Shown in pieces: positions 1-64,000 of a stretch of DNA of 64,000 bases. The stretch covers positions 310,001 to 374,000 of the forward strand of contig NZ_JAQKGU010000002.1 in NCBI RefSeq assembly GCF_028532725.1. Direction: 5' to 3'. Source of the stretch: Desulfovibrio sp. Fe33. GTDB lineage: Bacteria > Desulfobacterota > Desulfovibrionia > Desulfovibrionales > Desulfovibrionaceae. The position numbers and the translations under genes were made by a program. The notes below the pieces were generated by a model that saw only the letters and a list, made by a program, of their open reading frames with translations, had not been told where the DNA came from and did no database searches. The first letter of the stretch is position 1; every line of letters begins with the position of its first letter.

Positions 1-3000
1 CGACGGGACATGGACGTTCATCCCGGACGAGCATTTCTACGGCGAGATAACGCTCCGTTATATGGTCACGGACGGCGTGCATACCGTTCCCGCAGTCGGC
101 GTCATCCGCATTGCGGAGGTGAATGACGCCCCTGTGATGGCCGATCCGGCTGCGGCGGATGTCGTCGAAGGCGGCGTCCTTTTATCTGACCGGCTGGAAT
201 CCAGCGACGTGGACGACAACGAGGTCGCGGTCTTCAGCGTGTCGGAAGGGCATACGGCCCCTCCGGGCTTCGTCCTCGAAGCCGACGGCGCGTACAGTTT
301 CGACGCGACGGTGTCCGCTTATGACCATCTGAACGTGGGGGACTCCGTTGTCCTGACCATCCCGGTGACGGTCACGGACAGGGCCGGGGCCACGGATGAC
401 ACTTTGGTGCGCATCACGGTCAACGGGACCAACGATACGCCGGTGGCCGGGGCCGAGGTCCTGGCGGCCGCCGACGAAGGTGCGGCCGTGGTGAACGGGC
501 GGCTCACAGCCTTTGACGCGGATGACGGCGCGGTCCTGATTTTCACGGTGAGCGAGGGGGCCGCAACGCCCGCCGGGTTCACCCTGAACCCTGACGGCTC
601 TTTCTCGTTCGATCCTGCGGACGCGGCCTATGAACATTTGGCCGTGGGCGATTCCGCTACCCTGACCGTGCCGGTGACGGTCACGGACGAGCACGGTGCC
701 ACGGACGACACCCTGGTGCGCATCACAGTCAACGGGACCAACGATACGCCGGTGGCCGGGGCCGAGGTCCTGGCCGCTGCGGACGAGGGCGCGGCCGTTG
801 TGAACGGGCGGCTCACGGCCGTTGACGCGGATGACGGCGCGATCCTGACCTTCTCGGTGAGCGAAGGCGTTGCCGCGCCCGCCGGGTTCACCCTGAACCC
901 TGACGGCTCTTTCTCGTTCGATCCCGCGGACGCGGCCTACGAGCACCTGGCCGTGGGCGATTCCGTGACCCTGACCGTGCCGGTGACGGTCACGGACGAG
1001 CACGGTGCCGCCGACGTTTCTCAGGTGCGCATCACGGTCAACGGGACCAACGATACGCCGGTGGCCGGGGCCGAGGTCCTGGCCGCTGCGGACGAGGGCG
1101 CGGCCGTGGTGAACGGGCGGCTCACGGCCGTTGACGCGGACGACGGCGCGGCTCTGACCTTCACGGTGAGCGAAGGCGTTGCCGCACCCGCCGGGTTCAC
1201 CCTGAACCCGGACGGCTCTTTTGTGTTCGATCCCGCGGACGCGGCCTATGAACATCTGGCCGTGGGCGATTCCGTGACCCTGACCGTGCCGGTGACGGTC
1301 ACGGACGAGCATGGGGCCGTGGACGTTTCGCAGGTGCGCATCACGGTCAACGGGACCAACGACGCGCCGGTGGCGAGTGAATCCCTCGCCTTCGCCATCA
1401 GTGAAGATTCGACCCTGCTTCTTGTCGCAGATCAGCTTTTGGCCAACGTCACCGATATCGACGGGGATGATCTGAGCGTCAGGAATCTTGTCGTGGAAAA
1501 CGGCACGGTTGCCGACAACGGCAACGGCACGTGGACCTATACTCCGGACGAACATTTCAGCGGAGAGGTCGCACTTTCCTTCGACGTGTTTGACGGAACA
1601 GCATCCACACGCGTCGGCGGGACGGTCTCCATCGAGGCCGTCGCCGACGGGGCGGCTATCATTCTCGAAGGCGTTTCCGGAGAGTCCCTAGCTTCCTTCG
1701 GCGATGAGAACATCATCGGAAGCGGCGGCCAGGCGACATTGAGCGGTTGGGAAACGGACAATGTCGGCGGTTACATCGAATCACACAACGACACGGTTTA
1801 CGGGGTCGGGGACGGCAGGGGGATGGTGGTCGAGCTGGAGAGAAATTCCGGCGACGCCAGCAACATCTATCAGTACGTGGACGTCGAGGCGGGCGACACC
1901 GTAAGGTTGACGTTCGATTTGTCGGCCCGGGCGGGAAGGGGCGGAGAGGACTCCGCCGTGGACGTCATGTGGGAAGGTGTGGTGGTCGATACCATCGTTC
2001 CGGACGTGTCGTGGGAAAGTTACAGCTACACCTTCACCGCTACCACCGACAACCCCCGGCTCGAACTGAAGGCCACCGACAACAATTCCACGGGGGCCGT
2101 GCTGGACGTTATCCAGGTGAGCGAAGTCATCACCGACACCCTCGAAGACACGGCCGTCGCCCTCAAGCTCGACGCCCAACTGATCGATACGGATGGTTCG
2201 GAGACTCTCCAATCCCTTACCGTGGACAATCTTGCCGTCGGTTCGGTCGTGAGCGACGGCGTGAACGAAGTCGTCGTCACCGAAGCGGGACAGGCCGTCG
2301 ACGTCAGGGATTGGGACTGGAACAACCTGACGATTCTGCCCGAACCGAATTTCAACGGGGAGTTGGCGGTCCATGTGTCCGCGACCACCCTGGAGGGCAA
2401 CGGCGACGTCAAGACCACAACCGCGTCCACTTCTTTCGACATCGTCCCGGTTAACGACGCCACGGAAGTTTCCGGCCCTACCGCGTTTGCCACGGACGAG
2501 GATACCGCCATCATCCTTACGGAGGCCCAACTCCTGGCCAATGCCACGGATATCGACGGGGACGTGCTGATAGTCGGGAATCTCACGGCTGAAAACGGCT
2601 CCGTCATCGACAACGGCGACGGGACTTGGACCTTCCTTCCCGGCGAGGACTTCAACGGCGAGGCCAGGCTGGTATACGATATTTTCGACGGCGCGGGCTT
2701 TGTGTCCACATCCGGGACCATAGACGTCGCGGCCGTCAATGACGCGCCCGTGGCCGATGAAGCCGAGGCCGCCGCCGACGAGGGGGGCGCGGTCGTCCAC
2801 GGACAGGTCGCGGCCGTTGACGCGGATGACGGCGCGGTCCTGACCTACGCCCTCGGCCAGGGGGCTGCCGCGCCCGCCGGGTTCACCCTGAACGCGGACG
2901 GCTCTTTCTCGTTTGATCCCACCGGCGAGGCCTACGAGCACCTCGGCGCGGGCGATTCCGTAACCCTGACCGTGCCGGTGACGGTCACGGACGAGCACGG

Positions 3001-6000
3001 GGCTGCGGACGACACCCTGATACGCATCACGGTCAACGGGACCAATGACGCGCCGGTGGCCGGGGCCGAGGTCCTGGCCGCCGCCGACGAAGGGGCGGCC
3101 GTCGTGAACGGGCGGCTCACGGCTGTTGACGCGGACGACGGCGCGGTCCTGACCTTCACGGTGAGCGAGGGCGTTGCCGCGCCCGCCGGGTTCACCCTGA
3201 ACGCGGACGGCTCTTTCTCGTTCGATCCCACCGGCGAGGCTTACGGGCACCTTGGTACGGGCGATTCCGTGACCCTGACCGTGCCGGTGACGGTCACGGA
3301 CGAACATGGGGCCGTGGATGTTTCGCAGGTGCGCATCACGGTCAACGGGACCAACGACGCGCCCGTGGCCGGGGCCGAGGTCCTGGCCGCCGCCGACGAG
3401 GGGGGCGCGGTCGTCCACGGACAGGTGGCGGCCGTTGACGCGGATGACGGCGCGGTCCTGACTTACGCCCTCGGCCAGGGGGCTGCCGCGCCCGCCGGGT
3501 TCATTCTGAACGCGGACGGCTCTTTCGCGTTTGATCCCTCCGGCGAGGTCTACGAGCACCTCGGCGCGGGCGATTCCGTGACCCTGACCGTGCCGGTGAC
3601 GGTCACGGACGAGCACGGGGCTGCGGACGACACCCTGATACGCATCACGGTCAACGGGACCAACGACGCGCCCGTGGTGGTTGAGAGCGTGGCTTTCACA
3701 GGTCGGGAAGATACCGTTTTCGTCATCACCGAAGAGCAGCTTCTCACCACGGCCTCGGATGTGGACGGGGGCGCTTTGAGCGTCCGAAGCCTCGCCTCCG
3801 CGAACGGGACCGTTTTCGATAACGGCGACGGGACATGGACCTTTACTCCGGACGAGCATTTCAGCGGCCAGGCGGCCTTGAGTTATGAAGTCTTTGACGG
3901 CGTGGATTCCACTCCGGCCGAAGGCATAATCTCCCTGAGCGCCGTGGCGGATGCGCCCACCCTTTTCATCCAGGTGGCGAATCTGGACGTTCAGCCCAAC
4001 GAGATAGCCGATTTCAGCACCTCCCCGACAGGGGTCCGGTTCGACCTGACGAACCATGACGCGCAGACCGTGGCGGGGACTACCGACCGTTGGGACGCGG
4101 CCGAGGCGACGGGATCGGATTTCGACGACGTTTTTTCCTTCAACGATTTGCAGGCGGGAGAGACATATACGGTCCACGGAGGAGGCGGCGTCAACACTAT
4201 TGATCTGTCCGCTTTCCCCAGCGGACGCGTGGTGCTGGACAACGAGGCCCGCACCCTCACCGTTGATGTGGACGGCGAGGGAAATACGGCGGTCATCCAT
4301 TACGACAACGTCACCAGGGTGGATTTCGATTCATCGGTATTCGACGGCTCTCCGCATTCCGTGGAGCTGGCGACGGATCATGACTGGCGTATCGAAGGCA
4401 AAGAGCTTGAAGTCTTCAGCCACGGAGGCAGCGATTGGGCCGTCACGCCGGTCGGATTCGAAGGAGCTTTGGATGAGAACTTCACGCTTCAAGCCACCGT
4501 CACGGCCCATAACGACGGCTCATGGGCCAACGGGGCCATTGTCTTCGACTATCAGGACGAAAACAATTTCAAGATGGCCGTCGCCAGGATCGGCGCGGAC
4601 AACTGGGCTATCGAGCAATTCAGCGACGGCGTGCATACGACCGTGACCAACACCGGCTACATCCGGTTGGACCGCGAAGTGCCCAATACCATTGAACTGA
4701 GGGTCGAGGGCAGTGTCGCGTCGATTTATTCGAACGGCGTCCTGCAAGTGTCGCATGATTTCGGCGAGCCGTTGAACGACGGGCGGATCGGCGTGGCCAC
4801 AAACAACTCCCATTCTTCCTTCGAACTCGATATGGCGCCGTCGAACTGGGCTCCTTCGGTGGAAGACTACGATCTGCGAATGCAGATTCAGGAAGGAGAG
4901 ATCACCACGGAAAACGTGCTTCGCGACGCGGTCGATCCCGAAGGAGCGGAACTTGTCCTGGCCGGTTTCAGCCAGGGCGGGCACGGCACGGTCGTGGACA
5001 ACGGCGATGGGACGTTTTCCTACCGCCCGGTCGAAGGCTGGGTCGGATCGGACAGCTTTACCTATCAAATCAGCGACGGCGAAAATGTCACGGAGGGCGT
5101 CGTCAATATCGATGTTCAGGGCAACGCAGCCGTTTCCGTCCTCCGGGGCGAATCCTTCAGTCTGGATCTCGGTGCGAGCCTGGTGGACGCCGACGGATCG
5201 GAAACCCTCACCGTGGGCCTTGAGGGCGTTCCCGAAGGCGTCGTGGTGACGGACGGCTCGGTCACGCGTACCGCCGGAGCGGACGGCAAGATCGATGCCA
5301 CCGGTATGGACACCAACCTGATGACCATGACGCCGCCAGCCGGATACTCCGAAAGCTTCGACGTGACGGTCCGCGCCACGGCCACGGAAACGGACGGCGG
5401 TTCCATCGACGCGACCAGCGTCTTCAGCGTCTTCATCATCAACGACGCGCCGCTCGTAGCCGGTCCTGCCGAGTTTGCCCTGGCCGAGGATGGGACTCTC
5501 GTCATCAGCTCCGACGACCTGCTCGCCAACGCATCCGATTCCAATAATGACGTGTTGTCGGTAGTAAACCTCACTGCGACGGGCGGCGTTATTTCGGACA
5601 ACGGCGACGGCACATGGACTTTCACGCCGGATGAGAACTTCAACGGCCGGATCGACCTGAGCTACGATGTCGACGACGGCATGGATTCGGTCCCGGCAAC
5701 CGGAATTATCCTCGTTTCCGCAGTCAACGACGCGCCGGAAGCGTCCGTGCCCGCCGACCTGGCCACGGACGAGGATACCCCCGTCGTGCTCACTCGCGAG
5801 CAGCTTCTGGCTGATGCCTTCGACGTGGACGGGGATACGCTCAGCATCGAGAATCTGACCATAGGAAACGGCACGCTCACGGACAACGGCGACAACACCT
5901 GGACCTTTGTTCCTGATGAGCATTTCAGCGGGGATGCGGCCGTTTCCTACGACGTGTCCGACGGGACCGTGTTTGTCCATGTGGACGGCACGCTCGCCGT

Positions 6001-7738
6001 TGCCGGTGTGGCCGACGGCGCGGTCATAACCCTGGAAGGCGTCCCCGGCGAGACCCTTGCCGCCTTTGGCGACGAGAACATCTCCGGGCGCGGCGGCTCG
6101 GCGACGTTGAGCGGGTGGGAGACGGACAATACCGGCGGCTACATCGAATCCTACGAGGACTGGGTCTACGGGGTCGAGGACGGCAGGGGAATGGTGGTGG
6201 AGCTTGAGAGGAACGCGGGCGACGCCAGCAACATCTATCGTTACGTGGATGTCGAGGCGGGCGACACCGTCAGGTTGACGTTCGACCTTACGGCCCGGGC
6301 CGATGGCGCGGGCGAGGCTTCCGCCGTGGACGTCATGTGGGAAGGCGCGGTGGTCGACACCATCATTCCTGATGTGGCCTGGGAAAGCTACAGCTATACC
6401 TTCACCGCGACTGCCGACCAGCCCAGGCTGGAGCTCAAGGCGACGAATAACGACGGCTGGGGGGCCGTGCTGGACGTCATCCAGGTGAGCGAAGTCATCA
6501 CCGACGTTCTCGAGGATTCGGCCGTGGCCATCAAGCTTGATGCCCAACTGATCGACACCGACGGTTCGGAAACCCTGCAATCTCTCACCGTCGACGATCT
6601 CGCGGTTGGTTCGGTCGTGAGCGACGGCGTGAACGAAATTGCCGTCACCGAAGCCGGACAGGCGGTGGACGTGAAGGATTGGGACTGGAACAACCTGACC
6701 GTCACCCCGCAGCCCGACTTCAACGGCGAACTGGTGATTCAAGTGTCCGCGACCACCCTGGACGCGGGCGGCGACGTCAAGACGACCACGGCGTCCACCT
6801 CCTTCGACATCATGGCGGTCAACGACGCGCCGAGGGTGACGGCCGTGGACAATCCGGTCGCCGCGGGCGTCACCCAGACCATAGCCGTGGTCTCCGACGT
6901 TGACGGGGTTGTCGAGAGCGACACCCTGTCCGCGGAACACGGCGTCGTGTCCATGGATGCGGACGGCAATATCCTCTACACGGCCGATGACGGGTACTCG
7001 GGAGCGGACACCGTGACCGTTTCGGTGGTCGATGATTCCGGGGCCGTCACCCTACAGACGCTGAACCTGGAAGTCATGAACGGCATTGTCGGCACGGCCA
7101 TGGGCGACGCCCTGTTCGGAACGGCGGGGAACGACTACATCTCCGGTCTTGACGGAGGCGACCTGCTGACGGGCGGCGCGGGCAACGACTACCTGTCGGG
7201 AGGAGAGGGCGGCGACGCCATTTCGGATATATCCGGAAACGACACGCTGGACGGGGGCGGCGGTGACGACAACCTGTCGGCGGGAGAGGGGGAAGACCTT
7301 CTCTTGGGCGGCGACGGCAACGACTACATGACGGGCGGCGGTGGAAACGATGAACTGTACGGCGGTGCCGGAAGCGACACGGCCTCCTTTGCCGGGCTTC
7401 GGGATGAGTACGTGATCGAGGCGGGCGAGGACGGCGGTTTCCTTGTGACCGATACCGTTGCCGGGCGGGATGGCCAGGACCTTCTTTACGAAATGGAGCT
7501 ACTGGAGTTCAACGATCGGACTCTGGAATACAACGGCGAGGATTGGGTTCAGCAGATCGAAGGCGGGGCGGAAGCGATGGCCGCGCAGGCCGAAGGCGAC
7601 TGGGTCGCGGAGGTGGAAGAGCCCGTGGCGGCGGAAACCACGGCCACGACCGCCGAACCCGACATGGACCCCGGAGCGGAGGACGGCACGGCCGTCACGC
7701 CCCCGGATGCGACGGAGGAAAACACGCCCGTCATTTAA
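1..7738 (+). CDS. Giant VCBS/cadherin-like and RTX-repeat adhesin, 3' part
   Basis: The reading frame is open from base 2 and the protein begins in mid-domain, so the gene starts upstream of the window. About 2,578 residues are visible. Successive Ig-like modules each end in an NDAPV or NDTPV linker, typical of VCBS and cadherin-like tandem repeats of bacterial surface adhesins. Two copies of a jelly-roll-like module (FGDENI, then GGYIES) lie near 1640-2456 and 6007-6826, and a LamG-like stretch lies near 4380-4830. The C-terminus has glycine- and aspartate-rich RTX nonapeptides, which bind calcium and mark type I secretion substrates, followed by an acidic, Ala/Thr/Pro-rich tail. I infer a secreted or surface-anchored biofilm adhesin. 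No membrane anchor is seen, and no type I exporter genes lie in the window. Confidence 0.9.
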   Translation, partial: DGTWTFIPDEHFYGEITLRYMVTDGVHTVPAVGVIRIAEVNDAPVMADPAAADVVEGGVLLSDRLESSDVDDNEVAVFSVSEGHTAPPGFVLEADGAYSFDATVSAYDHLNVGDSVVLTIPVTVTDRAGATDDTLVRITVNGTNDTPVAGAEVLAAADEGAAVVNGRLTAFDADDGAVLIFTVSEGAATPAGFTLNPDGSFSFDPADAAYEHLAVGDSATLTVPVTVTDEHGATDDTLVRITVNGTNDTPVAGAEVLAAADEGAAVVNGRLTAVDADDGAILTFSVSEGVAAPAGFTLNPDGSFSFDPADAAYEHLAVGDSVTLTVPVTVTDEHGAADVSQVRITVNGTNDTPVAGAEVLAAADEGAAVVNGRLTAVDADDGAALTFTVSEGVAAPAGFTLNPDGSFVFDPADAAYEHLAVGDSVTLTVPVTVTDEHGAVDVSQVRITVNGTNDAPVASESLAFAISEDSTLLLVADQLLANVTDIDGDDLSVRNLVVENGTVADNGNGTWTYTPDEHFSGEVALSFDVFDGTASTRVGGTVSIEAVADGAAIILEGVSGESLASFGDENIIGSGGQATLSGWETDNVGGYIESHNDTVYGVGDGRGMVVELERNSGDASNIYQYVDVEAGDTVRLTFDLSARAGRGGEDSAVDVMWEGVVVDTIVPDVSWESYSYTFTATTDNPRLELKATDNNSTGAVLDVIQVSEVITDTLEDTAVALKLDAQLIDTDGSETLQSLTVDNLAVGSVVSDGVNEVVVTEAGQAVDVRDWDWNNLTILPEPNFNGELAVHVSATTLEGNGDVKTTTASTSFDIVPVNDATEVSGPTAFATDEDTAIILTEAQLLANATDIDGDVLIVGNLTAENGSVIDNGDGTWTFLPGEDFNGEARLVYDIFDGAGFVSTSGTIDVAAVNDAPVADEAEAAADEGGAVVHGQVAAVDADDGAVLTYALGQGAAAPAGFTLNADGSFSFDPTGEAYEHLGAGDSVTLTVPVTVTDEHGAADDTLIRITVNGTNDAPVAGAEVLAAADEGAAVVNGRLTAVDADDGAVLTFTVSEGVAAPAGFTLNADGSFSFDPTGEAYGHLGTGDSVTLTVPVTVTDEHGAVDVSQVRITVNGTNDAPVAGAEVLAAADEGGAVVHGQVAAVDADDGAVLTYALGQGAAAPAGFILNADGSFAFDPSGEVYEHLGAGDSVTLTVPVTVTDEHGAADDTLIRITVNGTNDAPVVVESVAFTGREDTVFVITEEQLLTTASDVDGGALSVRSLASANGTVFDNGDGTWTFTPDEHFSGQAALSYEVFDGVDSTPAEGIISLSAVADAPTLFIQVANLDVQPNEIADFSTSPTGVRFDLTNHDAQTVAGTTDRWDAAEATGSDFDDVFSFNDLQAGETYTVHGGGGVNTIDLSAFPSGRVVLDNEARTLTVDVDGEGNTAVIHYDNVTRVDFDSSVFDGSPHSVELATDHDWRIEGKELEVFSHGGSDWAVTPVGFEGALDENFTLQATVTAHNDGSWANGAIVFDYQDENNFKMAVARIGADNWAIEQFSDGVHTTVTNTGYIRLDREVPNTIELRVEGSVASIYSNGVLQVSHDFGEPLNDGRIGVATNNSHSSFELDMAPSNWAPSVEDYDLRMQIQEGEITTENVLRDAVDPEGAELVLAGFSQGGHGTVVDNGDGTFSYRPVEGWVGSDSFTYQISDGENVTEGVVNIDVQGNAAVSVLRGESFSLDLGASLVDADGSETLTVGLEGVPEGVVVTDGSVTRTAGADGKIDATGMDTNLMTMTPPAGYSESFDVTVRATATETDGGSIDATSVFSVFIINDAPLVAGPAEFALAEDGTLVISSDDLLANASDSNNDVLSVVNLTATGGVISDNGDGTWTFTPDENFNGRIDLSYDVDDGMDSVPATGIILVSAVNDAPEASVPADLATDEDTPVVLTREQLLADAFDVDGDTLSIENLTIGNGTLTDNGDNTWTFVPDEHFSGDAAVSYDVSDGTVFVHVDGTLAVAGVADGAVITLEGVPGETLAAFGDENISGRGGSATLSGWETDNTGGYIESYEDWVYGVEDGRGMVVELERNAGDASNIYRYVDVEAGDTVRLTFDLTARADGAGEASAVDVMWEGAVVDTIIPDVAWESYSYTFTATADQPRLELKATNNDGWGAVLDVIQVSEVITDVLEDSAVAIKLDAQLIDTDGSETLQSLTVDDLAVGSVVSDGVNEIAVTEAGQAVDVKDWDWNNLTVTPQPDFNGELVIQVSATTLDAGGDVKTTTASTSFDIMAVNDAPRVTAVDNPVAAGVTQTIAVVSDVDGVVESDTLSAEHGVVSMDADGNILYTADDGYSGADTVTVSVVDDSGAVTLQTLNLEVMNGIVGTAMGDALFGTAGNDYISGLDGGDLLTGGAGNDYLSGGEGGDAISDISGNDTLDGGGGDDNLSAGEGEDLLLGGDGNDYMTGGGGNDELYGGAGSDTASFAGLRDEYVIEAGEDGGFLVTDTVAGRDGQDLLYEMELLEFNDRTLEYNGEDWVQQIEGGAEAMAAQAEGDWVAEVEEPVAAETTATTAEPDMDPGAEDGTAVTPPDATEENTPVI
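421..1348 (+). repeat. Three 309-bp near-identical VCBS repeat units
   Basis: The phrase encoding NGTNDTPV recurs at about 422, 731, 1040 and 1349, an exact 309-bp (103-aa) period. The units differ at few positions, which points to recent homogenisation or expansion. A related block follows near 2737-3661. Confidence 0.9.
1639..2456 (+). repeat. About 820-bp module, first copy (second copy at 6007-6826)
   Basis: Encodes a jelly-roll-like module followed by a linker domain (from ADGAAIILEGV to STSFDIV). A second copy lies about 4.37 kb downstream with the same residue order and most residues conserved. This is a long-range duplication inside the adhesin gene. Confidence 0.85.
2737..3661 (+). 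repeat. Second block of 309-bp VCBS repeat units
   Basis: The linker phrase recurs near 3035, 3344 and 3653 with the same 309-bp spacing as the first block. Units alternate between a VVNGRLTAVDADDGA type and a VVHGQVAAVDADDGA type, so two unit families have been interleaved. Confidence 0.88.
7091..7398 (+). repeat. RTX calcium-binding nonapeptide repeats
   Basis: Encodes a run of GGxGxD-type nonapeptides (for example GGAGNDYLSG and GGDGNDYMTGG). These form a calcium-dependent beta-roll in type I secreted proteins and precede the C-terminal secretion region. Confidence 0.9.
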
Positions 7739-7796
7739 CGCGGGGAAGAAATGCGGTCGCGTGCCGTATTCCCCGGCATCTTCCACTTGGATATCA

Positions 7797-7826
7797 GGCC
7801 CCGGACGCGCGTCCGGGGCCTTCGCT
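7797..7826 (+). terminator. Rho-independent terminator of the adhesin gene
   Basis: A perfect GGCCCCGGACGC/GCGTCCGGGGCC hairpin lies about 60 bp after the adhesin stop and is followed by TTCGCTTTTT. Confidence 0.85.
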
Positions 7827-7961
7827 TTTTGTTGCGCGCATTCCGGGGCGGGCTTGACGCGGGCGGCATGGAATGGGGATGATGCGCTGCATGGCTGTCA
7901 TCGGCCCGGCCGACCGCTTTGAGCCGGGCACAGGAAGAACACTGTATCCTTTGGAGAGAAC

Positions 7962-8318
7962 ATGTCCCTGATTCTGTTGCATTATCCAAGTTGAACCACG
8001 TCGCGCAAGGCCAAGGCTTGGCTTGAGGACAACGGCGTGGAGTTCGTGATCCGGCATATCGTCAACGAGACCCCGACCCGTGAGGAGTTCCTGGCGTGGA
8101 AAGGGATCGCCGGGGGGGACAAGAAACGGTTCGTCAACACGAACGGCAAGAAATACAAGGAACTCGGCTTGAAGGACACCATCGACGCCATGTCCGACGA
8201 GGCGTTGTTCACTTTGCTGGAGACGGACGGGATGCTCGTCAAACGTCCCATCCTCGTTGGCGGCGATATGGTCCTGATCGGTTTCAGGCAGGCCGAATGG
8301 GAAGCGGCCCTGCCGTAG
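7962..8318 (+). CDS. ArsC/Spx-family thioredoxin-fold selenoprotein (in-frame UGA)
   Basis: A 118-aa protein if the TGA at 7992-7994 is read as selenocysteine, residue 11. The N-terminus then reads MSLILLHYPSU followed by TTSRKAKAWLEDNGVEF, the classic ArsC/Spx layout in which the redox Cys sits after YPS and before TxRKAxxWL. Downstream the frame continues with ArsC-family features (DIxNETPTREEF-like, KKRFVNTNGKKYKELGLKD, ending in the RPILVGG motif) to a TAG stop. GGAGAG sits 4-9 bp before the ATG. A start after the TGA would delete the first beta strand and the redox centre. It probably acts as a cytoplasmic thiol or selenol oxidoreductase. Arsenate reduction is not shown, as no ars genes are nearby. 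Confidence 0.85.
7995..8030 (+). promoter_or_regulatory. Candidate bacterial SECIS element of the ArsC-like gene
   Basis: An imperfect hairpin starts 11 nt after the UGA. CAAG (8006-8009) and CC (8011-8012) pair with GG (8020-8021) and CTTG (8022-8025), with a bulged G and a 7-nt loop AAGGCTT. Position and the GG in the loop fit bacterial SECIS elements, but it is the weakest of the three in this window. Confidence 0.55.
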
Positions 8319-8453
8319 CCGCGTGCCGGGAGCGCGGCAGGTTGCTATTGCGGCGCGGCTAGGAAAATGATTTGTCGCGGGACTTGTGCCGCCGGGAGAT
8401 AGGATACATACTATGTCCAGGTGAATACAATCCAGCCCTGAAGGAGTTTTATT

Positions 8454-8750
8454 ATGTGCAAGAACTGCGGTTGCAATTCCGGCAAGGACAAGGCTGCCCA
8501 CCAGCACGCCCATGGCGGCAAGGACAGCCACGAACACGAGCATGAGCATCAGCATTCCCATGTGCATGAGCATACGCATGAGGACGGGACCACCCATACC
8601 CACGAACACAGCCATCTGCACAGCCATTCGCACACCCATGGCCATGAGCATGGGGTCGGGGAGGAGCATGAACACGGCCACGGCGCGCACAGCCACGATG
8701 GTGACCACGCCCACGACGGCGGCGACGGGCACGGCCACAGCCACGATTAG
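8454..8750 (+). CDS. HypB-N-terminus-like Cys/His-rich metal-binding protein
   Basis: A 98-aa protein beginning MCKNCGCNS, which resembles the MCxxCGC nickel-binding start of hydrogenase maturation protein HypB. About a third of the rest is histidine, mostly in HEH, HSH and HGH runs with Asp, Glu and Gly between. There is no GTPase domain, so this is only the metal-binding part as a free gene. AAGGAG precedes the ATG. A role as a nickel or zinc store or shuttle is inferred. Sulfate reducers need nickel for hydrogenases, but no hydrogenase or hyp gene lies in the window. Confidence 0.75.
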   Translation: MCKNCGCNSGKDKAAHQHAHGGKDSHEHEHEHQHSHVHEHTHEDGTTHTHEHSHLHSHSHTHGHEHGVGEEHEHGHGAHSHDGDHAHDGGDGHGHSHD

Positions 8751-8967
8751 CCGACGGTTCGGCCGAACCTGCGGCCTCAGGCGCAAAAACGTCCGGCGCG
8801 AGGCTGGACGGTCACGGCTCGGCAGGTTTTCCCTCCGGGCCTTTTTGTTCGATGGCGATGAAAATTCCGGGCTCGCGTGCTGATTTTTCGGGCCGCGAGG
8901 CCGTTTTCGCCGTTGTGTTCGGCCGCCTGTCGGGCCACGGCAGGGAAACGCCTCCCCGGAGGGAAGC

Positions 8968-10293
8968 ATGAAGGACGATATTGCACGATTGGCGGCCGAA
9001 ACGGAGGGCAGGCTTGTTGCGCGACGGCGTGACCTGCACCGTTATCCCGAGACGGCCTGGACCGAGTTCCGAACCGCTTCCCTGGTGGCGGGCGCGCTTG
9101 CGGCCGCCGGGTATGAAGTGCGTCTCGGCGGGGAGGCCGTGCGCCGGGAGAGTATGTTGGGCGTGCCTCCGGCCGGGGAGCTCGAGGCTCACATGGAGCG
9201 GGCTGCGGGCCAGGGGGGCGACCCCTCGCTGATCGGGCGCATGGCGGGCGGACTGACCGGGGTGGTCGGGGAGCTCAAGTGCGGCGAGGGGCCGGTCGTG
9301 GCCCTGCGTTTCGACATGGACGCCAACGACATGGACGAGGCCCGCGACGACGCGCATCGGCCGCATCGCGAGGGATTCGGCTCGGTCAATCCGGGGGCGA
9401 TGCACGCCTGCGGCCACGACGGGCATGTCGCCATCGGCTTGGGCGTGGCCGAGGTCCTGGCCGCGATCAGGGATCGGCTGAAGGGCACGGTCCGGCTGAT
9501 CTTCCAGCCCGGAGAGGAGGGAGTTCGCGGGGCCGGTCCCATGGTGGACGCCGGAGCGCTCGACGGGGTGGACTATCTCTTGGGCGGCCATATCGGCTTT
9601 CAGGCGCGGAAGACCGGGCAACTTGTCTGCGGCACCGATAAATTCCTGGCGACCACCAAATTCGACGTGCATTTCACCGGGGTTCCGGCTCATGCCGGGG
9701 CCGCCCCGGAGCAGGGGCGCAACGCCTTGCTCACCGCCGCCTGCGCGGCCCTGAACCTGCACGCCATCCCCCGCCACGGACAAGGCGGTTCGCGGATTAC
9801 CGTGGGCATCCTCAACGCGGGCCAGGGCCGAAACATCATCCCGCCCAACGCTCTGCTCAAGGCCGAGTCGCGGGGGGAAACCACCGAAATCAACGACTAT
9901 GTCTACTCCTGCGCCCGGGATGTGGTGGCCGGAGCCGCCCGCATGTACGGCGTGGACTATTCCATCACCGAGGCGGGCCGCAGCGTGAGCGGCGGGAGCG
10001 ATCCCGGCCTGGCGGCGCGCGTCAGGCGGATCGCCGAGGGGATGCCGTTCTTCCGTCCTTCCTGGATCGTCGATTCCGTGGATTTGCGCGGCAGCGAGGA
10101 CTTCGCCGTCATGCTGGCCGAGGTCCGGCGGCAGGGCGGCGCGGGCACATACGTCATGATCGGCAGCGATCTCGCCTCCGGGCATCACAGCTTTCATTTC
10201 GATTTCGATGAGCGCAGCCTGGTCCCCGGCGTGGAGTTGTTCGTCCGCTGCGTTCTCGACTGCATGGCTCTGCCGACGCGGGTTCGAGGCTGA
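8968..10293 (+). CDS. M20 family amidohydrolase (AbgB/HipO-like)
   Basis: A 441-aa cytoplasmic metallopeptidase-fold hydrolase. The N-terminal RRRDLHRYPETAWTEFRTA is the family hallmark (HxxPExxxxExxT). Metal-ligand motifs follow: FDMDAND, MHACGHDGH, FQPGEEGVRGA and the dimerisation-domain GxPAHAGAAP. The family removes acyl or aminobenzoyl groups from amino acids, and the closest-looking group is aminobenzoyl-glutamate hydrolase type. GGAGGGAAGC precedes the ATG. The gene stands alone and faces the regulator at 10334. The substrate cannot be told from the sequence. Confidence 0.85.
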   Translation: MKDDIARLAAETEGRLVARRRDLHRYPETAWTEFRTASLVAGALAAAGYEVRLGGEAVRRESMLGVPPAGELEAHMERAAGQGGDPSLIGRMAGGLTGVVGELKCGEGPVVALRFDMDANDMDEARDDAHRPHREGFGSVNPGAMHACGHDGHVAIGLGVAEVLAAIRDRLKGTVRLIFQPGEEGVRGAGPMVDAGALDGVDYLLGGHIGFQARKTGQLVCGTDKFLATTKFDVHFTGVPAHAGAAPEQGRNALLTAACAALNLHAIPRHGQGGSRITVGILNAGQGRNIIPPNALLKAESRGETTEINDYVYSCARDVVAGAARMYGVDYSITEAGRSVSGGSDPGLAARVRRIAEGMPFFRPSWIVDSVDLRGSEDFAVMLAEVRRQGGAGTYVMIGSDLASGHHSFHFDFDERSLVPGVELFVRCVLDCMALPTRVRG

Positions 10294-10333
10294 TGGGGCC
10301 GGGGATGCCCGGAACTCGGTGCCGCCGCGCCGC

Positions 10334-11743
10334 CTACTTGCGCGGGATGCCGTACCGCTTGAGCAGGGCGTAGAGGCGCGCCCGCGACAGGCCCGACATG
10401 GAGCAGGAGGACGGGATGTCGCCGCCCGTGATCTCCATGAGGTTCTTGAGATACCGTTCCTCGCCCTGGGCGATCTGCTGGTCGCGATAGGTGCGCAGGC
10501 TCGGGAAGGCTCCCGGCGGGGCTATCTCGTGGTGATGGAGCGGTTTCGCGTCCGGCGACGCGGGTTCCATGGCGCGCCGGGCGATGCGGGCGCGGATGGC
10601 CTTGGGCAGATGGCGCGGGAAAAGCACCGCGTCGTTGCCCGCCCTGGACAGGGCCTGCTCCAGGGTGTGGATCAGTTCCCGGACGTTTCCCGGCCAGTCG
10701 TAGTGCATGAGTTCGTCCAGAAAGTCCGGCGAAAATCCCTTGGTGGACATGTTGAGTTTTTCGCAATGGCGCTGGATGAATTTGCAGGTCATCTCGTTGA
10801 TGTCCTCGGCGATGTCCCGGAGCGCGGGCAGCCGGATGTGCATACCGCGCAGCCGGAAGTAGAGATCGCGCCGGAACTCCTCGTTTTCGACCATGCGTTC
10901 CAGGTCCCTGTTGGTGGCCGCCAGCAGCCGGAAGTCGCTGGTTATCTCCCTCGTCCCGCCCACGGGCCGGAAGCTGCGCCCTTCGAGCACCCGGAGGAAG
11001 ACCTTCTGGAGGGACATGGGCAGCTCGCCCACCTCGTCCAGGAACAGGATGCCCTGGTCGGCCTGTTTGATTAATCCCACGGTGGGCGCGTCCGCGCTGG
11101 TGAAGGCCCCCCGTTCATGCCCGAAGAGCAGGCTCTCGGCCAGATTCTCGGGCATGGCGGCGCAGTCCACGACCACGAACGGTTTGTTCTTCCGTGTCGA
11201 ATTCTTGTGGATGGATCGGGCGAACAGCTCCTTGCCGGTTCCGGTCTCGCCGATAAGCAGGACGTTGATGTCGCTGGTGGCGGCCTGGGCCACCGAATCG
11301 AGACAGGAAAGCATGGCCCGGCTGTTGCCGATGATTCCCTGGCGTCTCAGGGAAACGGGGCAGAAGCCCGAGTGGACCTTCGTGTGGTAGGTGATGACCC
11401 GTTCCAGAAGGACCAGGAGGCGTTGCAGGTTCAGGGGCTTGGTGATGTAGTTCCAGGCTCCGCCCTGTATGGCGCGTTCGGCTATATCCGGGTCCCGCCG
11501 GCGGGTGACGATGATGGTCTCGGGAAAGGAAGGCACTTCCCGGATGAGGGAAAGGTGCTTCACGGCGTCGCCTTCGGGCAGGTCGTCGCCGAGCAGGACC
11601 GCCTTGAACGCGCCCGTGTGCAGGATGCCCAGGGCTTTCGACAGCGAATCGCAGGAGTCCGACGGAAAGCCGTGCTCCAGGAGCGATTCGGCCAATTGCC
11701 CGGCAAAGGCCGTATCGCCGTCGACGATGAGAATGTCTGTCAT
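10334..11743 (-). CDS. Sigma54-type response regulator with variant GAFTSA loop
   Basis: A 469-aa protein starting at MTDILIVD (the frame opens 16 codons earlier, but a G-rich ribosome-binding site precedes this ATG). Residues 1-120 form a receiver domain. An AAA+ domain follows with Walker A GETGTGKE, Walker B ILFLDEVGEL and WPGNVREL, then a Fis-type HTH (SGLSRARLYALLKRYGI). Two things are odd. The sigma54-contact loop reads GAFTSA rather than GAFTGA. The phosphoacceptor region reads VLLGDDLP, so the usual Asp is either Gly52 or, with a one-residue deletion, Asp53. The gene diverges from the Hdr operon and may regulate it. No partner kinase is adjacent. Confidence 0.88.
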   Translation of the reverse strand: MTDILIVDGDTAFAGQLAESLLEHGFPSDSCDSLSKALGILHTGAFKAVLLGDDLPEGDAVKHLSLIREVPSFPETIIVTRRRDPDIAERAIQGGAWNYITKPLNLQRLLVLLERVITYHTKVHSGFCPVSLRRQGIIGNSRAMLSCLDSVAQAATSDINVLLIGETGTGKELFARSIHKNSTRKNKPFVVVDCAAMPENLAESLLFGHERGAFTSADAPTVGLIKQADQGILFLDEVGELPMSLQKVFLRVLEGRSFRPVGGTREITSDFRLLAATNRDLERMVENEEFRRDLYFRLRGMHIRLPALRDIAEDINEMTCKFIQRHCEKLNMSTKGFSPDFLDELMHYDWPGNVRELIHTLEQALSRAGNDAVLFPRHLPKAIRARIARRAMEPASPDAKPLHHHEIAPPGAFPSLRTYRDQQIAQGEERYLKNLMEITGGDIPSSCSMSGLSRARLYALLKRYGIPRK

Positions 11744-11954
11744 GGGGGTGCCCCTCCCCTTGCAGCATGAATATATTCTCATGCGTAGCATTTTTTTCTG
11801 TCCATGGGCAATGTCTTTCGCCGACCGGGATTCCTGAAAAAAAATGAACCGATTTTAGCCTGCCTCGCCAGGCCGTCTTGCCGTGCGAGATTGTTTCGGA
11901 CTGGGAAATGCCTGGAGACTAGGAGAGTGTTTCATGTCGCAACAGGCCTGAAAC

Positions 11955-11991
11955 TCCCGATGAAATCTATTCTCAATTCTCCTCATCGGGA
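11955..11991. repeat. 9-bp inverted repeat upstream of the Hdr operon
   Basis: TCCCGATGA (11955-11963) and TCATCGGGA (11983-11991) are perfect complements separated by 19 nt. This could be an operator pair or a leader hairpin. Confidence 0.6.
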
Positions 11992-12070
11992 TATCCCGTC
12001 TTGCAGGGCGAGAACCGTCTTGTGCGGCAAGACAAAAAATGCCCGAATTTTACAATGGTTATGCTGTCTT

Positions 12071-12088
12071 TGTGGACATGTCTCCACA
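12071..12088. promoter_or_regulatory. Palindrome TGTGGA-N6-TCCACA, candidate operator
   Basis: TGTGGACATGTCTCCACA has perfect 6-bp arms and lies between the sigma54 regulator and the Hdr operon. A two-fold symmetric 18-bp site is typical for dimeric activators. Which protein binds is unknown. Confidence 0.45.
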
Positions 12089-12333
12089 GTATCATCCTCA
12101 TATTCCTCTCTATGTTTCAAACGGCATGTATTTTGACTTGGAGAGAAAGTGAGTTGCCTGCGCGGGCTTGGAGTTCACCTCGATTCTCACTGATTTCGTC
12201 TTCCGATTCAGATGGTTGGCCAGAAAATGAATGGCCGGGCGACAGTTGGGCGGGGGAGTGCGTGAGTCACCAGCTCTCCCGGAGGAGGCGGCACCATTGG
12301 CGAGACCGGGAAGAGCGGCAGGAGGGTCTGCGG

Positions 12334-12603
12334 ATGAGACGGAAGTGGGATGCGAAGACCAAGGCCAGGATCGTGCTGGCGGGGTTGATGGGCGAATGCG
12401 TCAACGACCTCTGTCGGGCTCACGATCTGCGCCCGGGCCAATACTACAAGTGGCGGGGGCATTTCCTGGAAAACAGCTACCGGGTGTTCGAGAAGCCGCC
12501 CATGGCGCCGAACGACATGGAGCTGGCGTCCGAGAACGAGGAACTCAAGAAGCTGGTGGGAGAGCTGACGCTGGAGCTGACCAGCGGCAAGCCCGCGCGT
12601 TGA
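12334..12603 (+). CDS. Small IS3-OrfA-type HTH protein at the head of the Hdr operon
   Basis: An 89-aa protein starting MRRKWDAKTKARIVLAGL, after AGGAGG. It carries the transposase helix-turn-helix pattern of IS3-family OrfA proteins (WDAKTKARIVLAGLMGE, then VNDLCRAHDLRPGQYYKWR, then a C-terminal leucine-rich segment ELKKLVGELTLEL). There is no OrfB or integrase core, and I saw no flanking terminal repeats. It ends 25 bp before hdrA in the same direction, so it is probably cotranscribed. It could be an insertion-sequence remnant or a domesticated DNA-binding regulator. The frame is open upstream to 12001, but without a good start. Confidence 0.7.
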   Translation: MRRKWDAKTKARIVLAGLMGECVNDLCRAHDLRPGQYYKWRGHFLENSYRVFEKPPMAPNDMELASENEELKKLVGELTLELTSGKPAR

Positions 12604-12628
12604 GCACGGTTTTCACGGAGGATGGGAC

Positions 12629-14674
12629 ATGTCCAGAAAGATCGGTGTCTATGTCTGTCATTGCGGGTCCAACATCGCGGGCAAGGTCGACTGCCGGGAG
12701 GTGGCCGAGTTTGCGGGCGGCCTCAAGGACGTGGCCGTGGCCCGGGACTATCAGTTCATGTGTTCGGACCCCGGGCAGGAAATGATCATCCGGGACATCC
12801 GGGAGTACGGCCTTGATCGGGTCGTGGTCGCTTCCTGTTCGCCCCGGCTGCACGAGAAGACCTTCCAGCAGGCGTGCGCCAGGGCCGGACTCAATCCGTA
12901 TCTCATGCAGCACTGCTGCATTCGCGAGCATTGTTCCTGGACCACGGCGGACCCGGTCGAGGCGACGGTCAAGGCGCGGCACATCGTGGAGGCGGCGGTG
13001 GAGCGGGTGGCCGACCACCAGAAGCTCTACTCCCGCGAGGTCGAGGTTCTTCCCGACGTCATGGTCGTGGGCGCGGGCATCGCGGGCATCCAGGCCGCCC
13101 TGGACATCGCCAAGTCCGGCCACAAGGTCCATCTGGTGGAGAAGAGCCCGTCCATCGGCGGGCATATGGCCCAGTTCGACAAGACCTTTCCCACCCTGGA
13201 TTGCGCGGCCTGCATCTCCACGCCCAAGATGGTGGCCGTAAGCCAGGAGCCGAACATCAACCTGATGACCTGGTCCGAGGTGGAGGAGGTCACCGGGTTC
13301 GTGGGCAACTACACGGTCACGGTGCTGCACAAGCCGCGCTACGTCCGCGAGGACATTTGCACCGGCTGCGGCGCGTGTCTGGAGAAGTGCCCGACCAAGG
13401 CGATCAGCGAATTCAACGAGGGGCTGGGCGTCCGCAGGGCCATCTACCGCAATTCCCCGCAGGCGGTGCCCAACACCCCGGTCATCGACGGGACGGTCTG
13501 CAAGAAGATCACCAAGGACAAGTGCGGTGTCTGCCAGAAGATATGTCCCACCGGGGCCATCGACTACGACATGAAGGAGACCCGCGAGGTCTTCCACGTC
13601 GGCTCCATCGTGCTGGCCACGGGCTACGACACCATGGACCCGACCCCGATCAGGGAATACGGCTTCGGCAAGTACGACGAGGTCTACACCGCGCTCCAGT
13701 TCGAGCGGTTGAACAACGCGGTCGGCCCCACCGAGGGGCGCATCGTCATGAAGAACGGGGAGAAGCCGGAGAGCGTGGCCATCATCCACTGCGTGGGCAG
13801 CCGCGACAAAAACTATCACGAGTACTGTTCGCGGACCTGTTGCATGTACGCGCTCAAGTACGACCATCTCATCAAGGACAAGGTCGGCCACGACACCAGG
13901 GTCTACAATTTCTACATCGACATGCGCTGCTTCGGTAAGGGGTACGAGGAATTCTACCGCCGGGTCCAGGAAGAGGGCGTGACTTTTATTCGGGGCAGGC
14001 CCGCCGAGATCGTGGAGGAGGACGGCAAGCTCGTGGTGGTGGGCGAGGACACCCTGCTCGGGGTGAACGTGCGCCTGCCCGTGGACATGGTCATCCTGTG
14101 CACGGCCATGGAGCCGAGGCCGGACGCCGTCGAGGTGGCGCGCGTCTTCGGCATCGCCCAGGGCCAGGACGGGTTCTTCCTGGAAGAGCATCCCAAGCTC
14201 GGGCCGGTCTCCACGGCCACGGACGGGGTTTTCCTCGCCGGGACCTGCCAGGGGCCGAAGGACATACCGGACGCGGTCTCGCACGCCTCGGGCGGCGCGG
14301 CCCAGGCCCTGGCGCTCGCGGCCAAGGGCACGGTCTCCATCTCGCCGACCACGTCCTGGATCAACCCGGACGTCTGCGTGGGCTGCCGGGTCTGCGTCGG
14401 ACTGTGCGCCTATTCGGCCATCGAGTTCGACGAACGGCGCAACGTGGCGGTCATCAACGAGGCCATGTGCAAGGGGTGCGGCTCCTGCGCAGGATACTGT
14501 CCGAGCGGCGCGGCCCAGATCAAGCACTTCAACGAGACACAGATATTCAACGAAATCGACGGGCTGCTAGGGATGGTTCCCGGCTGGCTGCCGCCCGAGG
14601 CGGGCGGAGAGCAGCCGGTGGAAATCCCGGTGGAGCGGGCGGTCCGGTCCGAGGAGGCACGTCATGAGTCATGA
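12629..14674 (+). CDS. hdrA: HdrA, flavin and iron-sulfur subunit of heterodisulfide reductase-like complex
   Basis: 681 aa. The N-terminal Cys-containing domain (VYVCHCGSN) is followed by the FAD-binding GAGIAGIQAAL motif near residue 148 and the CAACISTPKM segment. Ferredoxin motif CTGCGACLEKCP lies near residue 244 and CGVCQKICPTGAI near 300. The CSRTCCMYALK segment comes next, and two C-terminal 4Fe-4S motifs (CVGCRVCVGLC, CKGCGSCAGYCP) close the protein. HdrA subunits carry the bifurcating FAD in Hdr/Mvh-type complexes and are cytoplasmic. The stop overlaps the mvhD start by 11 bp, so the two are probably translationally coupled. Size and motifs match ordinary sulfate-reducer HdrA. Confidence 0.95.
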   Translation: MSRKIGVYVCHCGSNIAGKVDCREVAEFAGGLKDVAVARDYQFMCSDPGQEMIIRDIREYGLDRVVVASCSPRLHEKTFQQACARAGLNPYLMQHCCIREHCSWTTADPVEATVKARHIVEAAVERVADHQKLYSREVEVLPDVMVVGAGIAGIQAALDIAKSGHKVHLVEKSPSIGGHMAQFDKTFPTLDCAACISTPKMVAVSQEPNINLMTWSEVEEVTGFVGNYTVTVLHKPRYVREDICTGCGACLEKCPTKAISEFNEGLGVRRAIYRNSPQAVPNTPVIDGTVCKKITKDKCGVCQKICPTGAIDYDMKETREVFHVGSIVLATGYDTMDPTPIREYGFGKYDEVYTALQFERLNNAVGPTEGRIVMKNGEKPESVAIIHCVGSRDKNYHEYCSRTCCMYALKYDHLIKDKVGHDTRVYNFYIDMRCFGKGYEEFYRRVQEEGVTFIRGRPAEIVEEDGKLVVVGEDTLLGVNVRLPVDMVILCTAMEPRPDAVEVARVFGIAQGQDGFFLEEHPKLGPVSTATDGVFLAGTCQGPKDIPDAVSHASGGAAQALALAAKGTVSISPTTSWINPDVCVGCRVCVGLCAYSAIEFDERRNVAVINEAMCKGCGSCAGYCPSGAAQIKHFNETQIFNEIDGLLGMVPGWLPPEAGGEQPVEIPVERAVRSEEARHES

Positions 14675-15089
14675 GTTCGAACCGACCATTCTGGCCTTTG
14701 TCTGCAACTGGTGCACCTTTACCGCGGCGGATCTGGCCGGGACTTCGCGGATGATCCAGCAGCCCAACCTGCGCATGGTGCGCATGATGTGCACCGGCAT
14801 GGTGGACCCGAAGTACATCGTCAAATCCCTGCTTTCCGGGGCGGACGGCGTGCTTGTCTCGGGCTGCCATCCCGGCGACTGCCACTACATCAACGGCAAT
14901 TACAAGGCCCGCCGGAGGGTCAAGCTGCTCAACGAGATCCTGCCCCAGTTCGGCATCGAGAAGGAACGGGTCAAGCTGACCTGGGTGGGGGCGAGCGAGG
15001 GCAATGAATTCGCCGCGACGGTCAATAACTTCATCAACGAAATCAGAGAACTCGGCCCCATGGAAGCGCGTTCCATGGCCGTGATCTAG
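14664..15089 (+). CDS. mvhD: MvhD/FrhD-type iron-sulfur subunit
   Basis: 141 aa with the conserved MvhD-family pattern: CNWCTFTAADLAG, VRMMCTGMVDPKYIVKSLLSGADGVLVSGCHPGDCHYINGN and VGASEGNEFA. The cysteines bind a 2Fe-2S cluster that carries electrons between an input module and HdrA. In methanogens the input module is the MvhAG hydrogenase. Here the next gene encodes an FrhB/FdhB-like protein, so the electron donor may differ. It overlaps hdrA by 11 bp and is 18 bp from the next gene. Confidence 0.93.
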   Translation: MSHEFEPTILAFVCNWCTFTAADLAGTSRMIQQPNLRMVRMMCTGMVDPKYIVKSLLSGADGVLVSGCHPGDCHYINGNYKARRRVKLLNEILPQFGIEKERVKLTWVGASEGNEFAATVNNFINEIRELGPMEARSMAVI

Positions 15090-15107
15090 GGGACGGGGAG
15101 GTGCGAT

Positions 15108-16238
15108 ATGGCGACCACGGCAAAGATCATGATCGACGGGGGCAATCCGATCGCCGCAGTGCAGGATTTCCTGCGCGGGCTGATGGAGAACGAGAGCATA
15201 GGCGGGGTGTTGGTGCCCATGCACCTGTTCGGCAAGGGCATTCCCATGCCCACGCTGGTCACGGACCCGAAGCAGCTCTCCGGGGCCGATCCGCTGGCTC
15301 CGGCCTTTCCCATGAACAGCGCCAAGCTGTTGGCCCGGCTCACCAGGGGGCAGTCGGGCGAGCGCATCGCGGCGGTCATGCGGCCGTGCGAGATCAGGGC
15401 CTTCGTCGAGCTGGTCAAGCTCAACCAGGGGAGCCTTGACGATGTCATCCTGGTCGGTCTGGACTGCATGGGGGCCTTCGACAACATGGGCTACAAGGCG
15501 TTCAGGGGCGACCGCGATCCGTTCGAGACGACTATGGACTTCCAGGGCCGGATCGGCAACGGCGGGGTGGATATCGCCCAGGCCTGCAAGGCGTGCGAGC
15601 ATCCGGCCCCGGAGAATGCGGACCTGGTCCTGGGGCTGGCCGGGGCGGACCTGGCCGGGCATATCCCGGTCATGGCGTCCAGCCCGCGCGGCGAGTCCCT
15701 GCTCAACGGCCTGGGGCTGCCCGAGGCGGATTCGGCCGACGGGCGCGACAAGGCGCTCGAAGCCATGATCGAGACGCGCACGGCCAACCGGGACGAGATG
15801 TTCGAACGCACCCGCGCGGCCACCGGCACCCTGACCGACCTGTCCGAGTACCTGGCCTCCTGCGTCAACTGCTACAACTGCCGGGTGGCCTGTCCGGTCT
15901 GCTACTGCAAGGAGTGCGTCTTCAACACCGACGTGTTCGAGCACAAGCCTTGGCAGTACATGGGCTGGGCCAAGCGCAAGGGCTCGCTCAAGATGCCCAC
16001 GGACACGGTCTTCTACCACCTGACGCGCATGGCGCACATGTCCATGGCCTGCGTGGGCTGCGGCCAGTGCTCCAACGCCTGCCCCAACGACATTCCGGTC
16101 ATGGAGCTCTTCCGCACCGTGGCCGCGCGCACCCAGGAGAGCTTCGACTACGTGCCGGGCCGCAGCCTGGACGAGCCGCCGCCGCTGTCGGTGTTCAAGG
16201 AAGACGAGTTCCAGGACGCGGTTTCCCATATGGCCTGA
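15108..16238 (+). CDS. FrhB/FdhB-family iron-sulfur protein of the Hdr complex
   Basis: 376 aa. The middle part, with MRPCEIRAFVELVKLNQGSL followed by DDVILVGLDCMGAF, resembles the C-terminal domain of coenzyme F420 hydrogenase and formate dehydrogenase beta subunits. The C-terminal third is cysteine-rich: CVNCYNCRVACPVCYCKEC, then CVGCGQCSNACP, for at least two iron-sulfur clusters. FrhB-like proteins pass electrons between clusters and F420 or another flavin or nicotinamide carrier. In this operon I infer an input or output module for the HdrA-MvhD unit. The real carrier (ferredoxin, NAD(P)H, F420) cannot be read from the sequence. Confidence 0.82.
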   Translation: MATTAKIMIDGGNPIAAVQDFLRGLMENESIGGVLVPMHLFGKGIPMPTLVTDPKQLSGADPLAPAFPMNSAKLLARLTRGQSGERIAAVMRPCEIRAFVELVKLNQGSLDDVILVGLDCMGAFDNMGYKAFRGDRDPFETTMDFQGRIGNGGVDIAQACKACEHPAPENADLVLGLAGADLAGHIPVMASSPRGESLLNGLGLPEADSADGRDKALEAMIETRTANRDEMFERTRAATGTLTDLSEYLASCVNCYNCRVACPVCYCKECVFNTDVFEHKPWQYMGWAKRKGSLKMPTDTVFYHLTRMAHMSMACVGCGQCSNACPNDIPVMELFRTVAARTQESFDYVPGRSLDEPPPLSVFKEDEFQDAVSHMA

Positions 16239-16254
16239 TCGCAGGGAGGACGAC

Positions 16255-19200
16255 ATGAGAAAGCAATACGGCGCATTGGTGGTCGGAGCCGGAATAGGCG
16301 GCATCCGCGCGGCCCTGGACCTGGCCGTCACCGGGCACAAGGTGGCCCTCATCGACCGCAGGCCCAGCCACGGCGGGATTCTCAGCCAACTGGACCATCA
16401 GTTCCCGACGGATCACTGCGGCATGTGCCGCATGTTGCCCCTGATGGCGCGGGATTCCTCCAGTCAGTACTGTCTGCGCAAGGGGCTGTTTCACGACAAT
16501 ATCGACATCATGCTCTCCACCGAGGTGGAGGAGATGGAAGGCGAGCCGGGCAAGTTCCTGATTTCTCTCAGGCGCAAGTCCACGCTCATCGACCCGGCCA
16601 AGTGCATAAGCTGCGGCAAGTGCTCCGAGGTTTGCCCCGTGCGCGTACCCAGCGAGTTCAACGCCGGTCTGACCGAGCGCACGGCGGTGTATCTGCCCGT
16701 GCCGCACGCCATCCCGAATCATTACGTGCTCGACCTGGACAATTGCATCCGTTGCTGGAAGTGCCATGAAGCGTGTCCCACCGGGGCCATCGACTTCAAG
16801 TTCGACGAGCGCAGGGACTTCCACATACTGGTGGCCGACGCGGACCCGGACCTCCGGGCCATGATGGAAGACGAACTCAAGGAACAGAACTTCCCGTTGC
16901 ATTTCGCCGGGACCGGGCGCGAGGCCGTGGACCGGCTAGCCTCCGACGAACCTGTCGGGCTGCTCCTGCTGGGCATGAACCTGGACGACATGGATGCCGA
17001 AAGGGTCCTGACCCGCGCCGGCGAATTGCGGCCCGATCTGCCGGTGGTGGTGCTGGCCGAACCGGAGAGCGTGGAGCAGGCCGACGAACTGGTGGTGCAG
17101 GGCGCGCGGGAACGGCTGGTCAAGCCGATCACCGGCAAGGTCTTCGTGCCGTGGCTGGACAAGCTCTACGTGCGCATCCTGTCCGACGGCGTGGAGAAGC
17201 TGGAGGTCGGGGCCGTGATCCTGGCCGGGGGCTTCGACTGCTACAACCCGTCCATGGACCCGGAGGGCGGGGAGGACATCTGGGCTTACGCCCATCCCGG
17301 CGTGCTCACCGCCGTGGAGTTCGAGCGGCTGCTTTCGGGCACCGGACCGACCGGCGGAAAGCTGCTTCGGCCCGGGGACGGCGCGCCGGTGAAGCGCATC
17401 GCCTGGCTGCAATGCGTCGGCTCGCGCAACGTGCAAAAGAACGCGGACTTCTGTTCCGGTGTCTGCTGCATGTTTTCCATCAAGGAGGCTCTGCTGGCCA
17501 AGAAGGCCACGGGCGGCGAGGTGGAGACCTCCATATTTTATATGGATATGCGCACCTCGGGCAAGGAGTACCAGCGGTACCGGATCGGCGCAGAAAAGGA
17601 ATACGGCGTGCGTTTTGTGCGCAGCCGCCCGCACACCGTCCTGCCTGTCGGCGAGGACGGAGGGCTCAGGCTCGAATACCTGAACGACTCCGGCGAAATG
17701 GTCTCGGAGGAATTCGATATGGTCGTTCTGGCCGTGGGGGCGCGGCCGCCGCGCGGGTCCGACAAGTTCGCCTTGACCATGGGCGTGGACCTGAACCGAT
17801 GGGGGTTCGTGGACACCCAGTCCTACCGGCCCGAGCGGACCAGCAGGGTGGGCGTGTTCGCCGCCGGGGCCTGCGGCGAACCGCGCGACATCTCCGAATC
17901 GGTCATCCAGGCCGGGGCCGCGGCCCAGGCCGCCTCGCGCATCATCAAGGCGTATGACGTCCTGGCCGGGATCGAGGCCGAGCCGGAACCGAAATATCCC
18001 GACGTGTCCAGGGACCCGGCGCGGACCCTGGTGACCGTCTGCACTTCCTGCCCGACCCTGGAGCAGGCCGTTGACCTCGACGGGCTGGCCGAGCGTATGC
18101 AGCATGTCCATTCCGTCTGCAAGGTCATGCGGGTGGGCAGCGCCTGCACCCCGCAGGGGTGGAAGGACATCGAGCAGGCGGCCGCGGAGTTCAAGCCCAA
18201 CCGCGTTCTCATCGGGGCGTGTATGCCGTACGCCTACATTCCCCGGCTCAAGGAGCTTGGACGGACCATCGGGCTCAACCCCGCGCTCATGGACGTGGTG
18301 GACATCTACACGCCCACGGTGGGCGGGGACGGCGGGGGCCGGACCGGGCGCGAGATATACGCTTCCCTGTCCACGGCCGTGGCCCGGTTGCAGGGCGCGG
18401 ACCCGTCCGGCCCGGCCGTGACCGTGGACGTTATCCGCTCGGCCCTGGTGGTCGGCGGCGGCCTGGCGGGCATGACCGCGGCCATGGCCATCGCGGACCA
18501 GGGGTACGGGGTTTGTCTGGTGGAGAGCGAGGAGGAACTGGGCGGCACGGCCATGCGGCTGCACACCCAGTTGGACGGGTCGGACCCGCGCGCCTTCATG
18601 GAGGAGCTCATCGCCCAGGTGGAGAAGCACCCGAACATCAAGGTGTTCAAGGACTCGCGGGTGGTCCTTTCGCGCGGCAGCGCGGGCCATTTCCGGTCGG
18701 CCATCGCCAGCCCACGGGGCGTGTTCCCACTGGAGCACGGCGTGACCATCCTGGCCACCGGCGGGCATGAGGCTAAGGTCTACGAGTCGGGGTTGTGCGT
18801 GCACAAGCCGGTCATGACCCACCTGACCCTGGAGGAGCAGCTCGCCACCGGCCAACTCGATGCCAAGGCGCTTTCTTCCGTGGTCATGATCCAGTGCTGG
18901 CGCAACGGCGGCGAGGACCGGACCTATTGCAGCAAGGTGTGCTGCCCGGAGATGCTCAAGAACGTGCTTGCCCTCAAGGAGCGCAACCCGGACCTGCCCA
19001 TCTATGTCTTCTACCGGGACATCATGACCCAGGGGTTCCTTGAGACCTACTACACGCAGGCGCGCAAGGCCGGGGTCATCTTCATCCGCTACGACGACCG
19101 GACCTCGCCCCAGGTGACCTTCGAGGACGGCAAGCCCGTGGTCCGGGGATACGATCCCATTCTGCGCGGCCAGGTCGAGCTGCGCCCGGACATCCTGTCC

Positions 19201-19686
19201 CTGGCCAGCGGCATCGAGCCCAACGACGTGGAGGACCTGCTCGAAGTGTTCGACGTGCAAGTCGACGGGGACGGATTCTACCGTGAGGCGGACTTCAAGT
19301 GGCGGCCCGTGGATTTCCTGAAGCAGGGCATCTACATGTGCGGCATCGCCCATTCGCCTCGGCGTATGCCCGAGACCGTGGCCTCGGCCAAGGCCGCGGC
19401 CCAGCGGTCCTTGCGCATTCTCAACGCCGAGAAGATTCCGCGCGAGACCGTGGTGGCCACGGTGCGCCACTCCCTGTGCTCCCTGTGCCAGGCCTGCGTG
19501 AGCGCCTGTCCCTACGGGGCCAGGAGTCTGGATATCACCGAGGAGAAGATCATCGTGGACGAGATCCTTTGCCAGGGGTGCGGCGCGTGCGCCGCGGTCT
19601 GCCCCAACAGCGCCACCGTGCTCAAGGGGTTCCATGACGGGCCCATGCTGTCCGTCATCGACGCGGCCCTGGAGGAACCGGCCTAG
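16255..19686 (+). CDS. Tandem HdrA fusion with an embedded degenerate receiver domain
   Basis: 1,143 aa. Residues 1-180 carry an FAD-binding GAGIGGIRAAL, CGMCRMLP and two 4Fe-4S motifs (CISCGKCSEVCP, CIRCWKCHEACP). Residues about 190-307 look like a response-regulator receiver: strand HILVADADPDL, the LVKP lysine (Lys290) and the alternating alpha/beta pattern. The phosphoacceptor position is Gly240 (LLLLGMNLDD), so it cannot be phosphorylated there. The first HdrA body resumes with CVGSRN and CSGVCCMFS. A second HdrA unit follows from about 600, with GGGLAGMTAAM, CSKVCCPEM and a C-terminal CSLCQACVSACP plus CQGCGACAAVCP. Ordinary HdrA is 650-700 aa. It is the largest subunit of this Hdr operon, between the FrhB-like gene and hdrC. 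Confidence 0.9.
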   Translation: MRKQYGALVVGAGIGGIRAALDLAVTGHKVALIDRRPSHGGILSQLDHQFPTDHCGMCRMLPLMARDSSSQYCLRKGLFHDNIDIMLSTEVEEMEGEPGKFLISLRRKSTLIDPAKCISCGKCSEVCPVRVPSEFNAGLTERTAVYLPVPHAIPNHYVLDLDNCIRCWKCHEACPTGAIDFKFDERRDFHILVADADPDLRAMMEDELKEQNFPLHFAGTGREAVDRLASDEPVGLLLLGMNLDDMDAERVLTRAGELRPDLPVVVLAEPESVEQADELVVQGARERLVKPITGKVFVPWLDKLYVRILSDGVEKLEVGAVILAGGFDCYNPSMDPEGGEDIWAYAHPGVLTAVEFERLLSGTGPTGGKLLRPGDGAPVKRIAWLQCVGSRNVQKNADFCSGVCCMFSIKEALLAKKATGGEVETSIFYMDMRTSGKEYQRYRIGAEKEYGVRFVRSRPHTVLPVGEDGGLRLEYLNDSGEMVSEEFDMVVLAVGARPPRGSDKFALTMGVDLNRWGFVDTQSYRPERTSRVGVFAAGACGEPRDISESVIQAGAAAQAASRIIKAYDVLAGIEAEPEPKYPDVSRDPARTLVTVCTSCPTLEQAVDLDGLAERMQHVHSVCKVMRVGSACTPQGWKDIEQAAAEFKPNRVLIGACMPYAYIPRLKELGRTIGLNPALMDVVDIYTPTVGGDGGGRTGREIYASLSTAVARLQGADPSGPAVTVDVIRSALVVGGGLAGMTAAMAIADQGYGVCLVESEEELGGTAMRLHTQLDGSDPRAFMEELIAQVEKHPNIKVFKDSRVVLSRGSAGHFRSAIASPRGVFPLEHGVTILATGGHEAKVYESGLCVHKPVMTHLTLEEQLATGQLDAKALSSVVMIQCWRNGGEDRTYCSKVCCPEMLKNVLALKERNPDLPIYVFYRDIMTQGFLETYYTQARKAGVIFIRYDDRTSPQVTFEDGKPVVRGYDPILRGQVELRPDILSLASGIEPNDVEDLLEVFDVQVDGDGFYREADFKWRPVDFLKQGIYMCGIAHSPRRMPETVASAKAAAQRSLRILNAEKIPRETVVATVRHSLCSLCQACVSACPYGARSLDITEEKIIVDEILCQGCGACAAVCPNSATVLKGFHDGPMLSVIDAALEEPA
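16822..17176 (+). other. Pseudo-receiver domain coding segment within the tandem HdrA
   Basis: Encodes residues about 190-307. HILVADADPD matches the acidic-pocket strand, VVVLAEPES the strand before the conserved Thr/Ser (here Ala), and RLVKPITGKVFVPWL the Lys-Pro and final helix. Gly replaces the phosphorylated Asp at residue 240. Confidence 0.75.
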
Positions 19687-19717
19687 GCCGGGCAACACAT
19701 TGCCAAGGAGATATCTC

Positions 19718-20287
19718 ATGAACGGAGCAGTCAGGGAGACGTGGAGCCCGGCGTCGGAGGCCGATCAGATGGTGCTCAGGGAGCTCAGGGAAACCGTGGG
19801 CGCGTGTATGCAGTGCGGCACCTGCACGGCGTCCTGTCCCAACTGGCACGCCATGGACATCACCCCCCGGGCCATGTGGCGGATGATCCAGTTCGGAATG
19901 CTCGACCGGATACTTGAAAGCCGCACCTTCTGGATGTGCTCGGCCTGCTACATGTGCACGCTGCGCTGTCCGCGCGGCCTCAAGCTGACCTCGGCCATGG
20001 CCGGACTGAAGCGGCTGGCCGGAGTCGAGGGGAGCCGGGCCGCCCGGAAGAACCGGGCTTTCTACGCGGCTTTCATGGACGACGTGGAGGCCCACGGCCG
20101 GGTGCAGGAGACGAGCATGATGCAGCGGTACTTCCTCAAGAGCCGCGATCCCATGCTGCCGCTCTCCTTCCTTCCCCTGGGCGTGCGCATGATGGGCAAG
20201 GGCAAGGTGCACCTGCCGGGCAAGGGGCGGGGGGACGTGCTCAGGCCCATGTTCGACAAGGCCCGAGAAATGGAGGGGTTGTCATGA
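19718..20287 (+). CDS. hdrC: HdrC, 4Fe-4S subunit of heterodisulfide reductase-like complex
   Basis: 189 aa starting at MNGAVRETW, behind AAGGAG. The frame is open upstream, but only this ATG has a ribosome-binding site. Two ferredoxin motifs are seen: CMQCGTCTASCP from residue 30 and CSACYMCTLRCP from about residue 71. HdrC links HdrA to the HdrB catalytic subunit. Its stop overlaps the hdrB start (ATGA). Confidence 0.93.
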   Translation: MNGAVRETWSPASEADQMVLRELRETVGACMQCGTCTASCPNWHAMDITPRAMWRMIQFGMLDRILESRTFWMCSACYMCTLRCPRGLKLTSAMAGLKRLAGVEGSRAARKNRAFYAAFMDDVEAHGRVQETSMMQRYFLKSRDPMLPLSFLPLGVRMMGKGKVHLPGKGRGDVLRPMFDKAREMEGLS

Positions 20288-21204
20288 AGTACGCATACTA
20301 TCCCGGATGCTCGCTGACGGAGAGCGCCCGCGAGTTCGACGTTTCCACCCGTCTGGTCATGGAGCGGCTCGGCTGCGAGCTGATCGAGATTCCGGATTGG
20401 ACCTGCTGCGGGGCGAGCGCGGCCGAGCCGGTCAGCAAGCTCATGAACTACGCCCTGCCTGCCCGGAACCTGGCCATCGCGGAGCGGGAGATGAGGGGGC
20501 TGGACGTGCTCGCGCCGTGTTCGGCCTGTTATCTCAACCTGCTCAAGGTCAATCGTGAGGTGGTCGGCGACCGCCACCTGCACGGCAGGGTCAACGAGGT
20601 GCTGGCCGCCTCGGGCCTGCACTATCGGGGCGAGGTCCGTGTCCGCCACATCCTGGACGTGCTCAAGAACGACGTGGGGGCCAAGATCGTGGAGCAGAAG
20701 ATAACCGATGGACTCAAGGGCATGAAGGTCGCGCCGTACTACGGGTGCCAGATTTTGCGGCCGTACCCGGTCTTCGACGAGCCTGGCAGGCCGGTCTCCA
20801 TGGAGCCGTTCATCGAGGCCATGGGCGGCGAGGTCTATCGTTTCGACATGTCCAACCGCTGTTGCGGGGCCTCGTTGATGATGGGCCATCCCGAGGTGGC
20901 CATACGGTCCGTGGCCGAAATTCTGAACGACGCGGCCGGGGCGGACGCCATCGTCACGGTGTGCCCCCTGTGCCAGATGAATCTGGAGGCCTATCAGGCC
21001 AAGGCGCGCAAGGCGGGCGGGCGGCCCGTGCCGGTGCTGTACCTGACCCAGCTCCTGGGGCTGGCCATGGGGCTGGATGAAACGGACGTGCAACTGGCCG
21101 CCAATTTGACCATGACCCCGGCGGTCAGGCGGGGGATTGCAGACAGGGCGTGGGCTGTGCCCGCGCCCGGAGACGAGGACGAAAAGGCGGGTTTGAACGG
21201 ATAA
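20284..21204 (+). CDS. hdrB: HdrB, CCG-domain catalytic subunit
   Basis: 306 aa starting MKYAYYPGCSL. Two CCG domains are complete: YYPGCS with CTCCGAS-type WTCCGAS and CSACYLN, then YYGCQ with NRCCGAS and CPLCQMN. In methanogens these bind the two noncubane 4Fe-4S clusters that reduce the disulfide. Sulfate reducers make no CoM/CoB heterodisulfide, so the acceptor here is unknown. The start overlaps the hdrC stop by 4 bp, and the C-terminal acidic tail (from about residue 285) is poorly conserved-looking. Confidence 0.93.
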   Translation: MKYAYYPGCSLTESAREFDVSTRLVMERLGCELIEIPDWTCCGASAAEPVSKLMNYALPARNLAIAEREMRGLDVLAPCSACYLNLLKVNREVVGDRHLHGRVNEVLAASGLHYRGEVRVRHILDVLKNDVGAKIVEQKITDGLKGMKVAPYYGCQILRPYPVFDEPGRPVSMEPFIEAMGGEVYRFDMSNRCCGASLMMGHPEVAIRSVAEILNDAAGADAIVTVCPLCQMNLEAYQAKARKAGGRPVPVLYLTQLLGLAMGLDETDVQLAANLTMTPAVRRGIADRAWAVPAPGDEDEKAGLNG

Positions 21205-21228
21205 ACCGGAAAGAAAAGGGGGCTAGTC

Positions 21229-22134
21229 ATGTTCAAGGACATTATCGTGGGCGTCACGCCCACCGGCATTGATGCCTGTGCGGTCAAGGCGGCGGTCGAA
21301 TTCGCCGTCAAGTTCGAGTCCAAGCTCTATCTGGCCCACGTGGCCGGGATGGCGCAGGGGTGGGGTTCCATCGAGCACCTGGCGCCTTCGGGCGAGACCG
21401 ACCAGCTCGGCGGCAAGATTCGCGAAATGTACGATGAATACCTGGGAACCATTCCGAGCGCGCAGATCGTGGTCGTGCCCGGCATTCCGCACAATGAGCT
21501 GTTGCGCCTGGCGCGGCAGAAGAACACGGACCTCATCGTCATGGGGCCGCACACCAAGGAATACGAGGAGCGCCGCTCCAAGATGTGGGGTATGGCGGGC
21601 AGCACTCTTGAGCGCGTCAGCCAGCGCGCCCGGTGCCCGGTCATGATCGTGCACAAGGACGTGGAGTGCAAGGAGCCGCTGTTCGAGAACATCGTGGTGG
21701 CCACGGACTTCTCGGACCAGGCGGAGTGCGCCGTGTCCTACGGCGGGCAGATGGCCCGCCAGTACAAGGCCAATCTGGTGGTCATGCACGTCAGCGAGCC
21801 CGGCGGGCCGGGCAGGAGCGAATGCATGAACCGCCTGGAAAGCGAGTACGGCAAGCGGTTGGACGGCATCCCGAACTGCTCTTTCAACGCGGAGATGGGC
21901 GAGCCCGCCATGGAGATTCTGCGCACGGCTCGTCAGGGCGGCGCGGACCTGCTCATCATGGCCCACCATTCCAAGGAGCGCGACCCCGAGAAGGCCTTCC
22001 TGGGCTCCACCGTGACCCAGGTGGCCCTCAACGCGCCGTGTCCGACCATGAGCGTCAACCGCCACTTCGACCTGCGCTGTGGCCTTATGTACGACCAGGC
22101 GGGCGCGGTGGTCGAGGCCGAGGCCATGGTCTGA
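21229..22134 (+). CDS. Tandem universal stress protein within the Hdr operon
   Basis: 301 aa with two UspA-like domains. The first starts MFKDIIVGVTPTG and ends with GMAGSTLERVSQRARCPVMIV. The second starts FENIVVATDFSDQAECAV and ends with FLGSTVTQVALNAPCPTMSV. The Gly-Ser near the end of each half fits the ATP-binding Usp loop. Usp domains bind nucleotides and often modulate partners. Placement between hdrB and the HdrD-like gene, 24 bp after hdrB, suggests a regulatory or assembly role for this complex. Confidence 0.9.
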   Translation: MFKDIIVGVTPTGIDACAVKAAVEFAVKFESKLYLAHVAGMAQGWGSIEHLAPSGETDQLGGKIREMYDEYLGTIPSAQIVVVPGIPHNELLRLARQKNTDLIVMGPHTKEYEERRSKMWGMAGSTLERVSQRARCPVMIVHKDVECKEPLFENIVVATDFSDQAECAVSYGGQMARQYKANLVVMHVSEPGGPGRSECMNRLESEYGKRLDGIPNCSFNAEMGEPAMEILRTARQGGADLLIMAHHSKERDPEKAFLGSTVTQVALNAPCPTMSVNRHFDLRCGLMYDQAGAVVEAEAMV

Positions 22135-22229
22135 TCCGGCCACGGACGGAATCTGTTCCGGGGACGGTCTTTCGTCCCCGGAACGTCACGCGGCACATGA
22201 TGCGCCAGGGGGCGCGAAAGGAGTGAGCC

Positions 22230-23540
22230 ATGGGCGAAGCTGCGGAACTGCTGATCGAGCCGAAGCGGTCGGCGTTGGTGGATAAGGTCAAGGAACTGTT
22301 GCCCGAGGGCGGCAATCTGAACATGTGCCTGGCCTGCGGCGCCTGCTCCTCGGGCTGCCCGGCCACGGGGATGCACGATATGGACCCGCGCAAGTTCCTG
22401 CGCCTGGCCCTGTACGGCCGGGAGGAGGAGATCAGGTCCACGCCGTGGGTCTGGCTCTGCACCATGTGCAGACGGTGCGTCCACGCCTGTCCCATGGACG
22501 TGGATATTCCTCAGTTGGTCTACCACTGCCGCCAGTCCTGGCCCCGCGAGGAGCGTCCCAAGGGGATTCGCGGGTCCTGCGAGCAGGCGTTGGCCACGCC
22601 GGGAAACAGCGCCATGGGCGCGTCCAGCGAGGACTTCAAGTTCGTGGTCGAGGACGTTCTCGAAGAGGTCCGCGAGACCCAGCCGGGCATGGAGAACCTG
22701 GAGGTGCCCATCGACAGGAAGGGGGCCTATTACTTCCTCAACCAGAACTCGCGCGAGCCGGTCACCGAGCCGGACGAGATGATCCCGCTGTGGAAGATTC
22801 TCAATCTGGTCGGCGCGGACTGGACCTACTCCACCAAGGGGTGGGCCGCCGAGAACTACTGCATGTTCCTGGCCGACGACGAGGCCTGGGAAAAGGTGGT
22901 CCGCAACAAGGCGCAGGCGGTGGAGGACCTGGGATGCAAGGTCTGGCTCAATACGGAGTGAGGACACGAATTCTACGCGGTCCGGGCCGGACTGCAAAAA
23001 TTCAACGTCGAGCACAGCTTCGAAATGGAGTCCATCATCCGCCTGTACGCCCGATGGATTCGCGAGGGCAAACTGCCGGTCAATTCCGACTGGAACAAGG
23101 ACCTGGGCGTGACCTTCACGGTCCAGGACCCCTGCCAGCTCGTCCGCAAGTCCCTGCGCGACCCGGTGGCCGAGGACCTGCGCTTCGTGGTCAAGTCCGT
23201 GGTGGGCGAGGAGAACTTCATCGACATGTGGCCGAACAAGTCGAACAACTACTGCTGCGGCGGCGGGGGCGGCTTCCTGCAATCCGGCTTCGCCGAGGAG
23301 CGGCGGGCCTACGGCAAGATCAAGCTGGAGCAGATTCTCAGGACCAAGGCCGACTACTGCATCGCCCCGTGCCACAACTGCCATTCCCAGATCCACGATC
23401 TGAGCGAGCACTATGAGGCCGGATTCCCCGTGGTTCACCTGTGGACGCTCATCTGCCTGTCCCTCGGCATCCTTGGCGAAAACGAGCGTGAATATCTGGG
23501 TGACGACCTCAAGGAGGTGAACCTTCCGCCGGAGGCATAG
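22230..23540 (+). CDS. HdrD-like iron-sulfur selenoprotein (in-frame UGA)
   Basis: 436 aa if the TGA at 22959-22961 is selenocysteine, residue 244. N-terminal ferredoxin motifs CLACGACSSGCP and CTMCRRCVHACP lead into CCG-type halves. The frame continues after the UGA with GHEFYAVRAG, so the first half ends NTE-Sec-GH where related proteins have NTECGH. The second half is complete: DPCQLVRK, NYCCGGGGGF and APCHNCHSQ. Split at the UGA, neither piece would be a functional CCG protein. It is the last gene of the Hdr operon, before a strong terminator. It probably exchanges electrons with the Hdr complex or acts as a disulfide reductase. Confidence 0.9.
22962..22999 (+). promoter_or_regulatory. 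Bacterial SECIS element of the HdrD-like gene
   Basis: A 7-bp stem, GCGGTCC (22977-22983) with GGACTGC (22989-22995), one G-U pair, and loop GGGCC. It starts 15 nt after the UGA. Distance, stem length and G-rich apical loop match the known bacterial SECIS layout. Confidence 0.78.
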
Positions 23541-23569
23541 TCGACAAGTCCGGGCCTGTCCCGGCACTC

Positions 23570-23613
23570 GCCCGCCCGCCGCGATGCACCCCTGCGGCGG
23601 GCGGGCCTTTTTT
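23570..23613 (+). terminator. Rho-independent terminator of the Hdr operon
   Basis: A 13-bp perfect stem GCCCGCCCGCCGC/GCGGCGGGCGGGC is followed by CCTTTTTT, 30 bp after the selenoprotein stop. Confidence 0.93.
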
Positions 23614-23634
23614 ACGTCCGGCAACGCCCGGGAG

Positions 23635-23683
23635 TGTGCGTGAGGTTAAACACACGCGGTTTTGGTGTGCGGTGAAGCGCACA
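23635..23683. promoter_or_regulatory. Candidate activator sites (TGTGCG-N6-CGCACA) upstream of the envelope operon
   Basis: A perfect inverted repeat TGTGCGGTGAAGCGCACA lies at 23666-23683. A half-conserved copy starts 31 bp upstream (TGTGCG at 23635). The perfect copy begins 93 bp before the -24 element at 23759. The same motif precedes the sulfotransferase operon at 35344, so it is likely the site of the sigma54 regulator encoded at 32739. Confidence 0.7.
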
Positions 23684-23758
23684 GCCGGTTAGGGTGGCCT
23701 TGTCACCGTCTTTTTGTAACATTATGAAAAATATGAATAAATAGCGTTATAACCGAAT

Positions 23759-23773
23759 TGGTACGCTTCTTGT
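23759..23773 (+). promoter_or_regulatory. Sigma54 (-24/-12) promoter of the envelope operon
   Basis: TGGTACG-CTTC-TTGT agrees with TGGCACG-N4-TTGC except for one base in each element. The GG and TTG are intact and the spacing is correct. It lies 58 bp before the ATG at 23832. Confidence 0.7.
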
Positions 23774-23831
23774 TTCCAGGAAGGCAGGTTGTCCTCAGGA
23801 CGTTGAACTCAGCTTTTCAGGAAACAGGGAT

Positions 23832-26738
23832 ATGCAACACACATTCAGAGTACTGGCCCTTGCCATGGCCCTGCTCCTCGCGCTTCCGGGCGCCGGGGCG
23901 GCCGCAACCGATCCGCACGGCCTGTCGCCGTCCGCGGACATGACTTTCCTGCCGCATCTGGCGGGTCTCCGGAACAAGGTCTTCAAGAACCAGTTCGGGC
24001 AGAAAAAGAGCCTGACCGAGGCGATCGTGCTGCGCGGCAGCGAGATCGCGGAAGGCAAGGCCACAGTGCAGCCCGGCGGGCTGTTCTATTTGTCCGAGAC
24101 GTCCCACGACGCCAGGCCGCTCATGCGCGACCCGTTCCTGGTCCTGGGCGAACACACCTATCTGGTGGACCTCAAGACCTCCATGCGGACCTTCCGCGAC
24201 GTGGCCCTGAACAAGGGCGACCGCACCCCGCTGGGCGACTCGGGCTACCGGCTGTGGTTCGACTATTCCACCGACCACTACGACGTGCCCTACGCGGAGT
24301 TTGCGGTCATTTCGCCTTCGGGCGGCTTCCCGCTGGAGTTCCCCATCGCCTCCAAGTTCCCCAAGCGGGAAGAGGTCCGGGAAATCAGCCTTGAGGAAGG
24401 GCTGAATCCCCAGTTGGAAAAGTTCTACCTGGACAACACGTATTACTTTGGGGCCAGCAAGTACGTCGCCCGGAACGTGGACTTCGACGAGGCCGAATTC
24501 GCCTCCATCGAGTTCCCGGAGATCACCGAGGCCACTTTCTCCCTTCAGCGGCCCATCATTCTTGAATTGCGCCAGGAAGACTACCGCTACTACTTCAACA
24601 AGCGGATTTACGCCTTCAGGCAGCCCGACGGGTTCCTGGTCCGTGTGACCAACTTCACCGGCAGCGAGGTGTTGGCCGAAAAGCTGGTCAAGCCCACCAC
24701 CGCGCAGGAATACAAGACCCGCGATGGCGAGATGGACAAGTACCACCTGACCATTCCCGAGCTGGACATGCGCGTGGAGATCGTTATTGATCCCTCCTTC
24801 CTCAAGGACTCGGATTTCGTGCCCTGGTCCACCGGCAAGTCCCACGGTTATTCCTCCGGCCGCTTTTCCTTCGTGGTCTACCGCGACCTGGTCACTGTGA
24901 AGAACGGGCAGCCCTGGCCGCTGGACGACCGTTACAACGTGGTCCTGGAGCCGAATCTCAAGACCGGTATGCTGCATCGCCTGCTCCTCGAGAACAATCG
25001 CGAGATCGTTTTCGACAAGGACAACGACACCTATGCAGGTCCGGTCAAATACTCCGACATCTGGAACCGCAACGCCTTCAAGGTCGTGGCCGACGGTGTC
25101 GACGAAGGCGTGGTCCGCGACCTGTACGTGCGCGACTACTATTTCATGCGCACGGACAACATGGTCATGTGGCCCGAAGAGGGAAAGAACGACATCGACT
25201 TCTTCCTCGGCTCTTCGCCCGTGCTGGAGCCGATCATCGAGCGTTCCTTCCTGACCAGGCTGGCCGATTCCTCTTACGGCACCGTGGTCGAGGAATCGAA
25301 GTTCACCTCCTATCCCAAGGCCATTTCCGACGCGTCCTTCTACGAGCCGGATCATACCGCGCCCTTCGTGCCCAGGCTCAAGGGCCTCATGCGCAAGGTG
25401 ACGCGCAACCGCAAGAAGGAACGCCTCCTGTCGGCCGAGGCCGTCATGATCCGCGGTTCCTACGTGGATTACCACAACAACAAGGTCGTCATCCCGCCCG
25501 CGGGCCTGTGCTACACCTCGCGCAACGCGCGCAACATCCGCACCCTGGCAGGGGAAAGCTTCTTCCTGCTGGGCAAGCGGGCCTACCTGACCACCTTCAG
25601 TTCCGGGACCTTCGTTCGCAAGAACTTCGACCTGGACTTCTGGAAGAACCAGCCCATGGGCGACGGCAACCTGATGTTCTGGCAGGACGAGCTGCTCGGC
25701 GTTCGCAACAAGGCGTTGCGTTACACCGGCAGGACCTACCTGGACGACCGTCCTGTGGCGTCCCTGTCGCTGATGAAGTACTCCGGCAACCGCTGGGGCG
25801 CGCACTTCTACCTGGCTCAGGGCCTGTCCCGGGACAAGGCGGCGCATGACCGTTACTTCATGCCCGACCTCTTCTCCGAGGGCGCGACCTACATCCAGCC
25901 CGAGTACATCGGTTCCAACTACGTAAAGATCAAGGAGTTCGGCACTCCTTCGCTGCAAAGCATCAGCTACACCTACAAGAAGCCCAAGGGCCTGGCCCTC
26001 GGTGTCGGCGAGACCACCCAGCTCGGCAAGTACACGCTGCGCTGCGACGGGCTCGACGAGCAGGCCGGGACCATCGCCCTCTCCCTGGCGGACAAGACCG
26101 GCAAGGTCGTCGCCGCCAAGACCGTGGGTCCGCTGAACGACGAGGCCCGCAAGCTTCTGCCCCAGCACATGGAAACCGCGCGCATGATGCAGTTCAAGGT
26201 CGGCTCGGTCCTGGCCGAGATGGATCTTGAGCAGCCCTACGCGGACGGCAAGGCCAACCTCTGGCTGTTCACGGGCATCCAGGAGTTGGAGCGCGACACT
26301 CCCTTCGAGTACGACCCGCGCTTCATGGTCCGTCCCGACGTGTGCGGTCACTGCTACCAGCTCAACGAAGTGCTCCTCGACAACCCCGAGGCGATCGTCT
26401 TGGACAAGGAACATCCCGTCTACGAAGGCCCGAAGAACGAAAAGGGCCAGCCCCTGTTCCGCATCGTGCTCGACAGCTTCGACGGCGAGATGATCCACGC
26501 CTGGCACATCGAGACCGAGGAAGACGGCGAAGTGGAGAAGACCGACAACCTGGCCTTCCGCCCCCGCAACAATGTGGATGTGCTGGTCGGCGTCAACGGA
26601 ACCATCGAAGGCTTCCTGCGCCTGTCCATGCTCCCGCGTCTCGGCTTCATGGATCACTGGCGCGTCGGCTCCAAGGCTCCGCACGAAAAGGTCAGCGGCT
26701 CTGTGAACACCGGCGGTTCCGCCCACATCCGCCGCTAG
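23832..26738 (+). CDS. 968-aa secreted protein of unknown function, internally duplicated
   Basis: The signal peptide MQHTFRVLALAMALLLALPGAGAAA points to export. I do not recognise a family. The protein is two related halves about 470 residues apart. LPHLAGLRNKVFKNQFG near residue 40 matches VPRLKGLMRKVTRNRKK near 512, and each is followed by a RGSxxxxxxxxxxPxGLxYxS segment. The tail of half one (GMLHRLLLENNREIVFDKDN, then DFFLGSSPVLEP) matches the tail of half two (GHCYQLNEVLLDNPEAIVLD, then DVLVGVNGTIEG). Half two adds a CGHC motif. It is rich in Tyr and charged residues, with no later membrane segment, so it is probably periplasmic or outer-surface. It leads an operon behind a sigma54 promoter and precedes a YeiH-like membrane protein. 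Confidence 0.85.
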   Translation: MQHTFRVLALAMALLLALPGAGAAATDPHGLSPSADMTFLPHLAGLRNKVFKNQFGQKKSLTEAIVLRGSEIAEGKATVQPGGLFYLSETSHDARPLMRDPFLVLGEHTYLVDLKTSMRTFRDVALNKGDRTPLGDSGYRLWFDYSTDHYDVPYAEFAVISPSGGFPLEFPIASKFPKREEVREISLEEGLNPQLEKFYLDNTYYFGASKYVARNVDFDEAEFASIEFPEITEATFSLQRPIILELRQEDYRYYFNKRIYAFRQPDGFLVRVTNFTGSEVLAEKLVKPTTAQEYKTRDGEMDKYHLTIPELDMRVEIVIDPSFLKDSDFVPWSTGKSHGYSSGRFSFVVYRDLVTVKNGQPWPLDDRYNVVLEPNLKTGMLHRLLLENNREIVFDKDNDTYAGPVKYSDIWNRNAFKVVADGVDEGVVRDLYVRDYYFMRTDNMVMWPEEGKNDIDFFLGSSPVLEPIIERSFLTRLADSSYGTVVEESKFTSYPKAISDASFYEPDHTAPFVPRLKGLMRKVTRNRKKERLLSAEAVMIRGSYVDYHNNKVVIPPAGLCYTSRNARNIRTLAGESFFLLGKRAYLTTFSSGTFVRKNFDLDFWKNQPMGDGNLMFWQDELLGVRNKALRYTGRTYLDDRPVASLSLMKYSGNRWGAHFYLAQGLSRDKAAHDRYFMPDLFSEGATYIQPEYIGSNYVKIKEFGTPSLQSISYTYKKPKGLALGVGETTQLGKYTLRCDGLDEQAGTIALSLADKTGKVVAAKTVGPLNDEARKLLPQHMETARMMQFKVGSVLAEMDLEQPYADGKANLWLFTGIQELERDTPFEYDPRFMVRPDVCGHCYQLNEVLLDNPEAIVLDKEHPVYEGPKNEKGQPLFRIVLDSFDGEMIHAWHIETEEDGEVEKTDNLAFRPRNNVDVLVGVNGTIEGFLRLSMLPRLGFMDHWRVGSKAPHEKVSGSVNTGGSAHIRR

Positions 26739-26768
26739 CGGGTTGATAAGACATTACGAGGAAATGCA

Positions 26769-27929
26769 ATGAATACCGATAGCATGGCAATAAACTACGA
26801 GCTGGGCCGCAAATCCTGGTTCAGCGCCCTCTACGGATTGAAGGCGGTGCTGCCCGGCCTGTTGGCGATGTTCTTCGTCGCCATCTTCAGCAACAACCTG
26901 GCGGGGGTGCCGAATCCGTTCACCCTGCAAAACCTGTTCGCCTGGCTCGACGGGGTCATCGGACCGGTGCACCATCAGTCCTTCTTCCAGGTGCTCAACT
27001 CCAACTTCGTCTGGAATCCGCTTCTGCTCGGCTTGATAATCGGCAACGTCTTCGGCGTGCCGGACTGCTGGAAGCGGGGCCTGTCCTACATCCACATGCT
27101 CATGCCCCTGGGCATCATCATGCTGGCCCCGCACTTCATGATCGGCCACGCCTTCAAGCTCGGCGCGGCCCCGATCCTGATCTGCACCGCGTTCCTGTTC
27201 CTGACCGCGACCATGACCCTGTGGATTTCGAAGCTGTTCAAGCTCGATGACCGCCACGGTTCCATCATCGCGGGCGGCCTGGCCACCGGCGACCCGCACG
27301 TGTGCGCCATTCTCATGCCGCTCATCAAGGCCAAGGGCGGCCAGGTCGTGCACTCCACGGCCTGCGTCATCGGCTTCGGGCTCGTCTCCATGTTCCTGCT
27401 GCCCGTGCTGGGCGAATGGATGGGGCTGACCCCCAAGGCCATGGGCCTGGCGTCCGTGGTGGGCGTGGGCAACAACGCCCAGTCCCTGTTCGCCGCCTTC
27501 GGCAGCAGCTACGAGGCCGGTCGCTGGGCCACCTGGTACGACGTCGGCCGCCACGTCATCATGCCCGCCGGCTTCCTGTACGTGTTCATCGTCATGTTCG
27601 TGCGCAAGCTCAGGCGGCGTGACGACGAGACCGTCATGGCCACCCGGGGCATCAAGAGCTTCCCGATCTGGCTCGGCGTGTTCGTCTTCCTGTGGGTCCT
27701 GGCCTGCCTGCACCTGTTCAAGGAGCCTGCCCATCACGCCATTTTCGAAATGGTCAAGTGGGACTTCTCCCTGGCTGCGGGCGCGCTCGGCCTGTCCATG
27801 TCCTTCCGCGAGATCACGCAGCACGGCCTCAAAGGCGTCGCAGTGACCGCAGTGGCGGGCGTCCTGCGCATCGTCCTGCTGCTCGCCGCCATCGCCCTGT
27901 GCGCCAAAACCGGCCTTCTTGCGGCCTAG
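26769..27929 (+). CDS. Polytopic membrane protein, YeiH-like (putative sulfate exporter family)
   Basis: 386 aa with about ten hydrophobic segments. Layout and motifs resemble the YeiH/UPF0324 family: a WNPLLLGLIIGNVFGVP segment early, IIAGGLATGDPHVCAILMP in the middle, and a GLASVVGVGNNAQSLFAAF segment followed by a WYDVGRHVIMPAGFLYVFI helix. That family is called a putative sulfate exporter, on thin experimental evidence. Here it lies 30 bp after the 968-aa protein and in the same proposed regulon as two sulfotransferases, which would make anion export sensible. The assignment is by eye and could be wrong at family level. The membrane location is certain. Confidence 0.6.
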   Translation: MNTDSMAINYELGRKSWFSALYGLKAVLPGLLAMFFVAIFSNNLAGVPNPFTLQNLFAWLDGVIGPVHHQSFFQVLNSNFVWNPLLLGLIIGNVFGVPDCWKRGLSYIHMLMPLGIIMLAPHFMIGHAFKLGAAPILICTAFLFLTATMTLWISKLFKLDDRHGSIIAGGLATGDPHVCAILMPLIKAKGGQVVHSTACVIGFGLVSMFLLPVLGEWMGLTPKAMGLASVVGVGNNAQSLFAAFGSSYEAGRWATWYDVGRHVIMPAGFLYVFIVMFVRKLRRRDDETVMATRGIKSFPIWLGVFVFLWVLACLHLFKEPAHHAIFEMVKWDFSLAAGALGLSMSFREITQHGLKGVAVTAVAGVLRIVLLLAAIALCAKTGLLAA

Positions 27930-27942
27930 TAGGAGTATCGAG

Positions 27943-28095
27943 ATGACAAGACATACGCATACCACCGACGAGACCGGCTTCGACTACATGGCCAACAAGG
28001 GCGTGGAAGAGCAGGACCGGGACACCCTGGGCATCCTGTTCGCCGTGGCCGTCATGGCCTTCATCACCGTCAGCCAGTATCTGGGCCTGCTTTAG
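27943..28095 (+). CDS. 50-aa single-span membrane protein
   Basis: MTRHTHTTDETGFDYMANKG leads into an acidic patch (VEEQDRDT) and one C-terminal membrane helix (LGILFAVAVMAFITVSQYLG). It starts 13 bp after the YeiH-like gene, behind TAGGAGTATCGAG, and stops 9 bp before the next gene. Tight spacing and a good ribosome-binding site support it. It may be a small subunit or stabiliser of the adjacent transporter. No family is recognised. Confidence 0.75.
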   Translation: MTRHTHTTDETGFDYMANKGVEEQDRDTLGILFAVAVMAFITVSQYLGLL

Positions 28096-28104
28096 GAGGG
28101 CATC

Positions 28105-28308
28105 ATGCACGGCATCTACTACGTCATCCTGCCCCTGTTTGCGGTCCTGCTGGTCGTCCTGACCACTGCGGCCCTGTACATGGGCGTGTTCAAGGCGGAC
28201 CGCGAGTCGGCTTCGCCCTTCAGGAAAACCGTTTCCGGCATCGCCAGCGCAGCCGTCTCCTGCCTGGCCTGGTTCTTCATGTACAGCCATCACTACCTTG
28301 GCTGGTAA
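28105..28308 (+). CDS. 67-aa membrane protein with two spans
   Basis: MHGIYYVILPLFAVLLVVLT forms the first span, a basic loop FKADRESASPFRKT follows, and a second span ends in HHYLGW. The start follows GGAGGGCATC. It lies in the operon between the 50-aa protein and the helix-hairpin-helix protein. The function is unknown, with a transporter accessory role as the simplest guess. Confidence 0.75.
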   Translation: MHGIYYVILPLFAVLLVVLTTAALYMGVFKADRESASPFRKTVSGIASAAVSCLAWFFMYSHHYLGW

Positions 28309-28327
28309 CCCCTTAGGAGCAACGATC

Positions 28328-28624
28328 ATGAAAAAGATCTGCATCGCTTTCGCACTGCTGCTGGCTCTGGCCCTGTCCGCTTCCACCGTCTTCGCCGCCG
28401 ACAATGACGGCAAGATCAACCTCAACGTGGCGACCGTGGAGCAGCTCGAAGCCGTCGAAGGCATCAGCCATGAGCTGGCCCAGGAAATCGTCAAGGCCCG
28501 CGAGGAAAACGGCGAGTTCGTGGACATGTCCGAACTGCTCGACATCGAGGGCGTGGACAACGCCCTGCTTCGGAAGCTCGACAAGTTCATCTACATAGAG
28601 GCAGCTTCGGACTGCAACTGCTAG
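28328..28624 (+). CDS. Secreted ComEA-like helix-hairpin-helix protein (first copy)
   Basis: 98 aa starting MKKICIAFALLLALALS, a clear signal peptide ending near VFAAD. The frame opens 10 codons earlier, but that ATG overlaps the previous gene and lacks a ribosome-binding site. The mature part has INLNVATVEQLEAVEGISHE, LAQEIVKAREENGEF and a second hairpin around LLDIEGVDNALLRKL, the ComEA/T2SK-type double helix-hairpin-helix. It ends in DCNC. In competence systems ComEA binds DNA, but no competence genes are near. A relative is encoded at 38748. Confidence 0.88.
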   Translation: MKKICIAFALLLALALSASTVFAADNDGKINLNVATVEQLEAVEGISHELAQEIVKAREENGEFVDMSELLDIEGVDNALLRKLDKFIYIEAASDCNC

Positions 28625-28637
28625 CCGGAGGTAGGTC

Positions 28638-29099
28638 ATGAACCGTCTGCTGCTCATCATCGCCGTCGCCTGCTTCGCAGTTTCCCTGGCCGCTGCCGCC
28701 GCCCAAGCCGAGCTGTTCGGCGATTTCGTGGGCTACACCGCCTGTGGCGAGTGTCACCCGAAGATCGTCGAGGGGTGGAAGACCACCCCCCATGCCCGGG
28801 CCTTCGAGGACCTCAAGCATCAGGGCGAGGAAAAGCAGTCCGTTCCGGGGTGCGTGCGCTGCCATGTGGTGGCCATGGACGCGGAGGGCGGTTTTATCGA
28901 CATGGACCTTACCCCCGAGCTCAAGGACGTGCAGTGCGAGTCCTGCCACGGCCCCGGGCTGGCGCATTCGCAGTCCGGCGACCCGGCCGATCTCAAGGTG
29001 CATCCCGACGAGGCCCTGTGCCGGACCTGCCATACCGAGGGGCAGGACAAGAACTTCGACTACAAAGTAAAATCCCGTTTCGTTCACGGGGGAGAATAA
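28638..29099 (+). CDS. Periplasmic tetrahaem cytochrome c (c554-like)
   Basis: 153 aa with signal peptide MNRLLLIIAVACFAVSLAAA. Four haem-binding motifs are present: CGECH, CVRCH, CESCH and CRTCH, with additional histidines for axial ligation (for example HARAFEDLKH, CHGPGLAHS). Size and spacing resemble cytochrome c554/NrfB-like tetrahaem proteins. It lies 13 bp after the helix-hairpin-helix gene and 9 bp before the DUF1573 selenoprotein. I infer periplasmic electron transfer for the DUF1573 pair or for the secreted 968-aa protein. Confidence 0.9.
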   Translation: MNRLLLIIAVACFAVSLAAAAAQAELFGDFVGYTACGECHPKIVEGWKTTPHARAFEDLKHQGEEKQSVPGCVRCHVVAMDAEGGFIDMDLTPELKDVQCESCHGPGLAHSQSGDPADLKVHPDEALCRTCHTEGQDKNFDYKVKSRFVHGGE

Positions 29100-29108
29100 G
29101 GAGCGATC

Positions 29109-29804
29109 ATGCGTTTGAAATCCATTGCCCTGGCCCTCGCCATGCTCGTCTGCATGGCGGGCGCGGCCTCGGCCCAACCGCTTGCCTTCAGCCAGACGAC
29201 CGTGGACTTCGGGTCCATGACAGAAGGTCCGGTGGCCGGCAAGGCGATCACGGTGACCAACAGCACCGCAGAGGAAATCACCATCACGAACGTGGCCACG
29301 TCCTGAAGCTGCACCACCACTGCTCTTGGAAAGAGCAGCCTCAAGCCCGGTGAAGCGACCGAACTGGTCATCAAGTACAATACGTTCAAATATCCCGGTA
29401 AGTTCGACAAGACCGTCACGGTGTCCACCGGCGACGGCAAGGAGAACGCCCAGGTCGTCCATATCGTGGGCTACGTGGAACCGATCCCCATGGGAGTCAT
29501 GGAGGTCAACCCGCGCAAGGTCGATCTCGGGACCCTGGCCGCCGACCGGCCCAACAAGGTGTCCCTGAAGGTGGCCAACGCGGGCGACGCGCCCATGAAG
29601 GTCACGGCCGTCAAATCCCAGAAGTTCGCGAAGACCTACTGGGAGGGCGAGCTGACCGTGCCCGCCGGACAGTCGGCGGACATCGCCGTCACCCTGGAAG
29701 GGCTGAAGGCCGGGCGGTTCCTGGACATGGTCCTGGTTTACTCCGACGCCCGCAACGACATCGGCAAGGGATACAAGGCCGTCCTCATAGGCAACGTGGA
29801 ATAA
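29109..29804 (+). CDS. DUF1573-family periplasmic selenoprotein (in-frame UGA)
   Basis: 231 aa if the TGA at 29304-29306 is selenocysteine, residue 66. The signal peptide MRLKSIALALAMLVCMAGAASA is followed by the MSP/Ig-like DUF1573 fold (FSQTTVDFGSMTEGP, a family hallmark). The redox motif reads TS-Sec-SCTTT where the family has SCGCT-like Cys pairs. The next gene, of equal length, has TSCACTST with Cys at the same residue number, 66. That makes the UGA a Cys replacement and not a nonsense mutation. A clean hairpin follows the UGA. The C-terminal 107 residues are nearly identical to the neighbour. A thiol or selenol redox role is inferred. Confidence 0.9.
29307..29340 (+). promoter_or_regulatory. 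Bacterial SECIS element of the DUF1573 gene
   Basis: A perfect 8-bp stem CTGCTCTT (29320-29327) with AAGAGCAG (29331-29338) and tight loop GGA, 13 nt after the UGA. The loop G pair and the 22-24 nt distance from the UGA fit bacterial SECIS elements. The Cys-containing neighbour lacks this hairpin at the same place. Confidence 0.82.
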
Positions 29805-29860
29805 CTCCCGGCAGAACAGTGCCCGACACCGTGTTTCATGAGCTTTTCGCACGGCGTTGC

Positions 29861-29887
29861 CTCCCCGGCGCAATACGCGCCGGGGAG
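29861..29887 (+). terminator. Strong intercistronic hairpin between the two DUF1573 genes
   Basis: CTCCCCGGCGC and GCGCCGGGGAG form a perfect 11-bp stem with loop AATAC. No T-run follows, so it may stabilise or process mRNA, or act as a partial terminator separating the Sec and Cys genes. Confidence 0.6.
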
Positions 29888-29941
29888 CCCCGGCCCCAAG
29901 GGTCGGAACTGTGAACGCCGGGGCCAACAAAGGAGATCATC

Positions 29942-30637
29942 ATGAAACATCGTATCATTGCGCTGGCTTTCGCCCTCGTCGTCTGCCTGGCCGGAGCCGC
30001 ATCGGCGGGCCAGCTCAGGATAAGCGACCTCAAGGTCGAATTCGGCAACATGCAGGAAGGCCCGGACGCGCAAAAGACCGTCACCCTGACCAATGCGTCC
30101 TCGACCGAAGCCGTGGTGGCGAACGTTTCCACCAGCTGCGCCTGCACCTCCACGAAACTGGACAAGACCCGGCTGGCTCCGGGCGAGACGGCGACCATGG
30201 TCATCACGTACCATACGCTGAAATACCCCGGTAAATTCGACAAGACCGTCCATGTATTCAGCGGCGGCGAAGGAAAGACCGAGGACGTCATCCACATTTT
30301 GGGGCACGTCGATCCGATTCCCATGGGGGTCATGGAGATCGATCCGCGCAAGGTCGATCTCGGAACCCTGGCCGCCGACCGGCCCAACAAGGTGTCCTTG
30401 AAGGTGGCCAACGCGGGCGACGCGCCCATGAAGGTCACGGCCGTCAAATCCCAGAAGTTCGGGAAGACCTACTGGGTGGGCGAGCTGACCGTGCCCGCCG
30501 GGCAGTCCGCGGACATCGCCGTCACCCTGGAAGGATTGAAGGCCGGACGGTTCCTGGACATGGTCATGGTTTACTCCGATGCCCGCAACGACATCGGCAA
30601 GGGATACAAGGCGGTGCTCATCGGCGCCGTGAAATAA
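29942..30637 (+). CDS. DUF1573-family periplasmic protein, Cys form
   Basis: 231 aa, exactly the length of the selenoprotein upstream. Signal peptide MKHRIIALAFALVVCLAGAASA, then ISDLKVEFGNMQEGP and the redox motif TSCACTST at residues 64-71. The last 107 residues differ from the Sec paralogue at only about seven positions, while the N-terminal half is clearly more divergent, which suggests gene conversion. It follows a 137-bp gap with a strong hairpin, behind AAAGGAGATCATC, and precedes a terminator. It may be a selenium-independent backup for the same function. Confidence 0.92.
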   Translation: MKHRIIALAFALVVCLAGAASAGQLRISDLKVEFGNMQEGPDAQKTVTLTNASSTEAVVANVSTSCACTSTKLDKTRLAPGETATMVITYHTLKYPGKFDKTVHVFSGGEGKTEDVIHILGHVDPIPMGVMEIDPRKVDLGTLAADRPNKVSLKVANAGDAPMKVTAVKSQKFGKTYWVGELTVPAGQSADIAVTLEGLKAGRFLDMVMVYSDARNDIGKGYKAVLIGAVK

Positions 30638-30695
30638 CGTTCAAAGAGAATAGGGCTAGATGAACCGACGCATCTTCGACCACCTCTCGTCGAGC

Positions 30696-30735
30696 TCCCC
30701 CGGCATTCCTCCTGCCGGGGGACTTCGGCGTTTTT
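30696..30735 (+). terminator. Terminator of the envelope operon
   Basis: CCCCCGGCA (30697-30705) pairs with TGCCGGGGG (30713-30721), then CTTCGGCGTTTTT. It lies before the kinase start at 30792, which also argues against a start at 30660. Confidence 0.75.
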
Positions 30736-30791
30736 CGGAACCCGTCCCTGCAAGGTGGCGCGTCGGGCTGCTTTGCTATAGGTTCCACATC

Positions 30792-32735
30792 ATGCGACGC
30801 GCCGTTACCCTCTTTTTGTTTTTCCTGTTCCTGCTCCCGGTTATTTTCCAGGGACAGGCCTTTGCCCGTCCGGTCTATCATGTCGGCACCCGGGCCATCT
30901 CTCCGCCTTTTTCCTTTCTTGCCGTCAAGGACGGCAAACAGGGAGTGCGGGGCTATTCCGTGGACGAAATGGTCATGCTCGGCAAGCTGATGGGCGCCGA
31001 CATGGAGTTCCGGGCCATCCATGACCTGGACAAGCGGCGCGAGCTGTTCACGAAGGGCACGGTGGACATCCTGGCCCACGATTCGGAGGAGACCGCCCGG
31101 GAATTGGACGCCGTCTGGATTCCCGTGGGCATAAGTCTGCGCCACCATCTCTACGTCAACCAGAACTGCCGTTCCGTGACCTGCCTGCGGGACCTCGACA
31201 ACAAAAAGGTCGTGGCCATCACCTCCGCTCCCTACAGCCAGGAGATCCAGCTGGGCGACGACGTGATCTGGCTGAGTTCTCCCCTGGAAGCCCTTACCAT
31301 GGTCAGCCAGGGAGTCATGGACGTGTTCGTGGCCCCATCCGAGCGGGTGGCCGACGATCTCATCGACCGCTACCAGATTCCCAACATCCTCAAGAAGGGC
31401 GTGGTCCTCGGGGAAAGTCCCCTGGGCATCCTCGTGTCCCGGAAAGACCCCGATCTGGCCCCGAAAATCCAGGCAGCCTTCCACCGACTTCAAGAGGTTG
31501 GGCTGGCAGATCAGTTGCAGGACAAGTGGTTCGGCAAGCCGACCATCACCGACGGCATCCGGCATTACGCCAAATACGTGGCCATCGTGTCAGCTGCGGC
31601 CGGGATCATTTTCATCGCCATCGTGGTCTGGAACGTGTCCCTCAAGCGCCGGGTCGATCGGGTGACGCAGGACCTGCGCCGTACAGAACAGCGCTACAGG
31701 GACCTGATCGAGTCTTCGCCGGACATGATTTTCCTCGTCAACGAGGAGGGGCATGTGCTTCATGCCAACGAACGCGCCCGGCACTCCCTTCGTTTCCCTT
31801 TGCCGCGGGACGAGGTCTATCTGCAGCAACTGACGACCCGCGAGTACTCCGACGAGATAGGGGCCTTCCTGAAGAAGGTCTTCAACGACGGCTGCGACAA
31901 GCACGAATTGGAAATGATCGGCGCGACGGGCCAGCCCATGGAGGTTGAGGTGGCTGGCCGGATCATTCAGGGACCGGTCAGGACTCAATTGCTCGCCTGC
32001 CTGTTCGCGCGCAACGTGACCGAGCGCAACCGCATGGAGGAAGAGCTCATCCAGTCCGAGCGGCTGGGCATCATCGGCAAGATGGCGGCTTCCCTGGCTC
32101 ATGAGATCAATAATCCGCTGGGGGTCATTCAGGCCAATGCCGAGGACCTCATGTTCGAGGAGGGACTGACCCCCGATGTTAAGGACGGGCTTTTGGCCGT
32201 GCAGCGCAACGCCATCCGCGCGGGCGAGATCACCAAGGGGCTGCTTGAAGCGGCCACGCCCAAGCCCATGAGCATGGGCGTGGTGGAGGTGGGCAACCTG
32301 GTCCGCGATTCCCTGACCTTGCTGGGCAGCCGCCGCAAGCGGGAGCGGGTGGAGCTGGAACTGCCCGAGGAGTCCCTGCATATCCGGGGCGACGAGCGCG
32401 CCCTGCAACAGGTGCTTATGAACCTGATATTCAACTCGATGGCCGTGACCGGGGAGGATGAGCTTATTCGAATCCGCGCGGTCAAGGCCGGAGAGGATGG
32501 GGACGAGACCGTGCGCATAGTTGTCAGCGACAACGGCACGGGCATCGCGCGGCCCAATCTGACCCAGGTATTCGAGCCGTTCTTTTCCTCGCGCAAGGGC
32601 GGCTTCGGTCTGGGACTGTTCATCACCCGTCGCATGGTGGAGCGGCATGACGGTCTGATTTTCGCTGAATCCGAGCCCGGGAAGGGGACCTGCATGTATC
32701 TGGAATTCCCCTCGGTCCACGCCAAGGAGACATAA
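30792..32735 (+). CDS. Histidine kinase with periplasmic solute-binding and PAS domains
   Basis: 647 aa. I start it at MRRAVTLFLFFLFLLPVIFQ, a signal peptide. The frame runs 44 codons further upstream, but across a terminator hairpin. Residues about 27-255 form a bacterial SBP3-type sensor (YHVGTRAISPPFSFLAVKDG at its start, TKGTVDILAH inside). One membrane span near 270 (IVSAAAGIIFIAIVVWNV) leads to a PAS domain (LIESSPDMIFLVNEEGHVLH). HisKA follows with SLAHEINNPLGVIQ, then the HATPase N, G1 and G2 boxes (DNGTGIARPN, GGFGLGLFITRR). It ends 3 bp before the response regulator gene. SBP3 domains bind amino acids or other small polar ligands, so a periplasmic small molecule is the likely signal. 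Confidence 0.92.
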   Translation: MRRAVTLFLFFLFLLPVIFQGQAFARPVYHVGTRAISPPFSFLAVKDGKQGVRGYSVDEMVMLGKLMGADMEFRAIHDLDKRRELFTKGTVDILAHDSEETARELDAVWIPVGISLRHHLYVNQNCRSVTCLRDLDNKKVVAITSAPYSQEIQLGDDVIWLSSPLEALTMVSQGVMDVFVAPSERVADDLIDRYQIPNILKKGVVLGESPLGILVSRKDPDLAPKIQAAFHRLQEVGLADQLQDKWFGKPTITDGIRHYAKYVAIVSAAAGIIFIAIVVWNVSLKRRVDRVTQDLRRTEQRYRDLIESSPDMIFLVNEEGHVLHANERARHSLRFPLPRDEVYLQQLTTREYSDEIGAFLKKVFNDGCDKHELEMIGATGQPMEVEVAGRIIQGPVRTQLLACLFARNVTERNRMEEELIQSERLGIIGKMAASLAHEINNPLGVIQANAEDLMFEEGLTPDVKDGLLAVQRNAIRAGEITKGLLEAATPKPMSMGVVEVGNLVRDSLTLLGSRRKRERVELELPEESLHIRGDERALQQVLMNLIFNSMAVTGEDELIRIRAVKAGEDGDETVRIVVSDNGTGIARPNLTQVFEPFFSSRKGGFGLGLFITRRMVERHDGLIFAESEPGKGTCMYLEFPSVHAKET

Positions 32736-32738
32736 ATC

Positions 32739-34094
32739 ATGCCCGAAAAGATATTGTTGGTGGACGATGAGCAGGACCTGCTCAGCGCCCTGAAACGTTC
32801 CCTGGGACGCCAGGGATATGTGGTGGACACGGCCTCGTGCGGACCGGACGCCTGGAAGGCCCTGTCCGAAACGGCCTACGACCTTGTGGTCAGCGACCTG
32901 GCCATGGAGCCCATGAACGGCCTGGAGCTGCTTAAGCAGATCCGGTCCATCGACCACATCCTGCCGTTCATCATAATGACCGGGGCCGGAAGCATAGAGA
33001 GCGCGGTGGAGGCCATCAAGCTCGGCGCGTACCACTACATCACCAAGCCGTTCAAGACCCAGGAACTGGCGTTGCTGGCCTGCCGCGCCATCGAGTACGG
33101 AAAGCTGCACCGCAAACTGGAGACGTTCAGCCAGCGGGAGCAGAAGGCGGACTCCGAGTCCATGGTCATCGGCAACACCACGCTCGTGCAGCAGATGATG
33201 TCCATGATCGAGAAGGTCTCGGATTCGGACGTGTCCATCCTCATCCAGGGCGAGACCGGCACGGGCAAGTCCCTGTTTGCAAAGCGCATCCACAACTCCA
33301 GCTCCCGTTCCGAGAAGGCGTTTTTCACCATCGACTGCGGCTCGCTCTCCGAGAACCTGCTCGAAAGCGAGCTCTTCGGCCATGTGAAGGGCGCTTTCAC
33401 CGGGGCCATCCGGGCCAAGCGCGGCCTGCTCGAAGAGGCCCAGGGCGGCACCGTGTTCCTGGACGAGATCGGCGAACTGACGCCGTCCACCCAGGTCAAG
33501 CTGCTGCGGGCCATCCAGGAGAAGGAGATCAAGCCTGTGGGCGGCAACATGCCCATCAAGGTGGACGTCCGTTTCCTGTCCGCCACGAGCCGCAACCTGG
33601 AGGAGGCCGTCGAATCCGGGGAGTTTCGCAAGGACCTCTATTACCGGCTGGCCGTCATACCCCTGCACCTGCCCCCCTTGCGCAACCGCCAGGAGGACAT
33701 GGTCCTGTTCGTGGGGCATTTCGTGCGCAAGTTCAACGAACGCTACAACAAGTCGGTTCAGTCGCTGACGCCGGGAGCCATGCAGACCCTGCGCGACGCC
33801 CCGTGGAAGGGGAACATCCGGGAGTTGGAGAACGTCATCGAACGGGCCGTGCTCCTGGCCGATGGCGACGTCATCAGCGTGGAGGACCTGTGCGCCCACC
33901 CAATGTGTTTTCCGGATTCCGGGGGCGGGGTCGAGGACGGCGCCGTGTCGCTCAAGCAGGCGGTGGAAAAGGCCGAGATCAAGGCCATTCGGCAGGCGTT
34001 GGCCTCATCCGACGGCAACCGATCCAAGGCGGCCAAGATTTTGGGCATCGGACGCCGAACCTTGTACGACAAGATAGACGCTTACAAGCTTTAG
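32739..34094 (+). CDS. Sigma54-dependent response regulator of the envelope/sulfotransferase regulon
   Basis: 451 aa, NtrC type. Receiver residues 1-120 carry VDDEQDL, phosphoacceptor Asp in VVSDLAMEPMNG and the KP motif (ITKPF). The AAA+ domain has GETGTGKS, an intact GAFTGA loop, TVFLDEIGEL and WKGNIREL. The C-terminal Fis HTH reads GNRSKAAKILGIGRRTLYDKI. It lies 3 bp after its kinase and midway between two operons that share the TGTGCG-N6-CGCACA motif and -24/-12 promoters, so it is the best candidate activator of both. All phosphorylation and sigma54-contact residues look functional. Confidence 0.93.
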   Translation: MPEKILLVDDEQDLLSALKRSLGRQGYVVDTASCGPDAWKALSETAYDLVVSDLAMEPMNGLELLKQIRSIDHILPFIIMTGAGSIESAVEAIKLGAYHYITKPFKTQELALLACRAIEYGKLHRKLETFSQREQKADSESMVIGNTTLVQQMMSMIEKVSDSDVSILIQGETGTGKSLFAKRIHNSSSRSEKAFFTIDCGSLSENLLESELFGHVKGAFTGAIRAKRGLLEEAQGGTVFLDEIGELTPSTQVKLLRAIQEKEIKPVGGNMPIKVDVRFLSATSRNLEEAVESGEFRKDLYYRLAVIPLHLPPLRNRQEDMVLFVGHFVRKFNERYNKSVQSLTPGAMQTLRDAPWKGNIRELENVIERAVLLADGDVISVEDLCAHPMCFPDSGGGVEDGAVSLKQAVEKAEIKAIRQALASSDGNRSKAAKILGIGRRTLYDKIDAYKL

Positions 34095-34120
34095 GACGCA
34101 GATTCGTCCGGGAATGAAAA

Positions 34121-34147
34121 AAGGCCGGTCCGCGAGGAACCGGCCTT
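34121..34147. terminator. Bidirectional terminator between convergent genes
   Basis: AAGGCCGGT and ACCGGCCTT pair perfectly. An A-rich flank on the left and a T-rich flank on the right serve both the regulator gene and the convergent outer-membrane gene. Confidence 0.82.
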
Positions 34148-34170
34148 GGTCGTTTTGCGAGGCCGTTCGC

Positions 34171-35088
34171 CTAGTCGAACAGGGTGCCGAGGCTGAACAC
34201 CTTGATGAGCTTGAGTTCCAGGCGGAAATCGTCGGAACCGACCTTGTTCCCTTCATACCAGCGGTGCACGGGGGCCTTGGCGATAAGACCCGTGAAGAGC
34301 TTCCAGGGAGCGTACTTGTAAACCACCTTGGGGCCGACGTACCACTCGATGGAGGCGTTGCGGTCGGCCAGGCCCAGGGTCCGGGATTCTTCGTTCATTT
34401 CCCAGGAGGATTCCGCGCCGATGTCCCAACGGTCGCTCAAGGCGTAGGCGTAGCCCAGGTTCCAGCGGTAGCGGTCGCCTTTTTCATAATCATGCGCGCC
34501 TTCGCTGAAGGTCGCGTAGTTGACTTCGGTGTCGAACCGGTTGGCGCCGTTGAACCATGTGGCTCCGATGCCGCCGATGAAACCCCAGGCGTCGTTGCCC
34601 GCAGCGTCGGACGAATGCGGGCTGACCGAGGCGGTGGGGACCACGCCGCCGAAATCCAGGGCCACGGAGAGCGGGTCTCCTGCCTTCTGGTTGAGAATGG
34701 TCTTGTGCAGCAGGATGGCGGTGTCGCCGATGCCGTATGATTCCCTGTTGGAGTCGTTGGGCTTTTCGATGTGCACGTTGTAGACGGGGGTGGCGGTACG
34801 GATATCAAGACCTTTCATGACACCGTAACGGGTTTTAAAGATTTCGTTGAGCTTGGTGGCCTTGGCGTTACCGTTTACGCGCTTGCTGCTTTCCCAGACA
34901 CCGTTGCTTTTGCCGTAGTACACGTTGCCGCCCACGGCGAACGCGCCTGCGGGCATACCCAGGCCGCATGGGCCGAAGGTCGAGCCGACGCCTCCCCAGG
35001 CCACAGGCGTCTTTTCTTCAGCTTGGGCCGTCACCGCCGTGAGGGCGAGCATCAGCAAGCCCAGCAGCCCGATTTTGAACCAGTTCAT
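34171..35088 (-). CDS. Predicted outer-membrane channel-like protein (MetA-pathway/phenol-degradation family type)
   Basis: 305 aa with signal peptide MNWFKIGLLGLLMLALTAVT (cleavage near AQA). The mature part is rich in alternating hydrophobic and aromatic residues and resembles the Phenol_MetA_deg family of putative outer-membrane transporters (GIGDTAILLHKTILNQ, FGGVVPTAS, VNYATFSEGAHDYEKGDRYRWN, GYAYALSDRWDIGAESSWEM). It probably forms a beta-barrel that ends in Phe-containing GTLFD. It sits between the regulator pair and the sulfotransferases, so it may let their substrate or product cross the outer membrane. The family call is by eye. Confidence 0.7.
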   Translation of the reverse strand: MNWFKIGLLGLLMLALTAVTAQAEEKTPVAWGGVGSTFGPCGLGMPAGAFAVGGNVYYGKSNGVWESSKRVNGNAKATKLNEIFKTRYGVMKGLDIRTATPVYNVHIEKPNDSNRESYGIGDTAILLHKTILNQKAGDPLSVALDFGGVVPTASVSPHSSDAAGNDAWGFIGGIGATWFNGANRFDTEVNYATFSEGAHDYEKGDRYRWNLGYAYALSDRWDIGAESSWEMNEESRTLGLADRNASIEWYVGPKVVYKYAPWKLFTGLIAKAPVHRWYEGNKVGSDDFRLELKLIKVFSLGTLFD

Positions 35089-35343
35089 CCATTCCTCCGT
35101 TTGTTCGGCGCGGTCGGGACAGCTCGGAGCGCGCCGGATTAATACATTTTACCCGTTGCGCGGACACTGCGACCGGCCTGCGGGACATCACCGCAGACGC
35201 TGTCGATCCCCGCGGTTGTGCCCGTTTTATCAAGAATTGTTCCAGCTACGTGACAACCCTCCGGCCGGACCGGCGGACTCCCGCAAAATCGGGCTTCCCG
35301 GGCCGCGGGGGACGTGTGCGCGCTGACGCTTGCGGAGGCGTTT

Positions 35344-35382
35344 TGTGCGGGGTGCGGCACAGTGTGTGCGCCGATACGCATT
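35344..35382. promoter_or_regulatory. Tandem candidate activator sites upstream of the sulfotransferase operon
   Basis: TGTGCGGGGTGCGGCACA (35344-35361) shares the TGTGCGG and GCACA ends and the 18-bp length of the site at 23666. A second, imperfect copy TGTGCG-N6-CGCATT (35365-35382) starts 21 bp further on, two helical turns away. The first copy begins 112 bp before the -24 element. Confidence 0.65.
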
Positions 35383-35455
35383 TCTAGAGGGGAAGTGCAA
35401 CCGTTGTGAAAAAATAACTGCCTTGAATCATTGATAAAAAACATTGTGAAATCGT

Positions 35456-35470
35456 TGGCATGAAACTTGG
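35456..35470 (+). promoter_or_regulatory. Candidate sigma54 promoter of the sulfotransferase operon
   Basis: TGGCATG-AAAC-TTGG matches the -24 element with one change and the -12 element (TTGC) with one change at its last base. The distance between elements is right. That last change lowers confidence. Confidence 0.5.
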
Positions 35471-35610
35471 TTACCCCTGTGTGCGCTGTGTGCGGAAACC
35501 GAAAGGTTCGCTGTTTCGAGAGAGTGATTCGGATTGAGCCGGGAGGCGAAGAACCGCGCAGGCGTTCCGTGTTGGCAACAAATGTATTTGTAACAGGTAA
35601 GGAGGAAAGA

Positions 35611-37104
35611 GTGCTTAAACTGCATCGCTGGCATATGGCTCTGATGCTCGGGATCTCCCTGATCGTCCTGAGTTCCGGGGCGTATGCCTATGAATCCATC
35701 ACCGGTCCCACCGGTGTGTTGTGCTACGACCAGGCCAAGGCCTACCAGGGATACACCCTGTTCGACCCCACGGTGGCCAGCAAGACCACCTATCTCATCG
35801 ACATGCGTGGCAACATTGTTCACACATGGAAAAGCGAGTACACTGCGGGCCTGCATTCCGTGCTGCTGCCCAACGGCCATCTGCTGCGCGCGGGCGCCGT
35901 TCCCAAGAAGCCGGAAGTCGGCTACTGCGGCATCGGCGGCGCGGGCGGCATCCTCGAGGAGTTCGACTGGAACGGAAAGAAGGTATGGGAGTACAAGATG
36001 TTCACTCCCAACAAGGAGATTCAGCATCACACCTTCTGCCGTATGCCCAACGGCAACACCCTGATCCTTGGTTGGGAAACCCTGACCAATGACGAAGCCC
36101 GCAAGCTGGGCCGCAATCCCCTGACCATCCCCACCAAGCCCGTGGTCACCAAGGGCGTCCCCCACGACCGCTTCTGGGTCGACTTCGTCCGTGAGGTCAA
36201 CCGTGAAGGCGAGACCGTGTGGGAGTGGCACATCAAGGATCATATCGGCACCGGTCCCAAGCAGTTCGACATCAACTACACCCTGCCCATGCCCCTGGGC
36301 GAGATGTACGCCACCTATGACTGGTCCCACTTCAACACCGTCAACTACATTCCCGAGACCGACACTGTTGTGCTGAATTCGCGCAACCTGTCCGAGTTCT
36401 ACTTCATCAACCACAAGACCGGCGAGATGGAATACCGCTGGGGCAACCCCTCCGCCTGGGATCCCAACGCCAAGAAGCCCGGCTACTGGGATGACGGTTC
36501 CCAGAAGATGTTCGGCAACCACTGCGCCACCCCGTTGAAGAACGGCCACATCCTCGTCTTCGACAACGGTTCCGAGCGTCCCCAGGATCGCCGGTCCCGC
36601 GCCGTGGAAGTCGATCCCAAGACCGGCAAGGTCGTTTGGGAATTCGCCACCCGTCACACCAACAGCTTCAACTCTCACCGCCAGGGCGCCGTGCAGCGTC
36701 TGAAGAACGGCAACACCCTGATTACCTCCACCCACGGCGGCCATCTCTTCGAGGTCACTCCCGAGGGTGAGGTTGTCTGGGAATTCATCAGCCCCATCTT
36801 CGGCGGCAAGACCAAGGCCGTGGTCAACAACGACGACGCCTTCCCGTTCAACGCCCACATCGACTCCATGACCAACATGGTGCATCGCTCCTATCGTTAT
36901 GGCGAGGATTACCCGGCGTTCTACGGCAAGACCCTGACTCCCAAGGGCTACATCGCCGGTGACGACGCTCCGCGTTTCTTCCGCGATTACCATGCGGGCG
37001 CAGGCTTCGCCGCTCCCGCCGCCGCAGTCAAGGCCGCTCCGGCAGCCAAGGTTGCCGCTCCGGTGGAAGACGAAGGTGGCGAAGCGAGCATGGCCGGCTA
37101 TTAG
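35611..37104 (+). CDS. assT: Arylsulfate sulfotransferase, Sec-exported
   Basis: 497 aa from a GTG start with AAGGAGGAAAGA directly before it. The frame is open further up, but without a signal or ribosome-binding site. The N-terminus LKLHRWHMALMLGISLIVLS is a Sec signal. The mature part has the six-bladed propeller repeats of the PF05935 family, with recurring MPNGNTLI/LKNGHILV and WEF/WEY strands and histidines at HHTF, SHFN, NHCA and SHRQG that would supply the active-site histidines. The family moves sulfuryl groups from an aryl sulfate to a phenol through a sulfo-histidine in the periplasm. The Ala/Pro-rich tail is unusual. No dsbL/dsbI pair is adjacent, unlike the E. coli locus. Confidence 0.88.
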   Translation: MLKLHRWHMALMLGISLIVLSSGAYAYESITGPTGVLCYDQAKAYQGYTLFDPTVASKTTYLIDMRGNIVHTWKSEYTAGLHSVLLPNGHLLRAGAVPKKPEVGYCGIGGAGGILEEFDWNGKKVWEYKMFTPNKEIQHHTFCRMPNGNTLILGWETLTNDEARKLGRNPLTIPTKPVVTKGVPHDRFWVDFVREVNREGETVWEWHIKDHIGTGPKQFDINYTLPMPLGEMYATYDWSHFNTVNYIPETDTVVLNSRNLSEFYFINHKTGEMEYRWGNPSAWDPNAKKPGYWDDGSQKMFGNHCATPLKNGHILVFDNGSERPQDRRSRAVEVDPKTGKVVWEFATRHTNSFNSHRQGAVQRLKNGNTLITSTHGGHLFEVTPEGEVVWEFISPIFGGKTKAVVNNDDAFPFNAHIDSMTNMVHRSYRYGEDYPAFYGKTLTPKGYIAGDDAPRFFRDYHAGAGFAAPAAAVKAAPAAKVAAPVEDEGGEASMAGY

Positions 37105-37117
37105 TTGACAGAATGAT

Positions 37118-37139
37118 GGCCGGGTGAGACATCCCGGCC
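37118..37139 (+). terminator. Hairpin between the two sulfotransferase genes
   Basis: GGCCGGG pairs with CCCGGCC over an 8-nt loop, followed by TCTTTCCCCC. Probably a partial terminator or mRNA-stability element. Confidence 0.55.
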
Positions 37140-37226
37140 TCTTTCCCCCCGCCCTTGAGCAACGCTTTCGGCGGGAGTAATGAAAATAAGCTCTGGTCGT
37201 GATATGAACGCGACAAAGGAGATATG

Positions 37227-38666
37227 ATGAAAAGACGTGAGTTTATCACCGGCGCGGCCGTGGCAGCCGCAGCGGCGCTGATAAATCCGATGAAGGCTCT
37301 GTCCTTCCCCACGGTTTTCCCCCATGGGACCACTATCTACAACCCCGAGAAGTGCTTTAACGGCTACACCGTGTTCGGCACCGAAGTCGAGTCCGAGGGA
37401 ACCGTCCTCATCGACATGAACGGCAACGTGGTCCGCCAGTGGAAGGACGTCTGCCAGGCCGAACATCCGCCCAAGATGCTCAAGGGCGGCTTCCTGGCCG
37501 GTACCAAGCGCCCCTCTCCCGACAAGAAGGGCCGTGTCTGGCAGGATCCCTCTTCCACCGACCTGGTGGTTCTGGATTGGAACGGCAAGGTCGTCCGGTC
37601 CGTGCCCAGGGCGGGTATGCACCACGACTACCAGTTCGAGGGCAACCCGGTGGGCTACTATGTGCCGGGAATGCCGCTGGACAACTACCAGGGCAAGATG
37701 CTCATCCTGTCGCACAAGTTCACGCACAACCAGTTCATCTCCGACAAGGAGCTTTACGACGACTATATCGTCGAGCTGGACGCCAAGGGCAACGTGATCT
37801 GGGAGTGGCTCGGCGCCGAGCACTTCGACGAGATGGAATTCCCGCTGGAGTTCAAGAAGACCATGTACAAGTACCCGACCTACTCCATGACCCGTACCCC
37901 GGGCCGGAAGGGCGGCGACTGGATTCATGTCAACGCCGCTTCCTACCTCGGCCCGAACAAGTGGTGGGACGAGGACAAGGAGAAGTACTCGGTCTTCAAT
38001 CCGGAGAACATCATCATCTCCTGCCGCCAGATCAACACCAGCTTCATCATCGAGAAGAAGACCGGCAAGATCGTCTGGCAGCTCGGCCCCGAATACTACC
38101 GCGATTCCATGTGGGAATTCGGCGGCAAGCAGTACAAGCGCGCCCTGTCCAAGCTCGGACAGATCATCGGCCAGCACCACACCCACATGATCCCCAAGGG
38201 TCTGCCGGGCGAGGGCAACATCCTGGTCTATGACAACGGCGGCTACGGCGGCTACGGCGAACGCAACCCGGGCGCGCCCCTGGGCTGGTCCGACGCCCGC
38301 CGGGACTACTCCCGCGTCATCGAGTTCGACCCGCGCACCCTCGAAGTGGTCTGGGAGCACTCGGCCAAGCAGATGGGTATGCGCAACAAGTACCAGTTCT
38401 ACTCCGACTACGTGTCCTCGGCTCAGCGTCTGCCCAACGGCAACACGATGATCACCAACGGCGCGGTGGGTCAGTTCCAGGAAGTGACCCCGGATCACGA
38501 AATCGTCTGGGAATACATCAGCCCGTACTACACCAAGAACGGCAATTACAACCTGGTCTACCGTGCCATGCGCGTGCCGTATGACTACGTGCCGCAGCTC
38601 AAGACTCCCAAGGAGATCAAGGTCACGCCTCCGGACAACACCACCTTCCGGGTCCAGGCCGGCTAA
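37227..38666 (+). CDS. assT: Arylsulfate sulfotransferase, Tat-exported
   Basis: 479 aa. The start at 37227 is preferred over the ATG at 37224 because AAAGGAG lies 4 bp upstream of it. KRREFITGAAVAAAAALINP is a twin-arginine signal, unlike the Sec signal of the first paralogue. The mature part shares the same fold (FNGYTVFGTEVESEGTVLID matches YQGYTLFDPTVASKTTYLID) but is clearly diverged. It has histidines in MHHDYQFEGN, SHKFTHNQF and GQHHTHMIPKG. Tat export usually means folding or cofactor loading in the cytoplasm. The pair may act on different acceptors or work in sequence. Confidence 0.87.
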   Translation: MKRREFITGAAVAAAAALINPMKALSFPTVFPHGTTIYNPEKCFNGYTVFGTEVESEGTVLIDMNGNVVRQWKDVCQAEHPPKMLKGGFLAGTKRPSPDKKGRVWQDPSSTDLVVLDWNGKVVRSVPRAGMHHDYQFEGNPVGYYVPGMPLDNYQGKMLILSHKFTHNQFISDKELYDDYIVELDAKGNVIWEWLGAEHFDEMEFPLEFKKTMYKYPTYSMTRTPGRKGGDWIHVNAASYLGPNKWWDEDKEKYSVFNPENIIISCRQINTSFIIEKKTGKIVWQLGPEYYRDSMWEFGGKQYKRALSKLGQIIGQHHTHMIPKGLPGEGNILVYDNGGYGGYGERNPGAPLGWSDARRDYSRVIEFDPRTLEVVWEHSAKQMGMRNKYQFYSDYVSSAQRLPNGNTMITNGAVGQFQEVTPDHEIVWEYISPYYTKNGNYNLVYRAMRVPYDYVPQLKTPKEIKVTPPDNTTFRVQAG

Positions 38667-38684
38667 ACGAGTACCAAACCCCAT

Positions 38685-38718
38685 GGGCGGGGCGGTCCGA
38701 CTTGGGGCGGCCCCGCCC
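38685..38718 (+). terminator. Hairpin upstream of the second helix-hairpin-helix gene
   Basis: GGGCGGGGC (38685-38693) pairs with GCCCCGCCC (38710-38718). No T-run follows, so attenuation or processing is likelier than full termination. Confidence 0.5.
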
Positions 38719-38747
38719 GCTCCAGCAACCATATAAAGGACAGAAAC

Positions 38748-39077
38748 ATGAAAAAGCTCATCATTACCCTCTGCCTGGCGGCCATGTGCATAGTCTTCGC
38801 CGGTACGGCCTTTGCCCAGGACGGCATTGTCAGCTTCAACACCGCCTCGGTCGAAGAGATCATGGCCATTGAGGACATCGACATTCCCGAGGATCTGGCC
38901 AAGGCCATTGTCGACTACCGCAAGGCCAACGGCGCTTTCAAGTCCGCCGAGGACATGCTCAAGGTTCCCGGCATGACGCAGGATTTCATGGAAGAACTCA
39001 ACCCGCAGGTCACTGAAGACGGCGACGTGGTCTTCGACCCGGACGCCGAGCCCGCGCTCGCTCCGTCCAAGTGCTAA
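38748..39077 (+). CDS. Secreted ComEA-like helix-hairpin-helix protein (second copy)
   Basis: 109 aa with signal peptide MKKLIITLCLAAMCIVFAGT (cleavage near AFAQD). The mature part reads IVSFNTASVEEIMAIEDIDI, then LAKAIVDYRKANGAFKSAEDMLKVPGM, a ComEA-type helix-hairpin-helix pair. It ends APSKC, with a terminal Cys like the DCNC end of the copy at 28328. Its place right after the sulfotransferases mirrors the other copy, so a role as scaffold or partner of this envelope system is more likely than DNA uptake. Confidence 0.87.
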   Translation: MKKLIITLCLAAMCIVFAGTAFAQDGIVSFNTASVEEIMAIEDIDIPEDLAKAIVDYRKANGAFKSAEDMLKVPGMTQDFMEELNPQVTEDGDVVFDPDAEPALAPSKC

Positions 39078-39186
39078 CACGGCTCGGCCCTCGGGCCGCC
39101 GCCGTTCCCCATGCGGGGAAGCGCTCCGTCCGCCGGGTCGCCATAGGGCGGCCTTTGGCGGTTTTGGAGAATGAAAGCCAATAAAA

Positions 39187-39224
39187 AAGAAGGCTTGTAC
39201 GTTTCGGCGTGCAAGCCTTCTTTT
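39187..39224 (+). terminator. Terminator of the sulfotransferase operon
   Basis: GAAGGCTTGTACG pairs with CGTGCAAGCCTTC around TTTCGG, followed by TTTT and preceded by an A-run, so it may work in both directions. Confidence 0.9.
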
Positions 39225-39329
39225 CGTCTGGATTCCCTGCGGGATACCATTTATTGTATAACAAGGGCAGGGGATGCCGGGCCGCAGCCCGGAACCGCAT
39301 AATTCGAACACACGTTGGAAGGACCTGAG

Positions 39330-41318
39330 ATGGGCTTGGCCACGGACATCATTCTCATCATTGTCTTCGCCTTTTTCTGCGGGCTTGCGGCCCAGCGGGT
39401 CGGGCAGCCGATCATTCTCGGCTACATCCTGGCCGGTGTCCTGCTCGGCCCGCACACCGGCGGGCTGACCGTTGCCGGGGTGCATGATATCGAGCTGCTG
39501 GCCGAAATAGGCATCGCGCTTCTTCTTTTCGCCCTGGGATTGGAATTTTCTTTTAAGGACCTGAGGCCGGTCAAACTGGTGGCCCTCATAGGGACGCCAT
39601 TGCAGATGCTATTGACCATAGCGCTGGGGTTCGCGGCGGGGCAATACATGGACCTCGGCTGGAAAGCGTCCCTGTGGCTTGGCGCGCTGGCCTCCTTTTC
39701 GAGCACCATGGTCCTGCTCAAGACGCTCATGAACCAGGGGTGGCTGGGAACCCTGTCCTCCAAGGTCATGATCGGGATGCTCATCGTACAGGACCTGGCC
39801 GTCGTGCCCATGATGGTCATTTTGCCCGAACTCAACGACCCGGTGGTGGGACTGCCCAAGCTCGGCTTCGCGGCCCTCAAGGCCGGACTGTTCATCACGG
39901 CCATGATCGTTCTCGGTACGCGCCTGCTCCCGTGGCTCATGGCCCACATCGCCCGGCTCGGCTCGCGGGAGCTGTTCCTGCTGGCCATTGCGGCCATCGG
40001 CCTGGGCGTTGGCTACGTGACCTACCTGGCTGGGCTGTCTTTTGCTTTCGGAGCGTTCGTGGCGGGCATGGTCTTGAGCGAATCGGATTTCGGCCACCAG
40101 GCGTTGAGCGACATCATCCCGTTGCGCGACATCTTCGGACTGCTCTTCTTTTCCTCGGTGGGAATGCTCTTCGATCCCATGTTCCTGGTCGACAATTTCC
40201 GGCAGGTCTTCTGGCTGCTGATTTTCCTCTGCGTGGGCAAAGGGATCGTTTTCGCCATCCTTGCCCGGGTCTTCCGCTACCGCAACGTGGTCCCGCTGGC
40301 CGTGGGCCTTGGGCTTTTCCAGATCGGCGAATTTTCTTTCGTTCTGGCCCGTCTCGGAGTGTCCACAGGCTCCATCGACCAGGACCTCTACGCGCTGATC
40401 CTTACCGTGACCATCATCTCCATGGTCCTGACTCCCATCGTGTCCGGGCAGACCGCCCGGCTCTACGCCCTGCGCAAGCGGTGGTTCTCCCATGAGGAGC
40501 TCGAATCCACCAACATGCCCAAGGAGGGATTGGGCGGCCACGTCGTCATCCTCGGAGCGGGCCGCGTGGGGTTGCAGATCGCCCAGATTCTCAAGCGGTT
40601 CGACTTGACTCATGTGGTGGTGGAGCTGGATCACCGCCGGTTCGAGCAGGCCAAGAAGGCGGGCATTCCGGCCGTGTACGGCGACGCCAGCCAGGAGATC
40701 GTTCTCGAGGCAGCGGGGCTGCGCAACGCGGCCCAGCTCATCGTCACGATTCCCGATCTGGTGACGACGCGGGCCATCATCCAGAACGCAAAGCACGACA
40801 ACCCCGACCTGGACATTATCGCCCGGTCCACCAATCGCGAGCATCTCCACGACATGAAGGAGCTTGGAGCAGACGAGGCCGTGCTCCCGGAACTGGAAGC
40901 GAGCCTGGAAATGTCCCGGCAGTCGCTCTTGCGCCTGAGCAAATCGCCCGTGGAAATTCAACGGCATACGGACCGCATCCGTCAGGAGTTCTATTCCGTG
41001 CTGGCCGATTCCAGCGACGATTATCGGGAGCTTATCCAGTTCCGCGGCGCGGAGCAGCAGTTCGACCTGCAATGGGTCAAGTTGCCCGCGTCCAGTTCCC
41101 TGGTCGGCAAATCCCTCGGCGAGAGCAATATCCGGAAGGCCACGGGCGCGTCCGTGGTGGGCGTGGTCCGCAAGGGACAGCTCAAGACCAATCCCGACGC
41201 CGCCTACATCCTCGAAGCCGGGGACCTTGTCGCGTTCATCGGCAGCGACGAGGACCGTTCGCGCTTCTGCGATCTGTCCCGTCCCGATGCGGCGGTAGCG
41301 GCCGATTGCGTGGCCTGA
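39330..41318 (+). CDS. KefB-type monovalent cation:proton antiporter with RCK domains
   Basis: 662 aa from the ATG at 39330, six bases after GGAAGGACC. An upstream TTG at 39315 is possible but less well placed. About 12 membrane spans of the CPA2 family occupy residues 1-380 ([54 protein letters not shown]). A TrkA-N Rossmann domain follows ([20 protein letters not shown]), then a TrkA-C domain ([20 protein letters not shown]). KefB/C proteins export potassium and are gated by nucleotide or glutathione adducts. It is a single-gene unit with its own terminators on both sides. Confidence 0.93.
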
Positions 41319-41368
41319 CGCGATGCGGCGCGATAGGGCGCGGTCGATTTCGCAATAGCGGAAACAAG

Positions 41369-41406
41369 AAAGGGAACCTCCTTGAGAGAAGGATGTTCCC
41401 TTTTTT
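41369..41406 (+). terminator. Terminator of the antiporter gene
   Basis: AAAGGGAAC and GTTCCCTTT, with an inner CTCCTT/AAGGA stem, form a hairpin followed by six T residues. Confidence 0.92.
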
Positions 41407-41500
41407 CGTGAATCCTCATCCCGATCCCCATGAATCGAGCGATCGTCCGTGCGCCTTGGGCGGCGCGAACAGTCTGAATAATCGCTGAAGAGACAAGAAA

Positions 41501-41557
41501 GAAGCCGGATGGAGGGGGAAAACGCCATTGCGTTTATCCCCCTTCACCCGGTTTTGG
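41501..41557 (-). terminator. Terminator of the TRAP/amidohydrolase operon
   Basis: A long stem (GCCGGATGGAGGGGG with CCCCCTTCACCCGG, inner AAAACGC/GCGTTT) lies just after the last minus-strand gene. On that strand it is followed by TTCTTTCTTG. Confidence 0.75.
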
Positions 41558-41563
41558 GAGGCG

Positions 41564-43153
41564 TTATTCGCCCGGCCGGAGGACCTTGCCGGGAGGAGTG
41601 GGATTGTCGGTCGCGCCGTCGCCGTGGACGATGACGCCGTTTATCATGACAAGGTCGATGCCGGTCGGATGTTGGCGAGGCTCGGTGTAGGTGCCCCGGT
41701 CGCGCACGGTGTCCGGATCGAAGAGGACGATGTCGGCGTGATGGCCCGGCTTGAGCAGGCCGCGCCTGTCGATGCCGAAGGTCTCGGCGGGTTTGCCGGT
41801 CATCTTGCGGACGGCGGTTTCGAGGGGCATGACCTGTTCCTCGCGCACATACTTTCCGAGCACCCTGGGGAACGCCCCATAGGTGCGCGGGTGGGGCGTG
41901 CCGCCGAGCAGACCGTCGGTGCAGACGTTCATTTCCGGACGGGCCATGAACGCCTTGACGTGTTCTTCAAGCCCGTAGAAGTCGACCATGCCCACCGCGT
42001 TTTCCTCCTGGAGCAGGAGGTCGAGGGCCGCTTCGAGGGGCGGCTTGCCGCGCATCTCGCCGAGCTCCACCAGGGTTTTGCCGACGGCGTCGCGGTTGGC
42101 CTCGGTGCGCACGCTGGTGACGAAGATGCCGTCCACGCCCGCGAATGCCACGAAGTTGTCCCAGCCGACAATGCCCTCGCGGATGTCGCGGAGCATTCCG
42201 GCGCGGGCCGATTCGTCGGCCAGCCGTTCCAGGAGCCTGTCCGTGCCCCCGGCGTGCGCCCAGGGGGGTAGGATGGCCCCGAGCATGGTGGACCCGGCCA
42301 CATAGGGGTACTGGTCCATGGTGACCTTCAGCCCTTCGTCGGCGGCCTGGTCGAGCAACCCGAGTACGCGCTCGAACTTGTCCGCGTTGTTTTTGCCGCA
42401 GATCTTGAAGTGGGAGAAGTGGATGTGGACCCCGGTGTTTCGGGCGATGTCCAGCACTTCGGCCATGGATTCCAGGATGGTGTCGGCCTCGCTGCGCTGG
42501 TGGATGACCAGCGGGCGGCCGAACTCGGCGGCAACCGAGCAGAGGGCTTCCATCTCGGCCTTGTCCGCGTAGGTGCAGGGCGGATAGATGAGCCCGGTGG
42601 ACAGGCCGAACGCGCCCGCCTCCAACTCGCGCCGAAGCACGGCCTGGAGACGGCGAAGGTCTTCCGGCCCGGCCTTGAGGTCGTCCAGTCCCATTGCCTC
42701 CATGCGCACGTTGCCGTGAGGGGCGAGATAGCAGACGTTGGTTCCCACGCCGCTTCGTTCGAGGCGGTTCAGGTAGCCTTCCGTCGTTTGCCAGCCCCAG
42801 TCCAGTGTGTCGGATTCGCCTTCGAGGCCGCCGAGGTTCCTGCGCCACGCCTGGATGTGCTCATGCGGCAGGGGGGCCATGGAGATGCCGTCCTGGCCGA
42901 GTATTTCGGTCGTCACGCCCTGCCGGATTTTGGGCAGGATGAAGGGAGCCTCCATGACCACCAGGTCCGAGTGGGAGTGGGTGTCGATGAAGCCCGGGCA
43001 GACCACGCGCCCCTTGGCGTCGATGGTTTCGTCCGCCTCGGGCAGGTCCGTTCCCACGTGGGTGATGAGGCCGTTCTCGACGCGGACGCCGCCCGGCGTC
43101 GACGGCTCGCCTGAGCCGTCGATGATGCGGGCGTTGTCTATGCGTATGCTCAT
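41564..43153 (-). CDS. D-aminoacylase / N-acyl-D-amino-acid deacylase family amidohydrolase
   Basis: 529 aa, the usual size. Amidohydrolase-superfamily TIM barrel with the metal-binding FIDTHSHSDLVV motif, CYLAPHGNVR, the VIHQRSEADTI histidine strand and IHFSHFKICG. The C-terminal beta-sandwich has LKPGHHADIVLFDPDTV. These enzymes hydrolyse N-acyl-D-amino acids or the related N-carbamoyl and dipeptide substrates. It is the last gene of a minus-strand operon after the YgeY-like hydrolase (34 bp gap). With a TRAP importer and two PLP enzymes, the operon looks like a pathway for an acylated or D-configured amino acid. Confidence 0.88.
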   Translation of the reverse strand: MSIRIDNARIIDGSGEPSTPGGVRVENGLITHVGTDLPEADETIDAKGRVVCPGFIDTHSHSDLVVMEAPFILPKIRQGVTTEILGQDGISMAPLPHEHIQAWRRNLGGLEGESDTLDWGWQTTEGYLNRLERSGVGTNVCYLAPHGNVRMEAMGLDDLKAGPEDLRRLQAVLRRELEAGAFGLSTGLIYPPCTYADKAEMEALCSVAAEFGRPLVIHQRSEADTILESMAEVLDIARNTGVHIHFSHFKICGKNNADKFERVLGLLDQAADEGLKVTMDQYPYVAGSTMLGAILPPWAHAGGTDRLLERLADESARAGMLRDIREGIVGWDNFVAFAGVDGIFVTSVRTEANRDAVGKTLVELGEMRGKPPLEAALDLLLQEENAVGMVDFYGLEEHVKAFMARPEMNVCTDGLLGGTPHPRTYGAFPRVLGKYVREEQVMPLETAVRKMTGKPAETFGIDRRGLLKPGHHADIVLFDPDTVRDRGTYTEPRQHPTGIDLVMINGVIVHGDGATDNPTPPGKVLRPGE

Positions 43154-43187
43154 GGTTGTTTCCGTATGGTTGCGGTCGGCCGTTGGA

Positions 43188-44381
43188 TTACTCGCACCGA
43201 AGCAAGGCTTCGATGATGGCCTTGTAGCCTGCGGTCACCTTGTGCAGTTGGTCCACTTCGATGTGTTCGTCGATGGTGTGCGCCAGGTTTTCGCGGGAAG
43301 GGCCGTAGCCCAGCGTGCGGATTCCCGCCTCGCCCGCATAGTGGCTGCCGTTGGTGCAGAAGGAGTAATGGGACAATCCCGGAGCGAGGCCCGCCTCTTC
43401 GAGTCCGGCCAGGGCGGCGGCCACGAAGGGGGCGTCGGCGTCGTAGAGCCAGCCGGGGAAGAACCGTTCGCCCTGGATGTGCACGCCCGTGTAGCATTTC
43501 TCCTTGCCCTTGGCGAAGTAGACCTTGGCCTTGAAGTCCGGGTTGGCCTCGGAGAGCCTGCCGATGGCCTCGTTGAACGGGGCCAGGACCGATTCCGGGG
43601 TCTCGCCCACCAGGAGCCTGCGGTCGTAGGTGGCCCGGCAGCCGCTGGGCACCACGGACGAGCCGGGGTAGGGGGTGGACTTGATGTCCGTAAGCACGCA
43701 GATGCCCTTGCCGAGCACGGGTTGCTCGGGCGCTTCGATCTTGTCGATCTCTCGGATCAGGTCGGTCATCAGGTGGACGGCGTTGACGCCCTTGTCGGGG
43801 TTGGCCGAGTGGGCCGGGACGCCCATGGTCTCGACCACTATTTCGGCGCGGCCCCTTTGGCCGATCTTGAGGTTCAGCTCGGAAGCCTCGCCGATGATGA
43901 CGAAGTCGGGCTTGACCTCGGCGGAGATTTCGCGGGCGGCGATGCCCTCGAAAAGCTCCTCTTGGACCACGCCCGCCACGCAGATTTCCCCTGCGAACTT
44001 GCCCTTGGTTTCCTTGGCGAACCATGCCGCGGCCCCGACCATGGCGGACAGGGCGCCCTTCATGTCGGACGTGCCCCGGCCGTAGACCTTGCCGTCCACG
44101 ATGTCTCCGCCGAAGGGGGACTGGGTCCAGGCGGAAGGATCGGGCACGGGGACCACATCCATGTGTCCGTCGAAGAGGACGCACGGGCCGGGTTTGTCGC
44201 CCTTGATGCGGCCGACGACGTTGCCGTAGCGGTCCACCGTGACGCGGTGGAATCCGTTGGCCTCCATGGCGGCGGCCAGGGCCTTTGCGACGTCGCCTTC
44301 CTCGCCGGAGACGCTGGGCAGGGAGACCAGCTCCTGGCACAGCGCCACGCTCAGATTGCAGTACTTATCCTTGTTGGACAT
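43188..44381 (-). CDS. ygeY: YgeY-type M20 hydrolase (selenium-metabolism-linked family)
   Basis: 397 aa. M20 peptidase motifs are complete: DGHMDVVPVPDPSAW, YGRGTSDMKGALSAM, VVQEELFEGIA, GEASELN and a late HYSFCTNGSHYAGE. The overall sequence resembles YgeY, a family named for its link to selenium-dependent molybdenum hydroxylases in some bacteria. Here it is in a catabolic operon, 11 bp after the PLP enzyme gene, so a deacylase or carbamoyl-hydrolase role on the imported substrate is more likely. The selenium link is a family name, not shown here. Confidence 0.8.
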   Translation of the reverse strand: MSNKDKYCNLSVALCQELVSLPSVSGEEGDVAKALAAAMEANGFHRVTVDRYGNVVGRIKGDKPGPCVLFDGHMDVVPVPDPSAWTQSPFGGDIVDGKVYGRGTSDMKGALSAMVGAAAWFAKETKGKFAGEICVAGVVQEELFEGIAAREISAEVKPDFVIIGEASELNLKIGQRGRAEIVVETMGVPAHSANPDKGVNAVHLMTDLIREIDKIEAPEQPVLGKGICVLTDIKSTPYPGSSVVPSGCRATYDRRLLVGETPESVLAPFNEAIGRLSEANPDFKAKVYFAKGKEKCYTGVHIQGERFFPGWLYDADAPFVAAALAGLEEAGLAPGLSHYSFCTNGSHYAGEAGIRTLGYGPSRENLAHTIDEHIEVDQLHKVTAGYKAIIEALLRCE

Positions 44382-44392
44382 GTCGCCTCCCC

Positions 44393-45859
44393 CTAGCCTT
44401 CAAGCAGGCCGGTCCGGGCGTTGAATTCGTTGATGAGCCTGTCCACTTCGGGGGCGAGCTTCTGGATGTTCTCCCAGTAATGCTCGTCGTACCACTGGGC
44501 CTGGATGTCCTCGAAGGCCATGCCCTGCTGCTCGATCCAGGTGTAGTACTTGAGGTTGTGGATGCGCTTCCTGTCGTAGTAGCCCAGCTCCAGCATGTTG
44601 TCGATGGTGGTGGAGGCCAGCACTCCGCGCGAGTACGCGGCGTCGTCGGCGTCGTAATCACCGCGCTCGGCGGTCAGTTCGGCCAGGCGGCTCTGGTACA
44701 TCTCCATGGAGTCCGTGGCCACGGACAGGACGATGTCGTCCTCGCCCAGTTCATAGTATTTGGCGAACTTGACGGCGGAGATCATGTTGGCGACCGAGGA
44801 TATGCCGAGCATCTTCAGGTTTTCGGCGATCTCTGCCGGGACGCCCTGGGCCTTGAGGGTCTCGATGCCTGCCGGTTCGTTGAACAGGCGGATGAGGTCC
44901 ATGGGGACTTCGTCGTCCACGGCTATGGCCATGTCGGTGTTGCGCACGTTGTGGACCCAGGGCACGTGCTTGTCGCCGATGCCCTCGATGCGGTGCGCGC
45001 CGAATCCGTTGTTGAGCAGGGTGGGGCATTGCAGCGCCTCGCAGGCGGCCACCTTGAGGTGGGGGAACTGCTGCTTGAGATAGTCGCCGCTGGCCAGGGT
45101 GCCGCCCGAGCCGGTAGACAGGACCACGCCCCTGAACCGCTTTTGGGCTTCGTCGGTCAGGCTGTCGATGAGTTCGGCCATGGCGCGGCCGGTGACGGTG
45201 TAGTGCCACAGGTAGTTGCCCATGTCGTCGAACTGGTTGAAGATCATGATATCGTCGCCGGAATTGCGCAGTTCCCAGCACTTGTCGAAGATTTCCTTGA
45301 CGTTGGATTCGGAGCCGGGGGTCTTGATGGTCTCTCCGGCCACCTTGGAAAGCCAGTCGAACCGCTCCTGGCTCATGCCTTCGGGCAGGATGGCGATGGA
45401 CTCGCAGCCGAGCAGGTTGGAGTCGTATGCGCCGCCCCGGCAGTAGTTGCCCGTGGAGGGCCAGACGGCCTTCTGCCTGCGCGGGTCGAACTGGCCGGTG
45501 ACGAGGCGCGGGGCCAGGCAGCCGAAGGCCGCGCCGACCTTGTGAGCGCCGGTGGGGAACCACTTGCCCACCAGCATGACGATGCGCGCGGGCACGCCGG
45601 TCAGGGAGGAGGGCAGCTCGATGTGGTTGACGCCGCCGTATTCGCCTCCGCTGGCCGTGGGCTCGTTTTTCCAGGTGATGCGGAAGAGGTTGAGCGGATC
45701 AAGGTCCCACAGGCCGAGGTTGTCGAGCTTTTCCTTGATGGAGGCCGGAATTCTTTCGGGGTGGCACATCTGCTCCAGGGTGGGGATGATGATATTCTTT
45801 TCGCGGGCGCAGGCCACGGCGCTTTCCAGGCCCTGCGGGTTGATGGTCAGGTCAAGCAT
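44393..45859 (-). CDS. PLP-dependent fold-type-II enzyme (cysteine synthase superfamily)
   Basis: 488 aa starting MLDLTINPQG at 45859, behind GGAAAGACAACC. The frame is open 32 codons further, but that extension is low-complexity and has no ribosome-binding site. The PLP lysine is expected in PTGAHKVGAAFG, with the phosphate-binding glycine loop LSTGSGGTLASG. These enzymes do beta-elimination or replacement on amino acids. The substrate is unknown. It sits between the threonine-synthase-like gene (20 bp) and ygeY (11 bp). Confidence 0.85.
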   Translation of the reverse strand: MLDLTINPQGLESAVACAREKNIIIPTLEQMCHPERIPASIKEKLDNLGLWDLDPLNLFRITWKNEPTASGGEYGGVNHIELPSSLTGVPARIVMLVGKWFPTGAHKVGAAFGCLAPRLVTGQFDPRRQKAVWPSTGNYCRGGAYDSNLLGCESIAILPEGMSQERFDWLSKVAGETIKTPGSESNVKEIFDKCWELRNSGDDIMIFNQFDDMGNYLWHYTVTGRAMAELIDSLTDEAQKRFRGVVLSTGSGGTLASGDYLKQQFPHLKVAACEALQCPTLLNNGFGAHRIEGIGDKHVPWVHNVRNTDMAIAVDDEVPMDLIRLFNEPAGIETLKAQGVPAEIAENLKMLGISSVANMISAVKFAKYYELGEDDIVLSVATDSMEMYQSRLAELTAERGDYDADDAAYSRGVLASTTIDNMLELGYYDRKRIHNLKYYTWIEQQGMAFEDIQAQWYDEHYWENIQKLAPEVDRLINEFNARTGLLEG

Positions 45860-45879
45860 GGTTGTCTTTCCTTTATTTG

Positions 45880-47151
45880 TTAGGATTCTTGGTCGTTCAG
45901 TGCTGCTTCGAGAGCTTCCAGGGTCGGGGCGATGACCGCCGGTGCCGCGCCGCACGCCTTTATGGTCGAGTCCACGTCCTTCAGGCCGGAGCCGGTGACG
46001 AGGAGCACGCAGGCGGAGTCGCGGCCCGCCAGTCCCTGCTCCAGGGCGGCGTGCAGACCGGCCAGGGGCGCGGCCCCGGCGGGCTCGGCGAAAACGCCGG
46101 TGCTTCGGGCCAGTTCGGGTATGGCCGAGAGAATGGCCTCGTCGGACACGCGCAAGAACGCCCCGCCCGTCTCGGTCACGCTTCTCATGGCCTTCACCCG
46201 GTCGCGGGGCAGGCCCGCCGAGATGGAGTCGGCCACGGTGTTGGCCCGGATGGCCGGAAAGGTCGCCGGATCACCACCTTGCTCCCAGCACCGGAACAGA
46301 AAATCGCTGCCTTCGGCCTGGACGCCCATGAGCCGGGGCAGGCGGTCGATCCAGCCGAGCCGGTACATGTCCAGAAATCCCTTGTGCAGCCCGGAGATGA
46401 TGCAGCCGTCGCCCACGCCCACGAACACGGCGTCCGGGCACTGCCAGTCCAATTGCTCGCAGATTTCGTAGGCCGCGGTTTTCTTGCCTTCGGCCATGTA
46501 GGGGTTGAAGCCGGTGTTGCGGTTGTACCAGCCGAACTCGGCGGCGGCGGAAAGGCAGAGCTCGAAGGCGTCGTCATAGGTGCCGTCCACCAGAAAGACC
46601 CTCGCCCCGTAGGCCAGGAGCTGCGCAACCTTGGCCCTGGGGGCCGAGCGGGGCACGAAGATGGTGCACGGCATACCGTCGGCGGCGCACATGCCCGCCA
46701 GGGCGGCGGCCGCGTTGCCGGTGGATGCGGTGGTTATCATGGAGGCCCCGGCCTCGCGCGCCTTCATCACGGCGAGCGAGCTGGCCCGGTCCTTGAGGGA
46801 GCCGGTGGGCTGGCGGGAGTCGTCCTTGACGTAGAGAGTGTCGAGGCCCAGGGAATCGGCCAGGCGGCGGGCTTCGTAGAGAGGGGTCCAGCCCACGGCG
46901 GCGGCCGGGGCCGGGGTATCGGGCAGAACCGGCAGAAGCGCGCGGTAGCGCCACTGCGTGCAGGTCTTGTCCTTGGCGAGGCTGTCCGGGGAAATTCGCC
47001 GCCCGATGGCGTCGTAGTCGTATTCGATGTCCAGGATGCCCTCGTTGCCGTGGTCCGGGCAGACGTAGCCGGTTTCTCCGGGGAGATAGGTCTTGCCGCA
47101 GAGGGTGCAGCGCATTCCCGTGACGTGATCGGGCCGTGTTGTCTTGTTCAT
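45880..47151 (-). CDS. Threonine-synthase-like PLP enzyme
   Basis: 423 aa. The N-terminal zinc-ribbon-like CTLCGKTYLPGETGYVCPDHG is followed by a fold-type-II PLP domain: Lys in PTGSLKDRAS, TASTGNAAAALAG and glycine-rich GVGDGCIISGL. It resembles threonine synthase but lies in a catabolic operon next to another PLP enzyme, and no thr biosynthesis genes are near. It may be a lyase or ammonia-lyase for the imported amino acid. It lies 75 bp before the TRAP-binding-protein gene, counting against transcription. Confidence 0.85.
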   Translation of the reverse strand: MNKTTRPDHVTGMRCTLCGKTYLPGETGYVCPDHGNEGILDIEYDYDAIGRRISPDSLAKDKTCTQWRYRALLPVLPDTPAPAAAVGWTPLYEARRLADSLGLDTLYVKDDSRQPTGSLKDRASSLAVMKAREAGASMITTASTGNAAAALAGMCAADGMPCTIFVPRSAPRAKVAQLLAYGARVFLVDGTYDDAFELCLSAAAEFGWYNRNTGFNPYMAEGKKTAAYEICEQLDWQCPDAVFVGVGDGCIISGLHKGFLDMYRLGWIDRLPRLMGVQAEGSDFLFRCWEQGGDPATFPAIRANTVADSISAGLPRDRVKAMRSVTETGGAFLRVSDEAILSAIPELARSTGVFAEPAGAAPLAGLHAALEQGLAGRDSACVLLVTGSGLKDVDSTIKACGAAPAVIAPTLEALEAALNDQES

Positions 47152-47226
47152 GTCTTTTGCGTGTCGGGTTGAGACGCCGGGCGGCGGAAAGGCCGCGCCG
47201 CCCGGCTGTTCAGGCTTGTGGGAGGG

Positions 47227-48261
47227 TTATTTGGACGCTTCTTCGATGGCTTTCAGGAACGCGTTCAGCATTGCCTTGCCTTCTTCGCCGAAGGCCTCTT
47301 CGAGGTACTTTTCGACGACGGGCTGGGAAGCGGCGCGGAAGCGCTCCTTCTCGGCTTCGGGCAGGGTGTAGATTTCCATCTTGGCGGACAGGAAGGGCAG
47401 GCCGCGATCGGACGCCTCGATGGCGTTGGCGATGCTGCGGGAGACCACGATGGCGGTCTTGGCGGCGCTCTCGACGACCGTCCGTTCAGACGGGGTCAGG
47501 GAGTCGTAGAAAGCCTTGTTCATCATCCAGACGTGGGGCGCGAACAGGTGGTTGGAAATGGTCAGGTACTTCTGGACCTCGTACAGTTTGGCGAACTCGA
47601 CGATGGGCACCGGGTTCATCTGGCCGTCGGCGACGCCGGTCTGAAGGGAGGTGTAGACCTCGGACCAGGCGATGGACACGGGCTGGCCGCCAAGGCTGGA
47701 GACGAGCATTTTGTGGGTGTCCAGGCCCATGGTGCGGATCTTGAGACCCTTCATGTCTTCGAGGGTCTTGATGGGGCGCTTGGAGTTGGAGAACTGGAAG
47801 AATCCGCCGGAGTCGGAGAAGCCGAGGCACTTCAGGCCGGTCTTGGCGGTGATGTCGTCACCCAGCTTCTCGCCGAAGGGACCGTCGAACACTTCGTAGG
47901 CAACGGCGTGGTTGGGGAAGGCGAAGGGCACGTCGAGCACGGAGATCATGGGGTAGATGCTGCCCACCGCGCCCACGGAGTGCACGCCGAGCTGGATGAT
48001 GCCGGATTTAACCTGCTGGACCACTTCGGAGTCCTTGCCGAGCTGCCCGCTGGGGAAGATCTGGACCTTGATCTCGCCGTTGGTGCCGGATTCCACCAGG
48101 TTTTTGAAGACCACGGCGGCCGCGCCGGACGGGTTGTCGAAAGCGCCGTTCTTGTTCAGGTGGTGCATCTTGATGACCTTGGCGGCCAGGACGCTCTGGG
48201 CCGAGCACAGCATCAATGCCGCCACGGCGATCAGCACAGTCAGTTTCTTACCGATTCTCAT
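47227..48261 (-). CDS. dctP: TRAP transporter periplasmic binding protein (DctP family)
   Basis: 344 aa with signal peptide MRIGKKLTVLIAVAALMLCS (cleavage near VLAAK). DctP-family segments include KTLEDMKGLKIRTM (the conserved LKGLKIR region), the substrate-binding Arg in IRTMGLDTHK, and TSLQTGVADGQMNP. It captures an organic anion in the periplasm for the DctQM membrane unit encoded just upstream in the operon. Confidence 0.95.
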   Translation of the reverse strand: MRIGKKLTVLIAVAALMLCSAQSVLAAKVIKMHHLNKNGAFDNPSGAAAVVFKNLVESGTNGEIKVQIFPSGQLGKDSEVVQQVKSGIIQLGVHSVGAVGSIYPMISVLDVPFAFPNHAVAYEVFDGPFGEKLGDDITAKTGLKCLGFSDSGGFFQFSNSKRPIKTLEDMKGLKIRTMGLDTHKMLVSSLGGQPVSIAWSEVYTSLQTGVADGQMNPVPIVEFAKLYEVQKYLTISNHLFAPHVWMMNKAFYDSLTPSERTVVESAAKTAIVVSRSIANAIEASDRGLPFLSAKMEIYTLPEAEKERFRAASQPVVEKYLEEAFGEEGKAMLNAFLKAIEEASK

Positions 48262-48285
48262 AGGTTCCTCTCATGGTTTGTTCCG

Positions 48286-49569
48286 CTACATGTCGAGCAG
48301 AAGGTTGGGGAAAAACATGGCCAGGTCGGTCCAGAAGGTGGTGATGATGAGCACGCCCACCTCCACGAGTATGAACGGCCACAGGGCGGCGCTGATGCGC
48401 TCTATGCGTTCGCCTGTGACCGAGGAGAGCACGAATATGCAGGCCCCCACGGGCGGGGTCATGAGCGAGATGTTCAGGGTCAGGACGATCATCACGCCCG
48501 CGTGCACCGGGTTCATGCCGATGGCCTGGGTCAGGGTGCCGAGCATGGGGGTCAGGATGATGAGCGCCGCGTTGATGTCCATGAACATGCCGATGGCCAG
48601 CAGCATGAGCAGGATCATGGCCTTTATCATCCAGGGAGTGGTGGACAGGGACAGGAAGGCGTCCGCTATCTGCTGCGGGATCTGCATGAAGGTCATCCAC
48701 CAGCTCAGGATGGAAGCCGAGGCGATGATGAGGAAGACCACGCCGGTGATCCGGGCCGTTCGAATGAGCATCGCCACGATGTCGTTGAAGGTCAGCGTGC
48801 GGTGGATGCACACGCCCACGAACAGGGCGTAAAACACCGCGATGGCTGCGGCCTCGGTGGGGGTGACGATGCCGCCGAGGATGCCGCCGAGAATGATGGC
48901 GGGCATGATGAGGGCGAGGATGCTGCCCCTGAATGCGTAGAGGATCTCCCGCAGGGACGGGCTTCCTTCCTTCTTGGGCAGGCCGAGCTTGCGGCCCAGG
49001 GCCACGATGAGCGCCATGCAGACCAGGCAGATGAGCAGTCCTGGCAGGATGCCCGCCGCGAATAGGCCTGCGATGGATACGCCCGCCAGGGAGCCGTAGA
49101 TGACCATCAGGTTGGACGGCGGGATGGTCGGTCCGATGATCGAACCGGCGGCCGTCACGGCGCAGGCGAACGGGCGGGAGTAGCCCTGCTTGACCATGGC
49201 CGGGACCAGGGTGTTGCCGAAGGCGGCGGTATCGGACACGGCCGCACCGGTCATGCCTGCGAAGAGCACGGAGGCGAGCATGTTGGAGTGGGCCAGGCCG
49301 CCGCGCATGTAGCCGACCAGGGCGTCGGCCAGGTTGGCGATGCGCTGGGTCATGCCCACGCGGTTCATGATCTCGCCCGCGAGGATGAAGAAGGACATGG
49401 CCATGAAGGTGAACAGGTTGAGCCCTTCGAAGAACCGCTTGGGGGCCATGACCAGGAAATTGTCCCCGCCCACCTGGACGAGGCCGATTACGCCCGCGAT
49501 GCCCAGGACGAAGCCGATGGGAACGCCTATGAGCAGCAGGCCGAAGAAGACGATGGCTACGGTAAGCAT
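48286..49569 (-). CDS. dctM: TRAP transporter large membrane subunit (DctM)
   Basis: 427 aa from MLTVAIVFFGLLLIGVPIGF. The reading frame is open another 229 codons upstream, but that covers dctQ in another frame. About 12 membrane helices are present, with GAAVSDTAAFGNTLVPAM, IGPTIPPSNLMVIYGSLAGV and MDINAALIILTPMLGTL, typical of DctM. Its ATG overlaps the dctQ stop (TAATG), so the two are translationally coupled. Confidence 0.95.
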   Translation of the reverse strand: MLTVAIVFFGLLLIGVPIGFVLGIAGVIGLVQVGGDNFLVMAPKRFFEGLNLFTFMAMSFFILAGEIMNRVGMTQRIANLADALVGYMRGGLAHSNMLASVLFAGMTGAAVSDTAAFGNTLVPAMVKQGYSRPFACAVTAAGSIIGPTIPPSNLMVIYGSLAGVSIAGLFAAGILPGLLICLVCMALIVALGRKLGLPKKEGSPSLREILYAFRGSILALIMPAIILGGILGGIVTPTEAAAIAVFYALFVGVCIHRTLTFNDIVAMLIRTARITGVVFLIIASASILSWWMTFMQIPQQIADAFLSLSTTPWMIKAMILLMLLAIGMFMDINAALIILTPMLGTLTQAIGMNPVHAGVMIVLTLNISLMTPPVGACIFVLSSVTGERIERISAALWPFILVEVGVLIITTFWTDLAMFFPNLLLDM

Positions 49570-50108
49570 TAGGAAGCCTCCTTCCTTGTGAACAGGGGAT
49601 CGACGCGGGCGGCGTCGCGGATCATGACGGCGACGATCTGGAAGGCCGTGAGGCCTGCGGCCACCGGCACGGAGGTAAAGGGCACGAGCATGGTCATGCC
49701 GAAAATGGTCGCGAACTGGTGCGCGCCCTGTCCTGCCATGGTCACTCCGTACCAGGCGAGGAACAGGAAGAAGGCCAGGCCGAGCAGGTCGAGGACCATG
49801 CGCGCGGGCATCTGCCAGTTCAGCGGGAGGCGCGAGAAGACCAGGTCCAGGCCGATGTGTTCTCGCCGGTAGGCGCAGCACGGCACGGCCAGGAGCGCGG
49901 CCCAGATCATGAGGTAACGGGCCATTTCCTCGGTCCAGGTGGCTCCCATGGCCAGGGCGTAGCGTTCGAGAATCCCGAACCAGACCACGCCGATCATGGC
50001 GGCCACCAGGAGGGCGCAAAGCCGTTCCAGGACGTAGTTCAGTCTGAAAGCGACGCGCTCTACGGCGCCGGCCAGGTCGAAGAGTGATGTTGTTTTTTGT
50101 GTTTGCAT
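49569..50108 (-). CDS. dctQ: TRAP transporter small membrane subunit (DctQ)
   Basis: 179 aa with four membrane helices and the DctQ-family WTEEMARYLMIWAALLAVPC segment. It is the first gene of a seven-gene minus-strand operon (dctQ, dctM, dctP, two PLP enzymes, ygeY, D-aminoacylase) and lies 33 bp after the -12 element of a sigma54 promoter. Confidence 0.92.
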   Translation of the reverse strand: MQTQKTTSLFDLAGAVERVAFRLNYVLERLCALLVAAMIGVVWFGILERYALAMGATWTEEMARYLMIWAALLAVPCCAYRREHIGLDLVFSRLPLNWQMPARMVLDLLGLAFFLFLAWYGVTMAGQGAHQFATIFGMTMLVPFTSVPVAAGLTAFQIVAVMIRDAARVDPLFTRKEAS

Positions 50109-50141
50109 AGCGTGGTTGGTTAAAGTGATGCCCTCTTAAGA

Positions 50142-50156
50142 GCAGATACCGTGCCA
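50142..50156 (-). promoter_or_regulatory. Near-consensus sigma54 promoter of the TRAP operon
   Basis: On the minus strand TGGCACG-GTAT-CTGC matches the consensus TGGCACG-N4-TTGC at all positions but one. A divergently encoded sigma54 regulator is the natural activator. Confidence 0.88.
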
Positions 50157-50331
50157 TTGTCGGCGTTGGTTTGGAATTTTTTACCCTTTTTGAAATTTTA
50201 CAATAAACACCATAAAAACAGTGTCTTATGATGGATGCAAATTGCGAATCATTCATTGTGCCTGTTGAAGTAATTTCTTGAGCCTCTTCCAGTTTACGAT
50301 TATGTCATAGGTGTTTTCATTTTGATACCAA

Positions 50332-50359
50332 TGTCCGTTTCCTAGGACAGCGTGTCCTA
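50332..50359. promoter_or_regulatory. Candidate activator site for the sigma54 regulator
   Basis: TAGGACAGCGTGTCCTA (50343-50359) is a 17-bp palindrome with perfect 7-bp arms. A second overlapping pair, TGTCC (50332) with GGACA (50345), shares its half-site. It lies about 190 bp upstream of the TRAP operon -24 element, a usual distance for an enhancer-type site. Confidence 0.6.
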
Positions 50360-50463
50360 ACCCGGCGCGATGCGGGACAGTTCCTCCCCGGCTTGAACAT
50401 GGAGGACTTGGCGGCGGTATCGTTTTGATACGGAAGAACGGCGTTTGACAGGAGGAATGAGCC

Positions 50464-52230
50464 TTGGAGTCGAATATGGGATATTTCCCCCAAAACCTGC
50501 GGGACATCAGCGGGGCGGCGGCCAAATACGCGGCGGTCATCTCCCGCGTGCTTCGGGTGGATGTGGAGATCGTGGACGGGGGGCTCTATCGCGTGGCCGG
50601 GACCGGACGGTTCGCCGGGCTGGTGGGCAAGCAGATGTCCTCGGCCAGCGGCGTGTATCGCCAGGTGCTCAAGACAGGACGGCCGCTGGTTATTCAGGAG
50701 CCGGGCTTTTCCGAGTTCTGCGTCGGATGCCCCAACTGGAGATCCTGCGATGAAACCTTCGAGATGAGCACGCCCATCATCTATAAGGATGCGGTTGTAG
50801 GCGTCATCGGATTCGTCTGCTTCACCAAGGAGCAAAAGGACCATATCCAGGATAATTTTGAAGTTTTTTTCGATTTTTTGACCCAAATGGGCGACATTTT
50901 GGCTTCCAAGGTGGTCGAATCAATGGAATTGACGCGGAGCAGGGCGCTGGGCGAGCTGCTTGAGACCGTTGTGGACAAGGTGGACGAGGGCGTGCTTCTG
51001 CTCTCCGGCGACGGGCGAATCGTCCGTTCCAACCGCGCTGCGCAACAGATTCTCGATTTTCCCGTCGAGGAGCAGGGCTCCATCACCGTGAACCTGGCGC
51101 GAGGCGAAAATCGACTTTTACAATATTCGGAATATTCGGTCGGTATCCTTGGGCGGTCGCATTACGTTGCCGGGAACGAATACAACCTCCAGCACGGCGA
51201 AAGCTCCTGCATGTTCATGTTCCGCGATGCCCAGCTCATGCACGACAACGCCCTGCGGCTGGCCTCCTCGCATGAACGGCTCGGACTTGACGCCATCCTC
51301 GGGACTTCGGAGGTCATCGCCGCGCTCAAGAAACAGGTGTCCAGGCTCGCGGACTCCATTTCCTCGGTGCTGGTCACCGGCGAATCCGGCACGGGCAAGG
51401 AGCTTGTGGCCCGCGCTCTCAACGAGGAGGGCGGCCGTCGCGAAGGACCTTTCGTGGCCATCAACTGCGGTGCGATTCCCGAAACGCTTCTCGAAAGCGA
51501 ACTTTTCGGATACGTGGGCGGCGCTTTCACCGGAGCCAATCCCAAGGGAAAGATGGGCCGTTTCGAACAGGCCAACGGCGGAACCCTGTTTCTCGACGAG
51601 ATAGGCGACATGCCGCTGCATCTTCAGGCCAAGCTCCTGCGAGCCCTGGAACAGCGCGAAGTGACGCGCCTCGGATCGACCCAGTCCACGGCCATCGATG
51701 TGCGCGTGGTCTCGGCCACCAACCGCAACCTGGAGGAGATGGTCCACAGCGGCACCTTCCGCGAAGATCTCTTCTACCGCCTCAACGTCATCCCCATCCA
51801 TATTCCGCCCCTGAGGGAACGTCCGCGCGACATCCACCTTTTGTCCAAGGTCTTTCTCGAACAGAGCATGGCTCGTCTGGACAAGGAGATCCTGACCATC
51901 AAGGAGAGTTTCTGGACAACGGTGAGCGAATACCATTGGCCCGGAAACGTCCGCGAACTGCAAAACACCATGGAGTACGTGGCCAACGTCGTGGACTCAC
52001 CAGCCGTAATCACCCGCGAGACCTTGCCCATCAAGGTCCGTTCGGGCGGGCAGGAGTTCGAATATGCCGACTACAACCTGGAAAACATGGAGCGCACCGT
52101 CATCCAGCAGGCGCTGAAGACCTTCGGCGACGAGGACTCTTCCAAGGCTGCCAAGGAGCGGGTCGCCCGGAAACTCGGCATCGGCATCGCCACCCTCTAT
52201 CGCAAGATCAAGAAGTACGGTTTGGAGTAG
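50464..52230 (+). CDS. Sigma54-dependent regulator with Cys-containing sensory domain
   Basis: 588 aa from a TTG behind AGGAGGAATGAGCC. An ATG at 50476 with its own GGAG is nearly as good. Residues 1-165 form a GAF-like sensor with the motif [11 protein letters not shown], four residues that could bind a metal, haem or FeS cluster. A PAS domain follows ([20 protein letters not shown]), then an AAA+ domain with [24 protein letters not shown] and WPGNVREL, and a Fis HTH ([20 protein letters not shown]). There is no receiver domain, so it senses its ligand directly. It diverges from the TRAP operon, whose promoter is sigma54 type. Confidence 0.92.
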
Positions 52231-52633
52231 TTGGGAGAGCTTCGCCCTCCTTTCCGCGCCACTCCGCCATGTTGGAGGCCGTATCAAGGCTGAGCTCCGC
52301 GCGGTCGCACAGCCATGTCGGGCCATGACAGTCTATCCGGCGAGAAGGAGGTCGGGCTAGGGATATGCGGGGCGGTTTCGTTGCGCACCGGGGCCGCAGT
52401 TGGATAAGGTCAATAAATTTGGTGGTAAACGGGAAAAGGAGTTTTGTCCTTGCGCAATATGCCACCGGGGGGTATGACGTTTTTTCGCCGTTCAGCCGGC
52501 AGACTAACGGGGCTGCCGCCCCGGATTCACACCGCTGACCGCCCTTGGGCGGGATGCGGTTTTTCGCTGGCTCGCGGCGGAGCGTCCCCTGCAAAAATCC
52601 TATCATCAACGTACAACCGAATCTGCTGCCGAC
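52231..52633. other. 403-bp gap with two GC-rich hairpins before the TSCPD gene
   Basis: No gene is seen. CGGGGC-TGCC-GCCCCG (52508-52523) and CCGCCC-TT-GGGCGG (52539-52552) are compact hairpins in the putative leader of the next gene. I could not match them to a known riboswitch class. Confidence 0.45.
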
Positions 52634-52945
52634 ATGAAAACCAATCTATCCGAACTCGCTCCGCTTTCCCCATTCGACATGGCCGCCCCCGATAACGGGG
52701 ATTTCGAAGTCTTCAAGCCCGAAAACGTCTGTTCCAAGTTGATCCGCTACAGGGTTGAAGACGACCGCTTGACCGACCTCGAATTCACCGGAGGATGCGA
52801 CGGCAACCTCAAGGCCATTTCCGCTCTGGTCGAGGGCATGAAGGTCGAGGACGTGGTGTCCAAGCTCAAGGGCATCACCTGCGGGAAGAAAAGCACTTCC
52901 TGCGCGGACCAACTCTGCATCGCGCTCCTTGGCGGCGCGCACTGA
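52634..52945 (+). CDS. TSCPD-domain protein
   Basis: 103 aa. The second half, with TGGCDGNLKAISALVEGMKV, then GITCGKKSTSCADQLCIAL, matches the small TSCPD-domain family (TIGR03905 type), which also occurs at the C-terminus of some ribonucleotide reductases. The domain name comes from the conserved S-C-A-D-Q region (here STSCADQL). Stand-alone copies are common in anaerobes and their function is unknown. The Cys residues suggest metal or nucleotide binding. It stands alone here. Confidence 0.85.
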   Translation: MKTNLSELAPLSPFDMAAPDNGDFEVFKPENVCSKLIRYRVEDDRLTDLEFTGGCDGNLKAISALVEGMKVEDVVSKLKGITCGKKSTSCADQLCIALLGGAH

Positions 52946-53827
52946 TCCGAAGCCGCTTTCCATGTCCCGGCGGCCGGAAGGCCGTCGGGGTGTCTTGCTC
53001 CGCATCCCTTCATTTCCCGCATCCCTTCATTCCCCGCATCTCTTCATTTTCCGCATTTCCTCTTCCGCATTTCCTGCATTCTCCGCATTTTTCCCGCTTT
53101 AGATGTTTGCAGGAACGGATAGCCCCCATTCGACGCCATTTCCTCATTCTGCGAGATAATCAGCCGGCAGGTGTACAGGGCGTCGAAACTTCCTTCAAAT
53201 TCGCATTCCTTCGTCCTCGCAGTAACAGTCTCTGGCGACAGCCGAGGATGAAGCCGGGGCCGAGATTCCCCAGCTTGCGCACAAGCAGTCCGTAGGGCGC
53301 ATAAGGCGGAGAGTTTGGGCGCATCCATTCCTTCTCACCCCTTTCTTCCAGAAGGTTTGCGAGCCATCGCGGTTATCCCTGGGGAGTGGAAGTTCTCGCC
53401 GTGCGTGTTCCCGATATCTGAATGCATTATCTTTTGTCTTCCTGCGATCAGTGGTCTCCTGGACCGGTTTTCCGGGTCGTAGTCTTCCCCCTCCGTCCTT
53501 TTTCAAGGCGTCGGCGTTGGGCGGATTGTCTGGCCTTTGCGAATTTGTTTCGGCGTCAGCTTTGCGAATCCTTTCCATATCCTTGGCGAACCATGGCAAA
53601 ATTGTCTTTTCTATATGTTAAAAACGCGCAAGGCGTCGCCATGGTCTCGCAATATCGCGCCAGCACATACAAAATCAGGCAAAGTATGTTTTTTGGGCGA
53701 TCACGCAATAATAATTATTCAACTATTTAAGTGTATTAAGAAAGAGATAATCCGAAACGGCCGTGCGGCACACCCTATGCAAAGTGGGGAGGCAAGAAAC
53801 GCGACCACCCAACAAGGAGTATGGATA
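52946..53827. other. 882-bp region without a supported gene
   Basis: Frames open here on both strands (for example a minus-strand frame at 53195-53599) lack family features and ribosome-binding sites. The region contains the short tandem repeat at 53000-53095 and an AT-rich stretch at about 53570-53750, which may hold the promoter of the next gene. Confidence 0.5.
53000..53095. repeat. Degenerate 16-bp tandem repeat (CCGCATCCCTTCATTT type)
   Basis: About six imperfect copies of a pyrimidine-rich unit starting CCGCAT recur every 15-18 bp. The first three copies keep the CTTCATT half and later ones drift. It looks like slipped-strand expansion just after the TSCPD gene. Confidence 0.75.
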
Positions 53828-54451
53828 ATGGAAATAGTTTTCACAGCTCATGGGCATTCCTGTGACCTCGCCCTGCATCCGGTATCCGAAAAGACGGCAC
53901 GTTCCATTGAGAAGTATGGCCCTGAGGTCTATTCCATGAAGGCTCTGGAATGGTGGCGGAAGGGCAAGACGGCCACCTGGGGGATGCGCATCGACGATTC
54001 GTGCAGCATACAGGTCAGGGTGGATGGCGAGCTCGTTGATTTCGATTATGGGAGCATCATCGCCAACCCGTTGCGCATTCGCCGACGCATGTACCTCGAC
54101 AGCCGGGCCAAGTATCTCTGCGTGCTCGGCTTCGACAACGAAGTTTGCAAGTTTTCCTGGAAGTGGAGCGATGTCTCCGAGTACGACCCCTCCAAGTTCG
54201 AGTTCATGGTTCACCAGTGGGATCGCATCATGGGCGAAGAGGGATACTACATTCTGGACGAAATCCGGTACGGCAAGGAATTCGCCACCAGCCACGACTG
54301 GTGCGACGCCTCGGGTTTCACTCTGGTCCCTCCGCGCATAATCGATCTCGACGAGGTCAGGCGCGAACTGGCCGAGGGCGGTCCGGAGCACAACGGCCCC
54401 GCTTTCCCTTCCCCTCATCACACCATACCTTCTCCCAAGTCCCCGGAGTAA
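53828..54451 (+). CDS. Hypothetical protein, 207 aa
   Basis: Starts MEIVFTAHGHSCDLALHPVS behind AAGGAGTATGGATA. The frame is open about 290 bp upstream, but that part is not protein-like. It is acidic and Trp/Tyr-rich (ALEWWRKGKTATWGMRI, CKFSWKWSDVSEYDP, MVHQWDRIMGEEGYYI) with no signal peptide, no membrane helix and a Pro/His-rich tail. I do not recognise a family. It is probably a soluble cytoplasmic protein. It stands alone, between a long gap and a terminator-like hairpin. Confidence 0.75.
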   Translation: MEIVFTAHGHSCDLALHPVSEKTARSIEKYGPEVYSMKALEWWRKGKTATWGMRIDDSCSIQVRVDGELVDFDYGSIIANPLRIRRRMYLDSRAKYLCVLGFDNEVCKFSWKWSDVSEYDPSKFEFMVHQWDRIMGEEGYYILDEIRYGKEFATSHDWCDASGFTLVPPRIIDLDEVRRELAEGGPEHNGPAFPSPHHTIPSPKSPE

Positions 54452-54500
54452 TCCGGGCACTCCTCTTCCCGTCAGGGGCATCCGCAAGCCCCGCTGGGCA

Positions 54501-54529
54501 AGCCCCGCGCACTCCCCGTGCGTGGGGCT
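54501..54529 (+). terminator. Terminator after the 207-aa protein gene
   Basis: AGCCCC-GCGCAC and GTGCGT-GGGGCT pair around TCCCC, followed by TCAATTTTG. Confidence 0.75.
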
Positions 54530-54640
54530 TCAATTTTGCGGTGTGCGGATGCGCGGTTCGATGGGCGCGCCTGCGGACAGGGCGGAAGAAGGCCCCGCCC
54601 CCCGCGCTCCTGGGCGCGGAGGGCTCAATCGTAGGCGGGG

Positions 54641-56164
54641 CTAGTTCGGGTCGGATTCGGCGTCGGACGGGTGGTCCACATCCATGGCGGGTTGCAGGCG
54701 CAGGATGACGGTCGTGCCCTGGCCCGGGCGGCTGGCCAGGGTCACGCTGCCCCCGGATTCTTCGATGATCTTCTTTATGAGGGGCAGGCCCAGGCCGTTG
54801 CCTTCGTCCTTGGTGGAATAAAAGGGGTTGAAGGCGCGGTCCAGCTCCGTTTCGGTCATGCCCTTGCCCTGGTCCTTGATCCGGGCGATCAGTTCGCCGC
54901 CGTCCATGGACAGGGAAATGACCACGTCGCCGCCGGAGGGCATGGCTTCGATGGAGTTCTTGACGATGTTCACGAGGCATTGCTTGAGGGAATCGGCGTC
55001 GCCTTCCACGGAGGGCAGGTGCTCGTCGGCCTCGACTCGGATGTCGTAGCCCTGGCGGCCGTAGCCCACGCCCATGAGTTCGGCCGCGTCGCGGCTGACG
55101 GCGACCATGTCGACCGTGCCTCCCCGGCCGCGGGATGGGCGGACGAAGTTGAGCATGTTGGTCAGGAGCTTGTCGAGCCGCTTGGTCTCTTCGACGATGA
55201 TCTGGACCTTTTCCCGCTCCTGCGAGTCCAGCTTAGGGGAACGCAGCAGGGCGTTGGCGAAACCGCCGACCGCATAGAGCGGATTACGGATTTCATGGGC
55301 CAGGTAGGTGGATATTTCACCGATGATGGCGAACTTGTCCTGCTGCTGCTTGAACTTTTCGCGATGGGTGCGTTCGGTGATGTCACGATGCATGACCATA
55401 ATGTGGGACATCTGTCCGCGCATGTCGAAAATGGGATAGGCGTACAGGCGGTAGTACTGGAGCAGCCCGCTGCCGTTGACCCTGGTGACCATGGCCTCTT
55501 CCTTGCGGCCGCTGAGCAGGGTCTTGTGGAAGGGGCAGACGGGGTCGAGCTGGTTGCAGAACGTCGAGCCGTCGCGCAGCCGCGCGGCCATCCAGCACGG
55601 CTCGCCCAGAAGCTCCTTGCGCGGCACGCCCGCCCGCTGCCAGACCGTGCGGTTCACATCCTGGATGTTGCCGCTCTTGTCCAGCAGGAAGATGTCTTCG
55701 CGGATTTCGTCGATGATGGACTGGATCAGGGTGCGCTGGTGGTCCAGGCTGGTCATGTAGTTGCCTTTGACCACGGCCATGTCGTGGAGGCCGCAAAGGA
55801 AGATGAGCTCCCGGTGGTCGATCAGGGAGATGGATTGGGGCAGCTCCTGCCTAAGCCGGGCGGCAAGCTCCCTGTCGCCGGTGATTTCCACCACAAGATT
55901 GATCTCGGGGTGGGCGTCGAGCATTTCCCGGTAGGTCGGATAGACGGGGCAGGTCTCGCAGTCCTCGGGCAACGGATTGGCCTGGGGGGCGTTGCTGATG
56001 GCCGCCAGGCACATCTCGGGCAGGAACTCGCGGAATGCCTCGTTGTAAATTATGTCCAGCATGACCTGGAGCATGGAGCCGGTTCCCACAACGCCAACGT
56101 TGAAGGGGCCGAGCGTGCCGTTCCAGTAGCAGATGCCGAGATTTTCGTATGCGAAGTCGTCCAT
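54641..56164 (-). CDS. Histidine kinase with N-terminal Rossmann-like domain and PAS
   Basis: 507 aa, soluble. Residues 15-140 look like an NAD-binding Rossmann fold: glycine-rich NVGVVGTGSMLQVM, then YREMLDAHPEINLVVEITG, as in dehydrogenases that bind a nucleotide. A PAS domain follows (LIQSIIDEIREDIFLLDKSG) with a Cys pair in CNQLDPVCPFH. HisKA has TYLAHEIRNPLYAVGG and the HATPase has DQGKGMTE and GNGLGLPLIKK. It is the last gene of the signalling operon and lies 35 bp after a response regulator gene. A redox or nucleotide-ratio input is inferred. Confidence 0.88.
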   Translation of the reverse strand: MDDFAYENLGICYWNGTLGPFNVGVVGTGSMLQVMLDIIYNEAFREFLPEMCLAAISNAPQANPLPEDCETCPVYPTYREMLDAHPEINLVVEITGDRELAARLRQELPQSISLIDHRELIFLCGLHDMAVVKGNYMTSLDHQRTLIQSIIDEIREDIFLLDKSGNIQDVNRTVWQRAGVPRKELLGEPCWMAARLRDGSTFCNQLDPVCPFHKTLLSGRKEEAMVTRVNGSGLLQYYRLYAYPIFDMRGQMSHIMVMHRDITERTHREKFKQQQDKFAIIGEISTYLAHEIRNPLYAVGGFANALLRSPKLDSQEREKVQIIVEETKRLDKLLTNMLNFVRPSRGRGGTVDMVAVSRDAAELMGVGYGRQGYDIRVEADEHLPSVEGDADSLKQCLVNIVKNSIEAMPSGGDVVISLSMDGGELIARIKDQGKGMTETELDRAFNPFYSTKDEGNGLGLPLIKKIIEESGGSVTLASRPGQGTTVILRLQPAMDVDHPSDAESDPN

Positions 56165-56199
56165 GAACAGCCTCCGGGTCCGTCTTCAGGGCCGGCGTC

Positions 56200-56628
56200 C
56201 TAATCGTTCGCCGACCCGCCGATAAGTTCCGACATGCCGATCTCGCCGTGCCGCAACAGCTTGCGCTCCATGGCCCGCTGCACGGTTTCCACGATCTCCG
56301 GAAGGGAGGCGGGCTTGAGGAGATAGTCGAAGACCCCGTTGTGGAGCAGCTTCATGGCGTCGGTGATGGAGGTGTGCCCGGTCAGGCAGACGGTCTCCAC
56401 GTCGAACCCCTGGAGCTGTATCTCGCTGAAGGTCTCCGCGCCGGACATGCCTGGCATTTTCATGTCAAGCAATACCACGTCGAACTGGTTCGTGGCCAGC
56501 TTGTTCAGGGCCTCGTGCCCGTTTTCCGCAGCTTCGACGGTGTACCCCTCGGCGCTCAGCAGGCGGCATAGTGATTTCCGGAAACGCTCTTCGTCGTCGA
56601 CCACGAGGATCCTTGCCTTGTGGGTCAT
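56200..56628 (-). CDS. Single-domain response regulator
   Basis: 142 aa: a receiver domain (VVDDEERFRK, phosphoacceptor Asp in DVVLLDMKMPGMSG, Lys in LLKPASL) plus a 20-residue tail, with no output domain. It lies between two kinases, 11 bp after the kinase gene at 56640, and probably relays phosphoryl groups among them. Confidence 0.92.
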   Translation of the reverse strand: MTHKARILVVDDEERFRKSLCRLLSAEGYTVEAAENGHEALNKLATNQFDVVLLDMKMPGMSGAETFSEIQLQGFDVETVCLTGHTSITDAMKLLHNGVFDYLLKPASLPEIVETVQRAMERKLLRHGEIGMSELIGGSAND

Positions 56629-56639
56629 GATGCACCTCT

Positions 56640-57557
56640 TTATCGTGTTATGGGGATGCGCACGGTGAACGACGCTCCCCCGTCGGGGGGAGACGACACC
56701 AGGATGTCCCCGCCCAGTTCGTTGATGATTCGCAGGCTGACCGACAGGCCGAGCCCGGTGCCCTTGCCCGGAGCTTTGGTGGTGAAGAACGGGTTGAATA
56801 TGCGCTCCCGGTTTTCCGCAGGAATGCCGGGTCCGTTGTCACGTATCTCCGAGCAGGCCAGCGTCCCTTCACGGTACGTGGTGATGAAGATGTCGCCGTC
56901 CCGGTCCACGGCCTGCACCGCGTTGATGAGCAGGTTCAGGAAGACCTGGCGCAACAGGGGCGGGTCCGAAGTCACCATGGGCAGGTCCGTGGCCATTTTG
57001 CGGTGAATCGTGATGTTTCTCGGGATGGTTTCGCGTTCCACCAGTTCGAGCATGTCTTCGACCAACTGGTTGATGTCCGCCGGTTGGGAGACGGGCTTGC
57101 GCTTTCGGGCCAGGTCCAGGAGCTTGTGGGTGATGTCCGAGCAGCGGGAGACCTGGGCGTAGATGACGTCCAGGCTGGCGCGGACCTCGTCCAGCGCCTC
57201 CCGTGTGACGGGCTCGGAAAGGTTGTAGCGCATGAGCTCGGCCTCCTGGAGGATGATGTTCAGGGGGTTGTTGATCTCATGGGCGATGCCGGTGGACAGC
57301 TCGCCCAGCGCCAGAATCCGCTGGGACTGGATGAGCTGGTCCCCCATTTCGGTCCGTTCGGCCTCGGCCTGGTTCAGCCAGCGCGTCGAGACCCAGAGCA
57401 GCAGCCACATGCCGCAGGATATGATGAGGGCCACGGCCAGGGCTATGGTGTCCCCGGTGTGCCCGTGAAACCAGGCTGCGCCGCCCACGGCCAGGCAGGA
57501 CGCCGGGTAGGCGAACCGGCCGAGCATGACGACCTTCCGGGCGTTGGTCAGGCTCAT
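56640..57557 (-). CDS. Histidine kinase with two membrane spans and no sensor domain
   Basis: 305 aa. Two N-terminal membrane helices are joined by a very short loop (residues 9-55), then HisKA with STGIAHEINNPLNIIL and HATPase with DNGPGIPAEN and GTGLGLSVSLR. There is almost no periplasmic part, so the signal must come from the membrane, the cytoplasm or another operon protein. The start overlaps the response regulator gene by 4 bp. Confidence 0.92.
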   Translation of the reverse strand: MSLTNARKVVMLGRFAYPASCLAVGGAAWFHGHTGDTIALAVALIISCGMWLLLWVSTRWLNQAEAERTEMGDQLIQSQRILALGELSTGIAHEINNPLNIILQEAELMRYNLSEPVTREALDEVRASLDVIYAQVSRCSDITHKLLDLARKRKPVSQPADINQLVEDMLELVERETIPRNITIHRKMATDLPMVTSDPPLLRQVFLNLLINAVQAVDRDGDIFITTYREGTLACSEIRDNGPGIPAENRERIFNPFFTTKAPGKGTGLGLSVSLRIINELGGDILVSSPPDGGASFTVRIPITR

Positions 57558-57952
57558 TGACGGCTCCGGCGCTCGATGCGCAGCTTCGCGTGCTCATGGG
57601 CCGCGCGGATGCGTCCGAGAAGGTTGTCGATCGAGAACGGCTTGAGGATGTAATCGTAGGCTCCGAGGCTGATGCCCTCGATGCCCGATTGCAGGGAGCC
57701 GTGTCCGGTGAGCATGATGACCTCGGTGTCGCGGAACCGCTTGCGGATTTCCTTGAGCGTGTCGATGCCGGACAGCCCGGGCATCCGCACGTCGAGGATT
57801 ATCACATCCACCGGGTTGTCCCGGAGAAAGGCCAGGGCCGCCTCGCCGTTGGTCACGGTGTCCACATGCACGTTGCGCTTGGTGAGTCTTCGCTGAATGA
57901 GCTTCAGGAAGTCCTGTTCGTCGTCCACCACGAGTACGCGAATCTGGTTCAT
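57554..57952 (-). CDS. Single-domain response regulator
   Basis: 132 aa receiver: VVDDEQDFLK, Asp in DVIILDVRMPGLSG, Thr in MLTGHG and Lys in ILKPFS. There is no DNA-binding part. It overlaps the upstream kinase gene by one base and the downstream kinase gene by four, so these three are translationally coupled. Confidence 0.93.
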   Translation of the reverse strand: MNQIRVLVVDDEQDFLKLIQRRLTKRNVHVDTVTNGEAALAFLRDNPVDVIILDVRMPGLSGIDTLKEIRKRFRDTEVIMLTGHGSLQSGIEGISLGAYDYILKPFSIDNLLGRIRAAHEHAKLRIERRSRQ

Positions 57953-59634
57953 TATTCCTCCTTGCCGCCGGGGAATTGCGGTCCGGTGAAGGGCAGGCGG
58001 ATGGTGAACGTGGTTCCCTGTCCGGGGTCGCTGTTGACCCTGATGGTCCCGCCCAGCTTGCTCAGAGTGCTGTATACGATTGAGAGCCCCAACCCGGTTC
58101 CCTCGCCGGTGGGCTTGGTGGTGAAGAAGGGGTCGAATACCTTGGTCAGGTTTTCCTTGGGGATTCCGGCCCCGCTGTCGGCGATGTCGAGGGCGACGTT
58201 GTCGCCGTCCACCCGCGTGACCACGGTGATCTGCCCGTCCTGGTCGATGGCGTCGATGGCGTTTTCGAGCAGGTTCAGGATGACCTGCTGCACCTGGTTC
58301 GCGTCCGTCGTGATGAGCGGCAGTTCCGGATCGAGGTCCGTCTGCACCTGGATGTTGCGGTGCCGCGTTTCGTTTTCCAGGAACGAGGCAGTCTGGTTGG
58401 CCAGCATGTTCAGGTCCACATCCTCCTGAAGAGGCTCCATGCGCCGGGCGAAGCCGAGCATACGGTGCGTCACGGTGCGCGCCCGCTCCACATGCCGGTC
58501 GATATCGGAGACCGCCTCCTGCAATTCGTCCACGGCCGGGCCGTCGCCCAGCTCTCCGTCATTGATGATGTCCCGTATCCAGCCCGCGCTCTCGCGGATG
58601 ATGGACAGGGGGTTGTTGACCTCGTGGGCCACCCCTGCGGCCAGCTTGCCCAGGGAGGCCATCTTGCTCGACTGCATGACCGCCGCGTCCATGGCCGCGC
58701 GTTCGCGGTCCGACGCCTTGAGCCTGGAAACGACGGAGGAAACGGTCGTGTATGCGCCGACGAAGATCATCAGGGCGCAGCTCCCGAACAGGGCGTAGAT
58801 GAGCGACCGGGTACGCAGCAGGGGGGAGAGCTCCTCTTCGGGGTTCTCCATGATGACCAGCCGCCAGTTGGTGTCGGGAAGCCGTGTGAACCCGGCGATG
58901 ACCGGCACGCCGTCCCTGCGCCATGTTTGGATATCCACGCCGTCGCCCGGGTCGCGGATGGGCAGGTCTACCTTGGTCAGGGCCTTGCCTCCGAACCTGG
59001 CGGGCGTCTGGAGTACGTTTTGGTTGTTGATGATGTAGGCGTCGCCCATCTGTCCGGTGCGGACATTGCGCACCAGCGAGGTGAACACTTCGGAGTCGAT
59101 GGTCGCACGGAGTATCCAGGTTCTCCCTCCTTCCTGGCGCTTCACCGCGATGATGAAGTGCGGGAAATTGCGAAACCCCATGAACACGTCGCTGATGTAA
59201 AGTCCCTTGAGCATGACTTGGTGGAACCACGGCTCGTCGCGGTAGTTGACCTCCATGAGATCGAACGGCCCGCAGTACGCTTCGTGACTGCCGTTCTGGC
59301 CGATGACTCCGATGTCGAAGAAGGAGCTTGAAGTGCCGTGGATGGCGTCGAAAACCTTGTTAAGGTACGCCTGGTTGGACATCTCGGCGAAGGAGTGGAT
59401 GTCCGCCAGCATTTGCAGTTGCACCACCCGTTCGTTGAGGAACATGGAGATGGCGTTTCTCCGGTTGGAAACCATGAGCCGGAGGTTGTCCGTGAGTTTT
59501 TCCTCGTAGGTCTTCCGGAATTCGTTGTGGATGACGTAGCCCAGCGCGAAAAGCGGAACCACGGAGAGCCCCAGGGTGATAAGCACCAGGTACCACTTGA
59601 GACGGGAGTAGGTGGAGGAGATCATGCGGCGCAC
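57952..59634 (-). CDS. Histidine kinase with periplasmic Cache sensor
   Basis: 560 aa. A membrane span at residues about 15-35 is followed by a periplasmic region of about 250 residues with double-Cache features (VIGQNGSHEAYCGPFDLMEV, YRDEPWFHQVMLKG, TWILRATIDSEVFTSLV). A second span lies near 290 (LIYALFGSCALMIFVGAY), then HisKA with KLAAGVAHEVNNPLSII and HATPase with DSGAGIPKEN and GTGLGLSIVYS. Cache domains bind small organic ligands. An SLC13 anion transporter in the same operon suggests the ligand may be its substrate. It overlaps the end of the PEP-synthase-like gene by 13 bp. Confidence 0.93.
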   Translation of the reverse strand: MRRMISSTYSRLKWYLVLITLGLSVVPLFALGYVIHNEFRKTYEEKLTDNLRLMVSNRRNAISMFLNERVVQLQMLADIHSFAEMSNQAYLNKVFDAIHGTSSSFFDIGVIGQNGSHEAYCGPFDLMEVNYRDEPWFHQVMLKGLYISDVFMGFRNFPHFIIAVKRQEGGRTWILRATIDSEVFTSLVRNVRTGQMGDAYIINNQNVLQTPARFGGKALTKVDLPIRDPGDGVDIQTWRRDGVPVIAGFTRLPDTNWRLVIMENPEEELSPLLRTRSLIYALFGSCALMIFVGAYTTVSSVVSRLKASDRERAAMDAAVMQSSKMASLGKLAAGVAHEVNNPLSIIRESAGWIRDIINDGELGDGPAVDELQEAVSDIDRHVERARTVTHRMLGFARRMEPLQEDVDLNMLANQTASFLENETRHRNIQVQTDLDPELPLITTDANQVQQVILNLLENAIDAIDQDGQITVVTRVDGDNVALDIADSGAGIPKENLTKVFDPFFTTKPTGEGTGLGLSIVYSTLSKLGGTIRVNSDPGQGTTFTIRLPFTGPQFPGGKEE

Positions 59635-62225
59635 CCCGCTTCCTTTAGTTCTGCGGCCAGTCCTTCCAGCAGTTCCTCGATTTCCGCCTCGAACTTGTCG
59701 CGATAGCGGATGACCATGGCCGGGTCAGCCATGGACATGTCGATCTGCCGGGTGTGCATGAGCAGGTAGCCGAGCACGGCCATGGCCTGCTCAACGGCCT
59801 CGCGGCTGACGCCTTCGAGCCGCGCGAACAGGGCGTCGTCGCGAATTTCGGCGATGAATCCGCGCTTTTCCAGGACTTCGGCCACCAGGCGCGCGCGAAG
59901 GTTTCGGCGGTCCAGGCTCGCCCCGCCTCCCTTGAACTGGAACAGGGCGTAGTTGGAATTGGGATCGTCGCCGGCGAAACCTTCGATGGTGCAGAAATGG
60001 AAGCCGAACCGCGATTGCAGGTTGCAGTAGCGGCTGCCCACGATGAAGTAGTTGCGTTCGCCCATGTCGTTCCGCGCGCCGGGGGCCAGCGCCGGGTTCT
60101 GGGCCGCGCTGGTCAGCACGGACATGAAGCCGTCCATGCGCGCGGGCGGCGGTCCTTCCCAGGGCACGGTCATCATGCCGAACCACAGGGCGCGCATGGG
60201 GCTCGACCGGATGGCCTCGACGGTGATGCTTTGGCGCGAATCCGAGGTTTCGGCCTCGTCCCCGGCCGTGCCGCCGCCGATGTCCACCAGCCAGTACTGC
60301 ATGGTCTGCTGTCCGGTCAGCCTGCGGGCGCCGGAAACGGGCCTGTTGCCCTGCGTGAACATCTCGCTGACCGCCTTTTCGTGGCAGAATCGGGTGATGT
60401 CGTGCATGGACCGGCATCCTTCGGGACGGAAGTCCGGGGATTCCGGGTCGGTCAGGTTGAGCGGGGTGATGAACTTGAGCACCCGGCGCAGGGCCAGCCC
60501 CACGTCCGAGGTCCGAGCCACGGTAGCCGGACGGGCTTCCTGCTCGATCATCCGCTTGCGCCGTCCGAGGTAGATGGTCCCGTTGGTGCCGTTGACCGTT
60601 ATCACGCCCACGCCGGACAGCCGTTCGACGGCTCCGGGCGCGCCGATGAGGGCCGGAATGCCGTATTCCCTGGCCACGTTGGCCAGGTGGCCCACGGAAC
60701 TGCCGAATTCGGCCACAAGGGCGGAGGCGCGCGGCAGCAGGGCGGACAGTTGAGGACGGGCGTTGCGGGCCAGCAGGACCGCGCCGTCCGGGAATTGGAA
60801 CATGTCCTCGTCGGATTCCACCTTGACCACGCAGCCCGAGGCCGCGCCGGGGCTGGCCGGGATGCACCCGGTCAGGATGGCCAGGCCGCGGCTTTCCTCG
60901 TCTTCCACCGGCGGCTGGGGCGCGTCCACGCACATGGTCAGAGGGCGGCATTGCAGGATGACGAGCAACCCCTCGCGGTCGCGCGCCCATTCGATGTCCT
61001 GCGGACGGCCGAAGTGATTCTCGATACGCATGGCCAGGTCGGCCAGCCGTTCGATGTCGTGGTCCGGAATGGCCGGTTCCAACTGCTTGCCGCCATAGAG
61101 CTTTTCCTTGCGGACCTGGCCGCCGGAGGTCATGACGAAGCGGACTTCCTTTTCCGCGATGTCCCGGCCGACGATCTTGCGGGTTTCGCGGTCCACGGTC
61201 CAGGAGTCGGCCAGGGAGCTGCCGTCGACCACGGCGCAGGGCAGGCCCGGCACCGCGTTGATTATCAGCGTGTTCTCGTCGCCCCCGACCGGGGGACGGG
61301 TGTAGATCACTCCGCCCGCCACGGCGTCTACCATCTCCATGCAGCCCACGGCCATGACCATTTCGTCTTCGCGCAGACCCCGGTTTCGGACATAGGTGAT
61401 GGCCGTTGCGGAGTACATGCTGGAGACTACGGCGCGGTAGGCTTCCGTCACCTGGGCGGGCTTGACCCCGAGCTTGGAAATGAATTGCCCGGCGAACCCG
61501 GTCTGCTCCGAGTCCTCGCCCAGCGCGCTTGAGCGCACGGCGAAGCGGATGTCGCCAAGCCTCGCGCACTGCTCGCGCACGGCTTCTTCCAGCTCCTGGG
61601 GCATGGGGGCCAGGTCGATGGCGTTGCGGATGCTCCGCGCCAGGTCGTTGAGCTCCTCCAGGGAGGAACTGTCGTGAATCTGGATGAGCCGGTTGATCTC
61701 GTCGTCCAGGCCTGTGGATTCCATGAACAGATGGAAAGCCGAGGCCGTGATGGCGAAACCGTGCGGCACCACCGCGCCCAGTTCTGCCCGGATTTCACCG
61801 AGCATGGCCACCTTCGAACCGGTCTCGGGCAGGTCCGAGGCGCGCACGTCGCGCAAGCGCAGGACCGGCGGGCCGAGGGGGCCTCTTTCGGGACCGGCGA
61901 ACGCCCTATCCATGTTCTGCACGATCTCGTTGAAGACGTCCCGCAGCCCGTCATATTTGCCGGGAGCCATGAGGCACAGACGTTCGATCATCTGGCGGAC
62001 GCTCGAAGCGACCATGACGCTGTAGGCCCGCACCCGGGTAATGCCGGACGGGTGGCCGGACTGCGCGGCGCCGGTCATTTCGGACATGAGTTCCAAGGCC
62101 TTGCCGTTGGCTGAGAGCAGGAGGCGAAAGTCCTCTGACTTGTTGAGGAATTTTTCGACCGATTCCCGCTCACCCTCGGCGTTGCCGTGGATGAAGTTGA
62201 ACAGGGTCTTGAGCGCGGTCTTCAT
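59622..62225 (-). CDS. PEP-synthase-like protein without a recognisable C-terminal catalytic domain
   Basis: 867 aa. Residues about 120-440 match the ATP-binding PEP/pyruvate-binding domain (VPHGFAITASAFHLFMES, FAVRSSALGEDSEQTGFAGQ, DIEWARDREGLLVILQCRP). The swivelling phosphohistidine domain follows with FGSSVGHLANVAREYGIPAL, where the His lies. The TIM-barrel domain that would bind PEP and pyruvate, with its catalytic Cys, is not seen. About 300 residues of unfamiliar C-terminal sequence replace it. Such a protein could use ATP to phosphorylate its own His and pass it on. It lies within a kinase/response-regulator operon, which hints at a phosphorelay or metabolic-sensing role. Confidence 0.82.
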   Translation of the reverse strand: MKTALKTLFNFIHGNAEGERESVEKFLNKSEDFRLLLSANGKALELMSEMTGAAQSGHPSGITRVRAYSVMVASSVRQMIERLCLMAPGKYDGLRDVFNEIVQNMDRAFAGPERGPLGPPVLRLRDVRASDLPETGSKVAMLGEIRAELGAVVPHGFAITASAFHLFMESTGLDDEINRLIQIHDSSSLEELNDLARSIRNAIDLAPMPQELEEAVREQCARLGDIRFAVRSSALGEDSEQTGFAGQFISKLGVKPAQVTEAYRAVVSSMYSATAITYVRNRGLREDEMVMAVGCMEMVDAVAGGVIYTRPPVGGDENTLIINAVPGLPCAVVDGSSLADSWTVDRETRKIVGRDIAEKEVRFVMTSGGQVRKEKLYGGKQLEPAIPDHDIERLADLAMRIENHFGRPQDIEWARDREGLLVILQCRPLTMCVDAPQPPVEDEESRGLAILTGCIPASPGAASGCVVKVESDEDMFQFPDGAVLLARNARPQLSALLPRASALVAEFGSSVGHLANVAREYGIPALIGAPGAVERLSGVGVITVNGTNGTIYLGRRKRMIEQEARPATVARTSDVGLALRRVLKFITPLNLTDPESPDFRPEGCRSMHDITRFCHEKAVSEMFTQGNRPVSGARRLTGQQTMQYWLVDIGGGTAGDEAETSDSRQSITVEAIRSSPMRALWFGMMTVPWEGPPPARMDGFMSVLTSAAQNPALAPGARNDMGERNYFIVGSRYCNLQSRFGFHFCTIEGFAGDDPNSNYALFQFKGGGASLDRRNLRARLVAEVLEKRGFIAEIRDDALFARLEGVSREAVEQAMAVLGYLLMHTRQIDMSMADPAMVIRYRDKFEAEIEELLEGLAAELKEAGCAA

Positions 62226-62240
62226 GGCGAACCTCCGGGG

Positions 62241-62624
62241 CTACGGTTGGCCGCGATGGCGGGCGCGAACGGCGTCCAGCACCTTGAAATAGAGCTCGTC
62301 GGTTCCCACCGGCTTGAGCAGGAAGTCGAATGCGCCCATGTCCATGCCCTCGATGAGCGCGCGGGAGTCCGCGTGGCCGGTCAGGATGATGACCGGCAGT
62401 TCCGGTTCGATGGCCTTGATCCGTCTCAGGGTCTCGAGCCCGTTCATTCCGGGCATCATGACGTCGAGAATGACCACATCGAATTCGTCCTCGCGGATCT
62501 TGTCGATGGCCTCCTGGCCGCTGGTGGCCGAGGTGATCTCGACGTTTCGGCGTACGAAGCGGCGCGCATAGGCGTTCAGGAAATCCGTTTCGTCGTCGAC
62601 CAGAAGCAGGCGTATCTTCTTCAT
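62241..62624 (-). CDS. Single-domain response regulator
   Basis: 127 aa receiver: LVDDETDFLN, Asp in DVVILDVMMPGMNG, Thr in ILTGHADS and Lys in LLKPVG. No output domain. It is 15 bp upstream of the PEP-synthase-like gene and is the first of three stand-alone receivers in this operon. Confidence 0.93.
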   Translation of the reverse strand: MKKIRLLLVDDETDFLNAYARRFVRRNVEITSATSGQEAIDKIREDEFDVVILDVMMPGMNGLETLRRIKAIEPELPVIILTGHADSRALIEGMDMGAFDFLLKPVGTDELYFKVLDAVRARHRGQP

Positions 62625-62740
62625 GACTATCCTCCGGTGTGAAGTCTCCCTTCCGGAGCCGGGGGCGGGGGCATGCCCCCGGCCGGATGGGGAGGGTAAG
62701 GAATGTGTTCACGAGCGTTTCCGCTGCGTGGGGGGCATTC

Positions 62741-63289
62741 CTATTGGAACAATTGCTTCAGTTCGACGACCATGGGCGCGGCTGTCCAGAAGAAGAGGAG
62801 CATTACCGTGGCGGTCAGGACGATAAGCAGGGCGGCCCTGAGCTTGCTCACCCCGGCCCCCTTGTGCAGGCCCACGCCGATGAGCACGGCGCGCACGGGC
62901 TCCATGATGAAGGCCAGCCCCGGAATCCAGGAAATGACCATGACCGCTCCGCTGGCGTATGCGTAAATGTTGAAGATTCGGCCGAAGGGCAGGCGCTCCT
63001 GGCCGGTCATGCTGATGAGAATGAAGGTGATGACCGCTCCGAAGGCGGGCATGAGTATGGCGTTGGCCATCATTATTATTCCCATGGCCAGGGAGTTTTC
63101 AAAAAAGTAGGCCATGCTCACCGAGCAGTAGAACAGAGCCGATATCATCAGGAATATGAGCGCTCTGCGCGAGCCTGTTTCAGCCGCAGTCTGCTCGAAA
63201 TGACGCGCGGGCGACCGCATGACGTCCATCAAGGTTTCGAAATATTCCCGGATCCCCATCCTGGTGCTTATTTCGCGAGTCGCTTCCAT
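62741..63289 (-). CDS. Yip1-domain-like membrane protein
   Basis: 182 aa with about five membrane helices and an N-terminal cytoplasmic stretch (YFETLMDVMRSPARHFEQ) that matches the start of Yip1-family bacterial proteins. The family has no assigned function in bacteria. It sits between the 49-aa protein and the response regulator and may be an accessory to the transporter. Confidence 0.78.
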   Translation of the reverse strand: MEATREISTRMGIREYFETLMDVMRSPARHFEQTAAETGSRRALIFLMISALFYCSVSMAYFFENSLAMGIIMMANAILMPAFGAVITFILISMTGQERLPFGRIFNIYAYASGAVMVISWIPGLAFIMEPVRAVLIGVGLHKGAGVSKLRAALLIVLTATVMLLFFWTAAPMVVELKQLFQ

Positions 63290-63307
63290 GTTGTGCCCCC
63301 TAATCTG

Positions 63308-63457
63308 CTAGAAAATGTTCGTTGCGTATTCGACGATGCCCCATCCGAGCATGGCCAGGGTCATGATGAACAGGACGCGGCGTTCGGTCCGCTTGCTGAA
63401 ATAGGTCACGCCGCTTTCGTGGACGAATTTGCGTTCCTCGTTGTTCTGGTTCTGCAT
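63308..63457 (-). CDS. 49-aa single-span membrane protein
   Basis: MQNQNNEERKFVHESGVTYF leads to one C-terminal helix (VLFIMTLAMLGWGIVEYAT). GGAGACCAAAC precedes the ATG. It lies 73 bp after the SLC13 transporter gene in the operon and 18 bp before the Yip1-like gene. It is probably a small transporter-associated subunit. Confidence 0.75.
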   Translation of the reverse strand: MQNQNNEERKFVHESGVTYFSKRTERRVLFIMTLAMLGWGIVEYATNIF

Positions 63458-63530
63458 GTTTGGTCTCCTTGGTTGATCGGCGGCCCGCCCGAGAGCGGGC
63501 CGCCGGGTTGTGGATTTCAGGTCAGGGTCG

Positions 63531-64000
63531 TCAGAACGATGGCAGACTGCCGAAGCCGAGACCCGTCCAGTATATTGCCGTGAGCAGGACGATCATGATG
63601 TTGGCGATGAACCACATGGGGACGCCCACGCGCAGGTAGTCCTTGGGCTCCAGGTATCCGGAGGCGTAGACGATGGCGTTGGGCGGCGTCCCGATGATGA
63701 GGCAGTAGGCGAAGGACGACGCCACTGCGGTCGCCATGGCCATGAACGGCAGGAAGGTGGTGCCGGGGTGCACGATGCTGGCCATGTTCAGGGTGATGGG
63801 ACCGACCGCGGCTGCTGCCGGGCCGTCGGCCATCAGGTTGGTCAGCACGGCGGTCAGGCCGTTGGAGGTCAGCATCAGCGGGATGCCCTGGCTCATGCCG
63901 AGCGGAGCCAGCATGTCGATGACGGACTGGGCCAGCCAGAATGCGGCGCCGGTCTTGTCCAGGGTGCGGCCGAAGATGATCGCGCCCGCGTACAGCCAGA
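63531..64000 (-). CDS. SLC13/DASS-family anion symporter, 3' part
   Basis: The reading frame is open to the window edge, so the 5' part lies beyond 64000. The visible C-terminal 155 residues hold membrane helices and the SLC13 hallmark near the end (SFAYCLIIGTPPNAIVYASG), with LTSNGLTAVLTNLMADGPA as the other conserved loop. The family takes up dicarboxylates or sulfate with sodium. In this operon it is followed by small membrane proteins and several kinases and regulators, so transport and sensing may be linked. Confidence 0.9.
   Translation of the reverse strand, partial: WLYAGAIIFGRTLDKTGAAFWLAQSVIDMLAPLGMSQGIPLMLTSNGLTAVLTNLMADGPAAAAVGPITLNMASIVHPGTTFLPFMAMATAVASSFAYCLIIGTPPNAIVYASGYLEPKDYLRVGVPMWFIANIMIVLLTAIYWTGLGFGSLPSF

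Follow-up and report, generated by a model that had tools for sequence, protein, structure and literature searches.

An in-frame UGA in a DUF1573 gene and its cysteine-encoding tandem copy in a conserved cytochrome gene cluster of Desulfovibrio

Does an in-frame UGA in a DUF1573 gene of Desulfovibrio stand for selenocysteine (Sec), and how is this gene related to the neighbouring copy that carries cysteine (Cys) at the same residue? A sequence-only reading of the locus had placed a UGA at codon 66 of the gene starting at 29109, an 8 bp hairpin with a GGA loop 13 nt past it, and a Cys66 in the next gene, of identical length. All three features were located in the window (here, the whole 64 000 nt stretch of Desulfovibrio sp. 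Fe33 that was analysed) at the positions given in Table 1. The Sec-form frame runs from ATG at 29109 through TGA as codon 66 to TAA at 29802–29804, giving 231 residues if the TGA is read as Sec. Both copies pass the Pfam gathering cut-off for PF07610 (DUF1573; 26.1 bits), with 100.9 bits for the Sec copy and 97.3 bits for the Cys copy, and this pair accounts for all DUF1573 genes in the genome (four profile matches, two per gene). The motif and its surroundings read ATS-U-SCTTT in the Sec copy vs STS-C-ACTST in the Cys copy.

It had been suggested that DUF1573 might not count as an established selenoprotein family. This was mistaken, as the family is catalogued as OS_HP2 and has an NCBIfam model, NF041425 ('OS_HP2 family (seleno)protein'). 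'OS_HP2 pfam07610 UxC' was listed as a selenoprotein in 2008 (PMC2398784), and DUF1573/OS_HP2 appears among selenoproteins, with the motif U-G-C, in 2022 (PMC9312934) and 2026 (PMC13188914); in the available portions of the three papers these are catalogue entries. The window's protein resembles OS_HP2 in its DUF1573 domain and in having Sec at the first Cys of C-x-C. It differs in its U-S-C motif, which departs from the catalogued U-G-C and fits the looser UxC of the available text of PMC2398784, in its conserved cytochrome cluster, in a tandem Cys paralogue present in two genomes, and in scoring below the NF041425 cut-off of 100 bits (55.2 for the Sec copy and 47.5 for the Cys copy). Three sister UGA proteins score 50.1, 58.8 and 60.3 bits, and the U-G-C protein of a distant genome, G013, scores 128.5 bits. 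Judged by these comparisons, the predicted protein is a distinct U-S-C type within the known DUF1573 selenoproteins.

Table 1. Positions of the features of the locus, numbered from the first nucleotide of the window
Feature	Position	Strand	Basis or remark
Inverted repeat TGTGCGG-N5-CGCACA, candidate enhancer site for a sigma-54 activator	23666..23683	+	Ends 75 nt before the promoter-like element
Candidate sigma-54 promoter, GG-N10-GT	23759..23774	+	About 72 nt 5′ of the first gene of the cluster
968-aa secreted protein, two related modules, CGHC in the second	23832..26738	+	Relatives have UGA at the first Cys of the CGHC motif
Cons_hypoth698 (YeiH-type) transporter	26769..27929	+	Above Pfam cut-off, below NCBIfam TIGR00698 cut-off
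67-aa predicted membrane protein	28105..28308	+	No Pfam or NCBIfam match; syntenic in 13/13
Secreted helix-hairpin-helix (HHH; ComEA-like) protein	28328..28624	+	C-N-C end, kept in 13/13 genomes
Cytochrome c, Cytochrome_C554 family	28638..29099	+	Four CxxCH by eye; syntenic in 13/13
DUF1573 gene, Sec form	29109..29804	+	231 residues, in-frame UGA, two Ig-like (DUF1573/HYDIN-type) domains, N-terminal signal peptide by eye
UGA codon 66, predicted Sec, U-S-C motif	29304..29306	+	Same codon in nine genes of the locus (the window's included) and G345
Bacterial SECIS-type hairpin, 8 bp, GGA loop	29320..29338	+	13 nt past the UGA; folding and covariation; not formed in six Cys genes
Strongly structured spacer of 137 nt separating the copies	29805..29941	+	Fold z −5.13; 11 bp GC hairpin at 29861–29887
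Cys66 paralogue, 231 aa, C-A-C motif	29942..30637	+	DUF1573 profile match
Histidine kinase, SBP_bac_3 sensor, PAS, HisKA and HATPase	30792..32735	+	Domain matches; synteny
Sigma-54-dependent response regulator	32739..34094	+	Domain matches; synteny

Reading of the UGA codon

Sec-decoding genes were found in the genome of the window: a tRNA-Sec (79.6 bits, cut-off 47), selB (389.3 bits, cut-off 242.25), selA (610.4 bits, cut-off 267.9) and selD (333 bits, cut-off 125), the last itself containing one in-frame TGA. ARAGORN reported a tRNA-SeC with anticodon tca. Among the 14 genomes with a match to the protein, selA was found in 13, selD in 14 and selB over its cut-off in 13; the selB gene of G079 is divided between two contigs, and selA gave no match in G013. 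The cut-offs were also exceeded in some of 14 control genomes (tRNA-Sec in five, selB in two, selA in one and selD in two).

These matches to the protein come from 297 genomes of the order and fall at 16 places, with TGA at the motif in ten (nine of the present type and the U-G-C protein of G013) and Cys in six. The sequence-only reading had proposed to align homologues and look for UGA at this codon in other Desulfovibrionales. In the alignment of the 15 close genes, from which G013 was excluded as too distant, a single column holds Sec in nine and Cys in six. The nine genes with UGA belong to G000 (the genome of the window), G231, G157, G168, G197, G177, G079, G003 and G206. A further UGA at the same codon lies in G345, from another family of the phylum; its motif is U-A-C, and its gene order matches apart from an inversion of the regulator genes.

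The hairpin (CTGCTCTT-GGA-AAGAGCAG) was examined both by folding and by comparison. Folding of about 40 nt past the UGA, also proposed beforehand, gave a divided outcome: the whole 44 nt are of unremarkable stability (z 0.11, 100 of 200 shuffles as good), whereas the 19 nt hairpin stands out (z −3.11, bettered or matched by 1 of 200 shuffles). In the nine close UGA genes, 98.4 % of stem cells are paired, four of the eight pairs have changed on both sides, and nine cells are changed on both sides vs 3.3 in shuffles. With G345 added to these nine genes, 97.2 % of stem cells are paired and ten are changed on both sides (vs 3.5 in shuffles), with 0 of 500 shuffles as high for either measure. Two of the five covariation measures, both weaker, gave no clear signal in this set of ten, namely doubly changed pairs (4 vs 2.4; 36 of 500 shuffles as high) and further pair types (4 vs 3.4; 205 of 500). 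Pairing drops to 23–58 % when the stem is slid to other registers. At the stem positions, seven or eight pairs are formed in the nine UGA genes of the locus vs two to four of eight in the six Cys genes, and the longest stem in any register is 6–10 bp in UGA genes vs 4–6 bp in Cys genes. The G231 hairpin has one mismatched pair, and that of G345 keeps the 13 nt spacing with a 7 bp stem from which the loop-closing pair is absent. We regard the comparative evidence, a shared UGA and a covarying stem, as decisive over single-sequence folding.

Because tRNA-Sec, selA, selB and selD are present, the UGA is kept in relatives and the hairpin covaries, Sec at codon 66 is strongly supported, as is the Sec/Cys pair that had been put forward. 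As is ordinary in bacteria, the hairpin just 3′ of UGA66 would recruit SelB loaded with tRNA-Sec, yielding a secreted DUF1573 protein of two domains that has a U-x-C centre. Readthrough by a near-cognate tRNA, or reassignment of the codon to Trp or Cys, would likewise show as a conserved UGA with coding sequence beyond it. Either is very improbable, however, given Cys in all six of the 15 genes that lack UGA, a covarying hairpin that goes with the UGA, and the presence of the Sec machinery. The view of this gene as a decaying duplicate, dispensable beside an intact full-length Cys paralogue and with a UGA that is a genuine stop or a sequencing error, can be practically dismissed, since the same codon recurs in ten genomes of which eight show no Cys copy at the locus, the hairpin covaries, and similarity to the G231 counterpart runs on past the UGA (82 % identity across 231 residues).

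Origin and maintenance of the pair

The surrounding cluster (968-aa protein, YeiH-type transporter, 67-aa protein, HHH protein, cytochrome c, DUF1573, kinase and sigma-54 regulator) is syntenic in 13 of 13 genomes, these being the 14 matching genomes without G013, all chosen for matching the protein. The DUF1573 slot holds a Sec gene alone in seven of them, a Cys gene alone in four and a tandem pair in two (the window and G231). The gene is patchy within the window's genus, with matches in 11 of 36 genomes, and the four named contigs that encode relatives are labelled Pseudodesulfovibrio (two), uncultured Desulfovibrio and uncultured Desulfococcus. In the phylum sample, a DUF1573 match was obtained in 188 of 395 genomes, and at least 61 DUF1573 places have one TGA, at whatever position in the gene.

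The Cys copies are united on the phylogenetic tree with a support of 100, and their branch is long. All three outgroup copies on this tree (G079, G003 and G345), which excludes the other Cys-type DUF1573 proteins of the phylum, are of the Sec form, and the split between these outgroups and all genus copies, Cys included, has a support of 76 for DNA and 94 for protein. Since the outgroups carry Sec, the Cys form is most simply explained as derived, and it has probably arisen from the Sec form. A tree built from four neighbour genes also unites the Cys-bearing genomes, but inclusion of G164 leaves this clade with just 58 % support. Most likely, a Sec-encoding ancestor was duplicated in tandem, after which one copy changed from Sec to Cys and lost its hairpin.

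DNA identity between the two copies of the window, measured in a sliding frame, is 0.53–0.61 through and just beyond the motif, 0.69–0.71 at the end of domain 1 and 0.88–0.98 in domain 2. For domain 1, the identity between the window and G231 is 0.72–0.93 for the Sec genes and 0.81–0.98 for the Cys genes. Constrained trees rejected a grouping of copies by genome for domain 1 (p-AU 8.9e-59) and a grouping by form for domain 2 (p-AU 0.011). On the domain-2 tree, the two copies of G231 stand together (support 86) and those of the window are without a supported grouping. Gene conversion has thus apparently homogenised domain 2 of the pair, with domain 1 retaining its Sec or Cys identity. Conversion seems mostly limited to domain 2, reaching the end of domain 1 as well in G231, and the pair would persist at present in this state, evened out in one domain and distinct in the other. 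The pair had been described as a built-in control; this applies best to domain 1, whereas domain 2 of both copies is kept alike.

Pairs of Sec and Cys isoenzymes under selenium regulation are found in the [NiFeSe] and [NiFe] hydrogenases of Desulfovibrio and in the Sec and Cys hydrogenases of Methanococcus. As in these pairs, a single organism retains Sec and Cys versions here. Unlike in the hydrogenases, the two copies are adjacent in one cluster and are apparently still recombining. The Cys copy may serve as a selenium-independent version for times of selenium scarcity. Alternatively, the copies could be specialised for different partners and not be a main and a backup version, or the Sec copy of the window and of G231 could have been regained by transfer; we assign this a smaller but appreciable chance. 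Specialisation would be in keeping with the distance between the window's copies in domain 1 and with a form-specific Y-H-T, the His of which is present in 6/6 Cys genes and 0/9 UGA genes (Asn in seven and Arg in two). Regain would be in keeping with the four related Cys-only genomes that have no Sec at the locus, but the Sec copies of the window and G231 branch near the base of the genus, with weak support (48 for DNA, 80 for protein), and this position fits vertical retention.

According to the available part of PMC1794560, conversion of Sec to Cys (15 events in four families) is rarer than that of Cys to Sec (33 events in 17 families). The proposed history is like those Sec-to-Cys conversions in that Sec would have been lost to Cys in organisms still decoding Sec. 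It is unlike them in that a both-copy intermediate survives, with one domain apparently gene-converted, and SECIS-like remnants described there in some Cys genes contrast with the few stem pairs kept in the Cys genes of this locus. The survival of such an intermediate is of interest against the rarity reported for this direction of change. In the literature searched, with subscription papers mostly outside its reach, no description was found of a tandem Sec/Cys pair with domain-limited gene conversion. What appears to be new is the occurrence of Sec-only, Cys-only and tandem states at one slot, together with conversion limited to a domain of the pair. With three states at one syntenic locus in related genomes, the cost and benefit of selenium become testable with natural pairs that share domain 2.

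The spacer between the copies is 85 % conserved between the window and G231, with fold z scores of −5.13 and −4.15, respectively. Among six genomes searched, it is present in full only in the two with the pair; G198 has a 34 nt match elsewhere. A role as a conserved structured regulatory RNA was considered and rejected, as the 42 pairs compared between the window and G231 comprise no both-side changes, three one-side changes and six broken pairs. An Rfam scan of 28000–31500 gave a single match, which lies outside the spacer and under the gathering score. By eye, GC hairpins similar to that of the spacer also follow DUF1573 in a number of other genomes. The hairpin may therefore have been part of the duplicated unit.

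Regulation of the cluster

All 13 genomes have a GG-N10-GT element (GGTACGCTTCTTGT in seven of them) approximately 66–75 nt 5′ of the first gene, and it is because of this constant place that we consider it a candidate promoter. The −12 element of sigma-54 promoters is usually GC, vs GT in this candidate. A stricter GC-type pattern gave no match at the position, and matches to the sigma-54 pattern alone in the window are not above chance (7 vs 10.4 expected). Judged by eye, 12 of 13 genomes have an intact left arm of the inverted repeat further upstream, and seven of the 13 have both arms intact. With a promoter-like element preceding the cluster and a sigma-54 activator gene at its end, sigma-54 control is likely, and the cluster would probably be driven by the adjacent two-component system together with sigma-54. 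In the available portion of a paper on the sigma-54 regulome (PMC4641369), nothing was found on this operon.

Several minor observations concern this region. The kinase probably starts at the ATG at 30792, where by eye a signal peptide seems to begin, and not at the listed 30660; a terminator-like GC hairpin is present at 30713–30730, between the two. The start of the HHH gene was likewise a choice (28328), the list of open reading frames having a TTG at 28298. A second copy of TGTGCGG/CGCACA, with one mismatch, is located at 35344–35361, upstream of an arylsulfotransferase-like gene (35467–37104) that might share the regulator.

A possible electron relay and a candidate second Sec-using family

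The cluster offers a redox setting, with four CxxCH motifs in the cytochrome and the CGHC and CNC motifs each kept in 13/13 genomes. Signal peptides of the cluster's proteins were assigned by eye. The DUF1573 protein may act there as a periplasmic selenol/thiol-disulfide electron carrier, and its partners would be three other products of the cluster: the tetraheme cytochrome, the HHH protein that ends in CNC and the protein with CGHC. The cytochrome also weakly resembles the C-terminal part of a UshA-like (seleno)protein model, scoring 116.1 bits vs a cut-off of 275. The structure model of the DUF1573 protein was poor overall (mean pLDDT 61.8) and places the U-x-C centre, with low confidence, in a turn that connects strands in domain 1. 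Among the 50 PDB matches listed by a structure search, the TM-score over the query was at most 0.43, which only confirms Ig/PapD/HYDIN-like domains, and no convincing relative of known structure emerged from sequence searches.

The main functional rival is that U-x-C or C-x-C binds a metal or metalloid and does not cycle between redox states, the cluster then handling metals or sulfur compounds. An Ig-like scaffold would be compatible with this, and the available passages of two papers place U-x-C also in the SO_0444 Cu/Zn efflux transporter family (PMC13188914) and a DUF1573 gene within an iron-responsive set of Bacteroides (PMC10434189). However, a tetraheme cytochrome and conserved dithiols in the cluster suit electron transfer equally well or better, and we consider metal binding somewhat unlikely. 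The account as a whole, comprising Sec decoding, duplication with a change from Sec to Cys, conversion of domain 2 and a periplasmic electron relay, is in our judgement highly probable. DUF1573 is a domain of unknown function, and the cluster places it in a concrete setting of tetraheme cytochrome, conserved dithiols and probable sigma-54 control.

The 968-aa protein matched nothing in Pfam or NCBIfam; within the order, 33 of the 297 genomes have a match to it. The long form with CGHC is present in 13/13 cluster genomes and also in G345, G325 and G582. Relatives of approximately 490 aa have an in-frame TGA at the first position of U/C-x-x-C. Among 17 such loci (a very weak match in G238 left out), this position is TGA in 15 and TGC in two, and in an alignment of 16 (without the fragment L098) it aligns with the CGHC of the 968-aa protein. 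Five members of this UxxC family matched nothing in Pfam or NCBIfam beyond chance scores, and the folds downstream of the TGA are weak and varied. For the 968-aa protein, the structure predicted for the second module was useless (mean pLDDT 34.7). The UxxC relatives are a candidate for an unmodelled selenoprotein family, and the cluster may thus lead to a second Sec-using family matched by no Pfam or NCBIfam model. We lean slightly towards a broader view in which the cluster would be an old selenium-linked periplasmic electron relay with two Sec-using families, and the DUF1573 pair a Sec-to-Cys intermediate held by domain-2-biased conversion. A U-x-x-C motif of this kind, with TGA, was also observed at four more loci of one other family (f21) and at one in G380.
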